A stretch of DNA of 56,369 nucleotides from Rhodothermales bacterium (lineage in GTDB: Bacteria; Bacteroidota; Rhodothermia; Rhodothermales; VXPQ01): assembly GCA_022821845.1 (NCBI GenBank), contig JAJECT010000037.1, forward strand, positions 72,351-128,719, given 5' to 3'. A program made the position numbers and the translations under genes. The notes under the pieces were generated by a model that saw only the letters and a list, made by a program, of their open reading frames with translations, was not told the DNA's origin and made no database searches. This document shows, one piece after another, positions 1-56,369 of this stretch. The stretch's first letter is position 1. The number at the start of each line of letters is the position of its first letter.

Positions 1-153
1 AAACGATTATTTGCGTCTTTTTTCTTGCAAATAACCTGTAATTTTTGTATACTCCTATCCTTCGGGGGGGGGTGAGCGCAGCAGTACCTCCTCTGGCCCA
101 GCCCTGCTCATAATCGCTTTTGACAACTCCTGACTGCACAAGTACCCAAAGCC

Positions 154-348
154 ATGACTCTGGAAAGCAAACCGAAATACCAAGCACTGGAAACCAAGCT
201 GCGTAAGCAAGCGAAAAAATCGTTAAGCCCCAAGGAGCAAAGAGAGGGGGCTATCTCCTTTACCATGGGGATGATGGGGCCTAAAGACACCATGACGAGA
301 GACGAGGTCGCAAAGCATTTCGATAATCGGTACGGGAAGGTAAAATGA
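154..348 (+). CDS. Small hypothetical protein (64 aa)
   Basis: A short, charged, Lys-rich open frame starting at ATG 154 and ending in TGA; the stop overlaps the ATG of a very short following frame (ATGA at 345-348). No signal peptide or membrane segment is seen and I recognise no family. It lies directly upstream of a Fic-like C-terminal relic, so it could be the remnant of a small antitoxin paired with a toxin, but that is only inference from position. A run of nine G (64-72) lies upstream. Codon use resembles the rest of the AT-richer island rather than the GC-rich backbone. Confidence 0.3.
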   Translation: MTLESKPKYQALETKLRKQAKKSLSPKEQREGAISFTMGMMGPKDTMTRDEVAKHFDNRYGKVK

Positions 349-354
349 GTATAG

Positions 355-537
355 CAAACTTATCAGAGTGGAGGGTTTTTACCGGAATGCCCTAAATTAT
401 TAGAATCGCTTAGTACGGGACATAATCGAACTCGGTATGTCCACGCCTTGAAGAATGCAGATGCTGGCGGAGGCAACTATCTCGGACCATTGACTGAACT
501 TGTTGCCGAATTAATACAAACAACCTCGGAATTCTAA
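355..537 (+). pseudogene. Fic/Doc-like C-terminal relic
   Basis: The frame is open from just after a TAG and has no credible start codon. It contains an 'RYVHALKNADAGG-NYLGPLTELV' type ending, split here by a gap, which resembles the helical tail that follows the Fic motif in Fic/Doc proteins such as mobile mystery protein B ('Y..AL..AD.GD..PLI..'). The Fic catalytic motif HPFxxGNGR is absent. A short frame beginning ATG 345 is shifted relative to it, consistent with a frameshifted, truncated gene. The similarity is short and from memory, so this is a tentative call. Confidence 0.28.
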
Positions 538-798
538 TCTGCTCTGGGCATTTTTTATATATAGCCGCCGATGAAAAACGTTATCGCGGGCTATTGTCAT
601 AACAGCAATAACCGTAAGGCCGAGGATGGCCAGGAAACGGTGTAATTTAACCTTCACACATATTTTCACTGTACGGGTTTAGTATTTACTTGACAATCAA
701 GTGGGACTTATACGGAAAACTATCCAAAACATCCCTAAACCCCTATAAAACAAAGACTTAACCCAATCATCCCACAAAATCCCATTTCCCTATATCCG
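538..798. other. Intergenic region with inverted-repeat copy
   Basis: No convincing gene. 708-727 is an exact 20-base inverted match to 4485-4504, and the similarity extends imperfectly on both sides (roughly 690-740 against 4470-4520). Read on the minus strand this stretch can encode the tail of a small membrane peptide (FYRGLGMFWIVFRI) resembling the peptide encoded at 4399-4539, so it is probably a decayed duplicate of that small gene. Confidence 0.5.
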
Positions 799-2181
799 TT
801 ATTTTACGTCAACGACAGGAACTGCCGGATGCGGTTGCTCTAGTGCCTTCCTTATCCGTTCATAGTCAAGAAAAGCCCCCCAAGACTTCACGCCTTTCCG
901 CCTGTTGCAGTTGCCGCAAAGTCCTATGAAGTTTTCGATTTCGTCAGCTCCGCCTCTTGACTTCGGAATAAGATGGTCAATCTCTACGTTTTTCATCTCC
1001 AGTGTTATAGCACAATATCCATTGAAACACTTGAAGCCTTGCCTGCGCCATAGTAGTTCTCGTATATCGTCGTCCTTGACTTTTGGAATATCTTTCCTCG
1101 TAGGCGGATGCTTTTTAACCGTTACGAACTCGTTGTCTATGTGCTGAACAAGCCCCGATGTTTCGTAAAGCCGTTTCTTCGTAATGTCTTCAGCTTGCCT
1201 ATCTATGTCTATACCTATCCATTTACGGCTAAGTTTTTCGGCAGCTACGCAAGTCGTAGCGCATCCAGCGAATGGATCAAGCACGAAATCGCCCTCATTG
1301 CTTGCCGCATTGATTATCCGTTCATATAAAGTAAGCGGTTTTTGAGTACTCCAACCTGTACGTTCTGGATGCGTTGTTGACAACATAGATATTTCCCACC
1401 AATCACGAGCATTGACGATAGAATACGTTCCTCGCTTATCTCGATAGTACTTTACCGCTCCACCCTGTCCCCCGCCAGTTTCCCCGTACGACTTGACTTT
1501 GATGGGATTGAATAAAGTTTGCTTTTCGTTCTTACCGTAGAATAAAATAATGTCGTGTTTTTTCGCAAAGCGACGTTTACTTGCCCCACCAGACTTGTAA
1601 CACCACACGACTTCATTGTGAAAGTTTTTCCGACCAAATATAGCGTCCATCAATAGCCGTAAATATGCATTAGCGGATGGATCGCAATGCAGGAAGATTG
1701 AGCCAGTCGGTTTTAGTATCCGGTGCATCTCTATCAATCGGGGGGCCATCCAGGCAAGAAAAGCGGCTATGCTGTTCTGAATGCGGCCAGTATCAATAGT
1801 ATATCCTTTGATGTTTCCGCCTTCAATGACCACAGCTGCCTCTATAAGTTCCTTAATCACTTGATCCGTAGACAGCACGTCGTACCAGTCGTCTGTGATG
1901 TCATCCCATCGCCAGCGGTCGTCAAAGCGTTGCTGAGCCGATCTGGATTCCAGAGGAGCATTATAGATTCGTTTGGAATTGAATGGGGGATCCGTAGCAA
2001 TCAGGTCTATCGAGTTGGAGTTGATGCCCCGCATAACCCTCAGGTTATCGCAGATGTACAGGGTACGGTTATCGACATTTGTGGGGGGGGGGGGGCTATT
2101 GTCATTGCTTTGATGTATGTTTTTCGGTTTCACGAAAGTATTTATACTCCATCCCCAAATAAAATGTTCCCGACACTCCAT
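799..2181 (-). CDS. DNA methyltransferase fused to HNH nuclease
   Basis: This is a beta-class amino-methyltransferase (N6-adenine or N4-cytosine). The catalytic motif IV, DPPF, is at residues 64-67 and the SAM-binding motif I, DPFAGCATT, at about 302-310; that order defines the beta class. 'TGWSTQKP' at about 275-281 is also typical. After a linker, an HNH domain occupies about 375-432: zinc-type Cys pairs (C385/C390, C422/C425), 'IDHLIPKSRGG' with H403, and 'ENFIGLCGNC'. The fusion puts modification and potential cleavage in one chain. A 13-base C tract (codons 29-33, S-PPPP) lies between the ATG and motif IV, so slippage would shut the frame off; as sequenced it is ON. Met50 lies past the tract and could give a shortened product. 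It is divergent from the transposase at 2299. Confidence 0.85.
   Translation of the reverse strand: MECREHFIWGWSINTFVKPKNIHQSNDNSPPPPTNVDNRTLYICDNLRVMRGINSNSIDLIATDPPFNSKRIYNAPLESRSAQQRFDDRWRWDDITDDWYDVLSTDQVIKELIEAAVVIEGGNIKGYTIDTGRIQNSIAAFLAWMAPRLIEMHRILKPTGSIFLHCDPSANAYLRLLMDAIFGRKNFHNEVVWCYKSGGASKRRFAKKHDIILFYGKNEKQTLFNPIKVKSYGETGGGQGGAVKYYRDKRGTYSIVNARDWWEISMLSTTHPERTGWSTQKPLTLYERIINAASNEGDFVLDPFAGCATTCVAAEKLSRKWIGIDIDRQAEDITKKRLYETSGLVQHIDNEFVTVKKHPPTRKDIPKVKDDDIRELLWRRQGFKCFNGYCAITLEMKNVEIDHLIPKSRGGADEIENFIGLCGNCNRRKGVKSWGAFLDYERIRKALEQPHPAVPVVDVK
2083..2095 (-). repeat. 13-base C tract inside methyltransferase frame
   Basis: Thirteen G on the plus strand (C on the coding strand) encode the end of Ser29 and Pro30-Pro33 of the methyltransferase-HNH fusion. 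Mononucleotide tracts this long in the 5' part of a methyltransferase gene are the classic arrangement for phase variation by slipped-strand mispairing. The exact count may also be affected by sequencing error. Confidence 0.9.
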
Positions 2182-2232
2182 TTATTCCAAAAAAATAACA
2201 CGAAAAAGACTTGCCTTTTTGTAAAAAAGCCC

Positions 2233-2261
2233 TTGACTTTCTCATATCTTTTTATTACATT
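2233..2261 (+). promoter_or_regulatory. Transposase promoter candidate
   Basis: TTGACT at 2233-2238, 17 bp, TACATT at 2256-2261, followed by the transposase ATG at 2299. On the opposite strand TATAAT (plus 2259-2264) could serve the methyltransferase gene, so the two divergent genes appear to share this AT-rich 117-bp region. Confidence 0.45.
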
Positions 2262-2298
2262 ATATATAGTTAAAACAAGGACTTGAACGGACAAGAAA

Positions 2299-3276
2299 AT
2301 GGATACGAAAATGAACACGAAAAACAAAAAACGTAAGTTCAGGAAGCCCGGAAAGCATTGGAGAGAGGGAATGACGATTATCGACCTTTTCGATATGTTT
2401 CCCGACGACGAAACCGCCGAACGCTGGTTTGAGCATATGCGCTGGGGCGAGGGAGGCCCTGCTTGCCCCGAATGCGGTTCTTGCCGCTACGCAGTCGTCA
2501 AGAACAGGAAGCCTATGCCCTACCGCTGCAAGGATTGCCGCAAGCATTTCAGCGTCCGCAAGGGAACGGTTATGGAGTCCAGCAAAATCGGTTTGCGGAA
2601 ATGGGCAATCGCCATTTACGCCTTCCTCACGAACCTTAAAGGCGTGTCCAGTATGAAGCTGCACCGAGACCTGGGTATCCGGCAATCCTCGGCCTGGCAT
2701 ATGCTCCAGCGCATCCGTGAAGCCTTTGACGAAGGCGAGCTGAAGTTCTGCGGCCCTGTGGAAGTAGACGAAACCTACATTGGCGGCAAGGAAGCGAACA
2801 AGCACGCCAGCAAGAAGCTCCACGTAGGCGGCGGAACGCAGGGCAAGGCTGCCGTTCTGGGAGTCAAGGAACGGGAGACAGGCCGGGTCATCGCCCGTCC
2901 TTTGGGATGGGAGCCTGGGGAAACGCTGGCCGGGTTCGTTCGGGAGAACGTGGAGACGGGCGAAACCGTCTACACGGACGGGCACAAGGGGTACAATCGG
3001 TTGAAGGATGACTACGAACACGAGGCAGTCCAGCACTCCGTAGGCGAATACGTGAATGGGCAGGCGCACACGAACGGCATCGAATCGTTCTGGGCTATGT
3101 TAAAGCGGGGCTATCACGGAACGTACCACAAGATGAGCTACAAGCACCTGCACCGCTACGTGAACGAGTTCGCTGGGAAGCACAACATTCGGAAACTGGA
3201 TACTTGCGATCAGATGGCCTATGTCGTGGAAAAGATGGATAACAAGCGGCTTCGGTATAGGGATTTGATTGGTTGA
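2299..3276 (+). CDS. IS1595 (ISXO2-like) family transposase
   Basis: An intact 325-aa transposase. An N-terminal zinc ribbon (C56/C59 and C77/C80, 'CPECG' and 'CKDC') is followed by a helix-turn-helix-like segment and the ISXO2-like catalytic domain: 'VDETYIGG' with D157, 'YTDGHKGYN' with D227, and 'HTNGIESFWAMLKRG' (N259/E262, K269). This is the DD(N/E)K pattern of the IS1595 group and the length is typical. I could not find convincing terminal inverted repeats immediately outside the gene, so the element may be degenerate at its ends. It lies between the methyltransferase-HNH gene and the DUF1232 gene within the AT-richer island. Confidence 0.9.
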   Translation: MDTKMNTKNKKRKFRKPGKHWREGMTIIDLFDMFPDDETAERWFEHMRWGEGGPACPECGSCRYAVVKNRKPMPYRCKDCRKHFSVRKGTVMESSKIGLRKWAIAIYAFLTNLKGVSSMKLHRDLGIRQSSAWHMLQRIREAFDEGELKFCGPVEVDETYIGGKEANKHASKKLHVGGGTQGKAAVLGVKERETGRVIARPLGWEPGETLAGFVRENVETGETVYTDGHKGYNRLKDDYEHEAVQHSVGEYVNGQAHTNGIESFWAMLKRGYHGTYHKMSYKHLHRYVNEFAGKHNIRKLDTCDQMAYVVEKMDNKRLRYRDLIG

Positions 3277-3284
3277 GACTTCAT

Positions 3285-3722
3285 CTAATCCTCACTTTGC
3301 TTCGATTTCTTTTTCTTATTGAATAATCCATCTACTTTTTCTTTGGCCCGTTCTTTATGTTCTGATGTAATATAATCGTGAACTATTTTTGCTGCCGCCG
3401 TTAATGCAGCAAAATCATCTGCAAAACCAATTGGACCCAAAAAGTCAGGAATAAGATCAAACGGCAGAATTAAATATGCAAGCGCAGCTACAATAGTATT
3501 TTTTGCCCATAGGGGCGTATTACGATCCATCAAGCAATAATAAAGAGTCAAGGCAAGGATCATAATTTCTTTGCCTGCCCTTTTGGCCCATTTTTTGATC
3601 CAGTTCCAGAATTTTTTAAGAGTAAAGCCGGGATCAATATTATCAATTTCTTTGACGTTATCGGCATTCTGGTTAGAATGTTCCTGGTCGTCGTTTCCGT
3701 TTTTGGGATTGTCGGTAGCCAT
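3285..3722 (-). CDS. DUF1232 (YkvA-like) membrane protein
   Basis: The C-terminal half contains the DUF1232 signature 'LILPFDLIPDFLGPIGFADD', within a hydrophobic stretch, followed by a Lys-rich tail. The N-terminal 50 residues are polar and Asn/Asp-rich and probably disordered. I chose the ATG at 3722; a longer frame uses TTG at 3791. The family is of unknown biochemical function, usually a small inner-membrane protein. The gene is convergent with the transposase, ending 9 bp past the transposase stop. There is no Shine-Dalgarno sequence, which is usual in this lineage. Confidence 0.75.
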   Translation of the reverse strand: MATDNPKNGNDDQEHSNQNADNVKEIDNIDPGFTLKKFWNWIKKWAKRAGKEIMILALTLYYCLMDRNTPLWAKNTIVAALAYLILPFDLIPDFLGPIGFADDFAALTAAAKIVHDYITSEHKERAKEKVDGLFNKKKKSKQSED

Positions 3723-4015
3723 AGTTGATGTTGTATTTTGGTTAGCTGTGGTGTCGCCATCCAGTATAGGGCACAGATCGGCGAATGTCAAGCGGAACCT
3801 GAGATTTTCGGGATTTCAGGAGAGAATGGGGCTTCTGGCCGGAAACGGAGAGGGGATTGGTTCGGGATGCAGGGTGGGATTGCTCCGCATAATTCACGAA
3901 AAATTCACTTGCTTTGTGTTTGGGTATTGATTACGGTTGCAGTGTCTCGTTGCTCGTGGCTGATGCCAGAGAGGAACGGGGCTTCGCAGAACGATCAAGT
4001 AAAACTCAAAGCACG

Positions 4016-4267
4016 ATGGATAACATCTGGAAAAGGACTTGGAAAGCAGGCATCAAACTCATAACAGACTTATTGAAGTCTAAGAAGTTTATGGCTTCTC
4101 TGGCATCTATGCTTGTAGGACTTGCCGCCAAAGTCGAATTGGATTTGGACGTTCAAGAAATAACAGCAATATTGTCGCCAGCAATCGCTTATATTTTGGG
4201 ACAGGGCATTGCTGATCACGGTAAGGAAGCCGAGAAGGTTAAAAAAGAGAACCAAGCCACTGGCTGA
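4016..4267 (+). CDS. Small membrane protein, holin-like
   Basis: An 83-aa product with a basic N-terminus, one clear hydrophobic segment ('FMASLASMLVGLAAKV', then 'ILSPAIAYILGQGIAD') and a charged Lys/Glu-rich tail. Size and layout recall small phage holin-like proteins with 'xIAYILGQ' tails, but I see no phage structural genes beside it. The frame is open upstream to 3914; the ATG at 4016 was chosen because the extension lacks protein-like composition. Its 3' end overlaps a 39-codon frame on the other strand. Confidence 0.45.
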   Translation: MDNIWKRTWKAGIKLITDLLKSKKFMASLASMLVGLAAKVELDLDVQEITAILSPAIAYILGQGIADHGKEAEKVKKENQATG

Positions 4268-4358
4268 CGTACATTATAGTTATCAGCCATCCGGCCAAAA
4301 GGTGCGCAACGATAAAGCCTGCGATACCTTCCGCTATATCTGTTTCTTCTGTTTTCAT
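4239..4358 (-). CDS. Tiny single-span membrane peptide (39 aa)
   Basis: An ATG at 4358 opens a 39-codon frame with an acidic N-terminus and one hydrophobic helix ('GFIVAHLLAGWLITIMYV'). It overlaps the 3' end of the convergent holin-like gene by 29 bp. No family is recognised. It is supported only by its membrane-protein-like composition. Confidence 0.3.
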   Translation of the reverse strand: MKTEETDIAEGIAGFIVAHLLAGWLITIMYVSQWLGSLF

Positions 4359-4398
4359 AATATCAAGCTATTTTAATATGGTTTGATTAGGGTGAGTT

Positions 4399-4539
4399 AT
4401 GTCTTTTTCATATTTATATTTTTCGGGAGTTCGCCCTGGTTTAGAGATATGTATAGCCGTTATTTTTTATGTGGGATATGGGGCTTGGATAGTTTTCCGT
4501 ATAATTCCCAATCAAGTTAAATATTTAATTCCGCAGTAA
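4399..4539 (+). CDS. Tiny membrane peptide (46 aa), duplicated
   Basis: ATG 4399 is preceded by GGTGAG (4391-4396), a possible ribosome site, though close. The product has one hydrophobic span ('ICIAVIFYVGYGAWIVFRII') and a basic tail. Its 3' half (4485-4504) has an exact 20-base inverted match at 708-727, where the minus strand encodes a similar 'FYRGLGMFWIVFRI' end, so this peptide probably exists in an intact and a decayed copy. It overlaps the 3' end of the secreted protein gene on the opposite strand. Confidence 0.33.
   Translation: MSFSYLYFSGVRPGLEICIAVIFYVGYGAWIVFRIIPNQVKYLIPQ
4485..4504. repeat. Inverted repeat partner of 708-727
   Basis: TTGGATAGTTTTCCGTATAA here is the exact reverse complement of 708-727. 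Flanking bases align imperfectly for about 50 bp. The two copies bracket the methyltransferase-HNH gene, the transposase and the DUF1232/holin-like genes, about 3.8 kb. Confidence 0.85.
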
Positions 4540-4981
4540 TTGAAGGATGCGATGTGCCAGGAGGAATCAAGCTAGTGCCTGTACATACACATATGCTCGA
4601 ATAAATGGCCAAATGGAATCTATCCCCAGTATATCCTGTATAAGTTTCAGTAACATTGTCATCGTGATGCGGATAAAAATCATACCAATCAATTGCAACA
4701 TTATTCTTATATACAATCACTGTAAAAAGATCCGGATCTCCGGTATTACCACCATTCACATCAATATCAAGATACAATTCGCATGCACTGGAAGGCCCAC
4801 CTCCGCAAACCACACCACTGGGCACTACAAGCGTGTTCGAGTAATTAATCCAAGGACCAGGATGGCCGACCCTTACATATGCATGTGGATCAAGTTCCGC
4901 GCCAGAACTATCGGATGATAGAGGCGAAAATGACATCGTCAACAAGGAGAGCAACAGAACCAATAAGGATGGCTTCAGCAT
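4517..4981 (-). CDS. Secreted hypothetical protein (154 aa)
   Basis: It begins with a clear signal peptide ('MLKPSLLVLLLSLLTMSFS', cleavage near residue 20-28) and continues as a small, acidic, Asp/Tyr/Thr-rich domain with a few Cys ('CGGGPSSAC', 'CVC') that could form disulfides. There are no transmembrane segments after the signal and no C-terminal sorting domain. No family is recognised; the composition suggests a small beta-sandwich exported protein. AT-rich sequence upstream (4985-5040) could hold its promoter. Confidence 0.5.
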   Translation of the reverse strand: MLKPSLLVLLLSLLTMSFSPLSSDSSGAELDPHAYVRVGHPGPWINYSNTLVVPSGVVCGGGPSSACELYLDIDVNGGNTGDPDLFTVIVYKNNVAIDWYDFYPHHDDNVTETYTGYTGDRFHLAIYSSICVCTGTSLIPPGTSHPSITAELNI

Positions 4982-5110
4982 GGCTGTAGTTTGGGTTTGG
5001 CTTCGATTTTGTAAACGAACTTATATAAGTCTAATATTACTATGATGTATTGGCTTGTCAAGTGGCAAATTTTGAATTTTGCATTAATAATGAATGTGAT
5101 GGGGCAAAAC

Positions 5111-5272
5111 AAAGCCAGCCTGGCCGAAGCGCAGTGGAAGCCCGAAGGCCCCCATGCCGTGCGCTGGGACGGGCGAGACGCCGCCGGGCGCGCCGTGGTC
5201 CCCGGAGCCTATTATTACGTGCTGGACGCCGGAAACCGCCGCGCCGTAAAGGGGATGATTCGGGGGTGGTAG
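5111..5272 (+). pseudogene. Truncated sorting-domain protein (3' remnant)
   Basis: Only the last ~50 codons of a host gene survive. 'HAVRWDGRDAAGR', 'GAYYYVLDAG' and 'KGMIRGW' match the final strands of the FlgD-like/type IX secretion C-terminal sorting domain. Composition switches abruptly from AT-rich to GC-rich near 5110, exactly where the domain similarity begins. The frame is technically open upstream to ATG 5042, but that part does not resemble the family. The remnant therefore marks the right boundary of the 1-5110 insertion. Confidence 0.62.
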
Positions 5273-5355
5273 GGGGTGCGACGCTGCCGCCGTCGCGCCG
5301 AAACGCCCCCCGACCCACCAGGAACCAAAAAAATGCCCCCTCCCGGCGAAACCCC

Positions 5356-5384
5356 TTGCATTTTTCCCTCGGATGTGTTAAAGT
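5356..5384 (+). promoter_or_regulatory. Promoter candidate for FG-GAP protein gene
   Basis: TTGCAT at 5356-5361, 17 bp, TAAAGT at 5379-5384; the start codon is at 5441. It has the same spacing as the other promoters noted in this window. Confidence 0.4.
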
Positions 5385-5440
5385 ACGTGTCCCGCTCCAA
5401 TAGAAGCGGTCCTTCAGTCACCTGAACCACCTGAAAAACC

Positions 5441-7393
5441 ATGAAATTCGTTACTGCTTCTCGCTATCTCGCTTTGCTTTCCGCCCTCGTCCTGCTCGTA
5501 ATCGGCGCCGGGACGGCTTCGGGACAGACCTTGGAATACGTCTTTTCGCCGGAAGGCTCCGAGGCTTCGGACCCCTTGGCGGTGGGCATCCAGAATGGCG
5601 TTCGCGGAATTTCCGGCCCGTACGACCTGGACGGCGACGGCAAAATGGAGATTCTGTTGGCGCAACACACGGCTGGAGGCCGGGTGCATGTCATTGAAAA
5701 TCAGGGCGTGGACATGTGGAAACATGTCTATTCGACCGCGCTCATTGATTCCTCTGGCTCCAGCTTGAACGCACGATATGCTGTGGGAACAGACCTGGAC
5801 GGGGACGGCCGGGGGGAAATCGTCTATGTGGCCGGAAGCGGATACGACGAAACGGCGGACAACAGTAACATCCTGGTCGTGGGTGCCTATGTATGGGAAT
5901 ACGACGGGCAAGGCGACGATAATTACGGAGACTTCCCGGCATCGGTAGGCAATTTCTACCAACTCGACGGCCTTGAAGAGCGAAACGCTCGCGCTGAGAA
6001 CATGGCGGCTCTGGATGTCGACGGCGACGGACAACAGGAACTACTCATCCCGGCAAACGGACCAAATTCCCATGACGTGTTTTACGTGCTCTCCATAACC
6101 GGAACCATCGAAACGGGAGGCGCCGCCAATACGTTCGCCACCTGGAACATCGAGTCGAGAGTGAACGCCCGCGACGGCGGAAACAAACTGGGAGGCGGGA
6201 GCCCCAATGCCATGCTTGCCGGCGACATGAACGGCGACGGCATGATGGACATCTCGTACCATGCCTGGAACAGTTTCAATTTCTTCAATGGAACGGTGAC
6301 AGGGGAGAATATGGTGGCGCTGCCAGACACTGCTGCCGGCATGAACCGCTTCTTGCAAGCAACCGCCGGAATCGGAGACCATGCCGCTATTTATGGAGGG
6401 GCCATAGGGGATATCGACGACGATGGAAACGACGAGGCGTTCTACCCGAATTGGTATACAGGCCATGTCGCCGTGATGGATTACGACAAAGATCAAAGCG
6501 TACTTTCCATTACGGCGGATGATTTTGTAACCGGCGTACTTAAGGATGCTGGTTCGGGAGGCGCAGCGGTTGGGGATCTGGATAAGGACGGCAAGATGGA
6601 TGTGCTTGTGGGAGGCTTTGGCTACAGCGCAGCCGATTTTATGGCGGATAAACCTGCCAATTTTCTGAACGCTGCAGAGTACAAGGGCGGCGATCCGACC
6701 AGTTCGAGCAGTTACAGGTTGACAGCTGTCGATCTGAGTGTGCAAATCGACTCGATAGGATTCAACCGCGTCTATCGGGATTCGCTTGGCAAAATGACTG
6801 ACTACTACGAGGTGGCCGATGGGCGATATGGACGCACATTGTCCGCCCCCGGTCACCCTGTAGCCCCGTCTGGCGTGGTGTTTCTCGGAGACCCGGATGG
6901 AGACGAATTAAACGAAGTCGCCATTGCCTTTCAGGGGATTGACGATAGCCTGCTGGTAATCGACGAGGTATGGAACGCCGACCCCGACAGTATGCGATAT
7001 GATCGCACCGTGCGGGCAACCATCCCGGCCCCCGTGCGCCCCTTCGTACGCATCTACGAATTCGCGGCGGACTTCACCGTTTCCGCGGAAGAGGATCCAA
7101 CGACCCTCCCCACCGGCTTCGCGTTGCATGAGAATTATCCGAACCCGTTCAACCCAAGCACGACCATCGGATACACGATTCCCTCCGAGACGAACGTAAC
7201 GGTGCGCGTGTACGACATCACCGGACGCGTCGTGCGAACGCTCGTCCACGGACAATCGCATGCCCCGGGAGTCTATGAAGTAATTTGGGACGGAACCGGC
7301 GACGGCGGCCACACCTTGGCCAGCGGCACGTATTTCTACAGCCTGGAATACCTCGGACGCCGCGACGTTAAAGCCATGATCCTCCTCAAGTAA
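5441..7393 (+). CDS. Secreted FG-GAP/VCBS repeat protein with T9SS sorting domain
   Basis: This 650-aa exported protein starts with a signal peptide ending near 'GTASGQ'. The body carries at least seven Asp-rich calcium-binding loops of FG-GAP/VCBS type ('DLDGDGKMEI', 'DLDGDGRGEI', 'DVDGDGQQEL', 'DMNGDGMMDI', 'DIDDDGNDEA', 'DLDKDGKMDV', 'DPDGDELNEV'), which predict a beta-propeller. The last ~85 residues are a type A C-terminal sorting domain ('HENYPNPFNPSTTIGYTI', 'VRVYDITGRVV', 'SGTYFYSLEY'), so the product is expected at the cell surface or outside through type IX secretion. A strong hairpin terminator follows, separating it from the TonB receptor gene. The substrate is unknown. Confidence 0.87.
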   Translation: MKFVTASRYLALLSALVLLVIGAGTASGQTLEYVFSPEGSEASDPLAVGIQNGVRGISGPYDLDGDGKMEILLAQHTAGGRVHVIENQGVDMWKHVYSTALIDSSGSSLNARYAVGTDLDGDGRGEIVYVAGSGYDETADNSNILVVGAYVWEYDGQGDDNYGDFPASVGNFYQLDGLEERNARAENMAALDVDGDGQQELLIPANGPNSHDVFYVLSITGTIETGGAANTFATWNIESRVNARDGGNKLGGGSPNAMLAGDMNGDGMMDISYHAWNSFNFFNGTVTGENMVALPDTAAGMNRFLQATAGIGDHAAIYGGAIGDIDDDGNDEAFYPNWYTGHVAVMDYDKDQSVLSITADDFVTGVLKDAGSGGAAVGDLDKDGKMDVLVGGFGYSAADFMADKPANFLNAAEYKGGDPTSSSSYRLTAVDLSVQIDSIGFNRVYRDSLGKMTDYYEVADGRYGRTLSAPGHPVAPSGVVFLGDPDGDELNEVAIAFQGIDDSLLVIDEVWNADPDSMRYDRTVRATIPAPVRPFVRIYEFAADFTVSAEEDPTTLPTGFALHENYPNPFNPSTTIGYTIPSETNVTVRVYDITGRVVRTLVHGQSHAPGVYEVIWDGTGDGGHTLASGTYFYSLEYLGRRDVKAMILLK

Positions 7394-7400
7394 GTCCCCG

Positions 7401-7445
7401 TTGCGGCGCCTGTCGGAACGCCCGGCAGGCGCCGCAAGCCTTTTT
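7401..7445 (+). terminator. Rho-independent terminator
   Basis: TTGCGGCGCCTG (7401-7412) pairs with CAGGCGCCGCAA (7426-7437); the stem can extend inward (GTCGG with CCGGC, one G-U pair). A T-run (7441-7445) follows. It lies directly downstream of the FG-GAP protein gene. Confidence 0.8.
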
Positions 7446-7466
7446 GTTGTATCCCACCCAGAAGCC

Positions 7467-10283
7467 ATGCGCAAGACGATCGGCTTCCCCCTTCTCTGTG
7501 CAGCGTTGCTTCTCGCGGTCCCCGCGTTCGGGCAGGGGAAAATCGCCGGGCGCGTAATCGACGGCGCCACCGGCGAGGCGCTCATCGGCGTCAACGCCGT
7601 CATTGAGGGCACGACACAGGGCGCCACCACCAACGCGGACGGCGAATACGTCATCCTGAACGTGCGGCCCGGCGAATATGCGCTGGCCTTCACCTACATC
7701 GGATTTGCGCGGCAAGTCATCCAGGAAGTACAGGTCTCCTCAGACTACACCACGCGCATCGACGTGGAGATGGCGGAAGAAACGATAGCGGGCGAAGAAA
7801 TCGTGGTGGTGGCGGACCGTCCCCTCATCCGCAAGGACCTGACCTCCTCCCGGAAAACAACCATCGCCGAGGAAATAGAACAACTCCCCGTCGAGGGCTT
7901 CTTTGGCGTGCTGGCCACGCAGGCGGGCGTTACGCAGGGACCCGGCGGCGCCTTCCACATCCGGGGAGGCCGCTCCAACGAAATCGCCTACCTTGTGGAT
8001 GGCATGTCCGTGGGGAATCCCTTTAACACGAACGGCCTCGCCACCGAAGTGGCCGCCGACGCCATCCAGGAAATGACGGTGATTTCGGGGGCCTTCAACG
8101 CCGAGTACGGCAAGGCCATGTCCGGCATCGTAAACCTCGTAACCAAGGAGGGCGGCAGTTCCTTCGAAGGCTCCGTCAGCGCGTACGGCGGGGATGCCGT
8201 CACCGGGGACAAGGCCGCCTACGGAACCCCGGACGGGCAGGACCTGAACGTATACGTGCTGGAAGGCTCCCTGAGCGGGCCGCTGCTTTCGGACAAACTG
8301 CGCTTTTTCGTGTCCGGGCGCCGGGACGTGGACCGGGGCCACATCTACGGCTGGCGCCGCTTCCTCCCGTCCGACTCGGCGAATTTCAACGCAGACCTGG
8401 ACCGGCTGGCCGAGATCGAAGAACATCTCCCCGACTACGAAGGCCCGAACTGGTACTACGAAATGCACGGGCGCCCGTGGTGGGAATACGCCGCAGACTC
8501 GACGCAGGCCCTGCCGAACGAACGGGTCGCCCTGAACCCCCGGGAAAGTTTCAACATCCTCGGGAAGATCACCTTTCGGCCCTTCCGGGGCGCCAAAATA
8601 GAATACAGCCACCTGCGCGACGGCGTCCGCGCCACGCCCTTCGATTTCAGCTACCGGTATAACCCGGACGGCAACGCCGACTACCGGGACCATAGCTGGA
8701 ACCATGCCTTGCACTGGACGCACACGCTCAGCGACCGGGCTTTCTACACGGCCCGCTTCTCGTACGCAAAGAACCGTTTCCGGCAACATCTCTACGAGAA
8801 TCCGCAGGATACGCGCTATGTCGTGGACCGCGACGGCATTGGCGAGGGCAACATGATCGGCTTTCCGGGCACGAACTTCCTGTTCGCCGGCAACGAAAAA
8901 TCCCACATCTACGAGGACGCCGCCTCGTTGCGCGCCAAAATCGACTTTACCCGGCAATTCGGGCTGGTGCACGAAGCCATGGCGGGCGTCGACATGGAAT
9001 TGCACACGCTGGACCGGGAGAATTTCGCGGTCCTCTACGACGGCAACCGCTACCGCGCCCCTACGGTCGTAGACATCGACAATCCGTCGCGGGACAAATA
9101 TGGCTGCACGGAATTCCTGAGCGTGGAGGGCGCGTACGACAACTACGACTGCGCGGAGCAAAACGCCACCCATCTCGCCGCCTACGTGCAGGACAAACTG
9201 GAGTTCACGGACTTTATCGTGAACGCAGGCGTCCGCGCCGAGCATTTCATTCCCCGCGGGCGGTACATCCCGGACCTGCTCGATCCGCAGGCCGAACCGG
9301 CGGACGCCAGCCCCAAAACGATGGTGCTGCCCCGCATCGGCGTATCGTTCCCCATTACGGCGCGCGGCATCATCCACTTTTCCTACGGGCACTTTGCGCA
9401 AATGCCCCGGCTGCGCAACATGTACATCAACCCGGAATTCGAATTTCCAGTGGGCAGCGCCCCCACGTTCGGCAACGCCAACATGCGCCCGGAACGCACG
9501 GTGCAGTATGAAATCGGCCTGCAACAGCAACTCGCCGAAACGCTGGCGTTCGACCTGACCGGCTACTTCAAGGACATCCGCGACTACCTGACGCGGCGCA
9601 CCATCCGCTACAGCACCATTCCGGGCGAGGACGTCTACAGCATCTATACGAACCAGAATTACGTGAACGTCAAGGGCGTAACGTTCGCCCTCACGAAGCG
9701 GCGCTCGCGGAACGGCCTGCTGTCGGCGAACCTCGACTACACCTACCAGATCGCCGAGGGGGACAACGACGACCCGAACGCGGCCTTCTTCAATTTCCTG
9801 TCCGGGCGGGAAACGGAACTGGAAATCATCCCCACGGACTTCGACCAGCGCCATATTATATCGTCTGTGGTGACGATTTCGAAGCCCGCCAGCTGGGGGC
9901 TCTCGCTCATCGGGCGCTTCGCCACGGGCTATCCGTACACGCCGCTCCTCATCGACCAGAACATAGACGACCTGCCGCGCAGCGGGCGCAAACCGACGCA
10001 ACTGAAACTGGACGCCCGGATTTTCAAGACGTTCGCCCTCGGGGCGTTCGACCTGCGCGCCTTCGCCAAGGTTTTCAATGTGCTGGACATACGCAACGAA
10101 GTGTTCGTATTTAACGACACGGGCCGCGCTTCGTATTCGCTGAGCGAGGAACTGAACCGGCACGCCACCTGGCGCCCCGGCTACGGCCTGCCCGGCATAC
10201 CCACCCTCGAGGACTGGGAAAACCGGCCCCAGTATTTCTCGGCTCCGCGCGAAATTCGCGTCGGCGTAACGATCGACTTCTGA
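7467..10283 (+). CDS. TonB-dependent receptor with CarboxypepD-like N-domain
   Basis: A 938-aa outer-membrane receptor. A signal peptide (cleavage after 'VPAFG') is followed by a carboxypeptidase-regulatory-like beta-sandwich at about residues 22-105 ('GRVIDGATGEALIGVNAVI', 'TNADGEYVI'), then a plug domain ('HIRGGRSNEIAYLVDGM', 'GAFNAEYGKAMSGIVNLVTKEGG') and a long aromatic-rich beta-barrel ending in Phe ('VGVTIDF'), as outer-membrane barrels do. I chose ATG 7467; an upstream in-frame start lies inside the terminator. It heads an operon with the giant secreted protein (26 bp downstream of this stop) and the PorV-family gene. The ligand cannot be read from the sequence. Confidence 0.92.
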   Translation: MRKTIGFPLLCAALLLAVPAFGQGKIAGRVIDGATGEALIGVNAVIEGTTQGATTNADGEYVILNVRPGEYALAFTYIGFARQVIQEVQVSSDYTTRIDVEMAEETIAGEEIVVVADRPLIRKDLTSSRKTTIAEEIEQLPVEGFFGVLATQAGVTQGPGGAFHIRGGRSNEIAYLVDGMSVGNPFNTNGLATEVAADAIQEMTVISGAFNAEYGKAMSGIVNLVTKEGGSSFEGSVSAYGGDAVTGDKAAYGTPDGQDLNVYVLEGSLSGPLLSDKLRFFVSGRRDVDRGHIYGWRRFLPSDSANFNADLDRLAEIEEHLPDYEGPNWYYEMHGRPWWEYAADSTQALPNERVALNPRESFNILGKITFRPFRGAKIEYSHLRDGVRATPFDFSYRYNPDGNADYRDHSWNHALHWTHTLSDRAFYTARFSYAKNRFRQHLYENPQDTRYVVDRDGIGEGNMIGFPGTNFLFAGNEKSHIYEDAASLRAKIDFTRQFGLVHEAMAGVDMELHTLDRENFAVLYDGNRYRAPTVVDIDNPSRDKYGCTEFLSVEGAYDNYDCAEQNATHLAAYVQDKLEFTDFIVNAGVRAEHFIPRGRYIPDLLDPQAEPADASPKTMVLPRIGVSFPITARGIIHFSYGHFAQMPRLRNMYINPEFEFPVGSAPTFGNANMRPERTVQYEIGLQQQLAETLAFDLTGYFKDIRDYLTRRTIRYSTIPGEDVYSIYTNQNYVNVKGVTFALTKRRSRNGLLSANLDYTYQIAEGDNDDPNAAFFNFLSGRETELEIIPTDFDQRHIISSVVTISKPASWGLSLIGRFATGYPYTPLLIDQNIDDLPRSGRKPTQLKLDARIFKTFALGAFDLRAFAKVFNVLDIRNEVFVFNDTGRASYSLSEELNRHATWRPGYGLPGIPTLEDWENRPQYFSAPREIRVGVTIDF

Positions 10284-10309
10284 CGCCCGTCCGCGCCTTG
10301 CGCAAGAAT

Positions 10310-13300
10310 ATGCCCCGCGCCATGCCTTTTCGCACCGCTTTCGCTCACGGCCTCGTCGCCTGTCTGCTCCTCTTCGTCTCCGCGCAGGGCGCAGCGGCGC
10401 AGCAGAAGACGGAAAACCGGGACAAGGACTGGTCGTACCGCCAGGTAGGCCACTGGATGGAGCGCATGGCGTCGTCGGGATCGCCCGTAGCGACCCGCGC
10501 CGAATGCCCGGACTTCACGAACCGGCGCGACGCCATCATGAACGGCAACAAGATCACGACCCAGATCACCAATTTCGGGTCGATCTCTTCGCCCGGCAAC
10601 ACGATTACCGACATCGTGTGGAACGGGCTGGGCTACGGATACGAGTTCGGGCCGTTCGTGGGCGCCGAAATCGTCGATCCGAACCGCGAAGACCCGCAAA
10701 GCGTCCCGAAACGCGACGAGAACGGCCAGATTGTGCGGGACGCGGCGGGGGATACGGTCTATGTGATGCACGTGGTGTCCGACGGCCTGGCTTCCAACGG
10801 AGGCGAAACATCCCCGGACAATCGGGAACGCTGGGGCTGGCAACCTATTCCCTGCGCCGAGCCGGTGGGCAGCTTCGAAGGCATTCAGGTGGTGAACGCG
10901 GAATCCCGGCTCATCCCCACAAGCGACGACCGGGACAGGGACCTGGACGGCAAGCCGGATCCGTGGCCGGAAGACTGGTACAACGTCAACCTTGGCGAAT
11001 ATGTGTGGCCCGGCGCGCTCCAGCAAGGCGCTTCCAACGCAGACAAGGAAGCCCTGTATTTCATGAACGACTACGCGAACAGGGAATTCGCGTACTTCCC
11101 GTTCCCCGGCGACTCCACGCGCAAGGGCCTGGGACTGGAGGTCGAAACGCGGCTGTACCAGTGGTCGAATCCGCTGGCGGAAGACGCCATCTTCCTGGTC
11201 TACAAAATCACGAACAAGAGCGAAAAGAATCTGGAACGGGTGCGTTTCGGGATGTGGGGCGATCCGCACGTAGGCGGGCCGAGCGACTGGCACGACGACC
11301 TGGCCAACTTCGATACGGCCCTGAACATGGTCTACGCCTGGGACGACGACGGGCGGTCCGACGTGGCGGGCAGGCCGCCGGGCTATTTCGGGTACAAATT
11401 CCTGGAAAGTCCCGGACGAGGGCGCGAATGCATTGACGGGAGCGGGGCGGACGCCGCTACGTGCGAGGCGTCCGGCGGCACGTTCTTCCCCGGCGACGGC
11501 GTCGACAACGACCAGGACGGGATGCTGGACGAATCCTGGACGGACGGCCTGGACAACGACGAGGACTGGGACCCGGAAACGGACGACGTGGGCATCGACG
11601 GCGTGCCCGGCACGGGAGACGAGGGCGAAGGTGACGGCGTCCCCACCGCAGGCTCCCAGTTCGACATCACCAAGCCGGGCGAGCCGAACTTCGAATTCAC
11701 GGACATCGACGAAAGCGACATGATCGGGCTGACGTCGTTCGCGTCTCCCCCGTTCGGCGGCAACAACATTTCCAACGACGCGCGCGTGTGGAATTTCGTG
11801 GAGCCGGGCCGCTTCGACGACATCCCCAGCGAGCCGGGAGACTACGTATTCATCTACGGAGCCGGGGATTTTCCGCTGCGCGCCGGGGAAACGAAGCGGT
11901 TCTCCATTGCGCTGCTCGTAGGCGAGAACCTCGAAGACCTGCGCCTGAACGCCCGCACGGTGCAGCAGATTTACGATGTGGGGTACCGCTTCGCCAAGCC
12001 GCCCCAAAAACCGATCGTACGGGCCGTGCCCGGAGACAAAAAGGTGACGCTCTACTGGGGAACCCGCTCCGAAGGCACCATTGACCCGCTCACGCGCGAG
12101 GCGGATTTCGAGGGGTACGTAATCTATCGTTCGACCGACCACGAATTCGCCGACCAGCAGACCGTGACGGACGTGAACGGCACCCGGTTCCTCTTCCGCC
12201 CGCTAACCGACGAGCGGGGCGTGGAGGCGAAATTCGACCTGGACAACGGCATTTCCGGTCCGTCCTCCATTCCGTTTGCGGACCGGGGCGTCGCCTACGA
12301 CCTTGGGGACGATACGGGCCTCTTTCATACCTATGTGGATTCGAACGACGTGCGCAACGGCCAAACGTACTACTACGCCGTTACCGCGTACGACCGGGGC
12401 TACGGGGGCAGCGACGTACAAGGGTTCTCCGGCGGCATTCCGCCCACGGAAACCAGTAAAACCATTACGTACAACCCCACGACGAACGAATATATCTTCG
12501 ACGTGAACTCCATGTCCGTCGTACCGCGGCCCCCGGCGGCGGGCTACGTGGCGCCTTCCGTCCGCATCGAGCATACGCAAGGCGTGGCGACCGGCGACCT
12601 GAATATCCTGATCGTGGACGCGCCCGGCGTGGCGGACGACGCGCCCTACCGGATCGACTTCGACAAGGCGGACGGCAAGACGGTCTACACGGTTACCAAC
12701 GAAGCGCCGCGCACGATTTCCGTAACGGGCAGGCCGGGGCAATTTTCCGGGCTGGGCCACAAAAATATCGCGGCGGAGAGCTTCGCGCTGCGGACGGAGG
12801 ACGGGCGGACGCTGGCCGCCGGAGCGGACTATGTGCTGTACCCGGAGGCAGGGTCCGTCGAGATACGCGCGGACGCAAGCATCGAGCCGTTCCAGAAACT
12901 GGTCGCTTCGTTCCTGTATTCCCCCGTCTACCAGAGCGACCTGCTGCAAAACGAAGAGGGCAATCCGGTGTTCGAAGGGCTGCACCTGTTCGTGCAGGAT
13001 CGCGTGCTGGAGATCGACGACGACGAGACGGGATGGGCCGCAGGCAATGCGGACTTGCCGTTCGAAGTGCGCGTGGCGTCCGCGGGACCGGGACGGCGAG
13101 GACAGCCCAACGACTACGAAATCCGGTTCGCCGACGAGACCGTCATGCAGGCGTTCGTTACCAACCTGGACCTGCCCTTCGAAATCGTCAACCTGACCCG
13201 GGCGAACGAGCCGGTGCGGGCGTTCGTGCCGGACGCCAACCGCAACGGGCAATGGGACCTGAACGAGGCGATCATCTTCGTGGAAACCATCGACGAGCGG

Positions 13301-13780
13301 GACGTGGCGACCTGGCAAGTCCGGTTCCCGGCGGAAGAAGACGCCGCAGCGCCCGCCGCAGGGGATGTGTTCTTCATCCGAACGAACAAGCCGTTCGCGG
13401 ACGAGGATGCGTATGCTTTCCGCACGGAAGCCGCCGCTTCGGACCCCGTCCTCGCCCGGGAGGGCCTGGACAATATCTACGTCGTGCCCAATCCCTACGT
13501 GGCCACGAACGAAATCGAGCCGAGAAACCCCATTTCGAACACCGAACGCGGGGACCGGCGGCTGTATTTCGCCAACGTGCCCCGGGAGTGCACGATCCGC
13601 ATTTACACGCTGGCCGGAGAACTGGTCGATACGATCGAACACAGCAGCGCCGTGGACGACGGCAAGGCCTTCTGGGACCTGCGCACCCGCGACAACATGA
13701 ACATCGCCTACGGCCTCTACATCTTCCATGTGGACGCGCCGGAAGGCACGGCTATCGGAAAATTCGCCGTCATCAAGTGA
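10310..13780 (+). CDS. Large secreted surface protein (1156 aa)
   Basis: Signal peptide ('HGLVACLLLFVSAQGAAAQ') after ATG 10310; TTG 10298 and ATG 10322 are alternatives. The middle has a dense Asp-rich block ('GDGVDNDQDGMLDES', 'DGLDNDEDWDPETDDVGIDG') like thrombospondin type 3 or dockerin calcium loops, then fibronectin-III-like segments ('KKVTLYWG', 'YVIYRSTD', 'GQTYYYAVTAYDRG'). The C-terminus ('IYVVPNPYVATNE', 'CTIRIYTLAGELVDTI', 'YGLYIFHVDAP', 'GKFAVIK') is a sorting-domain variant. It is translated between the TonB receptor and the PorV-family gene, so it may be a surface partner of that receptor, as in SusD-like pairings, but it has no SusD similarity that I can see. Confidence 0.82.
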   Translation: MPRAMPFRTAFAHGLVACLLLFVSAQGAAAQQKTENRDKDWSYRQVGHWMERMASSGSPVATRAECPDFTNRRDAIMNGNKITTQITNFGSISSPGNTITDIVWNGLGYGYEFGPFVGAEIVDPNREDPQSVPKRDENGQIVRDAAGDTVYVMHVVSDGLASNGGETSPDNRERWGWQPIPCAEPVGSFEGIQVVNAESRLIPTSDDRDRDLDGKPDPWPEDWYNVNLGEYVWPGALQQGASNADKEALYFMNDYANREFAYFPFPGDSTRKGLGLEVETRLYQWSNPLAEDAIFLVYKITNKSEKNLERVRFGMWGDPHVGGPSDWHDDLANFDTALNMVYAWDDDGRSDVAGRPPGYFGYKFLESPGRGRECIDGSGADAATCEASGGTFFPGDGVDNDQDGMLDESWTDGLDNDEDWDPETDDVGIDGVPGTGDEGEGDGVPTAGSQFDITKPGEPNFEFTDIDESDMIGLTSFASPPFGGNNISNDARVWNFVEPGRFDDIPSEPGDYVFIYGAGDFPLRAGETKRFSIALLVGENLEDLRLNARTVQQIYDVGYRFAKPPQKPIVRAVPGDKKVTLYWGTRSEGTIDPLTREADFEGYVIYRSTDHEFADQQTVTDVNGTRFLFRPLTDERGVEAKFDLDNGISGPSSIPFADRGVAYDLGDDTGLFHTYVDSNDVRNGQTYYYAVTAYDRGYGGSDVQGFSGGIPPTETSKTITYNPTTNEYIFDVNSMSVVPRPPAAGYVAPSVRIEHTQGVATGDLNILIVDAPGVADDAPYRIDFDKADGKTVYTVTNEAPRTISVTGRPGQFSGLGHKNIAAESFALRTEDGRTLAAGADYVLYPEAGSVEIRADASIEPFQKLVASFLYSPVYQSDLLQNEEGNPVFEGLHLFVQDRVLEIDDDETGWAAGNADLPFEVRVASAGPGRRGQPNDYEIRFADETVMQAFVTNLDLPFEIVNLTRANEPVRAFVPDANRNGQWDLNEAIIFVETIDERDVATWQVRFPAEEDAAAPAAGDVFFIRTNKPFADEDAYAFRTEAAASDPVLAREGLDNIYVVPNPYVATNEIEPRNPISNTERGDRRLYFANVPRECTIRIYTLAGELVDTIEHSSAVDDGKAFWDLRTRDNMNIAYGLYIFHVDAPEGTAIGKFAVIK

Positions 13781-13781
13781 C

Positions 13782-14822
13782 ATGAGATACCTTGCTGCGA
13801 TAGCCCTTCTGCTGATCCTGCCCCTGGACGCCCGGGGACAGGAGAACGACGCCGCGCCCCGGGACGAAACCATCACCAAAACGGGCGCGACGGCGGGCCA
13901 ATTCCTGAAGCTCGGCGTGGGCGCCCGCCCCATCGCCCTTGGCGGCGCGTTCGTCGCCCAGGCCAACGACCTGTCCGCCATGTACTGGAACCCGGCGGGC
14001 CTTGCGCTCTTGTCCGGCGCTTCCGTGCAGCTGGCGCACACGCGGTATCTGGCCGACGTCAACTACAACTTCGCCGCCTTTGGCGTATCCCTGGGCAATC
14101 TGGGCACGTTGGCGGCATCGTTGATCTTCCTCGACTCCGGGGACATGCTCGTGCGCACCATCGCGCAGCCGGAAGGCACCGGCGAACGCTTCAAGGTGCA
14201 GAATTACGCCATTCAGGCGTCGTACGGACGCGCGCTGACGGACCGCTTCGCTATCGGCGGAAGCATCAAGTTCGTGCAGGAACGCATCTGGCACAGCGCG
14301 GCGTCGTCGATCGCGCTGGACGTGGGCACGCTCTTCACGACGCCCTACGAGCGGCTGCGCCTCGGCGCCAGTTTCTCGAATTTCGGTCCGAAAATGCAGA
14401 TGAGCGGGCGCGACATTGTGTTCAGCACGGACCCGACGCCGGGCCAGAGCGGCGTGGTGGAGATCGTCAATTCGGAATACCTTATGGACCGGCACCCGTT
14501 GCCGCTCCTGTTTCGGATTGGCCTGTCGTGGGATGCCCTGCGGACGGCGGACCATACCTTTGCGCTGTCCACCGACGCGGCGCACCCGAACGACAACTAC
14601 GAATACCTGAACTTCGGCGCGGAGTACGATTTTAGGAACCTGATCGCGCTGCGGGCAGGCTACCGCAAACTGTTCGAAGCGGATAGCGAACAGGGGCTGA
14701 CCATGGGCGGCGGCCTGAACCTGCGCCTCGACAGCGCGCTCCGCATCCGCGTCGATTACGCCTGGGCGGATTTCGGGCGCCTCGAACAGACGCACTGGTT
14801 TACGGTGGATCTTGGGTTTTAG
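13782..14822 (+). CDS. PorV/PorQ-family outer-membrane protein
   Basis: A 346-aa protein with a signal peptide (cleavage near 'LDARGQ') and the PorV/PorQ/UPF0164 hallmark 'GQFLKLGVGARPIALGGAFVAQANDLSAMYWNPAGLA', here quoted in overlapping parts: 'FLKLGVGARPIALGGAFVA' then 'SAMYWNPAGLA'. The rest is barrel-like and ends in 'WFTVDLGF'. In Bacteroidota PorV is the type IX shuttle protein that delivers cargo to the attachment complex; relatives in this lineage are often encoded next to sorting-domain proteins, as here. The ATG at 13782 is one base after the TGA of the preceding gene, so the two are translationally coupled. It ends the operon starting at 7467. Confidence 0.87.
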   Translation: MRYLAAIALLLILPLDARGQENDAAPRDETITKTGATAGQFLKLGVGARPIALGGAFVAQANDLSAMYWNPAGLALLSGASVQLAHTRYLADVNYNFAAFGVSLGNLGTLAASLIFLDSGDMLVRTIAQPEGTGERFKVQNYAIQASYGRALTDRFAIGGSIKFVQERIWHSAASSIALDVGTLFTTPYERLRLGASFSNFGPKMQMSGRDIVFSTDPTPGQSGVVEIVNSEYLMDRHPLPLLFRIGLSWDALRTADHTFALSTDAAHPNDNYEYLNFGAEYDFRNLIALRAGYRKLFEADSEQGLTMGGGLNLRLDSALRIRVDYAWADFGRLEQTHWFTVDLGF

Positions 14823-14874
14823 CAGTCCGCCGACCGGAACCGCGCGCGGCGCGTAAACGCCCTCCCGGCATCCA

Positions 14875-14904
14875 TTCGTATCATATATGTTCGTATCATA
14901 TATG
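14875..14904. repeat. Perfect tandem 15-bp repeat
   Basis: TTCGTATCATATATG occurs twice without a gap (14875-14889, 14890-14904), AT-rich in a GC-rich neighbourhood, upstream of the PGRP amidase gene. It could carry regulatory sites or be a chance slippage product. Confidence 0.85.
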
Positions 14905-15007
14905 GTTGTCTGGCGGAAATCCTTCTGCCTGCCGGCGCGTAAGCATGTCCTGCGTATTGACCCGATCTTTTATGCGGTATCCTGTCAGGACATTTTTGGG
15001 AAACCGG

Positions 15008-16705
15008 ATGCGCGCGCATAGCTGCCGCGCGATTTCGCTCTGCATGGCCGTCGCGCTGGGATGGATGGGCTGGACCGCGATTTCCGCGCCCGCCGCCGCC
15101 CAGCACGCCGCTTCCCTGTTCGCCGACCTTGGGGCCGACGCCGTAGCGGTGGCCCCCTCCCCGCTCTCCAAGGCGGGCGAGCCTGCATGGATTACCGAAC
15201 CCCTCCCCGCCGAAGCCACTGGATTCGTCGCGCAAGGAACGACAACGGACCGGAGCCTGACCGGATGGGCGCGCTTCGAAAACGGCCCCTGGCGGCCGCT
15301 GCATATCGTGTTTTCGGCCACCGGCAATACGTTTTTCGCCGGATTTCATGGAGAAGAGGTGTTTTCGGCGGGCCGGTTCGAGATACGCTTCGAAACAGAA
15401 GCCCCCCTCGCCCTCTCCGCCACAGGCATCTTCGACAACCGGAAAGACAACGAAGAACACGCCCATCCCCATGACGCGCAACAGGATGTCCCCCGGAACG
15501 ACCCCGCGCCCGATAATCCCGGCAAGGCGGGCCCTGGACCCACGGGCCTCATCCTGCCGCCGCTCATGTACGACCGGGCGGCATGGGAAGCCGACCCCTT
15601 TAAGGGCAATCCCGTCGCGCTGGCCCGACCGCGCTACCAGCGCATGGCCTTCCATCACGCCGCCGGTTTCTGGGCCAACACGCGCGAAGAAGGGCTGGCG
15701 CAACTGAAAGCCATCCAGGACCTGCACCAGAATATCCGGGGATGGAGCGACATCGGGTATCATTTCGTGCTGGACCAAAGCGGGCGCCTGTACCAGGGGC
15801 GGCCCTTTTTGCGGGGCCCCGCTTCGCTGGATTCCGCGCCCGCGCTGGCCATGGGCGCGCACGTAGGCGGCCACAACACCGGCAACATCGGGGTGTGCAT
15901 GCTGGGGTGCTACCATCCCCCCTATATCCCGCCCCGATGCATGGATGCGCTGTCCCCGCCCACCTTCGACTCGCTGGCCGTCACGTTTGCGTTTCTATCC
16001 GAGAATTACGGCGTAGCCCCGGCTAATTTGCGAGGCCACGGGCAGTTCGCCGGCGCATCCACGAGTTGCCCGGGAGACAATAACCTGGCCGTTTTCGACG
16101 ACCTGGTCGAACGCATTCGCACCCTGCTCGCGACGGGCAACGCCCCGCTTGGGCGCGCCGCGCTGACCGCCCAGGCCGATGCGGACGGCGTGGTGCGCCT
16201 TGCCTGGGACTTCATCGACCCGGGAAACATCGAAAAATACCGCATCGAACGCGCGGAAGGCGGCGATCCCGTGGTGATTTTCGAAGGAGAACAGCCGCAA
16301 GCCGGAGATTTTACGGACGGAAGCGCAACCTGGACGGGTCCCATTTCGTATCGACTGTATGGTCGTTCTGCGGCCGGGCGCGAACAGTTGCTGGCTACCG
16401 CCGCCGCCCGCCTCGAACGCCCGGAAGGCCATGTGCTGACGGAAAATTTCCCGGACCCGTTCGTGAACGCGACCACAATCCGGTATTATCTTCCGCAGGA
16501 CGGCATTGTTCACCTGACCGTATTCGACCTGCTTGGGCGCAGCGTGGCGAACCTTGTCGAAGGCCCTGCGGAGGGCGGCGCGTGGCGCCATGTCCTGTTC
16601 GATGCAACCGGACTCCCGCCGGGTACGTATTTTTACCGTTTGCGGGTGGAAGGCTTCTCCGGCACATCCTACGACAAGGCGCATTCGCTCGTGCGGATGC
16701 GATGA
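15008..16705 (+). CDS. Secreted PGRP-type N-acetylmuramoyl-L-alanine amidase with sorting domain
   Basis: 565 aa from ATG 15008, giving a good signal peptide ('MRAHSCRAISLCMAVALG', cleavage after 'SAPAAAQ'). The catalytic domain of the PGRP/amidase_2 type spans about residues 180-370: 'MAFHHAAG' gives the first zinc His, 'WSDIGYHFVLDQSGRLYQGRP' the core, and 'LRGHGQFAGASTSCPGD' the second His and the Cys ligand. A fibronectin-like segment follows, then a sorting domain ('TENFPDPFVNATTIRYYL', 'VFDLLGRSVANLV', 'GTYFYRLRV'). It should cleave the MurNAc-L-Ala bond of peptidoglycan outside the cell, in wall turnover or attack on other bacteria. Upstream in-frame starts at 14906-14972 would bury the signal peptide. 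Confidence 0.88.
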   Translation: MRAHSCRAISLCMAVALGWMGWTAISAPAAAQHAASLFADLGADAVAVAPSPLSKAGEPAWITEPLPAEATGFVAQGTTTDRSLTGWARFENGPWRPLHIVFSATGNTFFAGFHGEEVFSAGRFEIRFETEAPLALSATGIFDNRKDNEEHAHPHDAQQDVPRNDPAPDNPGKAGPGPTGLILPPLMYDRAAWEADPFKGNPVALARPRYQRMAFHHAAGFWANTREEGLAQLKAIQDLHQNIRGWSDIGYHFVLDQSGRLYQGRPFLRGPASLDSAPALAMGAHVGGHNTGNIGVCMLGCYHPPYIPPRCMDALSPPTFDSLAVTFAFLSENYGVAPANLRGHGQFAGASTSCPGDNNLAVFDDLVERIRTLLATGNAPLGRAALTAQADADGVVRLAWDFIDPGNIEKYRIERAEGGDPVVIFEGEQPQAGDFTDGSATWTGPISYRLYGRSAAGREQLLATAAARLERPEGHVLTENFPDPFVNATTIRYYLPQDGIVHLTVFDLLGRSVANLVEGPAEGGAWRHVLFDATGLPPGTYFYRLRVEGFSGTSYDKAHSLVRMR

Positions 16706-16783
16706 ATTTCGGCCGGGCCGCGCCCTTTTTCAGAATACGCTGAATAAAACGCGCCCAACGCGGACCTGTCCAGACAAGAACCT

Positions 16784-18718
16784 TTGACCGATTCCCCTCA
16801 CACGACGGCGCCGGGGCCATCCCCTGCGCCACAGCAACCGCCTGCGACGGAAGCGTCCGCCGAGGCGGCGACGCCTGCTCCCGAAGAGGGAACGGCGGCA
16901 AGCGACGCCCGCTCCGCCCAGGCCCCCGCCGAAACGGAACAAACCGCCGCGGCCAACGCCCTGGATAATTATCCGCCCTGGGCCCGCGATCTGGCGCGCA
17001 AATACCTCACGAAAACGCTCACGCAATTCATTCTGTACGGGAATGTCCGCGATCTCGTCCCGGGAGAGGGCGAGGACGGACGCCCCCGCTATGCGCCGCT
17101 TCGCGAATTCCTTGCGGAGGACCTGTTCGCGGCGCGGGACGTGGTGATTTTTTACGACCGTTCCGCAGGCATTCATTTCGCCGACGCGGCGTCGAGGAAA
17201 GATTTTCACCGGGCCCTTTCGGGATACGACGCCATTTTCGGCACCGAGTATGCGCGGGCGCTCCCGAGAGATCCGGTGCGCGTGTTTTCCGTGCTGGAAA
17301 ATTATTTTCGGACCCGCCTGGCCGACGGGCTGCGCATTGCCTGCGTGGTGGACTATGCGGAAACCATCGTTCCGATGGCCGAAGCGTCCATGTATTCCGC
17401 CGAAGACCGGAATGCACTCGTATTTCTCCAGAAATGGGCGCACGACCCCGTCTTTCTCGCGGGCGACTTCACCCTTTGCCTCATTGCAGAAAATCTTACA
17501 GACCTGAACCGGCAACTCGTGCAGAGTCCGTACACGGCGGAAATACGGATTCCCATGCCGGACGAAGCGGCCCGCCTCGCCTTCGCGCGCAACGCCCTGC
17601 TGGACAGGGAAACCCTGTTCGAAGAACATTCGGAAGTGTCCCCGGAAGCCGTGGCGCACCACGCCGCCGGCCTGGGCTACACGCAGCTCCGCACCATCCT
17701 TGGCGACGTGCTGGAAAACCGGGCGACGCTGACCTTCGAGACGCTTTCCGGCATGAAAAAGGAGTTCATCGAGGCGGAGGCGTACGGCATGCTGGAGTTC
17801 GTGGAAACCGGATTCGACCTGGACATGGTGGCCGGGCATCGGCAGGCCAAGGCGCATCTCCGGCAGGCCGCCGCCGCCTTGCGGGCCGCCCGGCCGGACG
17901 TATTGCCCATGGGATATCTGGTCAGCGGGCCCGTCGGCACGGGAAAAACCTTCCTGATCACATGCTTTGCAGGCGAGATAGGCATCCCTATGGTTACGCT
18001 GAAGAACTTTCGTTCGCAATGGCAGGGCGTCACCGAGGGCAATCTCGAAAAAATTCTCCATTTGCTGGAGGCCATGACGCCGGTGGCGGTTATGATCGAC
18101 GAGGCGGACACGGCGCTCGGCAACCGGGACGCCCAGGGCGATTCGGGCGTTTCCAGTCGCGTGTTCGGGCAGATCGCCACATTCATGAGCAACCCGTCCC
18201 ACCGGGGACGCATTCTCTTTTTCCTGGTTACGGCGCGCCCGGACCTGATGCCCATCGACCTGAAACGGCAAGGCCGGGCCGAAGAGCATATCGCCCTGTT
18301 CTACCCGGAAGCAAAAGACGAGCGAGAGGAGTTGCTGCGCGTCGTGATGCGACGGACCGGCGTCCGACTGGACCTGTCCGACATGCCGGACGCCTTGCTC
18401 GGCAGCGACCTTCCGTTCAGCGGGGCGGACATGGAAGCGCTGCTTACCCGCGCAAAGTTTCGGGCGAGCGCAGAGCAAACCGGGCGCGGCGAAACCCCTT
18501 CCAATGCGCCGAACGGCGCGCAATTCATCTCCAGAAAGATTCTTGAAGAAGCGGTGCGCGATTTTATCCCCCCCGCCTACCCCGAAGAAGTGGAATTGCA
18601 AACGCTCGCGGCGGTTCTCGAATGCACGAGCAGGGCCTTGCTCCCCGAAAAATATCGGGCGATGGCGCGGGCGGACGTCATCCGGCGCGTACAGGAACTG
18701 AAACGGCTCGTGGAATGA
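16784..18718 (+). CDS. Tandem AAA ATPase, N-module degenerate
   Basis: 644 aa starting at TTG 16784. Residues 1-65 are Pro/Ala/Glu-rich and probably disordered. About 80-300 look like a degenerate AAA module ('LTQFILYGNVRDLV', a Walker B-like 'ACVVDYAETIV' lacking the DE pair, and a sensor-like 'IAENLTDLNRQL'). The C-terminal AAA module is complete: Walker A 'GPVGTGKT' near residue 382, Walker B 'VMIDEADTAL' near 437, and a Cdc48/FtsH-like 'RVFGQIATFMSN' segment. The inactive-plus-active layout recalls Ycf46-like ATPases, but I cannot assign a substrate. It is convergent with mazG. Confidence 0.75.
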   Translation: MTDSPHTTAPGPSPAPQQPPATEASAEAATPAPEEGTAASDARSAQAPAETEQTAAANALDNYPPWARDLARKYLTKTLTQFILYGNVRDLVPGEGEDGRPRYAPLREFLAEDLFAARDVVIFYDRSAGIHFADAASRKDFHRALSGYDAIFGTEYARALPRDPVRVFSVLENYFRTRLADGLRIACVVDYAETIVPMAEASMYSAEDRNALVFLQKWAHDPVFLAGDFTLCLIAENLTDLNRQLVQSPYTAEIRIPMPDEAARLAFARNALLDRETLFEEHSEVSPEAVAHHAAGLGYTQLRTILGDVLENRATLTFETLSGMKKEFIEAEAYGMLEFVETGFDLDMVAGHRQAKAHLRQAAAALRAARPDVLPMGYLVSGPVGTGKTFLITCFAGEIGIPMVTLKNFRSQWQGVTEGNLEKILHLLEAMTPVAVMIDEADTALGNRDAQGDSGVSSRVFGQIATFMSNPSHRGRILFFLVTARPDLMPIDLKRQGRAEEHIALFYPEAKDEREELLRVVMRRTGVRLDLSDMPDALLGSDLPFSGADMEALLTRAKFRASAEQTGRGETPSNAPNGAQFISRKILEEAVRDFIPPAYPEEVELQTLAAVLECTSRALLPEKYRAMARADVIRRVQELKRLVE

Positions 18719-18764
18719 AAACGGACCGGCGGACGTGCAGGGCGCGGGGATTTTCCGCCGCGCG

Positions 18765-19628
18765 TCACGCTTCGCCGTCCTCCTGCGCCTTCGCTTCTTC
18801 CCAGAAGGCGTCCATTTCCGCAAGCGTCGCTTCCGCAGGCGTACGGCCCTGGGCCGCCAGCCGCTGCTCGATATGTCGAAAACGCCGGGCGAAGGCGTCG
18901 TTCGTACGGGAAAGCGCGTTTTCCGCATTGAGCCCGCTCATCCGCGCATAATTCACCAGGGCAAAAAGCACGTCGCCAAACTCGCGCTCCCGCGCCTCCA
19001 TGGAACCGTCCGGAGCGAGCGCTTCCGCAAATTCCCGGATTTCTTCGCAAACTTTTTCCCAGGCGTCGGATCGTTCGGGAAAATCGAACCCAACGCCGGC
19101 GGCTTTTTGCTGGATGCGGTGCGCCCGAAGCAGCGCCGGGAGCCGCCGGGGCACCCCCTCCAGCGCCGATTTCTTCTTCCCTTCCGCCCATTTGATCTGT
19201 TCCCAGTTGCGAACCACCTCGTCCGCATTGTCCGCCTGCGCGTCCTCGAACACATGCGGATGCCGCCGCACCAGTTTGTCCGTTTCCTGGCGGATAATGT
19301 CCGTAAGCGAGAAGTGTCCGTCCTCCTCGGCGATCGCTCCATGAAACGCCACGTGCAGCAGCAAATCGCCCAGTTCCTCGCACAAGCCCTCCCTGTCCGC
19401 TTCGTCAATGGCCGAAACAGCCTCATAGGCCTCCTCGATCAGCAAATGCTTGACGGATTCGTGGGTCTGCTCCCGATCCCAGGGACAATCCCGGCGCAAT
19501 TGCCGGACAATGGCGGAAAACGCGGCGTACGCCGCCCGTTCTGCTTCTCCGGGCGCGAATGCAGGATCCGCCGCGCCGTCGTACGTGAATTTTTTATCGG
19601 GAACTTGCAACATATGTTCAATGTTCAT
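18765..19628 (-). CDS. mazG: Nucleoside triphosphate pyrophosphohydrolase MazG
   Basis: 287 aa with the two MazG repeats. The first carries 'CPWDREQTHESVKHLLIEEAYE' features (read as 'CPWDREQTH' and 'LLIEEAYEAVSAID') and 'CEELGDLLLHVAFH', with the EExxE/ExxD metal-binding acids. The second has 'WEKVCEEIREFAEA' and 'REREFGDVLFALVNYAR'. Length and order match full-length MazG. It hydrolyses NTPs to NMP and pyrophosphate, cleaning aberrant nucleotides. It is in the opposite direction to both neighbours. Confidence 0.95.
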   Translation of the reverse strand: MNIEHMLQVPDKKFTYDGAADPAFAPGEAERAAYAAFSAIVRQLRRDCPWDREQTHESVKHLLIEEAYEAVSAIDEADREGLCEELGDLLLHVAFHGAIAEEDGHFSLTDIIRQETDKLVRRHPHVFEDAQADNADEVVRNWEQIKWAEGKKKSALEGVPRRLPALLRAHRIQQKAAGVGFDFPERSDAWEKVCEEIREFAEALAPDGSMEAREREFGDVLFALVNYARMSGLNAENALSRTNDAFARRFRHIEQRLAAQGRTPAEATLAEMDAFWEEAKAQEDGEA

Positions 19629-19861
19629 ATATTTGATGTTCAGGAACGGCGAGTCGCATGCAAACCAGGCGCGTCATGCCATGGCGTATTTCCGCATACT
19701 GCCCGCGCCATGCCGTAAAGGTACGCGGCGGCGCGTTCATACGCGATGAAAAACGCAATGAACAACGTGCTGCGCGGACGCGCCGCGGGCGGAAAACCTG
19801 CGCAATGCATCCGCAGCGTCGCCGCGCTCGCATCCTTGCAACCCAACGGTCCGCAAATCAA

Positions 19862-19952
19862 CTATCCACAGGCAAAATGCTCGCAAACCGAATGTCCACA
19901 ACATGTGCACCGGCCCCTGTGGATACCTTATCCTTGTCCACAGCCGTCCACA
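19862..19952. other. Cluster of five DnaA-box-like sites
   Basis: Within 91 bp of the gene-free mazG-ssb gap are CTATCCACA (19862-19870), ATGTCCACA (19892-19900), TGTGGATAC (19918-19926, reverse of GTATCCACA), TTGTCCACA (19934-19942) and CCGTCCACA (19944-19952). The bacterial DnaA box is TTATNCACA; each site has one to three differences and all keep the CCACA core. An AT-rich stretch, TTGAATAAAAATTTTG, follows about 140 bp later. This could be a replication origin, a DnaA-titration site or a DnaA-regulated promoter for ssb. No other gene is seen in 19629-20216. Confidence 0.45.
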
Positions 19953-20216
19953 CCCGACAAGAAGCCGTGTCCAAAAAATGTGCGGAAGTAATCGCCATGA
20001 TTTCCGGCCTGGTGCGTAACGTACGAACGCGGAATTTCCTTCCCGGAGCGAAGGATGCGCTCGCGCAAAACCGCTCGGCGCGTCCTTGAATAAAAATTTT
20101 GCCCCGGAGGTTATGTTCGAACATGCTGCGGGTCTATATGAGAGCGTCTGCAGCTATGGCGTTGCGGACCGACATCGCATTCGCTACCAATACACGTAAA
20201 ACAGAGAGGTATTCTC

Positions 20217-20684
20217 ATGGCGTACGCCATCAACAAAGCCATCCTGATCGGCAATCTCGGACAGGACCCGGAACTACGCTACACTGGCAACGGAACGGCC
20301 GTATGCAACATGCGGCTCGCCACCACGGACCGCTACAAGGACGGCGCCGGCGAAATGGTCGAGCGGACCGAATGGCACAACGTCGTGGCCTGGGCCCGCC
20401 TTGCGGAGATTTGCGGCGAATACTTGCGCAAAGGATCCAAGGTGTATTTCGAGGGGCAACTCCAGACGCGCTCCTGGGAGGACCGCGACGGCAACACGCG
20501 CTACACCACCGAAATCCGCGCGCGCGACATGCTGATGCTGGACTCGCGGGGCGGGAATGGATCGGGGAACGGCGCAGGCAACGGCTTTTCCGTAAACAAA
20601 ACGCAAGCGCCCCCGAAGGCGGCGGCCCCGGTCGGCGCCGAGGCGGACCCGGGGTTCGAGCCGGACGACGATCTCCCGTTCTGA
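20217..20684 (+). CDS. ssb: Single-stranded DNA-binding protein
   Basis: 155 aa. An N-terminal OB-fold ('[22 protein letters not shown]', broken here as '[18 protein letters not shown]', then '[21 protein letters not shown]', then '[17 protein letters not shown]') is followed by a Gly/Asn-rich flexible linker (about 113-125) and the acidic tip 'EPDDDLPF', the conserved docking peptide for SSB partners. It binds single-stranded DNA in replication and repair. The gene stands alone with a 590-bp upstream gap holding the DnaA-box-like cluster and a hairpin downstream. Confidence 0.96.
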
Positions 20685-20750
20685 TCCATATCGGAACAGG
20701 GCCGCAGGGACTGCGCGAACCGCGCGCCCTGACGCCTTTGCAGGGCTTCC

Positions 20751-20798
20751 CGGGCCGGAAACACAGGCTTTCCCCTTGCGGGGCAGGTTTCCGGCCCG
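20751..20798 (+). terminator. Hairpin after ssb
   Basis: CGGGCCGGAAAC (20751-20762) is an exact inverted match of GTTTCCGGCCCG (20787-20798), with a second small inner hairpin (CCCCTTGCGGGG). There is no clear T-run, so it may be a weak or factor-assisted terminator. Confidence 0.5.
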
Positions 20799-20855
20799 CG
20801 TCTGCGGGGCTATCGAGTCGGCTATGGATACGTCCACCTGACGCACAAGCGCCGA

Positions 20856-21713
20856 ATGCAAGCAAACGGGCCGGACGCAACCAGGGCGGAATGCATAATC
20901 GAATGCGCGGACAACCTTGCATTCATGCAGGAGCTCATGGACGGTCGGATGAAACTGATCGTCACGTCGCCCCCGTATAACCTCGGCAAGGCCTACGAAA
21001 AACGGGCGCCGCTGGAAGACTACCTGAAACAGCAGGACCGCGTCGTTTCCGAATGCGTACGGCTGTTGCATCCGTCCGGCTCCCTGTGCTGGCAGGTCGG
21101 CAATTACGTGGAGAACGGGGCCATCGTCCCGCTCGACGCCGCGCTGTATCCGCTTTTTCGCAAGCATGGCCTGAAGATGCGCAACCGGATCGTGTGGCGT
21201 TTCGGGCATGGCCTCCATTGCTCGAAACGCTTCTCCGGGCGCTACGAAACGATCAACTGGTGGACCCGAAGCGACGATTATACGTTTCATCTGGACCCGG
21301 TGCGGATTCCGGCGAAATATCCGAACAAGCGGCATTTCAAAGGACCGAACATCGGGCAGTTGTCGGGCAATCCGAAAGGCAAAAACCCCAGCGACGTGTG
21401 GGAATTTCCCAGCGTGAAGAATAACCATGTGGAGAAAACGATCCATCCCTGCCAGTTTCCGGTCGAACTGGCGGAGCGGCTTGTGCTGTCCATGACCGAT
21501 CCGGGCGATGCGGTGTTCGACCCGTATATGGGGGTCGGATCGTCGGTCGTCGCCGCGCTGCGGCATGGCAGGACGGCGTACGGCTGCGATATTTCGCCGG
21601 ACTACGTGGCGATCGCCCGCGACCGGATTCGGGCGCTGCGCAACGGCACGCTCCGTACGCGCCCCATGGGAAAACCCGTGTACGACCCCGACGAACGACG
21701 GCGCAAATCGTAA
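20856..21713 (+). CDS. Orphan DNA methyltransferase (N4-C/N6-A)
   Basis: 285 aa. Catalytic motif IV 'TSPPYNLG' lies near residue 37-44 and the SAM-binding motif 'DPYMGVGSSVVAAL' near 222-235, preceded by 'HPCQFPVELAERLV'; this is beta-class order. The TSPPY form is compatible with either N6-adenine or N4-cytosine methylation. No restriction endonuclease is encoded beside it (neighbours are ssb and a creatininase-family enzyme), so it is probably an orphan methylase acting in regulation or protection. Composition matches the backbone, so it is not an obvious recent import. Confidence 0.9.
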   Translation: MQANGPDATRAECIIECADNLAFMQELMDGRMKLIVTSPPYNLGKAYEKRAPLEDYLKQQDRVVSECVRLLHPSGSLCWQVGNYVENGAIVPLDAALYPLFRKHGLKMRNRIVWRFGHGLHCSKRFSGRYETINWWTRSDDYTFHLDPVRIPAKYPNKRHFKGPNIGQLSGNPKGKNPSDVWEFPSVKNNHVEKTIHPCQFPVELAERLVLSMTDPGDAVFDPYMGVGSSVVAALRHGRTAYGCDISPDYVAIARDRIRALRNGTLRTRPMGKPVYDPDERRRKS

Positions 21714-21766
21714 CCGCATCGCCCGAACGCGCGTAATTTTCCAGGACGAACCGCCCTGCTTCCGCC

Positions 21767-22534
21767 ATGTCCATTCGCCCCTACATCCTTGCCGACACAA
21801 ACTGGAAAGACATCCGGCAGACCCGGTACGACGTGGCGGTGCTTCCCTGGGGCGCCACGGAAGCGCACAACTACCATCTGCCCTACTCCACCGATGTGAC
21901 CCAGTGCGACCATATCGCCGCCGAAGCGGCGCGCAAGGCATGGGACGCCGGAGCGAACGTGATCGTACTGCCCACCGTTCCTTTCGGGGTCAACACGGGG
22001 CAGCTGGACATCAAACTGGACATGAACCTTTTCCCGAGTACGCAGGCGGCGATCCTCGGGGATATCGTCGATACCGTCTCGCGCACCGAAATACGGAAGC
22101 TGCTGATCCTGAACGGACACGGAGGCAACGATTTTCGGCAGATGATCCGGGAAATCGGCGTTGCCCATCCGAACATGTTTCTGTGCGAAATGCACTGGTT
22201 CCGGGCGCTGAACCTCGCGGACTATTTCGAAATGCCGGTGGACCATGCCGGGGAAATGGAAACGAGCCTGATGATGTACCTTGCCCCCCGCCTCGTGCTG
22301 CCGCTCGACGAGGCGGGCGACGGCGCCGAACGACGATTCAACATCGAGGGACTGCGGGAAAAATGGGTCTGGGCCGAACGGCAGTGGTCGCAGATCACCG
22401 AGAGCACGGGCGTGGGAGACCCCTCGCGCGCCACCGCGGACAAGGGCGCCCGGTTCTTCGACGACCTGACGACGAAGATCGCCGCTTTCCTGAAGGAACT
22501 GGCGGACGCCGACCTCGACGACCTGTACGAATAA
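21767..22534 (+). CDS. Creatininase-family amidohydrolase
   Basis: 255 aa with the family's metal-binding and active-site motifs in order: 'LPWGATEAHNYHLPYSTD' (Glu, His, Asp ligands), 'LPTVPFGVN', 'LILNGHGGNDF' and 'DHAGEMETSLM'. Members hydrolyse amide bonds in cyclic or formamide substrates (creatinine, FAPy intermediates, mycofactocin peptide precursor). Nothing nearby identifies the substrate. It starts 53 bp after the methyltransferase stop, so the two may be co-transcribed. Confidence 0.88.
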   Translation: MSIRPYILADTNWKDIRQTRYDVAVLPWGATEAHNYHLPYSTDVTQCDHIAAEAARKAWDAGANVIVLPTVPFGVNTGQLDIKLDMNLFPSTQAAILGDIVDTVSRTEIRKLLILNGHGGNDFRQMIREIGVAHPNMFLCEMHWFRALNLADYFEMPVDHAGEMETSLMMYLAPRLVLPLDEAGDGAERRFNIEGLREKWVWAERQWSQITESTGVGDPSRATADKGARFFDDLTTKIAAFLKELADADLDDLYE

Positions 22535-22664
22535 CGCGCCCCTTCGCCCGCCCCATGCCGCGGCGGAGGCAAACCTGCGCGAATGTATGCGCGAATCCTT
22601 ATTTTCAGAATACCCTGTCAGGATACCTTTTTCTATCGCTTGAGCGGCGCTGACCGCCCCTGCA

Positions 22665-24044
22665 TTGGACCCCGACCCTGCTTCGTTATTCGTTCTTGCG
22701 CAAACTGCGCCCGCCGCGCTGAGCGGGACCTTCGTGGCCGCTTGCATAGTCGCGCTGGTCGCGCTGCTCCTGATGTCAGCGATCTTCTCCGGCTCGGAGG
22801 TGGCGCTTTTTTCGCTCGCCGGTTCGGCGAAAGCGTCCCTTGCGGAAGCCGGCGACCGCGCGGCAAGGCGGGTGCTGAAACTGCTCGAACAGCCCCGGCG
22901 ACTGCTTATCACCATTCTGATCCTGAACACGGCGGCGAATGTGGCCGCCGCCATCGTCGCCGCCCTCCTGACCGCAAGGATCGCGGAAGCCATGGCGTGG
23001 AGCTGGGCCGTCACGGTCGTTCTGGAAGTCGTCGTGCTGACCTTCGTCATCCTGGTCATGAGCGAAATCACGCCGAAGTTGCTGGCCGTACGCCATGCCG
23101 AAACGTTCAGCCGGGCCGTTTCCGGGCCGCTGGCGACGCTGCACCGCATCCTGTACCCCTTGTCCGGCTTTCTCGCCCGCTCGACGCGATTCATGCGCGA
23201 GCGACTTGAAACCGAAGGCGAGCGCATCTCCCCGGAAGACCTAAAAACGCTTGCCGACGTCGGCGAAGCGCACGGCACCCTCGAAGAGGAAGAAAAGGAG
23301 ATGATTTACTCCATCGTGGAGTTTGGCGAAACCTCCGTCCGGGAAATCATGGTAAGCAGGCTGGACGTCGTAGCGCTTCCGGTAACCGCAGACATAGGGG
23401 ACGCGCTGGCGCTGATCCGCGAAACGGGACATTCCCGCATTCCATTGTACGCCGACCACCTGGACAACATCCTGGGCGTCGTATACGCCAAGGATTTGCT
23501 CCCCCACCTGCTGAGCGCGAATGGAAACGCGCCGCTCGACTGGAGGCAGGTGGCCCGCCCCGCTATTTTCGTCCCGCCAGGCAAAAAACTAGACGATCTG
23601 CTGAAGGATTTGCAAGCGAAAAAAACCCACATGGCCGTGGTCGTGGACGAATACGGAGGCACGGCGGGGCTCGTCACGCTGGAGGACATCCTGGAGGAAA
23701 TCGTGGGAGAAATTCGCGACGAACACGACGAGAGCGAGGAGCGACTTTACGAACGGCTCGACGACGGCGCGTACCTGTTCGACGCCCGCATCGATCTGGA
23801 CGACGTGAACGAACTGCTGGACGCCTCACTCGACACGGAAGCGTACGATTTCGAAACGCTGGGCGGCTTGATCTTCCACGAAACCGGCGCGATCCCGGAA
23901 GAAGGCAACCGCTTGCAAATCGAAGACCTGGCCATGCGGGTCGTGACGGTCGAAAACAACCGGATAGGCCGCGTACGCGTACGCCGCACCCTGCCTTCCG
24001 GCAACCGGGAAAAGAGCGAAACCAGGCCCGGCGCAAAGGATTAA
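22665..24044 (+). CDS. CNNM/HlyC/CorC-type membrane protein (GldE-like)
   Basis: 459 aa from a TTG start. Residues ~20-140 form a DUF21/CNNM membrane domain ('LLLMSAIFSGSEVALFSL', then further hydrophobic spans and 'VILVMSEITPKLLAV'). Two CBS repeats follow (~200-340: 'REIMVSRLDVVALP', 'IPLYADHLDNILGVVYAKD', 'HMAVVVDEYGGTAGLVTLED') and a CorC_HlyC/TerC-associated domain at the end. Relatives are linked to Mg2+/Co2+ efflux; in Bacteroidota the gliding protein GldE has this architecture, but no other gld genes are here. The AAAGGATTAAATCCTTT hairpin at 24036-24052 may end transcription. Confidence 0.9.
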   Translation: MDPDPASLFVLAQTAPAALSGTFVAACIVALVALLLMSAIFSGSEVALFSLAGSAKASLAEAGDRAARRVLKLLEQPRRLLITILILNTAANVAAAIVAALLTARIAEAMAWSWAVTVVLEVVVLTFVILVMSEITPKLLAVRHAETFSRAVSGPLATLHRILYPLSGFLARSTRFMRERLETEGERISPEDLKTLADVGEAHGTLEEEEKEMIYSIVEFGETSVREIMVSRLDVVALPVTADIGDALALIRETGHSRIPLYADHLDNILGVVYAKDLLPHLLSANGNAPLDWRQVARPAIFVPPGKKLDDLLKDLQAKKTHMAVVVDEYGGTAGLVTLEDILEEIVGEIRDEHDESEERLYERLDDGAYLFDARIDLDDVNELLDASLDTEAYDFETLGGLIFHETGAIPEEGNRLQIEDLAMRVVTVENNRIGRVRVRRTLPSGNREKSETRPGAKD

Positions 24045-24049
24045 ATCCT

Positions 24050-24078
24050 TTGTATGGCGCACGGGAATTGCCTACCTT
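24050..24078 (+). promoter_or_regulatory. purF promoter candidate
   Basis: TTGTAT at 24050-24055, 17 bp, TACCTT at 24073-24078; purF starts at 24120. The -10 resembles the TACCCT of the duplicated promoters at 37283 and 39795. Confidence 0.45.
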
Positions 24079-24119
24079 GTTCCTTATGCACAGGTTTGTC
24101 ATCCACTAAACGGAGCCGA

Positions 24120-25601
24120 ATGCACCAGTTACGGGAATATTGCGGCATTTTCGGGATATTCAACGCCGGGGACGCGGCGCGACATACGTACTATGGCCTG
24201 CACGCCCTGCAACACCGGGGCCAGGAATCGACGGGCATCGTCACCTCTGCTTACGACGAAGCAAGGCAACGGCGCGTCATGCAGGCCCACCGGGGCCGCG
24301 GATTGGTGCTGGACGTGTTCGCCGACCAGTCCCTGTTCGAAACCAAACTGCTCGGCAACGCCGCCATCGGGCACAACCGCTATTCCACGATGGGCGCCTC
24401 GGACAACAAGGCGAACATCCAGCCGTTCGTGGTGCATTACAAGGACGGCAACCTGGCTATCGCGCACAACGGCAACCTGTCGAACGCCCGCGAACTGCGG
24501 CAGTCCTTCAGCGATCAGGGGACGCTGTTCCAGACCACCAGCGATACGGAATTGATCCTGCACCTCATTGCGCAAAGCAGGCGAAGCAAGCAAATCAATC
24601 AAATCAGGGACGCGCTCGCCCAGTTGGAGGGCGCCTTTTCGCTTGTAATCCTTACGGACGAAAGCCTCGTCGCCATTCGCGACCCGAACGGATTTCGCCC
24701 GTTGTCGCTGGGGCGCCTGCGCGACGCTTCCTGGTGCGTAGCCAGCGAAACCTGCGCCTTCGACCTGATTGGCGCCGAATACGTGCGCGACGTGGAGCCT
24801 GGAGAAATCCTGGTGATCGACCGGAAAGGCGCCGAAACGGGTTCGTTCCAGCGTTTCCATCTGGCGCGCTCGCACAACATCAGCCAGTGCGTGTTCGAAT
24901 ACGTGTATTTTTCGCGCCCCGATTCGCGCATCTACGGGGAGATGGTGGACAAGGTGCGGCGGCAAATCGGCAAGCAGCTGGCGCGCGAGGCGCCGGTCCC
25001 GGTCACCAAAAAAGGAGAAAAGCAGCCCATCGTCATTTCCGTGCCCGATTCGTCCAACACGAGCGCGCTGGGGTATGTCAGCGAATGCCGCAAACAGGGC
25101 TATTCGGGCAAATTCGAGATCGGGCTCATTCGCAACCACTATGTGGGGCGCACGTTCATCGCCCCCGGACAGGATCGCCGGGAAATGCGGGTGCGCTGCA
25201 AGTTCAACACAGTGGAAGGCGTACTCCGGGATCGCATCGTGGTGATCGTGGACGACTCTATCGTGCGGGGCACCACGGCCCGGTACATTGTCCACATGAT
25301 CCGCGAGGCGGGCGCGCGGGAAGTGCATTTCCGGGTGGCGTCGCCCCCGGTGATCAGTCCGTGTTACTACGGCATGGATTTTCCCAGCCATAGCGAACTC
25401 TTCGCCCACGAATTCGGCTCCGACGAGGAACGCGCAAAATGGCTGGGCGCGGATTCGCTGGCGTATCTGTCCGAAGAAGGGTTGATGAACGCCGTGTACA
25501 AAGCCAATCGGAGCGAGGCGGGGTATTGCAACGCCTGTTTTACGGGAAAATACCCGGTGCCGGTGCACGCCCCGGTCGCCAAGGAAGAAAACGAGTGGTA
25601 A
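24120..25601 (+). CDS. purF: Amidophosphoribosyltransferase
   Basis: 493 aa from ATG 24120. It makes phosphoribosylamine from PRPP and glutamine, the first step of purine synthesis. After a short propeptide comes 'YCGIFGIF', whose Cys8 should become the N-terminal nucleophile of the glutaminase; 'HRGQEST' and 'HNGNLSN' follow. The PRPP loop 'VVIVDDSIVRGTTAR' (as 'IVDDSIVRGTTAR') is intact. Cys in 'SQCVFEYVYFSRPDS', 'SPCYYGMDFPS' and 'YCNACFTGKYP' fit the four ligands of the [4Fe-4S] cluster of Bacillus-type PurF. An upstream ATG at 24054 overlaps the promoter and was rejected. Confidence 0.96.
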   Translation: MHQLREYCGIFGIFNAGDAARHTYYGLHALQHRGQESTGIVTSAYDEARQRRVMQAHRGRGLVLDVFADQSLFETKLLGNAAIGHNRYSTMGASDNKANIQPFVVHYKDGNLAIAHNGNLSNARELRQSFSDQGTLFQTTSDTELILHLIAQSRRSKQINQIRDALAQLEGAFSLVILTDESLVAIRDPNGFRPLSLGRLRDASWCVASETCAFDLIGAEYVRDVEPGEILVIDRKGAETGSFQRFHLARSHNISQCVFEYVYFSRPDSRIYGEMVDKVRRQIGKQLAREAPVPVTKKGEKQPIVISVPDSSNTSALGYVSECRKQGYSGKFEIGLIRNHYVGRTFIAPGQDRREMRVRCKFNTVEGVLRDRIVVIVDDSIVRGTTARYIVHMIREAGAREVHFRVASPPVISPCYYGMDFPSHSELFAHEFGSDEERAKWLGADSLAYLSEEGLMNAVYKANRSEAGYCNACFTGKYPVPVHAPVAKEENEW

Positions 25602-25653
25602 CCCGTTGCATTTGCATACCCTGTAGCGCATCGTCGCCTCCCCGACATAAAAG

Positions 25654-28266
25654 ATGCTCCCCTTCCCGACGCGCCGCCGAACCCTCGCGATCGCCGTTGT
25701 CCTGGCGGCGGGCGCCGCTGCGTTGTGGACAGGAAGAACGGAAGAAAACGACGTCGATTTCAATGAGGATATCCGTCCGATTCTCAACGAACATTGCGTA
25801 ACGTGCCACGGCGGCGTTCGGAGGCAAGCCGAGTTGAGCCTCCTGTTCCGCGACGACGCGCTGCAGCCCGCCGAATCGGGGAAATATGCCATCGTTCCGG
25901 GACAATCCGGCGAAAGCGAACTGATCCGGCGCGTTGCGCACGCCGATCCCGACGAACGCATGCCCGCCGAAGCGCCGCCGCTCGGGCGCCGGGAAATCGA
26001 CCTGCTGAAACGCTGGATTGACAAGGGAGCCGAATGGGCGCCGCACTGGGCGTACGTAGCCCCGACCGCGCCGGACATGCCTGCCGTGTCCGACCCCGCA
26101 TGGCCAAAGAACGACATCGACCGCTTCGTGCTGGCCCGGCTGGATCGGGAAAACCTGCGCCCGTCCCCGCAGGCGAATTGCCGGGTGTTGCTGCGGCGCG
26201 CAAGCCTTGATCTGACGGGGCTGCCGCCCGCCCCGGAAGACACCGACGCATTCTGCTCGGACCCGTCCGACGCTGCGTACGAAGCCGCGGTCAACCGGCT
26301 GCTCGCCTCGCCCCGATTCGGCGAACGCTGGGCGGGCTACTGGCTCGATCTGGCCCGCTACGCCGACTCGAACGGATACGAAAAAGACCTTCCCCGCACC
26401 ATCTGGAGATACCGCGACTGGGTCATCGAGGCATTCAACGAGGATATGCCATTCGACCGGTTCTCGATGGAACAACTGGCGGGCGACCTGTTCCCGAATC
26501 CCGATACGCAGCGCCTGGTCGCCACCGCGTTCCACCGGAACACGATGACCAATACGGAGGGCGGCACGGACGACGAGGAATTCCGCGTCGCCGCCGTCAT
26601 GGATCGCCTGAACACGACGTTCGAGGTATGGCAAGGCACGACGATCGGGTGCGTGCAATGCCATGGCCATCCGTACGACCCCTTCCGGGAGGAGGAATTC
26701 TACGAATTGCTTGCGTTCTTCAACAACACGGCGGATATGGACCGGGAGGACAACGAGCCGAAACTCTACGAATTCGACGAACGGCCCGAAGAAGGGCAGC
26801 GCCTCCTTGCCGAACTGGAAAACCTGGAGCAGGCAATGCGCGCCTCCGTGCCGCCCGACGAATTCGCCGCCTGGACGCACCGCTTCGAGGCGTACGCCCG
26901 GGATACGGATCGTCCGCCTTTCTTCGAAGGCCGCGCCCTGTTTCCGCCGGTCATTCGGATTGCGCAGAAAGAAGCCGACCGCCGCAGCCCAAACGACATG
27001 CTCCAGCTGCGCAGCCTGTTCATCGACATGAATCCGGCGTTCGAGGCCCGCCGCGCCGAACGCGCCCGCCTCCGCCAGGCCATCGCCGACCTGGACCCGG
27101 TTACGACGCCCATCGTCCGGGAACTTCCGGCCAACGAAGCCCGCGCAACGCATATATTCGAACGAGGCAACTGGCTCGCGCATGGAGACGAGGTCCAGCC
27201 CGACGTGCCCGGCGCACTGCCGCCCCTGTCGAAGGACGCCCCAAAGAATCGTCTGGGGCTGGCCGAATGGCTTTTCGACCCCGGCAATCCGCTCACGGCG
27301 CGGGTCGCCGTAAACCGGTTCTGGGAACAGCTTTTCGGCGCGGGCATCGTGGAGACGGTCGAGGATTTCGGGACGCAGGGAGAACCGCCTACCCACCCGG
27401 ACCTGCTTGACGCCCTCGCGCTGCAATTTTCGCAGGAATTCGGGTGGAGCGTAAAGCGGTTGCTCAAGGAAATCGTAACCAGCGCCGCCTATCGCCAGTC
27501 GTCGCATGTCTCGCCCGAACTCCTCGCCGTCGATCCGGAAAACAAACTGCTCGCCCGCGGACCGCGGTTCCGGCTATCCGCCGAGCAAATCAGGGACCAG
27601 GCGCTCGCCGTCAGCGGATTGCTCAGCGACAAAATGCTGGGGCCCAGCGTATTTCCGCCCCAACCGCCGGGACTCTGGAGCAATCCGTACAGCGACCTGA
27701 CGTGGGTAACCAGCGAAGGCGAAGACCGGTACCGCCGCGCCCTGTACACCTACTGGCGCCGAACCGTGCCGTACCCCTCGCTGATCGCCTTCGACGCCAT
27801 GACCCGGGAACTGTGTACGTCGCGACGCATCCGCACCAATTCGCCCTTGCAATCGCTGATCACGCTAAACGACCCCGTGTATGTCGAAGCGGCCGTGGCG
27901 CTGGCCCGCCGCATGCAGCAAGCGGCAAGCGGCGCGCCCGAAGAGCAACTCCGGGCGGGCTATCGGCTGGCGCTGCAACGGGATCCGCCCGCAGCAACGC
28001 TGGAGCCGCTGGTCAGCCTCTACGAAACGGCGCTGGCCCAATACCGGGACTCCCCGGAAGACGCCGCCGCGCTGGTGCATATCAAGGAAAACGCCTTCGC
28101 CGGATACGAGGAAGCGCAGCAAACGGACTACGGTTCCGAACCGGCGTACGCCCCTTCGGAACCGGCCTCGCGGGCCAGGGCAGACGCGGCTTCGCCCGAA
28201 GAAGGCGCCCTGACCGTCGCAGCGAACGCCATCCTCAACCTCGACGCCTTCCTGACCAAAGAATAA
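25654..28266 (+). CDS. DUF1549/DUF1553 cytochrome-type protein (PSD1 family)
   Basis: 870 aa. An N-terminal membrane anchor or signal is followed by a planctomycete-type cytochrome c domain with heme site 'CVTCHGG' and 'RMPAEAPPLGRREIDLLKRWI' features (as 'MPAEAPPLG'). DUF1549 follows ('WPKNDIDRFVLARLD', 'LLRRASLDLTGLPP', 'FGERWAGYWLDLARYADSNG') including a second 'CVQCHGHPYDP' heme-type site, and then DUF1553 ('NPLTARVAVNRFWEQLFG', 'DFGTQGEPPTHPDLLD', 'LKEIVTSAAYRQSS', 'RRIRTNSPLQSLITLND'). Such proteins are abundant in Planctomycetes and related marine bacteria and nearly always sit with a DUF1501 gene, as here 8 bp downstream. They are thought to act in polysaccharide or sulfatase-linked metabolism; the reaction is unproven. 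Confidence 0.9.
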   Translation: MLPFPTRRRTLAIAVVLAAGAAALWTGRTEENDVDFNEDIRPILNEHCVTCHGGVRRQAELSLLFRDDALQPAESGKYAIVPGQSGESELIRRVAHADPDERMPAEAPPLGRREIDLLKRWIDKGAEWAPHWAYVAPTAPDMPAVSDPAWPKNDIDRFVLARLDRENLRPSPQANCRVLLRRASLDLTGLPPAPEDTDAFCSDPSDAAYEAAVNRLLASPRFGERWAGYWLDLARYADSNGYEKDLPRTIWRYRDWVIEAFNEDMPFDRFSMEQLAGDLFPNPDTQRLVATAFHRNTMTNTEGGTDDEEFRVAAVMDRLNTTFEVWQGTTIGCVQCHGHPYDPFREEEFYELLAFFNNTADMDREDNEPKLYEFDERPEEGQRLLAELENLEQAMRASVPPDEFAAWTHRFEAYARDTDRPPFFEGRALFPPVIRIAQKEADRRSPNDMLQLRSLFIDMNPAFEARRAERARLRQAIADLDPVTTPIVRELPANEARATHIFERGNWLAHGDEVQPDVPGALPPLSKDAPKNRLGLAEWLFDPGNPLTARVAVNRFWEQLFGAGIVETVEDFGTQGEPPTHPDLLDALALQFSQEFGWSVKRLLKEIVTSAAYRQSSHVSPELLAVDPENKLLARGPRFRLSAEQIRDQALAVSGLLSDKMLGPSVFPPQPPGLWSNPYSDLTWVTSEGEDRYRRALYTYWRRTVPYPSLIAFDAMTRELCTSRRIRTNSPLQSLITLNDPVYVEAAVALARRMQQAASGAPEEQLRAGYRLALQRDPPAATLEPLVSLYETALAQYRDSPEDAAALVHIKENAFAGYEEAQQTDYGSEPAYAPSEPASRARADAASPEEGALTVAANAILNLDAFLTKE

Positions 28267-28274
28267 AGAGACCC

Positions 28275-29744
28275 ATGACCGATGCAGCGTACCGGGAGCG
28301 GTGTCTTGACGCGCTCCATCGCATTACCCGGCGGCATTTTCTGAAAACCGCGGCGGCGGGCTTTGGCGGCCTGGCCCTGCCCGCGCTTGCGGGGTGCGGC
28401 AGCGCCGATTCCGCAAGCCGGGGCGCCGCAAGCGACGTCCGGGGCTTGCACTTCGCCCCGCGCGCCAAACGGGTCATTTTCCTGCACATGGCGGGCGCGC
28501 CGTCCCAGCTCGAACTCTTCGACTATAAACCCGAACTGCATCGCCTGCATGGGCAATTATGCCCGGAATCCCTGCTGGAGGGCAGATTTTTCCCGTTTAT
28601 CAAGGGTACGCCGAAAATGCTGGGGCCGCAGGCGGCCTTCGCGCAGCATGGCGAAAGCGGCGCCTGGGTTTCGGACATGCTGCCCCATTTCGCCAGGGCC
28701 GCCGACGAGGTCACCTTCCTCAAGGCAATGCATACGGACGAATTCAACCATGCGCCCGCGCAACTCCTGCTCCACACGGGCCATGCCCGACCGGGGCGGC
28801 CCAGCATGGGGTCCTGGGCCCTCTACGGACTCGGCTCGGAAAACCGGAATTTGCCGGGCTTCATCGTGCTATTGTCCGGGGGCAAACAGCCCGACGGCGG
28901 CCGCAGCGTATTCGGCAGCGGCTTCCTGCCCACCGTATACGAAGGCGTGCAGTGCCGTTCGCACGGGGACCCGGTGCTCTATGTGGGCAATCCGCAAGGC
29001 ATGTCCCGCGCATTGCGCCAGAAGTCCATCGAAACGATCAATGCGATCAATCAGCGGGACTACGAAGAGGCGGGCGACCCCGAAACGCTGTCGCGCATGG
29101 CGCAGTACGAAATGGCCTTCCGCATGCAGATGTCCGTGCCGGAAGCGATGGACATCGAACAGGAGCCGCAATGGGTGCACGACATGTACGGCACGCAGCC
29201 CGGCGCAGTATCCTATGCGAACAACTGCCTGCTGGCGCGACGCCTGATGGAACGAGGGGTGCGGTTCGTGCAATTATTCCACTGGGGATGGGACGCGCAC
29301 GGCGCCAGCGCGTCGGAAGCGCTCAACATCGGGTTCAAGGACCGTTGCGACGAAACGGACCGGGCGACGACGGCCCTTCTGCTCGACCTCAAGCAACGCG
29401 GCCTGCTGGAAGATACGCTCGTGGTATGGGGCGGAGAATTCGGACGTACGCCCATGCTGGAGAATCGCACCGGCGACGACAATCCCTTCGTGGGCCGCGA
29501 TCACCATACGGATGCGTACACCATGTGGGTCGCGGGCGGCGGCGTCAAGCGCGGATTCTCCTTCGGCGAAACAGACGAAATCGGGTACTCGGCCGTCAAG
29601 GACCGCGTACACATCCACGATTTGCAAGCCACCATTCTGCACTTGCTGGGCATGGATCACGAACGGCTCGTCTACGAGCATCAGGGCCGGGATTTTCGCC
29701 TCACGGACGTCCACGGCCAGGTGGTGCGGCAAATTCTGGCGTAA
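28275..29744 (+). CDS. DUF1501 sulfatase-like protein with Tat signal
   Basis: 489 aa. The N-terminus carries a twin-arginine-type signal (R19-R20-H-F-L-K) then a hydrophobic stretch ending 'LPALAGC', which could also be a lipobox. DUF1501 motifs follow: 'KRVIFLHMAGAPSQLELFDYKP', (as 'IFLHMAGAPSQLELFDYKP'), 'SMGSWALYGLGSENRNLPGF', 'YANNCLLARRLMERGVRFVQ', 'VVWGGEFGRTPM' and 'GRDHHTDAYTMWVAGGG'. The fold is alkaline-phosphatase/sulfatase-like. It is the usual operon partner of the preceding DUF1549/1553 protein and is expected outside the cytoplasmic membrane. Confidence 0.92.
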   Translation: MTDAAYRERCLDALHRITRRHFLKTAAAGFGGLALPALAGCGSADSASRGAASDVRGLHFAPRAKRVIFLHMAGAPSQLELFDYKPELHRLHGQLCPESLLEGRFFPFIKGTPKMLGPQAAFAQHGESGAWVSDMLPHFARAADEVTFLKAMHTDEFNHAPAQLLLHTGHARPGRPSMGSWALYGLGSENRNLPGFIVLLSGGKQPDGGRSVFGSGFLPTVYEGVQCRSHGDPVLYVGNPQGMSRALRQKSIETINAINQRDYEEAGDPETLSRMAQYEMAFRMQMSVPEAMDIEQEPQWVHDMYGTQPGAVSYANNCLLARRLMERGVRFVQLFHWGWDAHGASASEALNIGFKDRCDETDRATTALLLDLKQRGLLEDTLVVWGGEFGRTPMLENRTGDDNPFVGRDHHTDAYTMWVAGGGVKRGFSFGETDEIGYSAVKDRVHIHDLQATILHLLGMDHERLVYEHQGRDFRLTDVHGQVVRQILA

Positions 29745-29774
29745 GAACCGCCGGGCAAAGCAAGGGGCGGCGGC

Positions 29775-31703
29775 CTACCGGACAAGGATCATTTTTCGCG
29801 TCTGTGTTTCGCTGCCCGCTTGCATGCGATAAACGTACAGGCCGGAAGGAAGGCCCGTCGCCTCGAAGCGAATCGTATGCCGGCCCGGCGAACGCGCGCC
29901 GTCCACAAGCAAGGCTACGCGACGGCCCGTCCGGTCGAACACTTCAAGCCGTACGTATTCGGACGCGGGGAGTTCGTAGGCGATTTCCGTGGACGGATTG
30001 AAGGGGTTCGGATAATTCTGCTCCAGCGCGAAGGCGACGGGTACTTCGCGGGCGGGAGATGCTATTGACGTTACGTCCGTATCGTCTGCGATCGTCACTT
30101 CGACGGACGTCTGCGCCCCCGCCGCAAAGCCCTCCGGCAGGGTTCCGAGCGCGACGGTGAATGTTTCGTCGTCCGTGTCGTCGTCCTTCATGGTGGCGAT
30201 CACGCCCGTTCCGTTTGGTTGGTTCGCTTCAATGACGATGGAAGCCAGCGCGCCATAGTCCCCCTCTTCGGCGGCGCCTGCGGTCAGGACGAGCGGAATG
30301 GTTACGGCGCTGGAAACCCGTTGCGAAAGGCTGACCGTAACCGTCGCCTCCTCGCCTTCGGCCACGGGGATCGGAGAAACGGACAGCGTAACTTCAGGTT
30401 TGGCGGCGGGCGGCGGTGGCGGCGGTGGCGGCGGTGGCGGTGCATCGTCGTCATCGATCACCGTTACCATTACATTCGGCAGCGACAGGTTATGGTAATT
30501 CGCGTCCGACGAAGAAACCGCGTGGCTGATCGTGGAAGAACGGCTGTCTTCCGGGTTGTCGATGTTGTCGTCCACCCCGGCGACGGCGATCATCTGCGGC
30601 GTATTCCAGGCATTGCTCCCGCTGGCGCTGAACGTCAGCGTCTGCGCGGCCCCGGCGGTCCCGCCCGGCGCGTTCACCGTAGCCGCTCCGGGAGTTCCCG
30701 AGGAGACGATAACCATGACGTCGTGCGCGGGCTGCGAGTTCAGAACGATAGCGTAGGTATCCGCGCCGCCATTCTCCGCCACCGACAAACCGGATTCGGA
30801 CACGACGACCCCGTGCCCGGCGTCGGTTGTCGTCACCGCAACCGGGCTAATCTCGAAACCGTCGTAGGGACCGCTTGCGGCGCTTGCGCTGTGGGCGATC
30901 TCGAAGGACTCGTTGTCGGCGTCGCCGTCGTTCAGCGCCCGCACCGTCACCGTCTGGGCGGTAGCCCAATTGCCGGAAGAGCCATGGGTAAAGGTCAGCG
31001 TGTGCTGATTGCCCGCCGCGCCGCTGTCGGTATCCACCTCGACGGCGGTGGGGTCGCCGTTGGCGACCGTGATCGTGACGTCAGCCGTTGGATCGGAGGC
31101 AAGCGCCACCGTATAGGTCTTCTCCGCCGCATTCGAAGAACCCAGTTCGGCGAGGGCCAAGGCAGATTCGGAAACCGTCACGCCGCCTCCGCACGTAGCC
31201 TGGACCAGGATGCCGCGCAACGCATTGTATTCCCGCTGGTCTACGGACAGCGCGTATTTTTTCTTGACGTGCACAATAGTCTGGGCAAACCAGCACCGAT
31301 TCTGCGCAGGAAGCCATTCCCCGGCGTCCTTGCCGCTTTTCTGGTGTCGATTCAATTGGGGCGTTGCGAGCGTAAGATTGTCAAGGTCCCGCGCAAACGT
31401 TTTCCTGGCGTCGCGGTCCTCGGCGCACATGCCTGAATCGTGCGCTTCGGACGTTGCGACAATGTGTTCGATATCGCTATCCCCCAGCGACGCGAACACG
31501 GTTCCGTCATACGGGCTATACGCGCCGCCCTGTCTCTGCACGATTTGCTCCTCCACACTCTGCGGATACGAATAATGCGACCGTTCGTAAGGAGAGCAGC
31601 GCGACTCCGGCGCCACCGTGAGGGCCTCAAGATCGGCAAGCGATTGCGCCTCGACGACGCCCGCCAGCATGCAAGCCGCAACCATCAGGCATCGGAATTT
31701 CAT
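29775..31703 (-). CDS. Secreted HNH nuclease with Calx-beta-like repeats and sorting domain
   Basis: 642 aa. The signal peptide ends 'GVVEAQ'. Residues ~45-170 resemble secreted HNH nucleases of the DUF1524 kind: 'SDIEHIVATSEAHDSG', 'ARDLDNLTLATPQLNRHQKS', 'KDAGEWLPAQNRCWFAQ' and 'KKKYALSVDQREYNALRGIL', with His/Asn in place for a beta-beta-alpha-metal site. Three or more Calx-beta/Ig-like segments follow ('VTVSESALALAE', 'VVVSESGLSVAENG', 'VAEGEEATVTVSLS'), an 11-Pro linker, and a type A sorting domain ('LEQNYPNPFNPSTEIAYEL', 'VFDRTGRRVALLVDG'). It should be a surface-attached or released nuclease for DNA or RNA feeding. It is convergent with the DUF1501 gene. Confidence 0.82.
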   Translation of the reverse strand: MKFRCLMVAACMLAGVVEAQSLADLEALTVAPESRCSPYERSHYSYPQSVEEQIVQRQGGAYSPYDGTVFASLGDSDIEHIVATSEAHDSGMCAEDRDARKTFARDLDNLTLATPQLNRHQKSGKDAGEWLPAQNRCWFAQTIVHVKKKYALSVDQREYNALRGILVQATCGGGVTVSESALALAELGSSNAAEKTYTVALASDPTADVTITVANGDPTAVEVDTDSGAAGNQHTLTFTHGSSGNWATAQTVTVRALNDGDADNESFEIAHSASAASGPYDGFEISPVAVTTTDAGHGVVVSESGLSVAENGGADTYAIVLNSQPAHDVMVIVSSGTPGAATVNAPGGTAGAAQTLTFSASGSNAWNTPQMIAVAGVDDNIDNPEDSRSSTISHAVSSSDANYHNLSLPNVMVTVIDDDDAPPPPPPPPPPPAAKPEVTLSVSPIPVAEGEEATVTVSLSQRVSSAVTIPLVLTAGAAEEGDYGALASIVIEANQPNGTGVIATMKDDDTDDETFTVALGTLPEGFAAGAQTSVEVTIADDTDVTSIASPAREVPVAFALEQNYPNPFNPSTEIAYELPASEYVRLEVFDRTGRRVALLVDGARSPGRHTIRFEATGLPSGLYVYRMQAGSETQTRKMILVR

Positions 31704-31825
31704 CAGAAATCGGGGGAAGGTGCAGGCAAAACCATTGCGCGCCCCCGCCCTGGATCGCTCGGAATCCTTGCAAAACGCAAGGACCGCCGGACAAGAATCA
31801 AGGCCCGATCTAAACGGAGACCCTG

Positions 31826-31852
31826 AAAAAGTAACATTTCCGTTACATTTTT
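31826..31852. terminator. Hairpin with A-run and T-run
   Basis: AAAAA-GTAAC-ATTTCC-GTTAC-A-TTTTT reads as a short stem with flanking A and T runs, so it could stop transcription in both directions. It lies upstream of the secreted nuclease and at the edge of the accessory patch. A second small hairpin (CCTTGC / GCAAGG) is at 31766-31782. 31704-31825 shows no gene. Confidence 0.4.
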
Positions 31853-31900
31853 GCTAATGGATGGGGTGATTTGGGGGTGCAGGGAAGGATTTTTTGTCGA

Positions 31901-32165
31901 AAATGCTCGGTCCCGGCCTGTGGCCAAGCGCATTGCGTCAAGAGGCTTGGTCGCTACGGCGCTCCCAATGTCTTCAATGCAGATCAGGGGCGGCAGTCCA
32001 TGTCGGGGGCGTTCGATGATGCGCTCAAGGCACACAGCGTACGCACCGCTATGCACGACAAAGGCCGTTACATGTAGATGGACGCTGCTGGCGCAACGTC
32101 AAGCAGCCGAAGATGCGGAGGCATGCGTACAAGACGGTTCGCCGCGCCCGGGCATCGTCGCCTGG
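31901..32165 (+). pseudogene. IS3-family transposase relic (OrfB integrase core)
   Basis: The frame at about 31946-32074 reads 'LGRYGAPNVFNADQGRQSMS' and continues 'AFDDALKAHSVRTAMHDKGRYM', which closely follows the IS3-family pattern 'YGxPEIFNTDQGSQFTS.AF...L..HGIRISMDGKGRWMDN'. A TAG then interrupts it, and after a frame change 'CWRNVK' and 'RHAYKTVRRARAS' match the expected 'LWRSVKYEEVYL.AY..V.EAR' end. No complete transposase, start codon or partner orfA remains. It is a decayed insertion sequence next to the AT-rich gene. Confidence 0.75.
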
Positions 32166-32197
32166 ATCCGTTATTGCAAAAAATTTCTCGCCGAGAC

Positions 32198-32226
32198 TTG
32201 ACAAATTGACGCCAACGACGTATGCT
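32198..32226 (+). promoter_or_regulatory. Promoter of the HEPN-like gene
   Basis: TTGACA at 32198-32203, exactly 17 bp, TATGCT at 32221-32226; the ATG is at 32292. It is one of the best sigma-70-like matches in the window and implies that the isolated AT-rich gene is expressed. Confidence 0.65.
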
Positions 32227-32291
32227 ATGGGTGAGGTTGTTCCCCAGGGCGGCGCAAATCATCATAACCCTGCATTAAAAGACACAGTGCC

Positions 32292-33545
32292 ATGAGCAAG
32301 ACATCATCATATGATCCGTTTACAAAGGCAGCAATGGATCAAGTTCTAAAAGATTTGGATCCTATAGAACTAAACAAATATAATTATATCCAGGAAAATT
32401 TATCGGTTAATGATAACCAAGAATATAAAAATAAATTTATGGATTATTATTGTATCAAAATAAAAGACCGATCTGATTTACGAGAAGTATGTTTTTTATT
32501 TTGGGAACAAGAGATAAAAAATATACGCGACGATCCTGATAGGATAAAATTTAGTAATATTTTAAAATATATAATTGAAAATACTGAAATTGATTTTCGT
32601 CGCCGTCAGCCATTTTTATGTTTTTTATGCTCAAATTTGATTCATACACTTGCTCCAGATCATTTACCAGTATGGGGATCTCAAACTCTAAAATATTTTG
32701 AGCTTGATGAATATCTTTACAAAGATGAAATGGATTTGGATGACAAAATAGATTTTGATATGTATGATGAAATATATTCACAACTTAAAGCAAAATCGAA
32801 AAATGAAATTACACAAGATAGATTTATTAGATGGAAAAATACATTCGATGAATATTATACTGAAAAATATCCAGAATTTATAGAGTTTGCAGATATTAAA
32901 AAACTTGATTTGTTTTTCTGGAAATATCGACACAACAATACCAAGTATCTTGATTTAGAACAACGCATTAATTATAACTCAACCAACATTAGTCATGTGG
33001 GTCATGCATTGCTAATATTACGCTATGCACTTCTATTGTATTTCGAAATTGAGTATGAAAAAAGAGATCGAAAGCAATGGAATGATATACTTGAGGGATG
33101 CATTCTTCTTTTTGAAAAGGGTTATCATTTTAAAAGATATTCTGATATCATTATTTTATATAATGAAAATATCCATCCTATAGAATATCAACATTTAGCA
33201 AAATACTGGGATGTTATGCCTCTTTTTGAATTATTTGAATTTATTAAAATATGGAATCCTAATAAGGATTGTTATGATAATATTAAAACGTTTAATCAAA
33301 TATATACAAGTACTGATATTGAATCCCTCAAAAAGTATCGTAATAAATGGGCGCATCAGGGCCTTCTTAATTACCGTAATAAATGGAATCATCAAGAATT
33401 TTTTTCTATTCTTGATTGTCAAAACATATTCAAACTTGTTTTCGAATTCATCGAAAATTTGCCTCTTAAGCAAATTAAAAAATTAAATATTGTACGCCAA
33501 ATGATTTTTGATTATTGTGAAAATAATAACATAAATATTGATTAG
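32292..33545 (+). CDS. AT-rich protein of unknown function with HEPN-like motifs
   Basis: 417 aa, extremely AT-rich next to its GC-rich neighbours (Lys, Ile, Asn, Tyr-rich product), so it was acquired horizontally. I do not recognise the family. The N-terminal ~150 residues are helical; 'LAPDHLPVWGSQTLKYFEL' recalls helical domains with a 'P[VI][WY]D..' turn. Near the C-terminus two R-x4-H motifs stand 12 residues apart: R350-NKWA-H355 and R362-NKWN-H367. R-x4-6-H is the active-site signature of HEPN ribonucleases, and 'RNKWAHQ' in particular resembles Swt1-type HEPN domains. No signal or membrane span is seen. No antitoxin is beside it on the same strand; the next gene is a convergent XRE-ImmA/IrrE gene. 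HEPN nuclease is an inference from the motif. Confidence 0.6.
   Translation: MSKTSSYDPFTKAAMDQVLKDLDPIELNKYNYIQENLSVNDNQEYKNKFMDYYCIKIKDRSDLREVCFLFWEQEIKNIRDDPDRIKFSNILKYIIENTEIDFRRRQPFLCFLCSNLIHTLAPDHLPVWGSQTLKYFELDEYLYKDEMDLDDKIDFDMYDEIYSQLKAKSKNEITQDRFIRWKNTFDEYYTEKYPEFIEFADIKKLDLFFWKYRHNNTKYLDLEQRINYNSTNISHVGHALLILRYALLLYFEIEYEKRDRKQWNDILEGCILLFEKGYHFKRYSDIIILYNENIHPIEYQHLAKYWDVMPLFELFEFIKIWNPNKDCYDNIKTFNQIYTSTDIESLKKYRNKWAHQGLLNYRNKWNHQEFFSILDCQNIFKLVFEFIENLPLKQIKKLNIVRQMIFDYCENNNINID
33336..33407 (+). repeat. Tandem ~36-bp repeat carrying the R-x4-H motif
   Basis: Two adjacent units both encode 'YRNKW-x-HQ' (first near 33336-33371, second near 33372-33407). The DNA of the core, CGTAATAAATGG, is identical in both. 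The duplication gives two potential HEPN active-site motifs in one protein. Confidence 0.7.
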
Positions 33546-33557
33546 CCACTGATGAAG

Positions 33558-33636
33558 GCGGTGTACACCGCAGTCCTACATTGAAAACAGCCCCCTGAAA
33601 AACGTCTGTTTTATTCGGATCACCCTCCCCCCCCCC
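33558..33636. terminator. Hairpins and a C10 tract between convergent genes
   Basis: GCGGTGTACACCGC (33558-33571) is a perfect 14-base palindrome. AAAACAG (33584-33590) pairs with CTGTTTT (33606-33612), a terminator-like stem ending in T. A run of ten C (33627-33636) lies 11 bp before the stop codon of the XRE-ImmA/IrrE gene, outside its frame. Confidence 0.4.
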
Positions 33637-33646
33637 TCAATAATTT

Positions 33647-34906
33647 TCAGCATTCCCCGCGCAGTATATCGACCGGCTGGATTGTATCCAGGCCCGCTTG
33701 CTTCAGCAGCGCATCTGCATTCCGGTCAGGGTCTGCCAACTGGATGAGTTCCCGGAGCTTGTTCCGGGTAATTTCCTCGCGTCGCAGCGCCTCCATGCCC
33801 AGCGAAAGAAACCGCGAATGAAACCGATTCCTTTCGGCCTCATGATCTGGTTCGGGAAGGCCAAGAATTTCGCTTATCGCGCGACCGCGACCCGCTTGGT
33901 CTTCGGCGGCCAGCGTCGTTCGTTCGGTCTCGTTAATCATGCGAATATCTTTCAGGCGATACAGCATGGCGGCGCGACTCACGCCAAAGTGATGGGCAAT
34001 CCGGACCAGATCATGCATTTGAATATCCTGGCTTCCCGGTTCCATGCGCCCCTCTGCATGCAAAGCAACCTCTCCATCATATACATCCATCTGCGCCCGG
34101 CTGGGACGCCCTTTGGCAAGCCCGTAGACAAAGGATCGAACAGCGCCTTCGGGTATTAGAAAAGCCGCCGCAAACGCATTGGCGCGGACCTCGTTCAGAT
34201 TGGCGCGGTCGCTCGAACGGCTCAGCATACCGCGGATTTCACGATCAAAAAGTACATGGGCATACTCGTGCGCGCACGAAAAACGTCGCCGCAAAACATG
34301 GTGCCGACGATTGACCGCGACCAATATGCCATGCCTGGCGTCGATCAGGGTCAATCCGGATATATCGTCGGGTAAATTCACCTGCGCCGTGCGAATCCTC
34401 TGGCTTTCCAGAAGATCGACCACATCCGGCAGCGGCGCATCGCCCAGGTTAAGCCGATGACGCTCTTTCGCCGCTGCGCTTCCTCCCTGCTGCACTGCAT
34501 CCCATTTGGAATCTGGCGCAGGAACAGGATAGATCGGAATCGTAGCCAACCCGCGATCCAAACCAAGGCGCCGCTCCAGGTTGGTGATCTCGCGCCCCAG
34601 GGTAATGCATTGACGCAGCGAATCCAGAACGCCTGCATCCATCGCAACGCCCGGTTGCCGCCTGAAAAGCGCCATGACCGTTTCTCCCTCCGACAAATCC
34701 TTTTCCAGAAAGTCCTGAATGTCTCGTCCGTAGAGATGCGCGAGCCGATGCAACTCCAGGCTCGACACCCCGCGGCGACCCTGTTCCATTTGGGAAATGG
34801 CCGCACGGGAAAGTTCGAGGTGGTCGGCCACCTCTTCCTGAGTCATCTGGCAAGATTCACGCGCCGCACGCAGTCGGCGGGCAAGCTCGCCCTGGGTAAT
34901 AGCCAC
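33647..34906 (-). CDS. XRE regulator fused to ImmA/IrrE metallopeptidase
   Basis: 419 aa from GTG 34906. An N-terminal XRE helix-turn-helix ('TQEEVADHLELSRAAISQMEQG') is followed by an ImmA/IrrE peptidase domain with the HExxH zinc site 'SCAHEYAHVLFD' and 'NEVRANAFAAAFLIP'. In phage and mobile elements such proteins act as repressors or as proteases that cleave a repressor; others act as antitoxins. A TTG at 34966 extends the frame, but the best promoter has its -10 on top of it, so the GTG start is preferred. It is convergent with the HEPN-like gene. Its composition is intermediate, also suggesting import. Confidence 0.85.
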   Translation of the reverse strand: MAITQGELARRLRAARESCQMTQEEVADHLELSRAAISQMEQGRRGVSSLELHRLAHLYGRDIQDFLEKDLSEGETVMALFRRQPGVAMDAGVLDSLRQCITLGREITNLERRLGLDRGLATIPIYPVPAPDSKWDAVQQGGSAAAKERHRLNLGDAPLPDVVDLLESQRIRTAQVNLPDDISGLTLIDARHGILVAVNRRHHVLRRRFSCAHEYAHVLFDREIRGMLSRSSDRANLNEVRANAFAAAFLIPEGAVRSFVYGLAKGRPSRAQMDVYDGEVALHAEGRMEPGSQDIQMHDLVRIAHHFGVSRAAMLYRLKDIRMINETERTTLAAEDQAGRGRAISEILGLPEPDHEAERNRFHSRFLSLGMEALRREEITRNKLRELIQLADPDRNADALLKQAGLDTIQPVDILRGEC

Positions 34907-34957
34907 GGTATTTTGAACGCGATTGCATGATCTGGACACAGCGCCCGGATCTGCTGA

Positions 34958-34986
34958 ATGATACAAAATAAATCCAAAAATGTCAA
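34958..34986 (-). promoter_or_regulatory. Promoter and possible operator of XRE-ImmA gene
   Basis: On the minus strand TTGACA (plus 34981-34986), 17 bp, TATCAT (plus 34958-34963). AAATCCA (34970-34976) and TGGATTT (34991-34997) form an inverted repeat across the -35, a fitting operator for autoregulation by the XRE domain. Confidence 0.6.
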
Positions 34987-35115
34987 ATAATGGATTTTAT
35001 GAAATTATTTCTATCTTTTTTGGCAACCATATCCCCCGCAAACCTGCCGCCCGGCTCCCATCGTTCCGTCTTCCGTCCCTATATTTGGAGCGACCCGTCA
35101 TCCATATCGAACGCC

Positions 35116-36969
35116 ATGAACAGCAACCGACTTGCGGCCCCGTTTCGCCGCCCGCATCGCAAGACGGCGAGCAACGTCTTCGCCGCCGCGCTGGCGACGA
35201 CCCTCCTCTGGGCCGCCGGATGCGCCCGCCCGCCCGCACCCATGCCCGCCGCCGAAAAACCGACGGCCACGCCGGTCGAGGCGCGACATGGCATGGTCGT
35301 TTCCGCAAAGGTGGAGGCGTCCGAGGCGGGCATAGCCGTCCTCAAACAAGGCGGCAATGCGATAGACGCTGCGGTGGCTACGGGGTTTGCGCTGGCGGTT
35401 ACGTATCCTCCGGCAGGCAACCTGGGCGGCGGCGGCTTCATGGTGATCCGGTTCGCGGACGGAGACAGCGCGGCGGCAAGCCATGCGGGAACCGCCGGGA
35501 GCGCGGCGGACCACCCGCCCCCTCCGCCCGTAACCACCATCGATTACCGCGAAAAAGCGCCCGCCGCCGCCCACCGGGATATGTATCTGGACGACGCGGG
35601 AGAAGCCATCCCCGCGTTGAGCCGGCTGGGGTATCTTGCCTCGGGCGTACCCGGTTCCCCGGCGGGGCTCGTCCTGGCGCACGAAAAATATGGCCGCCTG
35701 CCCCTTGCCGACGTGATGGCGCCCGCCATCCGCCTTGCGGAAGAAGGATTCCTGTTGAGCGCACGCGACGCAGCAGGCCTGAACGCGCAGCGCGACGCCT
35801 TTGCGCAGTTCGAAAGCACCGCAAAATATTTCACGAAATCGGGCCCCGACGCGCGCTATGCAGGCGGAGAGCGCTTTGTGCAACGGGACCTTGCCAACGT
35901 GCTTCGCCGCATTCGGGACCAGGGGCGGGCCGGTTTCTACGAGGGCGAAACCGCCAGATTGATCGCCAAGGAAATGGCGCGAGGCGGCGGATGGATCACC
36001 ATGGAGGACCTTGCCGCCTACGAGGCCGTGGAGCGCCCGCCGGTTTCGGGAACGTACAGGGGCTACCGGTTCTTCGCGATGGCGCCCCCGTCCTCTGGCG
36101 GGGTGGCCCTTGCGCAACTGCTCAACGCCGTAGCGCCGCGCAACGTGGGCGAGATGGGCCATCATACGGCGGCCACGGCCCACCTGATGGGCGAGGCCAT
36201 GCGCCGCGTCTACGCCGATCGGGCGCAATGGCTCGGCGATCCCGATTATTTCGACGTGCCGGTAGCCGCGCTCATCGGGAAAGAATATATGCGGCGGCGC
36301 ATGGCGGATTTCCGCGCGGACCGGGCAGATTCCAGCGCAGCCGTCGCGCATGGCGATCCGCTGGCCTTCGAATCCCCCGAAACCACGCACTACTCCGTGG
36401 TGGACGCGGACGGGCGGGCCGTTAGCGTAACCACCACGATCAACGGAAGTTACGGCTCGAAAGTGGTGGTGGACGGGGCCGGTTTCTTCATGAACAACGA
36501 AATGGACGATTTCTCGGCCAAGCCGGGCGCGCCCAACATGTTCGGCTTGCTCGGTTCGGAGGCGAACGCCATTGAGCCGGGCAAGCGCATGCTGTCGTCC
36601 ATGACGCCCACCATCGTCGAAGACCCCTCCGGCGCCTTGTTCATGGTCATTGGATCGCCGGGCGGAGGACGCATTATCACGACGGTGTTCGAAGTCATCC
36701 TGAACGTGATCGACCACGGCATGAACATCCAGGAAGCCGTCTCGGCTCCGCGGATTCACCATCAGTGGCTGCCGGACGTATTGTACCACGAACCGCAGGC
36801 GCTTTCGCCCGAGGCGCGGCGCGGGCTGGCGCGACGAGGATGGACGCTCAGCGAAAACGGCGCCTGGGGCCGCGCGGACGGCATTGTCGCGCGACGAGAC
36901 GCGGAAGGCGCGCTATTATACCAGGGCGGCGCCGACCCCCGAGGACAGGATGCGGCGGTGGGGTATTAA
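35116..36969 (+). CDS. ggt: Gamma-glutamyltransferase, lipoprotein-like
   Basis: 617 aa from ATG 35116, giving an export signal with a lipobox-like 'LLWAAGC'. The family features run in order: 'HGMVVSAKVEASEAGIAVL', 'GGNAIDAAVATGFALAVTYP', 'GNLGGGGFMVIRF', 'DYREKAPAAAHRDMYL', the self-cleavage site 'TTHYSVVD' whose first Thr (about residue 423) becomes the nucleophile of the small subunit, 'NNEMDDF', and 'MTPTIVEDPSGALFMVIGSPGGGRI' (quoted as 'GSPGGGRIITTVFEVILNVI'). It hydrolyses or transfers the gamma-glutamyl group of glutathione in the periplasm. Longer in-frame starts (34990) lack a signal peptide at the N-terminus and overlap the XRE promoter. Confidence 0.95.
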   Translation: MNSNRLAAPFRRPHRKTASNVFAAALATTLLWAAGCARPPAPMPAAEKPTATPVEARHGMVVSAKVEASEAGIAVLKQGGNAIDAAVATGFALAVTYPPAGNLGGGGFMVIRFADGDSAAASHAGTAGSAADHPPPPPVTTIDYREKAPAAAHRDMYLDDAGEAIPALSRLGYLASGVPGSPAGLVLAHEKYGRLPLADVMAPAIRLAEEGFLLSARDAAGLNAQRDAFAQFESTAKYFTKSGPDARYAGGERFVQRDLANVLRRIRDQGRAGFYEGETARLIAKEMARGGGWITMEDLAAYEAVERPPVSGTYRGYRFFAMAPPSSGGVALAQLLNAVAPRNVGEMGHHTAATAHLMGEAMRRVYADRAQWLGDPDYFDVPVAALIGKEYMRRRMADFRADRADSSAAVAHGDPLAFESPETTHYSVVDADGRAVSVTTTINGSYGSKVVVDGAGFFMNNEMDDFSAKPGAPNMFGLLGSEANAIEPGKRMLSSMTPTIVEDPSGALFMVIGSPGGGRIITTVFEVILNVIDHGMNIQEAVSAPRIHHQWLPDVLYHEPQALSPEARRGLARRGWTLSENGAWGRADGIVARRDAEGALLYQGGADPRGQDAAVGY

Positions 36970-37096
36970 AATGGCCCCCGCACAGCCCAAAAAGACGCTA
37001 ACCTTAATTTTTTAAGTCAACATTTTTCGGCCTAAATAATTTAGGTTGCCCGTAAAGAAGAAAATTCGCCATATAGTCGATATTTCCAAAATCCCC

Positions 37097-37225
37097 TCAA
37101 AGGAACCACGGAAGCACCTGGTATTCTCCGAGCGCGAAGCGTTCGTTGCCGCCGTGCACCAATACGCCGCCCCGGTTCGGATTGGAAGGAATGGAGGTCC
37201 ACCAGGCAAGCGTGCGCAGCGCGTC
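37097..37225 (-). pseudogene. C-terminal relic of AAA/DUF4143 ATPase
   Basis: The minus strand still encodes the last ~43 residues of the neighbouring ATPase ('ALRTLAWWTSIPSNPNRGG', 'VLVHGGNERFALGEYQVLPW'), almost identical to the intact gene's end at 38456. Everything upstream of it (Walker motifs, promoter) is deleted. Confidence 0.88.
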
Positions 37226-37259
37226 CCTTGTCCGCTCTCCGCTATTTTTCGGAAAATGC

Positions 37260-37288
37260 TTGACACTCCCGGCGCCATAACGTACCCT
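37260..37288 (+). promoter_or_regulatory. Promoter of membrane-protein gene, copy A
   Basis: TTGACA at 37260-37265, 17 bp, TACCCT at 37283-37288; conserved base for base in copy B at 39772-39800. The ancestral ATG is at 37346 and the in-frame ATG at 37381. Confidence 0.65.
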
Positions 37289-37380
37289 GTCCATACAAGC
37301 CCCCGCACCGACGCAACGCTGCGTCACACGAAATATCCGGCCCCCATGTCCCTCCAGCGCCGCCGCCACAATGGGAAAAT

Positions 37381-38343
37381 ATGCCCCCCCCCCCGCTTAA
37401 TACAGGAATACTCCTGACCCTCGGCTTGCTCCTCTGCCTGGCGCATCCCGCCAAGGCCCAGTTCATCGGGGACCGCATTCGGGTAACCACCGAAAGCGGC
37501 GAAAAAATCATTGGGGAATTGCAGGGGTACGACGACTCGTCCCTGACGCTTCTTGCGGACTCCGCAGAGCAAAGCGTCGCCTACGACGACATGGCGAAGT
37601 TGCAGCGGAGTTTGGGCATGCGTTCGTATGCCAGAAAAGGCGCCCGGAGAGGCTTGGTCGCTGGCGCAACGGTCGGCCTGATTTCGGTAATCAGGTACGA
37701 AACCGCGAGCAGTGGATATATTGCTATTCCTGCCTTATTCGGTTTGACAGGCAGCATAGGCGGCTTCATCTTCAGCGCCCCGTTCAAAACAGAACAATGG
37801 GAGCGCCTGGATATTTCCGGTCGGGACAGCGCGTCCGCGTTACCCCTCATTGGAGTCCATGCAAAATTCGCCGGGGATCTCATGCGGATAACCAACAAAA
37901 GCGGACGAACAATAACCGGACGCTTGCGAACATACGACGCCCGCTCCCTGACCATTCTTACAGACTCGACAGAACAAAGCATAGCGTATGCCGATATGCT
38001 TTCTTTGGAGAGGAGACAGTTAGTCCGACGATTTCCTGTGCAGGGCGCCCTCGCAGGTTTGGGCATTGGCGCGCTTGCGAGCATTCTCATAGTAGCAGCA
38101 GAATGCGGTAAGAGCTGCGAAGGGGGGGCGGCTATTGGGGCCGCAATATTGGCAATAGGCGGGGCTACCGTCGGCACCGCGCTGGGCTTGATATTCGGCA
38201 TAGTCAAAAAGACCGAAACCTGGGAACGCCTCGACATTCCCGGGCAGGAACGCGGAATGTCCGTCGCGCCGGTTATCGGGGTTCATCCGTATGGCCGCCT
38301 GGCCCTGGGTGCCCGCATTTCGTTGTCATTGGATCGCCGCTAA
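37381..38343 (+). CDS. Two-repeat membrane protein, copy A
   Basis: 320 aa. After a signal peptide ('LNTGILLTLGLLLCLAHPAKA') the protein is two tandem repeats. Each has a small SH3/Sm-like strand set ('TESGEKIIGELQGYDDSSLTLL' first half, 'NKSGRTITGRLRTYDARSLTIL' second half, here trimmed: 'GEKIIGELQGYDDSSLTLL', 'GRTITGRLRTYDARSLTIL'), an 'EQSxAYxDMxxLxR' motif, a Gly-rich hydrophobic pair ('GARRGLVAGATVG', 'GALAGLGIGALASI') and a 'KTExWERLDIxG' end. The function is unknown; envelope location is likely. The start codon abuts an 11-base C tract; the homologous start of copy B (here 37346) is out of frame. Downstream of the ATPase relic and oriented away from it. Confidence 0.72.
   Translation: MPPPPLNTGILLTLGLLLCLAHPAKAQFIGDRIRVTTESGEKIIGELQGYDDSSLTLLADSAEQSVAYDDMAKLQRSLGMRSYARKGARRGLVAGATVGLISVIRYETASSGYIAIPALFGLTGSIGGFIFSAPFKTEQWERLDISGRDSASALPLIGVHAKFAGDLMRITNKSGRTITGRLRTYDARSLTILTDSTEQSIAYADMLSLERRQLVRRFPVQGALAGLGIGALASILIVAAECGKSCEGGAAIGAAILAIGGATVGTALGLIFGIVKKTETWERLDIPGQERGMSVAPVIGVHPYGRLALGARISLSLDRR
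37384..37394 (+). repeat. 11-base C tract at the start codon
   Basis: ATG at 37381 is followed directly by eleven C; copy B has five C at the same place. At eleven C only ATG 37381 is in frame; at nine or twelve C the upstream ATG 37346 would be in frame instead; at ten C neither would be. Tract length thus sets which N-terminus, if any, is made. Confidence 0.85.
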
Positions 38344-38455
38344 ACCAAAAAAAGACGCTAACCTTAATTTTTTAAGTCAACATTTTTCGGCCTAAATAAT
38401 TTAGGTTGCCCGTAAAGAAGACGGTTCGCCATATAGTCGATATTTCCCAAACCTC

Positions 38456-39658
38456 TCACCCCAGGAACCACGGAAGCACCTGGTATTCCCCAAGCGCGAA
38501 GCGTTCGTTGCCGCCGTGCACCAGTACGCCGCCCCGGTTCGGATTGGAAGGAATGGAGGTCCACCAGGCGAGCGTGCGCAGCGCGTCAGAGGCCACCGTT
38601 TGCCCGGACTTGATCTCTATGGGAATCAGGCGGTCCCCGGCGTCGATCAGCATATCGATTTCGCGGCCCGCAGCGTCGCGCCAAAAGAAAAGCGGGGCGT
38701 CCCGGCGCATGGCGGCGAACGCCTTGATCAGTTCCGCCGCCACGAACGATTCAAAGATAGCCCCGCGCAACGGATGCTGCTCCAGCATGGCCCCGTCCCG
38801 AATGCCAAGCAGGGAACACGTCAGACCTGTGTCCAGAAAATGCAGCCGGGGCCGCTTGCGCAAGCGCTTGCGGTAGTTGCTATGGTGCGGCGGAAGCGGG
38901 GCGGCCAGATACCCTGTCTCCAGGGCCGTAAGCCAGCGGCGGGCGGTAGGTTGGGCAACGCCCGCATCGCCAGCGAGGCTGTTCAGATTCAGTTCGGAGG
39001 CCGTCCGCGCCGCCGCAAGCCGCACGAAGGTCTCGAAAGCGCGCAGGTCCGCAACGCGCATTACCTCGCGCAGGTCGCGTTCGACATAGGTGCGGAAATA
39101 ATCCGCGAACCAATCGGCGGGAGGAATGCCCCGGTCGTGGACGGGCGGATAAAAACCGGCGACAAGCGTTTCCCAAAGGGAGGCGGGCGGGGGCGATCCG
39201 GCGGCTCCGCCCGGCGGCGCAGGCCGATCCAGCGTAAAGGGATCCAGCGGCGGCTGCCCCCGCAATTCGGCGAGAGAAAAGGGATACAAACGCAGCAAGG
39301 CCGTCCGGCCCGCCAGCGTTTGCGACACAGACTCCATGAGCAGAATGTTCTGCGATCCGGTAAGGATAAAACGCCCCGGGCGATCATCCTCGTCGACGAG
39401 CGTCTGAATATAGGACAGCAGATCGGGCGCGCGCTGGATTTCGTCGAGGATCATGCGATCCGCCTGCGCCAGCAAGCCGCGCGGGTCCGACAGCGCCCGT
39501 TCGCGCAGGTCGGGCGCTTCCAGCGAAACATAATGGTGCTCTGGAAAAACAGCCCGGACAAGGGTTGTCTTGCCCGACTGTCGGGGGCCGGTAACGGTTA
39601 CGACGGGCGAGGTTTCGGCAGCCTGTCTGAGTGCGGGAGTAAGATGCCTTTCGATCAT
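38456..39658 (-). CDS. AAA ATPase with DUF4143 domain
   Basis: 400 aa. The AAA_14 domain has Walker A 'GPRQSGKTTL' (residues 24-33), Walker B 'MILDEIQRAPDLLSYIQ' near 70 and sensor 'FILTGSQN'; the C-terminal DUF4143 domain follows ('DWFADYFRTYVERDLREVM', 'LDTGLTCSLLGI', 'GAIFESFVAAELIK', 'FWRDAAGREIDMLID', 'PIEIKSG'). The 'EIDMLI-x-PIEIKSG' end resembles a degenerate PD-(D/E)xK nuclease fold. The family is common and sporadically distributed, often mobile or toxin-antitoxin linked, without a settled role. A good promoter puts its start point at or next to the ATG, so the mRNA may be leaderless. Confidence 0.92.
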   Translation of the reverse strand: MIERHLTPALRQAAETSPVVTVTGPRQSGKTTLVRAVFPEHHYVSLEAPDLRERALSDPRGLLAQADRMILDEIQRAPDLLSYIQTLVDEDDRPGRFILTGSQNILLMESVSQTLAGRTALLRLYPFSLAELRGQPPLDPFTLDRPAPPGGAAGSPPPASLWETLVAGFYPPVHDRGIPPADWFADYFRTYVERDLREVMRVADLRAFETFVRLAAARTASELNLNSLAGDAGVAQPTARRWLTALETGYLAAPLPPHHSNYRKRLRKRPRLHFLDTGLTCSLLGIRDGAMLEQHPLRGAIFESFVAAELIKAFAAMRRDAPLFFWRDAAGREIDMLIDAGDRLIPIEIKSGQTVASDALRTLAWWTSIPSNPNRGGVLVHGGNERFALGEYQVLPWFLG

Positions 39659-39665
39659 GCCCGGT

Positions 39666-39694
39666 AATATACCACCTACGACAGATTATGTCAA
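39666..39694 (-). promoter_or_regulatory. Promoter of AAA/DUF4143 ATPase
   Basis: Minus-strand TTGACA (plus 39689-39694), 17 bp, TATATT (plus 39666-39671). Only seven bases separate the -10 from the ATG, predicting a leaderless or nearly leaderless transcript. TATGTCAA (39687-39694) and TTGACATA (39716-39723) form an inverted repeat that may be an operator. Confidence 0.65.
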
Positions 39695-39771
39695 TTTCAA
39701 AATTAAATGTTTATTTTGACATAAAATATCCAACGTATTCCCTGGTCTCTCCACAATTTTCCGGAAAATTC

Positions 39772-39800
39772 TTGACACTCCCGGCGCCATAACGTACCCT
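39772..39800 (+). promoter_or_regulatory. Promoter of membrane-protein gene, copy B
   Basis: TTGACA at 39772-39777, 17 bp, TACCCT at 39795-39800; the same as copy A. The start codon is at 39858. Confidence 0.65.
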
Positions 39801-39857
39801 GTCCATGCAAGCCCCCGCACCGACGCAACGTTGCGTCACACGAAATATCCGGCCCCC

Positions 39858-40844
39858 ATGTCCCTCCAGCGCCGTCACCCCAATGGGAAAACATGCCCCC
39901 TTAATACAGGAATACTCCTGACCCTCGGCTTGCTCCTTTGTCTGGCGCATCCCGCCGAGGCCCAGTTCATCGGGGACCGCATTCGGATAACCACTGAAAG
40001 CGGCGAAAAAATCACGGGGGAATTGCAGGGGTACGACGACACATCCCTTACGCTCCTTGCGGACTCCGAAGAGCAAAGCATCGCCTACGACGACATGGCA
40101 AAGTTGCGACGGAGTTTGGGCAGGCGCTCCTATGCCAGAAAAGGCGCCCGGAGAGGCTTGGTCGCTGGCGCAACGATCGGCCTGCTGCCGCTAATCAATA
40201 GCTTAACGGATGGCGGCTTAACGGTTGGTGAATCCTTCGCTTTTCTTCCCGTATCAAGCCTGGCAGGCAGCATGGTCGGCTTCATCGTCAGCGCCCCGTT
40301 CAAAGCAGAACAATGGGAGCGCCTGGATATTCCCGCTCAGGACAGCGCGTCCGCGTTACCCTTTATTGGCGTACATGCAAAGTCAGCCGGGGACCTCATG
40401 CGGGTAACCAGCGAAAACGGAGAAACAATAACCGGACGATTGCAAGCATACGATGCCCGCTCCCTGACCATCCTTACAGACTCGACAGAACAAAGCATAG
40501 CGTATGCCGATATGCTTTCTTTGGAAAAGAGACAGGGCGTCCGGCGATATCCTGTGCAGGGCGCCCTGACAGGTTTAGGCGTTGGCGCGCTTGTGAGCAT
40601 TCTCTTAGTAGCAGCAGAATGCGGTAAGGGCTGCGATGGGTATGAAGGCTACGGGGCCATTCTATTTACAATAGTTACAACTACCGCCGGAACCGCGCTG
40701 GGCTTGATGTTCGGCACAGTCAAAAAGACCGAAACCTGGGAACGCCTCGACATTCCCGGGCAAGAACGCGGAATGTCCGTCGCGCCGGTTATCGGGGTTC
40801 ATCCCCATGGCCGCCTCGCCCTCGGCGCCCGCATCTCGTTCTGA
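39858..40844 (+). CDS. Two-repeat membrane protein, copy B
   Basis: 328 aa, a close paralogue of the product at 37381-38343 with the same two-repeat plan ('GEKITGELQGYDDTSLTLL' and 'GETITGRLQAYDARSLTIL', each followed by an 'EQSIAYxDM' motif and a Gly-rich hydrophobic pair). ATG 39858 gives a good signal peptide with a basic N-terminus (MSLQRRHPNGK), a hydrophobic core and 'AHPAEA' before Gln. The ATG next to the five-C run (39892) is out of frame, so only the upstream start works. Differences from copy A concentrate in the hydrophobic segments. It is divergent from the ATPase gene; the conserved pairing suggests a shared job. Confidence 0.74.
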   Translation: MSLQRRHPNGKTCPLNTGILLTLGLLLCLAHPAEAQFIGDRIRITTESGEKITGELQGYDDTSLTLLADSEEQSIAYDDMAKLRRSLGRRSYARKGARRGLVAGATIGLLPLINSLTDGGLTVGESFAFLPVSSLAGSMVGFIVSAPFKAEQWERLDIPAQDSASALPFIGVHAKSAGDLMRVTSENGETITGRLQAYDARSLTILTDSTEQSIAYADMLSLEKRQGVRRYPVQGALTGLGVGALVSILLVAAECGKGCDGYEGYGAILFTIVTTTAGTALGLMFGTVKKTETWERLDIPGQERGMSVAPVIGVHPHGRLALGARISF

Positions 40845-40854
40845 ACCGAAAGCC

Positions 40855-43551
40855 CTACTGCTGCGCCATAATCCAGTCCACGAACAGCACGGGCGACGAA
40901 GGGCCCGGCTCGTCCGCCGCAAACACGAAATACAGGTCCGTCCTGCCGCCTGCCCCGTCCAGCGCGGCTTCGTAGGTCGCTAAACTGTTCTCGCTCGCAC
41001 TCGGCGCGTCGAACGAAGCCAGCATTTCCCCGTCCGCCGCGCCCGCGCGCGCCTCCAGCCGCCCGCCGCTCGTCGTCCCCGCCACGGTCCCGATTCGGGC
41101 CGCGAGCGAACGCACGCCGGCAAGGTCGATATCACGAAAAACAAGATACCCCCCGTCGCGGCCAAACACGACTTCGTCCGTCGCGCCTTCTTCGTACAAC
41201 GGTTCCGGCGCAGAGAACGCCTGCGCTTCTTCGGCTTCGTCGAAACGCTCCGCTTGCAACCGCGGATGCCGCAGCGAGGCCATGCTTCGCCCGGTAAGGC
41301 GCGGCGCGTTCTCCGCCCCCCGATCCGTGTAGGACGCCATCATAAAGTAGCGCCCTTCGTCTTCGTCCGCCTGGTGCCGGTCCGTAACGTACGCGCCCCG
41401 CAGCGGCAGGCCCGCCTCCTGCGCGGCTTCGTCGTTCAGCCCCAGGATGAAATCCGCCATCCGGTTCGCTTCCTCGGCAGAAACGTGCGGATGCGGCGCC
41501 ATCGCCCGTTCTCCCCAGACGCCCATGCCGCCCTCGACGATTTTTTCCGCAAGGTACGCGCGCGTAGCCTCGTCGCGCGGATACCTTTGGGCCACCGCCG
41601 CCAAAGCCGGCCCGATGGACGCCGCTTCCTGGAGATGACACGCGCCGCAATTATACTGTTCGAGCAGCGTTTGCCCGATAAGCGCCTCCGCGCGCTCCAG
41701 CGCCGCCTGATGCCCCTGCGCCTGCACGGTCAAATCGGCGCCGCGCGCCAGATAATCAATGGTAAACGCCACCTCCCCGGCAGCAATGTCCCCATCCTCC
41801 GGGTCCGTTACAGCCACTGCGTATTCGATAGCCCGGTCGTCCCAAAAGAACGTCTGATTGCCGGAAAATTCAATATGCACTTCCGGTATGGTATTGCCCA
41901 CGAGAATATCGAGGGTCTCCGTGCTCGTTAATCCCTCGCTATCGGTTACGGAGAGCGTCACCGCATAGGTCCCCGGCTCCGCGAACGAATAGACCGCCTC
42001 TTCGCCAGAAATATGCTCCGCGTCTCCTTCGCGACGCCAGGCGTACGCGACATCGTCCCCGTCCGGGTCGAACGAATCGGCGGCGGACAGCGTGACGGTA
42101 AGCGGAGCCGCGCCCACGGGGCGGTCCGCCGAAATGCGCGCCCTGGGCGGGCGATTATGGACCGCGTAGTCGATGCGAAACAGGCGGGCGTCCGTATTAT
42201 GCCCATACCAGGTTTCGCCATACTCCAGCATGTATAGCGCCCCGTCGGGACCAAAGAGCATGTCTATCGGATTGGCGAACCCGGTCGTCGGCATGAACTC
42301 CTCCATGGCTGCGTAATTCCCCGCTTCGTCCATCGTAACCGCCAGGATCCAGTCCCGCATCCAGTCGTAGATGAACAGCTTTCCGTCGTAATAGCGCGGG
42401 AATTTGCGGTCGGATTCGGGGTAATCGTCGTAATAATAGACGGGTCCCGCCATGGCGTTGCGTCCCCCTTCGCCAGTAAGCGGAAATTCTTCGGACGGGC
42501 CGTACGGATACCAGATAAAAGCCGGTTGCGCGGGCGGAAGCGCCGCCAACCCCGCGTTGTTGGGGGAATCGTTTACGGGCGCGGCGGGGTCGAAGGGCGG
42601 GCCCGCCGCTTCCGCCTCGAAATCGTAATCGCGATAGGCCTTGTTGTCCCCCACGAAGTGCGGCCAGCCGAAATTGCCCGCCGCGCGCGCCTGATTCACT
42701 TCGTCGTGCCCCATGGGGCCTCGCTCGGCGGAGGGATCGCCTGCGTCGGGACCGACTTCTCCCCAGTACAAATACCCTGTCCTGTGGTCAATGGAAATGC
42801 GGAACGGATTTCGATTCCCCATCACGTAAATTTCGGGATGCCCCTTGATGGCGCCGTCTGCGAAGAGATTGCCTTCCGGGATGTCGTACGTTCCGTCGTC
42901 GTTTGGCAGAATCCGCAATATCTTCCCGCGCAAGTCCATGCTGTTGGCGGAAGACCCCTGCGCATCCCACGCCTTGCGCCCCGCCCGCTCGTCGATGGGC
43001 GCGAAACCGCTTGAAGCGAACGGATTCGTATTGTCCCCGACAGACAGGAACAGATGGCCTTCGGGGCCGAATTCGAGCGAGCCGCCTACGTGGCAACATT
43101 CCTCGCGCTGCACGGGAATCTCCAGCAGGACGCGCTCGGACGCCCGGTCCAGCCCGGCATCGTCGAGCGCGAAGCGAGCCAGCCGTATCACGGCGATATC
43201 CGGGGCGGAATACGTAAAATAAACCCACCGATTCGTTGCATGGTCAGGATCCAGGGCCACCCCGATCAGCCCTTCTTCGAACCCTGTGAATACGTCTATT
43301 TCGGCGATGGTTTCGGTGCGGGTCGTCTGCGGATCGTACATCTTGACAGCGCCGCGCCGCTCGACGAAAAGTATGCGGCCGTCGTCGAACATATCCAGTT
43401 CCATCGGTTCGAAGAGCCCCTGGTCCAGAATCACTTTCGTAAACCGGTCAGCGGGGGGGCGGACGGACGGATCCGCGCGATGGCCCGGGCGGGCGCACCC
43501 CGTAAACAAAACGATCCATGCCAACGCCAGTATACTTGCTATGCTGCGCAT
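40855..43551 (-). CDS. PQQ-type sugar dehydrogenase-like lipoprotein with PKD and cytochrome c
   Basis: 898 aa from ATG 43551, with a lipoprotein signal ('LALAWIVLFTGC'). Residues ~30-470 form a glucose/sorbosone-dehydrogenase propeller ('GLIGVALDPDHATNRWVYF', 'GGSLEFGPEGHLFLSVGDN', 'GNRNPFRISIDHRTGYLYWG', 'DMLFGPDGALYMLEYGETW'). A PKD domain (~500-590: 'DSFDPDGDDVAYAWR') and a cytochrome c domain with 'CGACH' near 630 and 'ILGLND' come next, then a C-terminal beta-sandwich like carbohydrate-binding family 6. It probably oxidises a sugar at the outer face and passes electrons to its own heme. It is divergent from a sodium:solute symporter. Confidence 0.86.
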   Translation of the reverse strand: MRSIASILALAWIVLFTGCARPGHRADPSVRPPADRFTKVILDQGLFEPMELDMFDDGRILFVERRGAVKMYDPQTTRTETIAEIDVFTGFEEGLIGVALDPDHATNRWVYFTYSAPDIAVIRLARFALDDAGLDRASERVLLEIPVQREECCHVGGSLEFGPEGHLFLSVGDNTNPFASSGFAPIDERAGRKAWDAQGSSANSMDLRGKILRILPNDDGTYDIPEGNLFADGAIKGHPEIYVMGNRNPFRISIDHRTGYLYWGEVGPDAGDPSAERGPMGHDEVNQARAAGNFGWPHFVGDNKAYRDYDFEAEAAGPPFDPAAPVNDSPNNAGLAALPPAQPAFIWYPYGPSEEFPLTGEGGRNAMAGPVYYYDDYPESDRKFPRYYDGKLFIYDWMRDWILAVTMDEAGNYAAMEEFMPTTGFANPIDMLFGPDGALYMLEYGETWYGHNTDARLFRIDYAVHNRPPRARISADRPVGAAPLTVTLSAADSFDPDGDDVAYAWRREGDAEHISGEEAVYSFAEPGTYAVTLSVTDSEGLTSTETLDILVGNTIPEVHIEFSGNQTFFWDDRAIEYAVAVTDPEDGDIAAGEVAFTIDYLARGADLTVQAQGHQAALERAEALIGQTLLEQYNCGACHLQEAASIGPALAAVAQRYPRDEATRAYLAEKIVEGGMGVWGERAMAPHPHVSAEEANRMADFILGLNDEAAQEAGLPLRGAYVTDRHQADEDEGRYFMMASYTDRGAENAPRLTGRSMASLRHPRLQAERFDEAEEAQAFSAPEPLYEEGATDEVVFGRDGGYLVFRDIDLAGVRSLAARIGTVAGTTSGGRLEARAGAADGEMLASFDAPSASENSLATYEAALDGAGGRTDLYFVFAADEPGPSSPVLFVDWIMAQQ

Positions 43552-43663
43552 TACGCCAAAACCGGAATTTTCGAGGGAAAGAGGGAGTAGCAACGGCCAA
43601 ATAGCGCCTCTGTCGATTGCGCGCATAAGAATACGCATCGGGCGCCTGCCGGTCAAGGCAATT

Positions 43664-43679
43664 CACGGATCGATCCGTG
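43664..43679. promoter_or_regulatory. 16-bp perfect palindrome between divergent genes
   Basis: CACGGATCGATCCGTG is an exact palindrome in the 204-bp gap between the sugar-dehydrogenase-like gene (minus) and the symporter gene (plus). It has the form of a dimeric repressor site and could coordinate the two genes. The rest of the gap shows no gene. Confidence 0.5.
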
Positions 43680-43755
43680 CTATTCAACCGTCCGTGCAGT
43701 AGATTCGCAGACCGCCTTGCCACAACAGCGTTATATTTATTCGCCACATAGCCCG

Positions 43756-45594
43756 ATGGACGCCATGCTCCTTGCCCCGCTCGACTGGATTCTCATAGCA
43801 GGATATTTCGCGCTGTCGTTCGGCATCGCCGCGTATTATTTCCGGCGCGCCGGGCGCAGTACCTCGGATTTCTTCCTGTCGGGCCGAAACATGCCCTGGT
43901 GGCTGGCCGGTACGTCCATGGTGGCCACCACCTTCGCCGCGGACACGCCCCTCGCCGTCACCGAACTCGTGGCCCGAAACGGGATCGCCGGGAACTGGCT
44001 GTGGTGGAACATGGCCTTTGGCGCCGTCCTGACCGTCTTCTTTTTCGCCCGCCTGTGGCGCCGCAGCGGAGTGCTTACGGACGTGGAATTCGTCGAGATG
44101 CGCTACGACGGCAAGGCCGCCGCCGTGCTGCGCGGCGTCAAAGCCCTCTATTTCGGGCTTGTGCTCAACGGCATTATTATGGGGTGGGTAGCCCTGGCCA
44201 TGGAAACGGTCATCGACGTCCTGTTCCCGGGCCTGACCATTTTCGGACGCGCATCCTTCCCTGTCCTCGGCGCCAAAATCGGAGCGCCGCTCGTCGTGGT
44301 GGCCCTGCTCATGCTGCTCGTCGGGGTGTACGCGCTGCTTTCCGGCTTGTGGGGCGTCGTCGTCACCGATGCGTTCCAGTTCGTTATCGCCATCGGCGGC
44401 AGCATTATTCTTGCTGCATTCGTGCTGGATATGCCTGAAGTGGGCGGCATGGCGGGGCTGATGGGCGCCCTGCCGGAATCGACCTTCCGCATGTTGCCCA
44501 CCCTCGGAAACGCGGCGGAAGGCGGGGCCGTGCTGGCGCTCACCGCCGTAAGTTTCTTTGCGTACGTCGGGGTGCAGTGGTGGTCGAGCTGGTATCCGGG
44601 GGCCGAACCCGGCGGCGGAGGCTATGTGGCCCAGCGCATGATGAGCGCAAAAGACGAAAAGCATTCCCTCCTCGCCACGCTCTGGTTTACCGTGGCGCAT
44701 TATTGCCTGCGTCCCTGGCCCTGGATTATCGTGGCCCTTGCCGCCCTGGTGCTCTACCCCAATCTGGACGACCCGCGCGAAGGGTTCGTGCTGGCGATGC
44801 GCGACGTGCTTCCGTCCGGCTTTCTCGGCCTGATGCTGGCCGCTTTTCTGGCCGCCTTCATGAGCACGATCTCTACGCAACTGAACTGGGGAACGTCTTA
44901 TCTCGTGAACGACTTCTGGAGACGGTTCGTAAAGCCGAACGCCAGCGAGAAACACTACGTCTTCGCGTCCCGCGTCCTGACGTTCGCCCTGAGCGTCGCG
45001 GCCGTCTTCATCGCTGCGAACCTGCGGTCCGTGAGCGAGGCCTGGGCGCTGCTCATTACGGCTTCCAGCGGCCTCGGGCTGGTCCTTATTTTGCGCTGGT
45101 ACTGGTGGCGAATCAATGCATGGAGCGAACTGGCCGCTACGCTGTCCCCGCTGTTCCTGCTTGGCCTTGCGCTTTTCCTGGGCCTGTTCGGGATCGAACT
45201 TCCCGGCCTCGAAGCCGGGTTCCCCAACGACCTGTTCGCCGTCGCCGCATTCACCACCGCGGTATGGGTAACGGCTACGCTCTTCACCCGGCCCGCGCGC
45301 GACGAAACGCTGGACCGGTTCTACCAGCGCGTGCATCCCGGAGGCCCCGGATGGAAGCCCGTCGCCGCCCGCAATCCGGACGTGCTGCAGGACACAGGCA
45401 TGGCGCGGCTCGCAGGCGATTGCGTGGCGGGGGTCGTCCTGGTCTATTCCGCCCTGTTCGGCGTCGGACATTTGCTGATGAGCAGAACCGGATGGCTGCT
45501 TGTTTGCTTGTGCGGGATCGCCGCGTCCGGCGCCTTCCTGTGGACAAGCCTCAAGCGCCTGAATTCGTCCGCCGCGCCCGACCGGAGCGCCTGA
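43756..45594 (+). CDS. Sodium:solute symporter (SSS family)
   Basis: 612 aa with about 13-14 hydrophobic spans and SSS motifs: 'DFFLSGRNMPWWLAGTSMVA' and 'ATTFAADTPLAVTELVARNG' early on, 'LYFGLVLNGIIMGWVALAME', and 'LAAFLAAFMSTISTQLNWG' in the sodium-site region of TM8 (Ser/Thr). It imports an organic solute with Na+. The substrate is not evident, but its divergent neighbour is a sugar-dehydrogenase-like lipoprotein and a fucose-isomerase-like gene lies 3.4 kb away, so a sugar is possible. ATG 43756 is preferred to 43717. Confidence 0.92.
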   Translation: MDAMLLAPLDWILIAGYFALSFGIAAYYFRRAGRSTSDFFLSGRNMPWWLAGTSMVATTFAADTPLAVTELVARNGIAGNWLWWNMAFGAVLTVFFFARLWRRSGVLTDVEFVEMRYDGKAAAVLRGVKALYFGLVLNGIIMGWVALAMETVIDVLFPGLTIFGRASFPVLGAKIGAPLVVVALLMLLVGVYALLSGLWGVVVTDAFQFVIAIGGSIILAAFVLDMPEVGGMAGLMGALPESTFRMLPTLGNAAEGGAVLALTAVSFFAYVGVQWWSSWYPGAEPGGGGYVAQRMMSAKDEKHSLLATLWFTVAHYCLRPWPWIIVALAALVLYPNLDDPREGFVLAMRDVLPSGFLGLMLAAFLAAFMSTISTQLNWGTSYLVNDFWRRFVKPNASEKHYVFASRVLTFALSVAAVFIAANLRSVSEAWALLITASSGLGLVLILRWYWWRINAWSELAATLSPLFLLGLALFLGLFGIELPGLEAGFPNDLFAVAAFTTAVWVTATLFTRPARDETLDRFYQRVHPGGPGWKPVAARNPDVLQDTGMARLAGDCVAGVVLVYSALFGVGHLLMSRTGWLLVCLCGIAASGAFLWTSLKRLNSSAAPDRSA

Positions 45595-45620
45595 CCGTTT
45601 CGTTTGCCGCCGCCCCCGCC

Positions 45621-46811
45621 ATGCGTCTGCTTGTCATCGTCAACGTGTTCGAACCGGACCTGGGGGGCGGCGTACTCTTCAGCGACCTGTGCTACGGACT
45701 GGCCGAACGCGGTTTCGAGGTAACGGTGCGGTGCGCGGCGTCCTACTATCCCGAATGGCGCGACAAATCGGGCGAAAACGGCTGGCGCATCCGATCCGAA
45801 ACGCGGCGGGGCATACGCATCGAGCGGTTCGGGCTGTACATTCCCCGAAACCCGCAGGCGCTCGGCGAACGGCTGCTCTACGAAGGGTCTTTTTGCGCCT
45901 CTCTGCTGCGCCGCCTGCCCCGCCGTGGCGACTACGACGCGCTGATGGTCTTTTGTCCCCTGCTGGGCGCGGTGGCCTACGCCGCCGCCTGCCGCCGAAA
46001 AACCGGCCTGCCCCTGTGGCTGAACGTGCAGGATTTGCCCGCCGAAGCAGCGCAAGCCGGGGGCATCGGGCGGGGCCGCTGGATGGTTCGGCTACAAGAC
46101 GCGCTCTTCAACGAGGCCGATGCGTGGAGCACGATTTCTCCCGCCATGGCGGAGCGGCTGAAGCCCAGAAGGCGGCGCAATCAACCGATCCGCTACCTGC
46201 CGAACTGGCTGCACGCATCGCTGGCCCGCCACCTGCGCCCCGCGCCAAACGCGCAAGGCCCCGCCTCGCCGCCGCGCCTCCTGTATTCCGGGAATCTGGG
46301 TACGAAGCAGCATTTGCTCGAACTCTGCCGCATCCTGCACCAAAGCGACGCTCCGTTCGCATTCCGAATCCAGGCCGAGGGCAGCGGCGCCGGGGCGCTG
46401 CGGAAATGGGCGGACGAGACGGGCGACCAGCGGTTCGACGTGCGGGGCCTGTCGGACGAGCAGGAACTGGCCCGGGCGCTTCGCGAAGCGGATTTCGCAG
46501 TCATTCCGGAGCGGCCGGGGACCGGCGGGTCTTTCCTCCCTTCCAAACTGATCCCGGCGCTTGCAAGCGGCACGCCCGTCCTCGCCGTTTGCGACGCGGA
46601 CAGCCCGCTGGGCGCGGAAATGACTGCGCACCGCCCGGGACCGCTATACGCATGGTCCGAGGCGCAAAACCTGCCTGCCCTGTTCGCATCCATAGACAAG
46701 AAAGAATACGCCGCATGGCAGGCGAACGCGACGGCGCGCGCGGCGTTTTACGACCGCGAGCGGGTGCTAGACCAGTACGCGGAAGCGCTCCGACGCCTGC
46801 GAAAACGCTAA
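45621..46811 (+). CDS. Glycosyltransferase family 4-like
   Basis: 396 aa. The GT-B fold is indicated by an N-terminal 'LLVIVNVFEPDLGGGVLFSD' with the nucleotide/acceptor Gly-rich loop, 'GLAERGFEVTV', and a C-terminal half with 'RLLYSGNLGTKQHL', 'QAEGSGAGALRKWA', 'LPSKLIPALASGTPVLAV' and acidic donor-binding residues. It resembles WcaI-type colanic-acid or capsule glycosyltransferases. It begins 26 bp after the symporter stop and may be co-transcribed. The sugar donor is unknown. Confidence 0.88.
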   Translation: MRLLVIVNVFEPDLGGGVLFSDLCYGLAERGFEVTVRCAASYYPEWRDKSGENGWRIRSETRRGIRIERFGLYIPRNPQALGERLLYEGSFCASLLRRLPRRGDYDALMVFCPLLGAVAYAAACRRKTGLPLWLNVQDLPAEAAQAGGIGRGRWMVRLQDALFNEADAWSTISPAMAERLKPRRRRNQPIRYLPNWLHASLARHLRPAPNAQGPASPPRLLYSGNLGTKQHLLELCRILHQSDAPFAFRIQAEGSGAGALRKWADETGDQRFDVRGLSDEQELARALREADFAVIPERPGTGGSFLPSKLIPALASGTPVLAVCDADSPLGAEMTAHRPGPLYAWSEAQNLPALFASIDKKEYAAWQANATARAAFYDRERVLDQYAEALRRLRKR

Positions 46812-46887
46812 AGGATACGCTGATCAAAACCACATCGCGCGAAACAGCTGCGGAACGATATCCGGCCCTGCGCATACTTTCCCGGTT

Positions 46888-47286
46888 ATGAATGAACTGA
46901 TCGTTGCGGGAGACCGCGTCCTCATCGCTCCCGAAGAGGGCGAAACGCAAACGGAAGCCGGCCTGGTGCTTCCTGCGTCTGTGGCCGAGCGCCAGGACGT
47001 CCGGATGGGCCGGGTCGAAAAAACAGGGCCGGGCTATGTGATGCCGAACCCCGACTACACCGGCGAACCCTGGAGCGCCAACCGCGACTCGGTGCGCTAC
47101 CTGCCCTTGCAGGCGGAGCCGGGCGATCATGCCTTCTTTCTGAAAAAAGAAGCGATCGAAATCAAGTTCAACGGGCGGGATTATCTCATCATTCCCCACG
47201 CGGCCATCCTGGCCCTGGTGCGCCCGCAAGCCGAGGGTCTTTCCGGGGACATCGAGCAAATCGATATCGAAGACCTGCTGCGGTAG
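46888..47286 (+). CDS. GroES-like co-chaperonin paralogue
   Basis: 132 aa with a GroES/Cpn10 fold: 'IVAGDRVLIAPEEGETQTEAGLVLP' (as 'DRVLIAPEEGETQTEAGLVL'), an internal 'GRVEKTGPGY', and 'FFLKKEAIEIKFNGRDYLII'. It is longer than standard GroES (~97 aa), with an insertion around 'NPDYTGEPWSANRDSVRYL' and an acidic tail, and no groEL is adjacent. It is therefore a divergent paralogue rather than the main GroES. It is convergent with the fucose-isomerase-like gene (12-bp gap). Confidence 0.8.
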   Translation: MNELIVAGDRVLIAPEEGETQTEAGLVLPASVAERQDVRMGRVEKTGPGYVMPNPDYTGEPWSANRDSVRYLPLQAEPGDHAFFLKKEAIEIKFNGRDYLIIPHAAILALVRPQAEGLSGDIEQIDIEDLLR

Positions 47287-47298
47287 GCGCGCCCGTCC

Positions 47299-48888
47299 TC
47301 ACACCCCGCACCAGTACGTCTCGATCCCCATTGCTGCGAACGCCGCCGTCTTGGCGGCAAGCGCCCGGTCCGCATCCTCCGCCGAGGGCGCGTACGCCAC
47401 CTGGATATGGTTCGATTTGTGGCGGGCCATCATCTGATCCCGCGTCACCCCGTGCAGCGCGGCGTGCATAATGGGCCATTGCGAGGTCGTAGCCCGCCAC
47501 CGGCGCTCCGTCTCCTCCTCTGGCAAGGCCACGACGGTCGCCCGCCCCAGGTCCGCCTTGAGGCGATCCGCTTCCACGAAAAGGCGACTCCATACGATCT
47601 CGCCGGGCTTGCTGACCCCCTTCACCGAGCCCCCGCCCAGTCGAAAATACATGGGCGGCTGCCGCTCGCTGGACGCGCCCGCGTATCCCCCAACAAAATG
47701 CTTCGGAGGCGCGGCCCCGGAAATCTCGAAAACCCACACATATTCGTCGCCGTACGGCGCGCCCCATCGGATGTCGTGCAACGTGGTTTCGGGATCGTAG
47801 CCGAGCGCGTTCCATACGCGGTGCGTCACCAGCGCATCCACGCCGGCGCATTCGTCTACTTCGTTGAAATGCGGCAGGGCGCGGCCCGGAAAGAGTTCCC
47901 GGCGCCCGTCGCGGGCGTAGGCGGGCGGGCGTTCCGTATTGTTCAGAAGCCCCTCGGCCAGGTCCGAAGCCGGCAGCAAATCCTTCAGCCCCTGCTGATA
48001 CTGAATGCCGATGGCGTCGCACCCGAAATCGTCCGCCAGGCGCAGCGCAGCGATATACGTCTTGAGTTGCAGGCTAATCTGCTCGTCGGTGAGGTCCGCG
48101 GCGGGGTCGGGGCCGGTCCGAAACGTCATGCCTCGCCTCTCGAGCCACGCCCGGCACCGGGCCGCCTCGTCGTCGGAAACGCGCAACGTTTCGTAGTACA
48201 GGGCGCTTTGGCTCAGACGCTCCTTGAAAATGCCCGTGGCGTGGAGCAAATGGTCCGGGACGATGGCGTTGTACATCCCCATGCACCCTTCGTCGAACAC
48301 GCCCAGGATGGCTTTGCGGCGGGCAAGATCGCGGGCGACGCGCTGCCCGACGGACGCGGCGGCGGCGTTTTCGGAAAGGTCGGGGGACGGACGGACATGG
48401 CTCGTATCGTGCGTCAGGACGCCGTCCGCAAGCCAGCGGCGCAACCGGTCCATGAAACCGGAGTCAGTCGCTTCTTCGCCCCAAAGCGTCGAATAGGGAA
48501 CGCCCGCCTTGGCCAGGCTGCCGTTGAGATTCAGCATGCCCACCAGGCCGGGCCACTGTCCGCTCCAGTTGGCCACCGTCAGGATGGGGCCCCTGTGCGT
48601 AGTCAAGCCCGGCAATACGTGATGAGAATATTGCCAGGCGGCGCAGGCCACCATAAGCGGGCGCTCCGGATCCATTTCCGCGAACGTCTCCAGCCCCCTC
48701 CGCTGGCTGTCCAGAAAACCATGCCCTTTGGCCGCATCGAAGGCGGGCCTTCTGTCCACCGCGTATCCCATCGATCCCGCGGCCTGGACAAGCGCGGTTT
48801 CAAGGGCCTGTTGCGCGGGCCAGCACATTCGGTTGGCCGCAAGCCGGAGGTCTCCGCTGGCTGTCAGGTACAGGGTCTTGTTGCGCAT
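47299..48888 (-). CDS. L-fucose isomerase-like protein
   Basis: 529 aa from ATG 48888. Features shared with the L-fucose/L-arabinose isomerase group: an N-terminal 'MVACAAWQYSHHVLPGLTTH', 'GPILTVANWSGQWPGLVGML', an acidic 'GVFDEGCMGMYNAIVPDHLL', 'FGCDAIGIQYQQGLKDLLPA', and 'HFNEVDECAGVDALVTH' plus a C-terminal Glu/His-rich end. Such enzymes interconvert aldoses and ketoses using Mn2+. The sequence departs from classical FucI and its substrate is uncertain. 31 bp separate it from holB upstream. Confidence 0.75.
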   Translation of the reverse strand: MRNKTLYLTASGDLRLAANRMCWPAQQALETALVQAAGSMGYAVDRRPAFDAAKGHGFLDSQRRGLETFAEMDPERPLMVACAAWQYSHHVLPGLTTHRGPILTVANWSGQWPGLVGMLNLNGSLAKAGVPYSTLWGEEATDSGFMDRLRRWLADGVLTHDTSHVRPSPDLSENAAAASVGQRVARDLARRKAILGVFDEGCMGMYNAIVPDHLLHATGIFKERLSQSALYYETLRVSDDEAARCRAWLERRGMTFRTGPDPAADLTDEQISLQLKTYIAALRLADDFGCDAIGIQYQQGLKDLLPASDLAEGLLNNTERPPAYARDGRRELFPGRALPHFNEVDECAGVDALVTHRVWNALGYDPETTLHDIRWGAPYGDEYVWVFEISGAAPPKHFVGGYAGASSERQPPMYFRLGGGSVKGVSKPGEIVWSRLFVEADRLKADLGRATVVALPEEETERRWRATTSQWPIMHAALHGVTRDQMMARHKSNHIQVAYAPSAEDADRALAAKTAAFAAMGIETYWCGV

Positions 48889-48919
48889 GAAATCCGGGCG
48901 TACGAAGCGAAAAGGAATG

Positions 48920-50107
48920 CTATCCGGTCCTTCCGAGGGATGCGTCCTTGCCGCCGTACGCATCGCTCAGCGGCATATACAACGCGCCGGAATGCGGACC
49001 GCGCATGGCCTCGCCCAGCGCCCCGGCCAGGACGGTCAAGGTGAGGGAAACATGTACGTTGCCCCGAACCAGCCTAATCGCTTCCTCGATGACCGACGCC
49101 ATGGCTTCGACGTCGGCCCGGGGAAGCGCGGCGACAAAATCGGCGATGGCCCGGGTCTGGTCCACGTTGACGAGCGGAGCCGCCTCGCCCATGGTCCGGT
49201 AGAGCATCAGGTCTCGAATCCATCGAAGGAGCAGCTCCAGCACATGACCAACCCGGTCGCGCCCGAACCGCCCGATCCGCTCCACGATATCGGTTATCGC
49301 CCCTACGTTCCGAGTGTACGCGGCCCGCGCAAACTCCAGAACCAGCGCGCGCAGGGCGCGCAAATCCTCGTTCTGCGCAAGGTCGATCCCTGCGGCGTAC
49401 GATCCGTCCGCCATCCGCGCAAGCGTGGCGGCGGACGCCGGGTCTACGCCTTCCCGCTCGACGAGCGCCTGCGCAATAACTTCCGGCGGCAACGGATCGA
49501 ACCGCAGCCGGCGGCAACGGGAAAGAATGGTGGGGAGAATACGGTCCGGCCGGCTGGTGGCGAGGATGAAAACGGTCTTCGGCGGCGGCTCCTCCAGCAT
49601 TTTCAGAAACATATTGGCGGCGTCCGTACGCAAATATTCCGCATCGCTGACGATCGCCACTTTGTACCCTCCCTCCACGGCCTGAAAGCTCATGGCCCGG
49701 CACATATCCTCCTGAACGCGCGCGACGGTGTAGAGCGCCTGTTTGTTGGAAGATCGGGATGGATCGTCCAGAGAAGGCCGACGCACGAAATCCACGGCGG
49801 CGTAGGGATTCTGGCCCACGAGCCGGATGCGCTCGGCGACGTCCGCGGGATCGGCGTCCGACGGATGCGGCATCAGGAGATGCAGGTCGGGGTGCACCAT
49901 CCGGTCCACCTTGACGCAACAAGCGCTGCATTCCTCCTCGCCGCCCCGGTCGCAAAGCAGCGCTTTTCCGTACGCAATCGCCGCAGCCCGCTTGCCGACG
50001 CCCTCCGGGCCGTAAAACAGCCAGGCATGGGCTATCCGATCAGCGGATATGGTGCGGCGCAGCGCAGTCAGGGCGCGCTGCTGGCCAATGACGGAAGTCC
50101 AGGACAT
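48920..50107 (-). CDS. holB: DNA polymerase III delta' subunit
   Basis: 395 aa from ATG 50107. 'SVIGQQRALTALRRTISADR' and 'HAWLFYGPEGVGKR' (P-loop, residues 33-40) begin the AAA domain; a Cys cluster (C53, C61, C64, C65) is the zinc module of clamp-loader subunits; 'MSFQAVEGGYKVAIVSDAEY', 'NMFLKMLEEPPPKTVFILAT' and 'LPTILSRCRRLRF' are the delta'/tau signatures including the SRC motif. It is part of the clamp loader. The frame stays open upstream to 50275, but 50107 gives the normal N-terminus. Confidence 0.92.
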   Translation of the reverse strand: MSWTSVIGQQRALTALRRTISADRIAHAWLFYGPEGVGKRAAAIAYGKALLCDRGGEEECSACCVKVDRMVHPDLHLLMPHPSDADPADVAERIRLVGQNPYAAVDFVRRPSLDDPSRSSNKQALYTVARVQEDMCRAMSFQAVEGGYKVAIVSDAEYLRTDAANMFLKMLEEPPPKTVFILATSRPDRILPTILSRCRRLRFDPLPPEVIAQALVEREGVDPASAATLARMADGSYAAGIDLAQNEDLRALRALVLEFARAAYTRNVGAITDIVERIGRFGRDRVGHVLELLLRWIRDLMLYRTMGEAAPLVNVDQTRAIADFVAALPRADVEAMASVIEEAIRLVRGNVHVSLTLTVLAGALGEAMRGPHSGALYMPLSDAYGGKDASLGRTG

Positions 50108-50285
50108 GACGGCCAGGTTTAAAGTACGATCAGGTGCAGAAAGCCGCGGAATCGGCGGCGTGGCGGGCGGCGGGCGCAACCCAATGTACGAAGCGAAGCG
50201 ATACGCAGCGCAGGCTATACGGCGCGCCGAACTCTTTTCGGGACAGGTCGTATAACGTGTCCGCTTTATTTGCATATTTCATCCC

Positions 50286-50359
50286 GGCGCGGTAGCTCAG
50301 CAGGTTAGAGCGTACGACTCATAATCGTAAGGTCGAGAGTTCGAGTCTCTCCCGCGCCA
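50286..50359 (+). tRNA. tRNA-Met (anticodon CAU)
   Basis: A full cloverleaf can be folded: acceptor GGCGCGG (50286-50292) with CCGCGCC (50352-50358), D-arm GCTC...GAGC, anticodon stem TACGA/TCGTA around loop CTCATAA (anticodon CAU), T-arm GAGAG/CTCTC around TTCGAGT, discriminator A at 50359. CCA is not encoded. The full acceptor pair at 1-72 argues against initiator tRNA; elongator Met or a lysidine-modified Ile2 tRNA cannot be separated by eye. Foreign-looking genes begin just beyond its 3' end. Confidence 0.95.
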
Positions 50360-50379
50360 CGGCAGTTTGTCGGGGTAGA

Positions 50380-51840
50380 TCAACGGTCTGGATTGTTTCG
50401 GTTTTGCCCCTTGGCATCCCGACGAACCTGCTTCGCCGTTCTGGAATTGCCTGAATGTCTGTGGGTCCCAATGCAAAGTACTACCAGGCCTGAGATAACG
50501 CCAGACAGGCCTTCGTAAACGTGTTGATCCCAACCCAGCCATCGCCACAACAGCGCTACAGAAAGCCCAATCACAATCGCTGACAGGCTCAAGCGCAATG
50601 AAGGCTTCCAGTCCAGGCAGAGTGCGATCAGCAGCGGAGCAAACGCGCTTGCCAGGGCCGACCAGGCCATGATGACCAAGCTGAATACGCTCTGGCTGTT
50701 GATCATTGCGAGGCCCAGCGCCGCCACCGTGATGACAATAGTCGTTCCCCTGATGAGCAGCGTACGCTGCATCCGACGGGGCAGCAGGTCGTGCGTTATC
50801 GCGGCAGAACAACTCAGTATCAGTGAATCCGCCGTGGACATGGCGGCGGCAAAGATACCGGCCAGAACCAGCCCCACCAGAGCCGGGTTTAACAGATCCA
50901 CGGCCATGGTTGGCAGCGCCAATTCGGCATCGAAAGCAGGGACGTCGCTCAGGTAAATACGCGAAAGGAGCCCCACGCAGGTGGCCAGAAAGTGGAAGGC
51001 GGCGAACCACAGGTAGTACCAGATTCTCGCCTGGCGCATGTGGTCGGAGCTGTCCAGGGTCATAAAACGAACCATCACATGAGGCTGGCCGATCACCGAC
51101 AAGCCGGCGAATATCCAGCCCAGGATGAATAGCATCGCCCCCGCCATTCCGGGTAACAGCAGGTCGCCGGGAAACCAGTCGGTGTAACCCGGAATACTGC
51201 CCATGGCGGAGAGCGCTGCATTGAAACCGCCTAAAGATTCGGTCGCCACGAAAAACAGTACGCCCATAGCGACGATCATGACGGCGGATTGCGCCGCGTC
51301 TGTCCAGATGGATGCGCGAATACCGCCGGCAAAGCAGTAAACGATGATCAGCGCGGCCCCCAATATGGCGCCGGTAGACTGTGGCCAACCGAAGAACACA
51401 TGCAGCGCCTTGGAGCCTGCGACCAGTTGCGCGCTGGCGTAGGCCAACAGGAACAGCAGCGATACCGCACCGATGACACGTTGCAGCCAGTCGTGCGGCG
51501 CCCCATACCAGTTGGCCAGGACACCGGCATAACTTACCTCGCCGGTGCGCGCCGTGGCCGCCCGCAGCCTGCTGTGAACAAAGAGAGAACTCAGGAAGTC
51601 TCCCGCGATCCAACCGAACATCAACCAGAATGCGGGGAAGCCAATGGCATAGGTGTAGCCGATAACGCCGATGAACATGAAGCCACTGTTGTTGGTCGCC
51701 ACGGCGGAGAGCCCCACCAGCCATGGCTTTACGCTGCTGCCAGCCAGGTAGTAGTCATGCCGGGTACCACGGCTAAGCCACGCGGAAGACACCCCGATGA
51801 GGGTGAAACACAGCAGTAAGCCGACAAAAGAAGCAATCAT
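50380..51840 (-). CDS. Sodium:solute symporter (PutP-like)
   Basis: 486 aa with about 13 spans. SSS hallmarks are 'DYYLAGSSVKPWLVGLSAVA', 'NNSGFMFIGVIGYTYAIGFP', 'LVAGSKALHVFFGW', 'YCFAGGIRASIWTDAAQSAV' and 'LVGLVLAGIFAAAMSTADSL', the last holding the sodium-binding Ser/Thr. It is closest in feel to proline/pantothenate-type symporters. Base composition and codon choice differ from the other symporter at 43756 and look more proteobacterial, and it starts the stretch past the tRNA gene, so it may be imported. The C-terminal 30 residues are polar and basic. Confidence 0.9.
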   Translation of the reverse strand: MIASFVGLLLCFTLIGVSSAWLSRGTRHDYYLAGSSVKPWLVGLSAVATNNSGFMFIGVIGYTYAIGFPAFWLMFGWIAGDFLSSLFVHSRLRAATARTGEVSYAGVLANWYGAPHDWLQRVIGAVSLLFLLAYASAQLVAGSKALHVFFGWPQSTGAILGAALIIVYCFAGGIRASIWTDAAQSAVMIVAMGVLFFVATESLGGFNAALSAMGSIPGYTDWFPGDLLLPGMAGAMLFILGWIFAGLSVIGQPHVMVRFMTLDSSDHMRQARIWYYLWFAAFHFLATCVGLLSRIYLSDVPAFDAELALPTMAVDLLNPALVGLVLAGIFAAAMSTADSLILSCSAAITHDLLPRRMQRTLLIRGTTIVITVAALGLAMINSQSVFSLVIMAWSALASAFAPLLIALCLDWKPSLRLSLSAIVIGLSVALLWRWLGWDQHVYEGLSGVISGLVVLCIGTHRHSGNSRTAKQVRRDAKGQNRNNPDR

Positions 51841-51990
51841 CTATGCCGTCTCGAACGATTTAAACGCAGGCGATGCATATGGCTTTGTCAAGGTAAACAA
51901 CGATGGCAAACTGTTCCAAAAAAGGAGGAAACGGGAAGCGATAGACTTGGCTGCCCTGCGCATTCTGGCGGCCAGGACGCATCGGGCAGA
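51841..51990. other. Gap between symporter and NERD-helicase
   Basis: No gene is seen. The sequence contains CAAAAAAGGAGG (about 51926-51937), which looks like a ribosome-binding site but precedes no convincing coding frame. Confidence 0.4.
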
Positions 51991-53643
51991 TCAGGCCCAA
52001 TGCACGGATTGCTGGCGGCTCGGGTTCGCCAGAACGCGCAAATACGAAACCGCCCGGCTGAACCCCACATAGGCGTTCGCGTCGGGAAGCTTTCTGGGTT
52101 CGGGATCCAAAACCAGAACGACCGCAAGCGCTTCCAGCCCCTTGAAACGGGCTATGGTCTCGCACTCGACGAATTTCTTGCCCTCGCCGTCGGATTCGCC
52201 CTCGTTTGAGGAAAAGGCGCGCTTAAGTAAAAAGAATTGGTGTTTCAAGGGATTCAGGCTCATGTCGCCGAAATCGGCGTTGCGCAGGCGCTTGACCGCC
52301 TTGCTGGACTCGCAGAGCACGATCACGTTCGACGGAGAAAACCCTTCTTCAAAGAGTTCCCTGAGAATCCTTTGGACCCTGCTTTCCAGATTGCGATCCC
52401 ATAGCCACTGCGTCCATTTCGGGGCAGGACCGGCGGCGCCCTTCTGCTGGACGGGCGCCCCAACGATACGCGCAACCCGCTCGGCAATAGGGAGCGTGTT
52501 TCGACAGTTTTTGGTCAGCTCGAGTTGGAAATAACTTGTGCCGGGAGACCATTGACGATCCCACAATTGCTGATTCGAATCGAAAAACACGACAAACGGC
52601 GAATCCTTGCCATGCGTACAGATGCTTTCCAGGGCTTCAATCCACTCGACCCCAAAATCCTGCCCTTCGTCCACGACGACAGCGTCGAAAGAGGTTCCGG
52701 TATCCTCAGTCGCCTGCATCAATACCAGCGGCGCCTCTTGTTCCCAAAAATTTTTGTCCGGTTCTTTCGGTACCTCCAATTCGGCCTTGTAGGCCAAGGT
52801 CATACACAAAGAATGAAAATTCCGAACTTCTATTCCCTGCAAGGAAGGATCGCGGCGCAATGTGTCTGCAAGGAGTTTATTATAACAAGTAAGGAGAACG
52901 CTATTGCCCTCGGCCTTTAATTGTCTGGCCTTTTCGCACGCCAGCACTGTTTTCCCCGTGCCGGCGCCGCCGAATACGGCGAGACGAATATTCCGCCGCG
53001 CCGCATTGAAAAAGTCCTTTTGTTCGTCCGTCAGGGTTATCAATGCGCTTTGCGCCTCGCGGGCTTCATCCGATAGTCTGCGGCGTACGGCGACGGTCGG
53101 CGCCAGCGCCTGGACTATATCCTTGATTTGCGCAGGAAGCAGCCGAAAACCCCGCCTTGCATGGGAAAATGCCCGTTTTATGGGACCATGGATGGCGTCG
53201 AGGTCCTGCCCTGTAAACATGATCTCCCTGGGGCCCACCGGACCCAGTTCCGGGGAATCCCATACAGCGGGCAAGGCTACGGCATGGCATGTGGGAACAT
53301 CAAAATCCAGACGATCTTTCAGCCACTTATGCAGTACGGCCTTGGAGGTTGTCGCCTGTTCGAAGGGATTCTTGACGCTATACGCCTGCCCATGACGGTC
53401 CGTGGATTTCCATTGGCCATTTTCTACATGGATATCGCCGCCCTTGACTTCGATGGCCATAAGCCCGCGGGAATGGATTACAAGGAAATCGGCTTCGCCG
53501 TCAAGGGATCGATCTCCCCGCCTTCCTTGCCACGCCACGGAGTGCAGAATCGTATACTCCCCAGGAAGCGCCGCCAACGCCCTGTGCACCTTGTGCTCCG
53601 ACGCTGGGGCCCCCTTACCGGGTTGCGAAATGATTTGGGCCAT
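51991..53643 (-). CDS. NERD nuclease fused to SF1 helicase
   Basis: 550 aa. The N-terminal ~120 residues are a NERD (nuclease-related) domain with the PD-(D/E)xK-like acids E50/D52 in 'DGEADFLVIHSRGLMAIEVK' and E65/K67. A UvrD/DUF2075-type helicase follows: Walker A 'GGAGTGKT' (225-232), 'LLTCYNKLLADTLRR', Walker B 'DEGQDF' (325-330), 'LTKNCRNTLPIAERVARIVG', 'FKGLEALAVVLVLD' and 'YVGFSRAVSYL'. NERD-helicases occur in phage-defence and mobile contexts and could degrade foreign DNA; others serve in repair. Here it lies two genes from a toxin-antitoxin-like pair. Confidence 0.88.
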   Translation of the reverse strand: MAQIISQPGKGAPASEHKVHRALAALPGEYTILHSVAWQGRRGDRSLDGEADFLVIHSRGLMAIEVKGGDIHVENGQWKSTDRHGQAYSVKNPFEQATTSKAVLHKWLKDRLDFDVPTCHAVALPAVWDSPELGPVGPREIMFTGQDLDAIHGPIKRAFSHARRGFRLLPAQIKDIVQALAPTVAVRRRLSDEAREAQSALITLTDEQKDFFNAARRNIRLAVFGGAGTGKTVLACEKARQLKAEGNSVLLTCYNKLLADTLRRDPSLQGIEVRNFHSLCMTLAYKAELEVPKEPDKNFWEQEAPLVLMQATEDTGTSFDAVVVDEGQDFGVEWIEALESICTHGKDSPFVVFFDSNQQLWDRQWSPGTSYFQLELTKNCRNTLPIAERVARIVGAPVQQKGAAGPAPKWTQWLWDRNLESRVQRILRELFEEGFSPSNVIVLCESSKAVKRLRNADFGDMSLNPLKHQFFLLKRAFSSNEGESDGEGKKFVECETIARFKGLEALAVVLVLDPEPRKLPDANAYVGFSRAVSYLRVLANPSRQQSVHWA

Positions 53644-53758
53644 GATGTTTTACCGGGACGGGATCGTATTTGGTTGTCCGCGAAAGCGCATTATTCTTCT
53701 CGAAAAATTAATATAATTCGTCCGGGATAAAATTGCTTGCCCGCCGCCCGGCCTCCGC

Positions 53759-54217
53759 TCAACCCCCGAACAAGGACCGCAACTGCGCGCTGCGGTACTT
53801 GAAGATCGCGTCCAGTTGTCGTCGCACGAACAGCGGATGGACCAGCCTGCCGAACGGATCGAACGGCAAGGCATAGTGCACCTGATCCCGCACTTCTGTT
53901 TTCTGCCCCGCATCGGCGAAGAAGTGCTTGTGATGCCAGAATTTGTAGGGCCCGAAGCGCTGCTCGTCCACGAAATACCGCAGCGGATCCACAGCGGTTA
54001 TTTCCGTGACCCAACCGGTTCTGAAAGGCGGAAGAGGCGTTACGGAGTACGCGATGATCATGCCGGGATATATTTCCCCGTCCGCCCCGGACGCGATCCG
54101 CATGTTGAGCCGCGGAGGGGTAATCTTCGGAAGATTATGCGGATTGGAAAAGAATGCCCAGGATTCTTCCAGCGAAACGGGCAATATCTCCGTGGCTTCG
54201 AGCGTATAGATTTTCAC
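53759..54217 (-). CDS. SRPBCC-fold ligand-binding protein
   Basis: 152 aa. The START/SRPBCC plan is clear: 'ATEILPVSLEESWAFFSNPH', 'LPKITPPRLNMRI', 'GMIIAYSVTP', 'WVTEITAVDPLRYFVDEQ', 'FWHHKHFFAD' and 'YALPFDPFGRLVHPLFVRRQ' with a C-terminal helix that closes the pocket. Members are often encoded beside photolyase or epimerase genes, but none is here. The ligand is unknown. Confidence 0.82.
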   Translation of the reverse strand: MKIYTLEATEILPVSLEESWAFFSNPHNLPKITPPRLNMRIASGADGEIYPGMIIAYSVTPLPPFRTGWVTEITAVDPLRYFVDEQRFGPYKFWHHKHFFADAGQKTEVRDQVHYALPFDPFGRLVHPLFVRRQLDAIFKYRSAQLRSLFGG

Positions 54218-54293
54218 GGGACTTCGGTGTGTCTTCTGGATTTATACCACTCCAACCACTCCTCGTCGGTCAAAGTTCTAATAACCGCAAGCA

Positions 54294-54812
54294 TCAGGTA
54301 ACAGCAGGTGCCCAACGAAAAACAATTTCAAGTTCGCGTAGCATGCTGAACGTATTTAAATATTCGACATTAAAATGATTGCATACATTCGGAATAGGCA
54401 CCCTGTTCTTGACTTGAATTACAGGCTTTTCGTGAGTCACCAATAAACCACCGTGTACAAGAACATAAGCTACAAGCCAGCCGTCAGCCCCACGTGCAAA
54501 TTCCGCTTTAGCACGCTCCGAAAATTCTTGTCTATTAACCCAAGTCATAATTTCTGCATAGCGCGTATAAATCGCTTCTTCCCGTGTCGATACAAAAAGA
54601 TTGTGCGCAGTATTTTTTGCCCATTCGGATAAGAGATCCTTTCCTTGTAATTCTTCAAGAACTCGATCAATACTGAACAATTTATTTTCGAAACAGTAGT
54701 ATGTAAGGGCATCCCAAAATCCTGGACATATATCGAATGAATAGTAACGACGATGCGCCTCGATAAAAATATTCGAATCGAGTACAAAAAACCTGGAATC
54801 ACGATCAATCAT
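54294..54812 (-). CDS. PIN-like toxin candidate (DUF4411)
   Basis: 172 aa. 'FFVLDSNIFIEAHRRYY' carries the first PIN aspartate, 'DRVLEELQGKD' the second acid and 'ARGADGWLVAYVL' the third, with 'VTHEKP' after the last strand; this is the DUF4411 branch of PIN-domain ribonucleases. The ATG overlaps the stop of the upstream XRE-ImmA/IrrE gene (ATGA), so they are translationally coupled. The pair has the form of a toxin-antitoxin module. AT-richer than the backbone. Two earlier in-frame codons (to 54830) are possible starts. Confidence 0.8.
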   Translation of the reverse strand: MIDRDSRFFVLDSNIFIEAHRRYYSFDICPGFWDALTYYCFENKLFSIDRVLEELQGKDLLSEWAKNTAHNLFVSTREEAIYTRYAEIMTWVNRQEFSERAKAEFARGADGWLVAYVLVHGGLLVTHEKPVIQVKNRVPIPNVCNHFNVEYLNTFSMLRELEIVFRWAPAVT

Positions 54813-55987
54813 TGCACTCCTCCTGCCCATTCCGGGATTTTATCGAAAGCCTTGCCTTTAAGTCCGGTAAGTGCATAAGCATCTCTATACAGTAATCTTC
54901 CTTCTTGCACAGCATGCCAGACCGCAGCTCCGAAACGACGACCAATGCGCGTATTCTGGTTGTTCCAAAAATCACCACCGCTGTGCCCGGCCGCTTGTTT
55001 GCGCCGTTCATCTCCCAGATAGTGATTATAAAATTCAAAAAACGCTTCTCGATCAATAAGACCAAGATCGAGCACTCTGCGCGCGGCAACAATGGAACTG
55101 ACTTTAAAATGGCGGGCAATATCCTGATATAAATCTATATTATTACTGAAACGATTCCATACCTTACGTAGATTTTTTTCTGGAACAAGAAATTCTGCAG
55201 CTACTGCATCACAAAATTGTTCTGTGTCGTGAGGCGATGGCTGAAATTGTTCAAAATTCGAAACACCTTCCGCGTCAATAAAAATATGGACTAGTTCGTG
55301 GGCAAGGGTGAACATCTGTGCCGATTTATAATCGGTGTTATTTATAAATATGAGAGGAGCATACTCGTCTACAAGCGCAAAACCGTGAAATTCCTCAGCA
55401 TCTAAAGGACGATGGGTATCATTTCCCACAACTCCGTTTATGACCACAATAATACCTGCATCCTCAATGGATTTTCTCAGAAATCGCAGGGCGTTCGACC
55501 AAGATGTATGCTGTGCAGCCCAATCGCAGGTTAAACCCAAAACATCACGCATGGCCTTGGAGATTCCGGCGGGATCCGAACTACGCCGATACATACCCAC
55601 AAAATCAAGCGGAGCAACCCCGCATTCAATGGACTCATCGCGCATCCAGGCCTGGCGCGCCTGCATGGCGTAAACGGTGTCAAGCAATTCTGGGCTAGGT
55701 GCTCTGCGGAACCCATTCCCCGGTTTGCGAAAATCGGAGATGGGCAATTTCTCACGGAGAGGCTCAGGCAAGAACAGAAACCCCAGTGGGGTATGCGTAC
55801 AACGAGCAAGTTTATCTGCCTGAGCAGCCGTAAGACATCCAGATTTTTCCCATTCGACCACCCGTTCCGGCTGGACACCTATCTTGCGAGCCAAGGTGAC
55901 CGGGTCGTACTGCGTACGTTCCCGCGCCCACCGTAGCACGTCTGGTTGCAAGTTCACATGTAGACTCGTCCTGCCCACAGCAATCAC
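54809..55987 (-). CDS. XRE-ImmA/IrrE protein, antitoxin candidate
   Basis: 392 aa from GTG 55987. A short HTH ('PVTLARKIGVQPERVVEWEK') precedes 'KLARCTHTPLGFLFLPEP' and an ImmA/IrrE metallopeptidase domain with 'FTLAHELVHIFID' (HExxH) and 'FCDAVAAEFLVPEKNL'. This architecture is regularly found directly upstream of DUF4411 PIN genes. It would repress the operon through its HTH and could control the toxin by binding or proteolysis; which is not known. Composition is AT-richer than the backbone, fitting horizontal acquisition. Confidence 0.87.
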   Translation of the reverse strand: MIAVGRTSLHVNLQPDVLRWARERTQYDPVTLARKIGVQPERVVEWEKSGCLTAAQADKLARCTHTPLGFLFLPEPLREKLPISDFRKPGNGFRRAPSPELLDTVYAMQARQAWMRDESIECGVAPLDFVGMYRRSSDPAGISKAMRDVLGLTCDWAAQHTSWSNALRFLRKSIEDAGIIVVINGVVGNDTHRPLDAEEFHGFALVDEYAPLIFINNTDYKSAQMFTLAHELVHIFIDAEGVSNFEQFQPSPHDTEQFCDAVAAEFLVPEKNLRKVWNRFSNNIDLYQDIARHFKVSSIVAARRVLDLGLIDREAFFEFYNHYLGDERRKQAAGHSGGDFWNNQNTRIGRRFGAAVWHAVQEGRLLYRDAYALTGLKGKAFDKIPEWAGGVQ

Positions 55988-56132
55988 CTTGAATATACGT
56001 ACGAATTTACCGTTTCTGTTGAGTAAACAACCCCTTTAGCGGATAAAGATACGGCGATCAGGAAAAAACCTTGCGGCATGTGGCTACTGTAAAGGTTTGA
56101 GCGGTGTGGTTTCAAGGCAGGTCGCACCAACC
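55988..56132. other. Gap upstream of toxin-antitoxin pair
   Basis: The region contains the leader of the XRE-ImmA gene. No further gene is seen, and no promoter match as clear as others in the window. Confidence 0.4.
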
Positions 56133-56369
56133 GAGGGTGTCCAGTTAACTGTGTAAGTCTGGTTAAGTTTCATCGGGCATTCTGTCTCCGTAGAGTATGA
56201 CGAACTGGTTGAGCGCGTCCTTCCAGTTCTTCGACGGCCGCGTGATGCGCGCGGTCGAGGCGCGCCGCGTCGGCGGGATCGAGGACGGACTGGTGGTCGA
56301 GGAGCTGCGGAGCGGGTTCGCGCGGGGCGACGACGTGCTGCGCTTCGCGGACGTGGCGGTGAACCGAAG
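56133..56369 (-). mobile_element. End of an IS256-type insertion sequence (partial)
   Basis: The minus strand is open from the window edge to TAA at 56163 and ends 'RPSKNWKDALNQFVILYGD' then 'RMPDET', the typical tail of IS256/mutator transposases ('W..ALNQF.I.(F/Y)..R'). GAGGGTGTCCAGTTAACTGTGT (as two parts, GAGGGTGTCC and AGTTAACTGTGT, from 56133) just outside fits an IS256-type terminal repeat. Upstream of about 56250 the frame becomes Ser/Thr/Pro/Arg-rich, while the plus strand reads as an ordinary protein frame from about 56240 to the edge. The transposase may therefore be truncated or chimeric. Confidence 0.5.

Follow-up and report, generated by a model that had tools for sequence, protein, structure and literature searches.

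What does a gene encode, and what moves it, when a run of 13 C stands close to its 5'-end, ahead of the catalytic motifs of a DNA methyltransferase (MTase) with a nuclease domain at its C-terminus? We addressed this question for one such gene in a Rhodothermales bacterium; 'the window' below is the whole stretch of contig JAJECT010000037.1 that was analysed, 56,369 nt in length. The reading we favour, with a probability of about 0.6, is that of a transposon-borne one-chain modification/restriction enzyme that is switched as a whole by poly-C slippage.

Architecture of the MTase-HNH gene

The gene occupies positions 799-2181 of the minus strand and encodes 460 aa if read from a distant start codon (ATG1, 2179-2181). 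Its product contains a beta-class N6-adenine MTase domain (1147-2073, minus strand; residues about 37-345, as delimited by Pfam and structure matches) and an HNH nuclease domain (841-1080, minus strand; residues about 368-447). Pfam matches to the 460-aa ORF cover residues 58-336 for N6_N4_Mtase (E-value 1e-45) and residues 389-430 for HNH (E-value 8e-11). The motif order is that of the beta class, with motif IV (DPPF, residues 64-67) followed by a variable target-recognition region (TRD; residues about 194-270) and motif I (DPFAGCATT, residues 302-310), and the fold agrees with this order. Variability along the MTase-HNH protein alignment is highest in its central region. The initial annotation had described a complete beta-class MTase and an HNH domain in a single chain, with 13 C before the catalytic motif; motifs, Pfam matches and models agree with the former, and the tract, which spans codons 29-33, does lie ahead of both DPPF and DPFAGCATT.

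In a fold search the MTase model was closest to M.BceJIV (Z 26.7), CcrM (Z 25.6) and RsrI (Z 25.3). The window protein shares the order IV - TRD - I and the fold with these enzymes and with MboIIA, and differs from all four in having a motif I of the form DPFxGCATT and an HNH domain fused at the C-terminus. Since the MTase dominates a whole-protein fold search, the HNH domain was modelled and searched alone. The model (pLDDT 90.7) matched HNH domains of Cas9 with Z of 8-9.3, with weaker matches to GmeHNH and EcoKMcrA, and the domain has sequence similarity to IscB and Cas9 as well. Unlike IscB and Cas9, the window protein has no RuvC-like domain that we could find, and its choice of target would come from the MTase, not from an RNA. 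Residues 1-23 of the long form have low-confidence predictions, as is usual for disordered segments.

Alignments and model together show D-H...N catalytic residues, zinc cysteines and a beta-beta-alpha fold in the HNH domain. The residues D402, H403, N417 and N426 and the four cysteines (C385, C390, C422 and C425) are invariant in 61 aligned sequences, an invariance that is partly a selection effect, as the set was picked for MTase motifs and an HNH-like pattern. The completeness of the HNH site, which the initial annotation had proposed to check by structure prediction, is supported by these residues and by the Cas9 HNH fold, and both the MTase and the HNH sites are apparently complete. HNH domains of the Cas9 type cut one strand, and by analogy the HNH domain of the window protein may do no more than nick. 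The gene is not accompanied by a second, separate MTase that would protect the other strand, which counts against a restriction-modification (RM) reading if protection needs one.

Relatives of the gene and exchange of the nuclease

A profile scan of genome contigs returned more than 560 related stretches from many phyla; the names of many of the records suggest an origin in sponge and termite-gut sets. A viral scan with the window protein as the single query found no relative; a scan with the profile did find viral relatives, with most of the reported matches stopping in or just past the MTase region. When a match to >80% of the query was required, there were four phage records and no plasmid record.

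In some relatives the same MTase carries another nuclease in place of HNH: T5orf172/GIY-YIG in L150 and L161, Mrr_cat in L146 and L165. None of the unbroken full-length ORFs among the best 80 homologues has lost DPPF. The retention of a nuclease of one fold or another suggests that the MTase is coupled to a nuclease function.

These observations bear on a first alternative, that the enzyme is a phase-variable MTase acting mainly epigenetically: switching would change methylation at many sites and so alter expression, with the HNH domain contributing little. MTases that govern phasevarions are well known (PMC12707154, PMC8355987), and two relatives, L091 and L115, combine an intact MTase with an HNH motif that is damaged. 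We nevertheless consider this alternative unlikely, given the invariant catalytic and zinc residues described above and given that relatives without HNH often have a nuclease of another fold instead.

The transposon and its insertion

The gene is a passenger of an IS1595-family transposon of 3807 bp (703-4509). The element is bounded by terminal inverted repeats (TIRs) at 703-728 (plus strand) and 4484-4509 (minus strand), which match at 24 of 26 positions, have termini of the form GGG...CCC and are flanked by a perfect 8-bp target-site duplication (TSD), AATCAAGT, at 695-702 and 4510-4517 (plus strand). Divergently from the MTase gene, on the plus strand at 2299-3276, lies the gene for a 325-aa IS1595-family (ISXO2-like) transposase with a zinc ribbon (PF12762, E-value 2e-38; PF12760, E-value 1e-8; NF033547, 181.7 bits against a cut-off of 75). 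Two more passenger ORFs follow: one at 3285-3791 (minus strand) encodes a 168-aa DUF1232 protein with no assigned function (Pfam; phrog_14750), and one at 3914-4267 (plus strand; start uncertain) encodes a small holin-like membrane protein (phrog_9987 holin, E-value 6e-8). An 88-aa ORF resembling this holin-like cargo is present in an element of the sister genome G001 (L061, 1849-2115).

The same site is empty in G001 (contig C39), where the joined flanks align without interruption across a single AATCAAGT. The element was therefore either inserted after the two lineages had parted, which is the simpler reading, or cleanly lost from G001. The 'mobile island' of the initial annotation can thus be refined to a transposon of the IS1595 family that carries a passenger gene, as defined by TIRs, TSD and empty site; putative transposition of the element is suggested both by the absence of the insertion from the sister genome and by nested insertions in G001.

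Outside the element, a 165-170 bp stretch of the window (about 5114-5283), which encodes a FlgD/T9SS-like C-terminal end, has two further copies a short way upstream of the window (G000:C29:70635 and 72072), with 95-99% identity.

The sister genome has five copies of the MTase-HNH gene within IS1595-type ends, four of them (the outer element described next, L062, L063 and L064) with no transposase of their own inside. An inner element (L061, 1606-4875; duplication AATCCAGA) is inserted in the MTase gene of an outer one (676-5538; duplication TATTTCAT), and this outer element in turn lies within a CRISPR array. The array is interrupted there (L061, 1-700 and 5530-6430, from G001:C4): TATTTCAT lies in a repeat, and the same spacer (TTCTTAAAGTACTTAAGAAGT...) is found on both sides.

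When the window element is compared with the inner G001 element, divergence proves to be unevenly distributed. The transposases are 93.9% identical, the 86 nt before the tract 98.8% and the 3' flanks 86.5%, whereas the MTase-HNH body is only 64-70% identical. On this comparison the passenger appears to have been exchanged or diversified inside a conserved frame, with the change setting in close to the tract. Selection for new recognition specificities may be responsible.

Among 105 loci examined in the wider family, 22 have an IS1595-type transposase nearby. Ends of the form GGG...CCC (at least 19 of 26 matches) together with a perfect 8-bp duplication were detected at 17 of the 105, a number that counts one locus twice (L064 and L130), compared with 0 when the duplication was reversed. 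One of the GIY-YIG fusions, L150, itself lies within TIR and TSD ends. Comparable units are present in some ten named genomes, which belong to several phyla; among the hosts are Alphaproteobacteria, Gammaproteobacteria, Nitrospira, Dehalococcoidia, Caldilineaceae and Rhodothermales.

Such a location suggests a second alternative, in which the HNH domain serves the transposon: it would cut or nick sites that lack the methyl mark of the element, in chromosomes that have lost the element or in target DNA, and so promote spread or retention. A similar role has been proposed for the IscB and TnpB nucleases of other elements, and the gene is cargo of IS1595-type elements with an HNH domain that resembles IscB and Cas9 in sequence. 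Against this, related MTase-HNH genes also reside in loci where neither element ends nor a transposase were found. The gene is also dispensable for transposition: IS1595 copies in G004 (L078 and L079 in G004:C1) that keep only a 57-codon remnant of the MTase 5'-end have still multiplied, with four such places in that genome. We judge it improbable that service to the transposon is what the nuclease is for.

The tract and the reading frame

The proposed phase-variation tract of the window gene is a C13 homopolymer at 2083-2095 on the minus strand (13 G on the plus strand). At this length the MTase-HNH frame is open from ATG1, which is situated 86 nt before the tract. An alternative start codon, ATG2 (2103-2105, minus strand; 10 nt before the tract), shares the frame of the MTase when the tract is C11 or C14, but not when it is C13; by the same frame arithmetic the frame would be reached from this ATG at C14 and from no start at C12. 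The length and placement of the tract thus set the frame, as in phase-variable genes. In most other copies an ATG is located 2-17 nt ahead of the tract. ATG2 is its counterpart in the window, and in the C11 copy of G001 the counterpart of ATG2 is the sole in-frame start. The phase of the window copy is therefore ambiguous, ON only via the distant ATG1 and OFF via the tract-adjacent ATG. The frame had been called intact; this holds from ATG1, but C13 is out of frame from the tract-adjacent start typical of relatives.

The tract is not unique in its 2.8-Mb genome, which has other runs of 11 or more elsewhere. Separately, a dense poly-G at a contig end (G000:C21:55-133) is probably a sequencing artefact and calls for caution with contig-end homopolymers in this assembly.

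Tracts in related genes

Counting of tract lengths in related genomes, another of the checks proposed initially, showed that they differ (C8-C13, G10-G12) and that they set the frame. Ten copies have start tracts, of C13, C11, C10, C11, C9, C9, C8, C8, G12 and G10; by frame arithmetic, in a comparison that runs across paralogues and species only, three are in frame and seven out. The long MTase-HNH coding sequence is intact 3' of the tract in most of the ten; the exceptions are L168, where an additional break occurs, and the copy with C10, which the inner element also splits. Start-position tracts were also observed in other phyla. Screening of 59 relatives for additional ATG+C9 leaders recovered only the two known copies, and no near-identical pair differing in tract length was seen.

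In 80 named homologous loci we observed four C/G runs of 8 or more in start regions against 0.05 expected (P 3e-7) and five in gene bodies against 0.75 expected (P 1e-3); as the 80 loci are related to each other, these P values should be taken as guides. The expected counts come from the remaining DNA of the same loci, so the excess has to be read against how rare such runs are in real flanking DNA. A chance model with independent bases, which predicted ~8.6 runs over those genes, was rejected since real flanking DNA has far fewer. In-gene G9-G13 runs, in frame, were found at 5 of the 80 loci, and in G001 an internal C8 breaks one copy at a place where the paralogue reads C7. Tracts are commoner near an IS1595 transposase (7 of 15 loci, compared with 2 of 65 without one; P 6e-5); L120, with ends CGCAATG... 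unlike the GGG type, was excluded from the element tally. The tract of the window gene is thus very probably a slippage switch, and it is possible that homopolymer errors in assemblies affect some of the lengths.

A third alternative does without a switch at the DNA level: slippage of RNA polymerase or of the ribosome on the tract would yield a fixed fraction of in-frame product. This would fit the seven out-of-frame copies, which have kept a long coding sequence after the tract. Tract lengths, on the other hand, vary among relatives, and members free of a tract exist, e.g. L062, and we find this alternative very hard to credit. That the gene is a decaying passenger or an assembly artefact with no function, as broken and vestigial copies (L118, L168, G004) and the artefactual look of the poly-G at C21:55-133 might suggest, can be given hardly any weight, given the 98.8% match of the flank upstream of the tract to the G001 element, the tracts at the same position in other phyla and the intact coding sequence 3' of the tract.

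Proposed mechanism

What was computed directly is a transposon, an insertion dating from after the sister split, intact MTase and HNH sites, varied tracts that are mostly out of phase, and three unrelated nuclease folds on the same MTase. As we picture the switched one-chain enzyme, an IS1595-family transposon would carry and spread it as cargo; the beta-class MTase would methylate adenine at a specific site chosen via the target-recognition region; and the C-terminal HNH domain would cut DNA without that mark. Slippage of the poly-C tract at the 5'-end, if it takes place in living populations, would shift the whole enzyme in or out of frame, and modification and cutting would then be produced in some cells and daughter elements and not in others. 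The benefit could be defence, retention of the element or both. It had been argued that toggling modification and cleavage together avoids self-damage. This can apply at best to switching from ON to OFF; from OFF to ON, newly made enzyme would meet an unmethylated chromosome whatever the linkage.

In a broader version, which we hold tentatively and at somewhat less than even odds, IS1595-type transposons with interchangeable MTase-nuclease cargo (HNH, GIY-YIG or PD-(D/E)XK fused to a single MTase scaffold) and phase variation by C/G tracts at the start codon are widespread, and form a mobile switchable restriction/retention module that crosses phyla in symbiont communities.

If these readings are true, phase variation of RM, for which most known cases are in pathogens, is also carried about by transposons in uncultured bacteria of many phyla, and an element-borne switch would let a transposon enter a new cell either silent or active. 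How a restriction enzyme can enter a host that lacks the methylation is a long-standing question, which would become directly testable. A single gene that occurs with three unrelated nuclease folds could, moreover, show how combined RM enzymes originate.

Relation to known systems

Phase-variable Type IIG enzymes, such as Campylobacter cj0031 and H. pylori JHP1272 and HP1353-HP1354, likewise combine MTase and nuclease in one chain under a homopolymeric-tract switch (PMC8355987, PMC3936762). The single-chain switchable design, put forward initially as possibly undescribed, was thus already known. Enzymes of Type IIC/IIG mostly have an N-terminal PD-(D/E)XK nuclease and a gamma-class MTase, with one alpha-class exception named (PMC4081073). 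The window gene, which also has endonuclease and MTase domains in one chain, departs from this make-up with a beta-class MTase followed by a C-terminal HNH domain, and in being transposon cargo.

With its DDE transposase, 25-26 bp TIRs, target duplication and extra genes the element resembles transporter IS (tIS) of the IS1595 family. MTase cargo is on record for tIS of the IS1380 family, and regulators or resistance genes for those of IS1595 (PMC11891212, PMC5704250). Our literature search, which covered few subscription journals, found no IS1595 tIS with an MTase-nuclease fusion or with a phase-variable tract in such cargo, nor a phase-variable beta-class MTase with C-terminal HNH on IS1595-type transposons. 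Within that scope, what is new is the combination of a beta-MTase with HNH, the transposon that carries it and the recurrence of the tract; single-chain phase-variable RM is not. Mobile insertion cassettes are non-autonomous elements with cargo between IS ends. The G001 genes that lie between IS1595-type ends with no transposase are similar to them, and differ in that the cargo is an MTase-HNH gene.

Other loci in the window

Two further regions of the window have homopolymers near or within genes. A possible defence pair at 32292-34966 consists of a Swt1-like HEPN gene (weak match) and an HTH/IrrE-peptidase gene (RmrA-like in PADLOC), with a C10 run between them at 33627-33636. A 320-aa ORF at 37381-38343, with a weak LSM match, begins with ATG followed by C11 (37384-37394) in frame and then a signal-peptide-like stretch; it is another candidate phase-variable gene.
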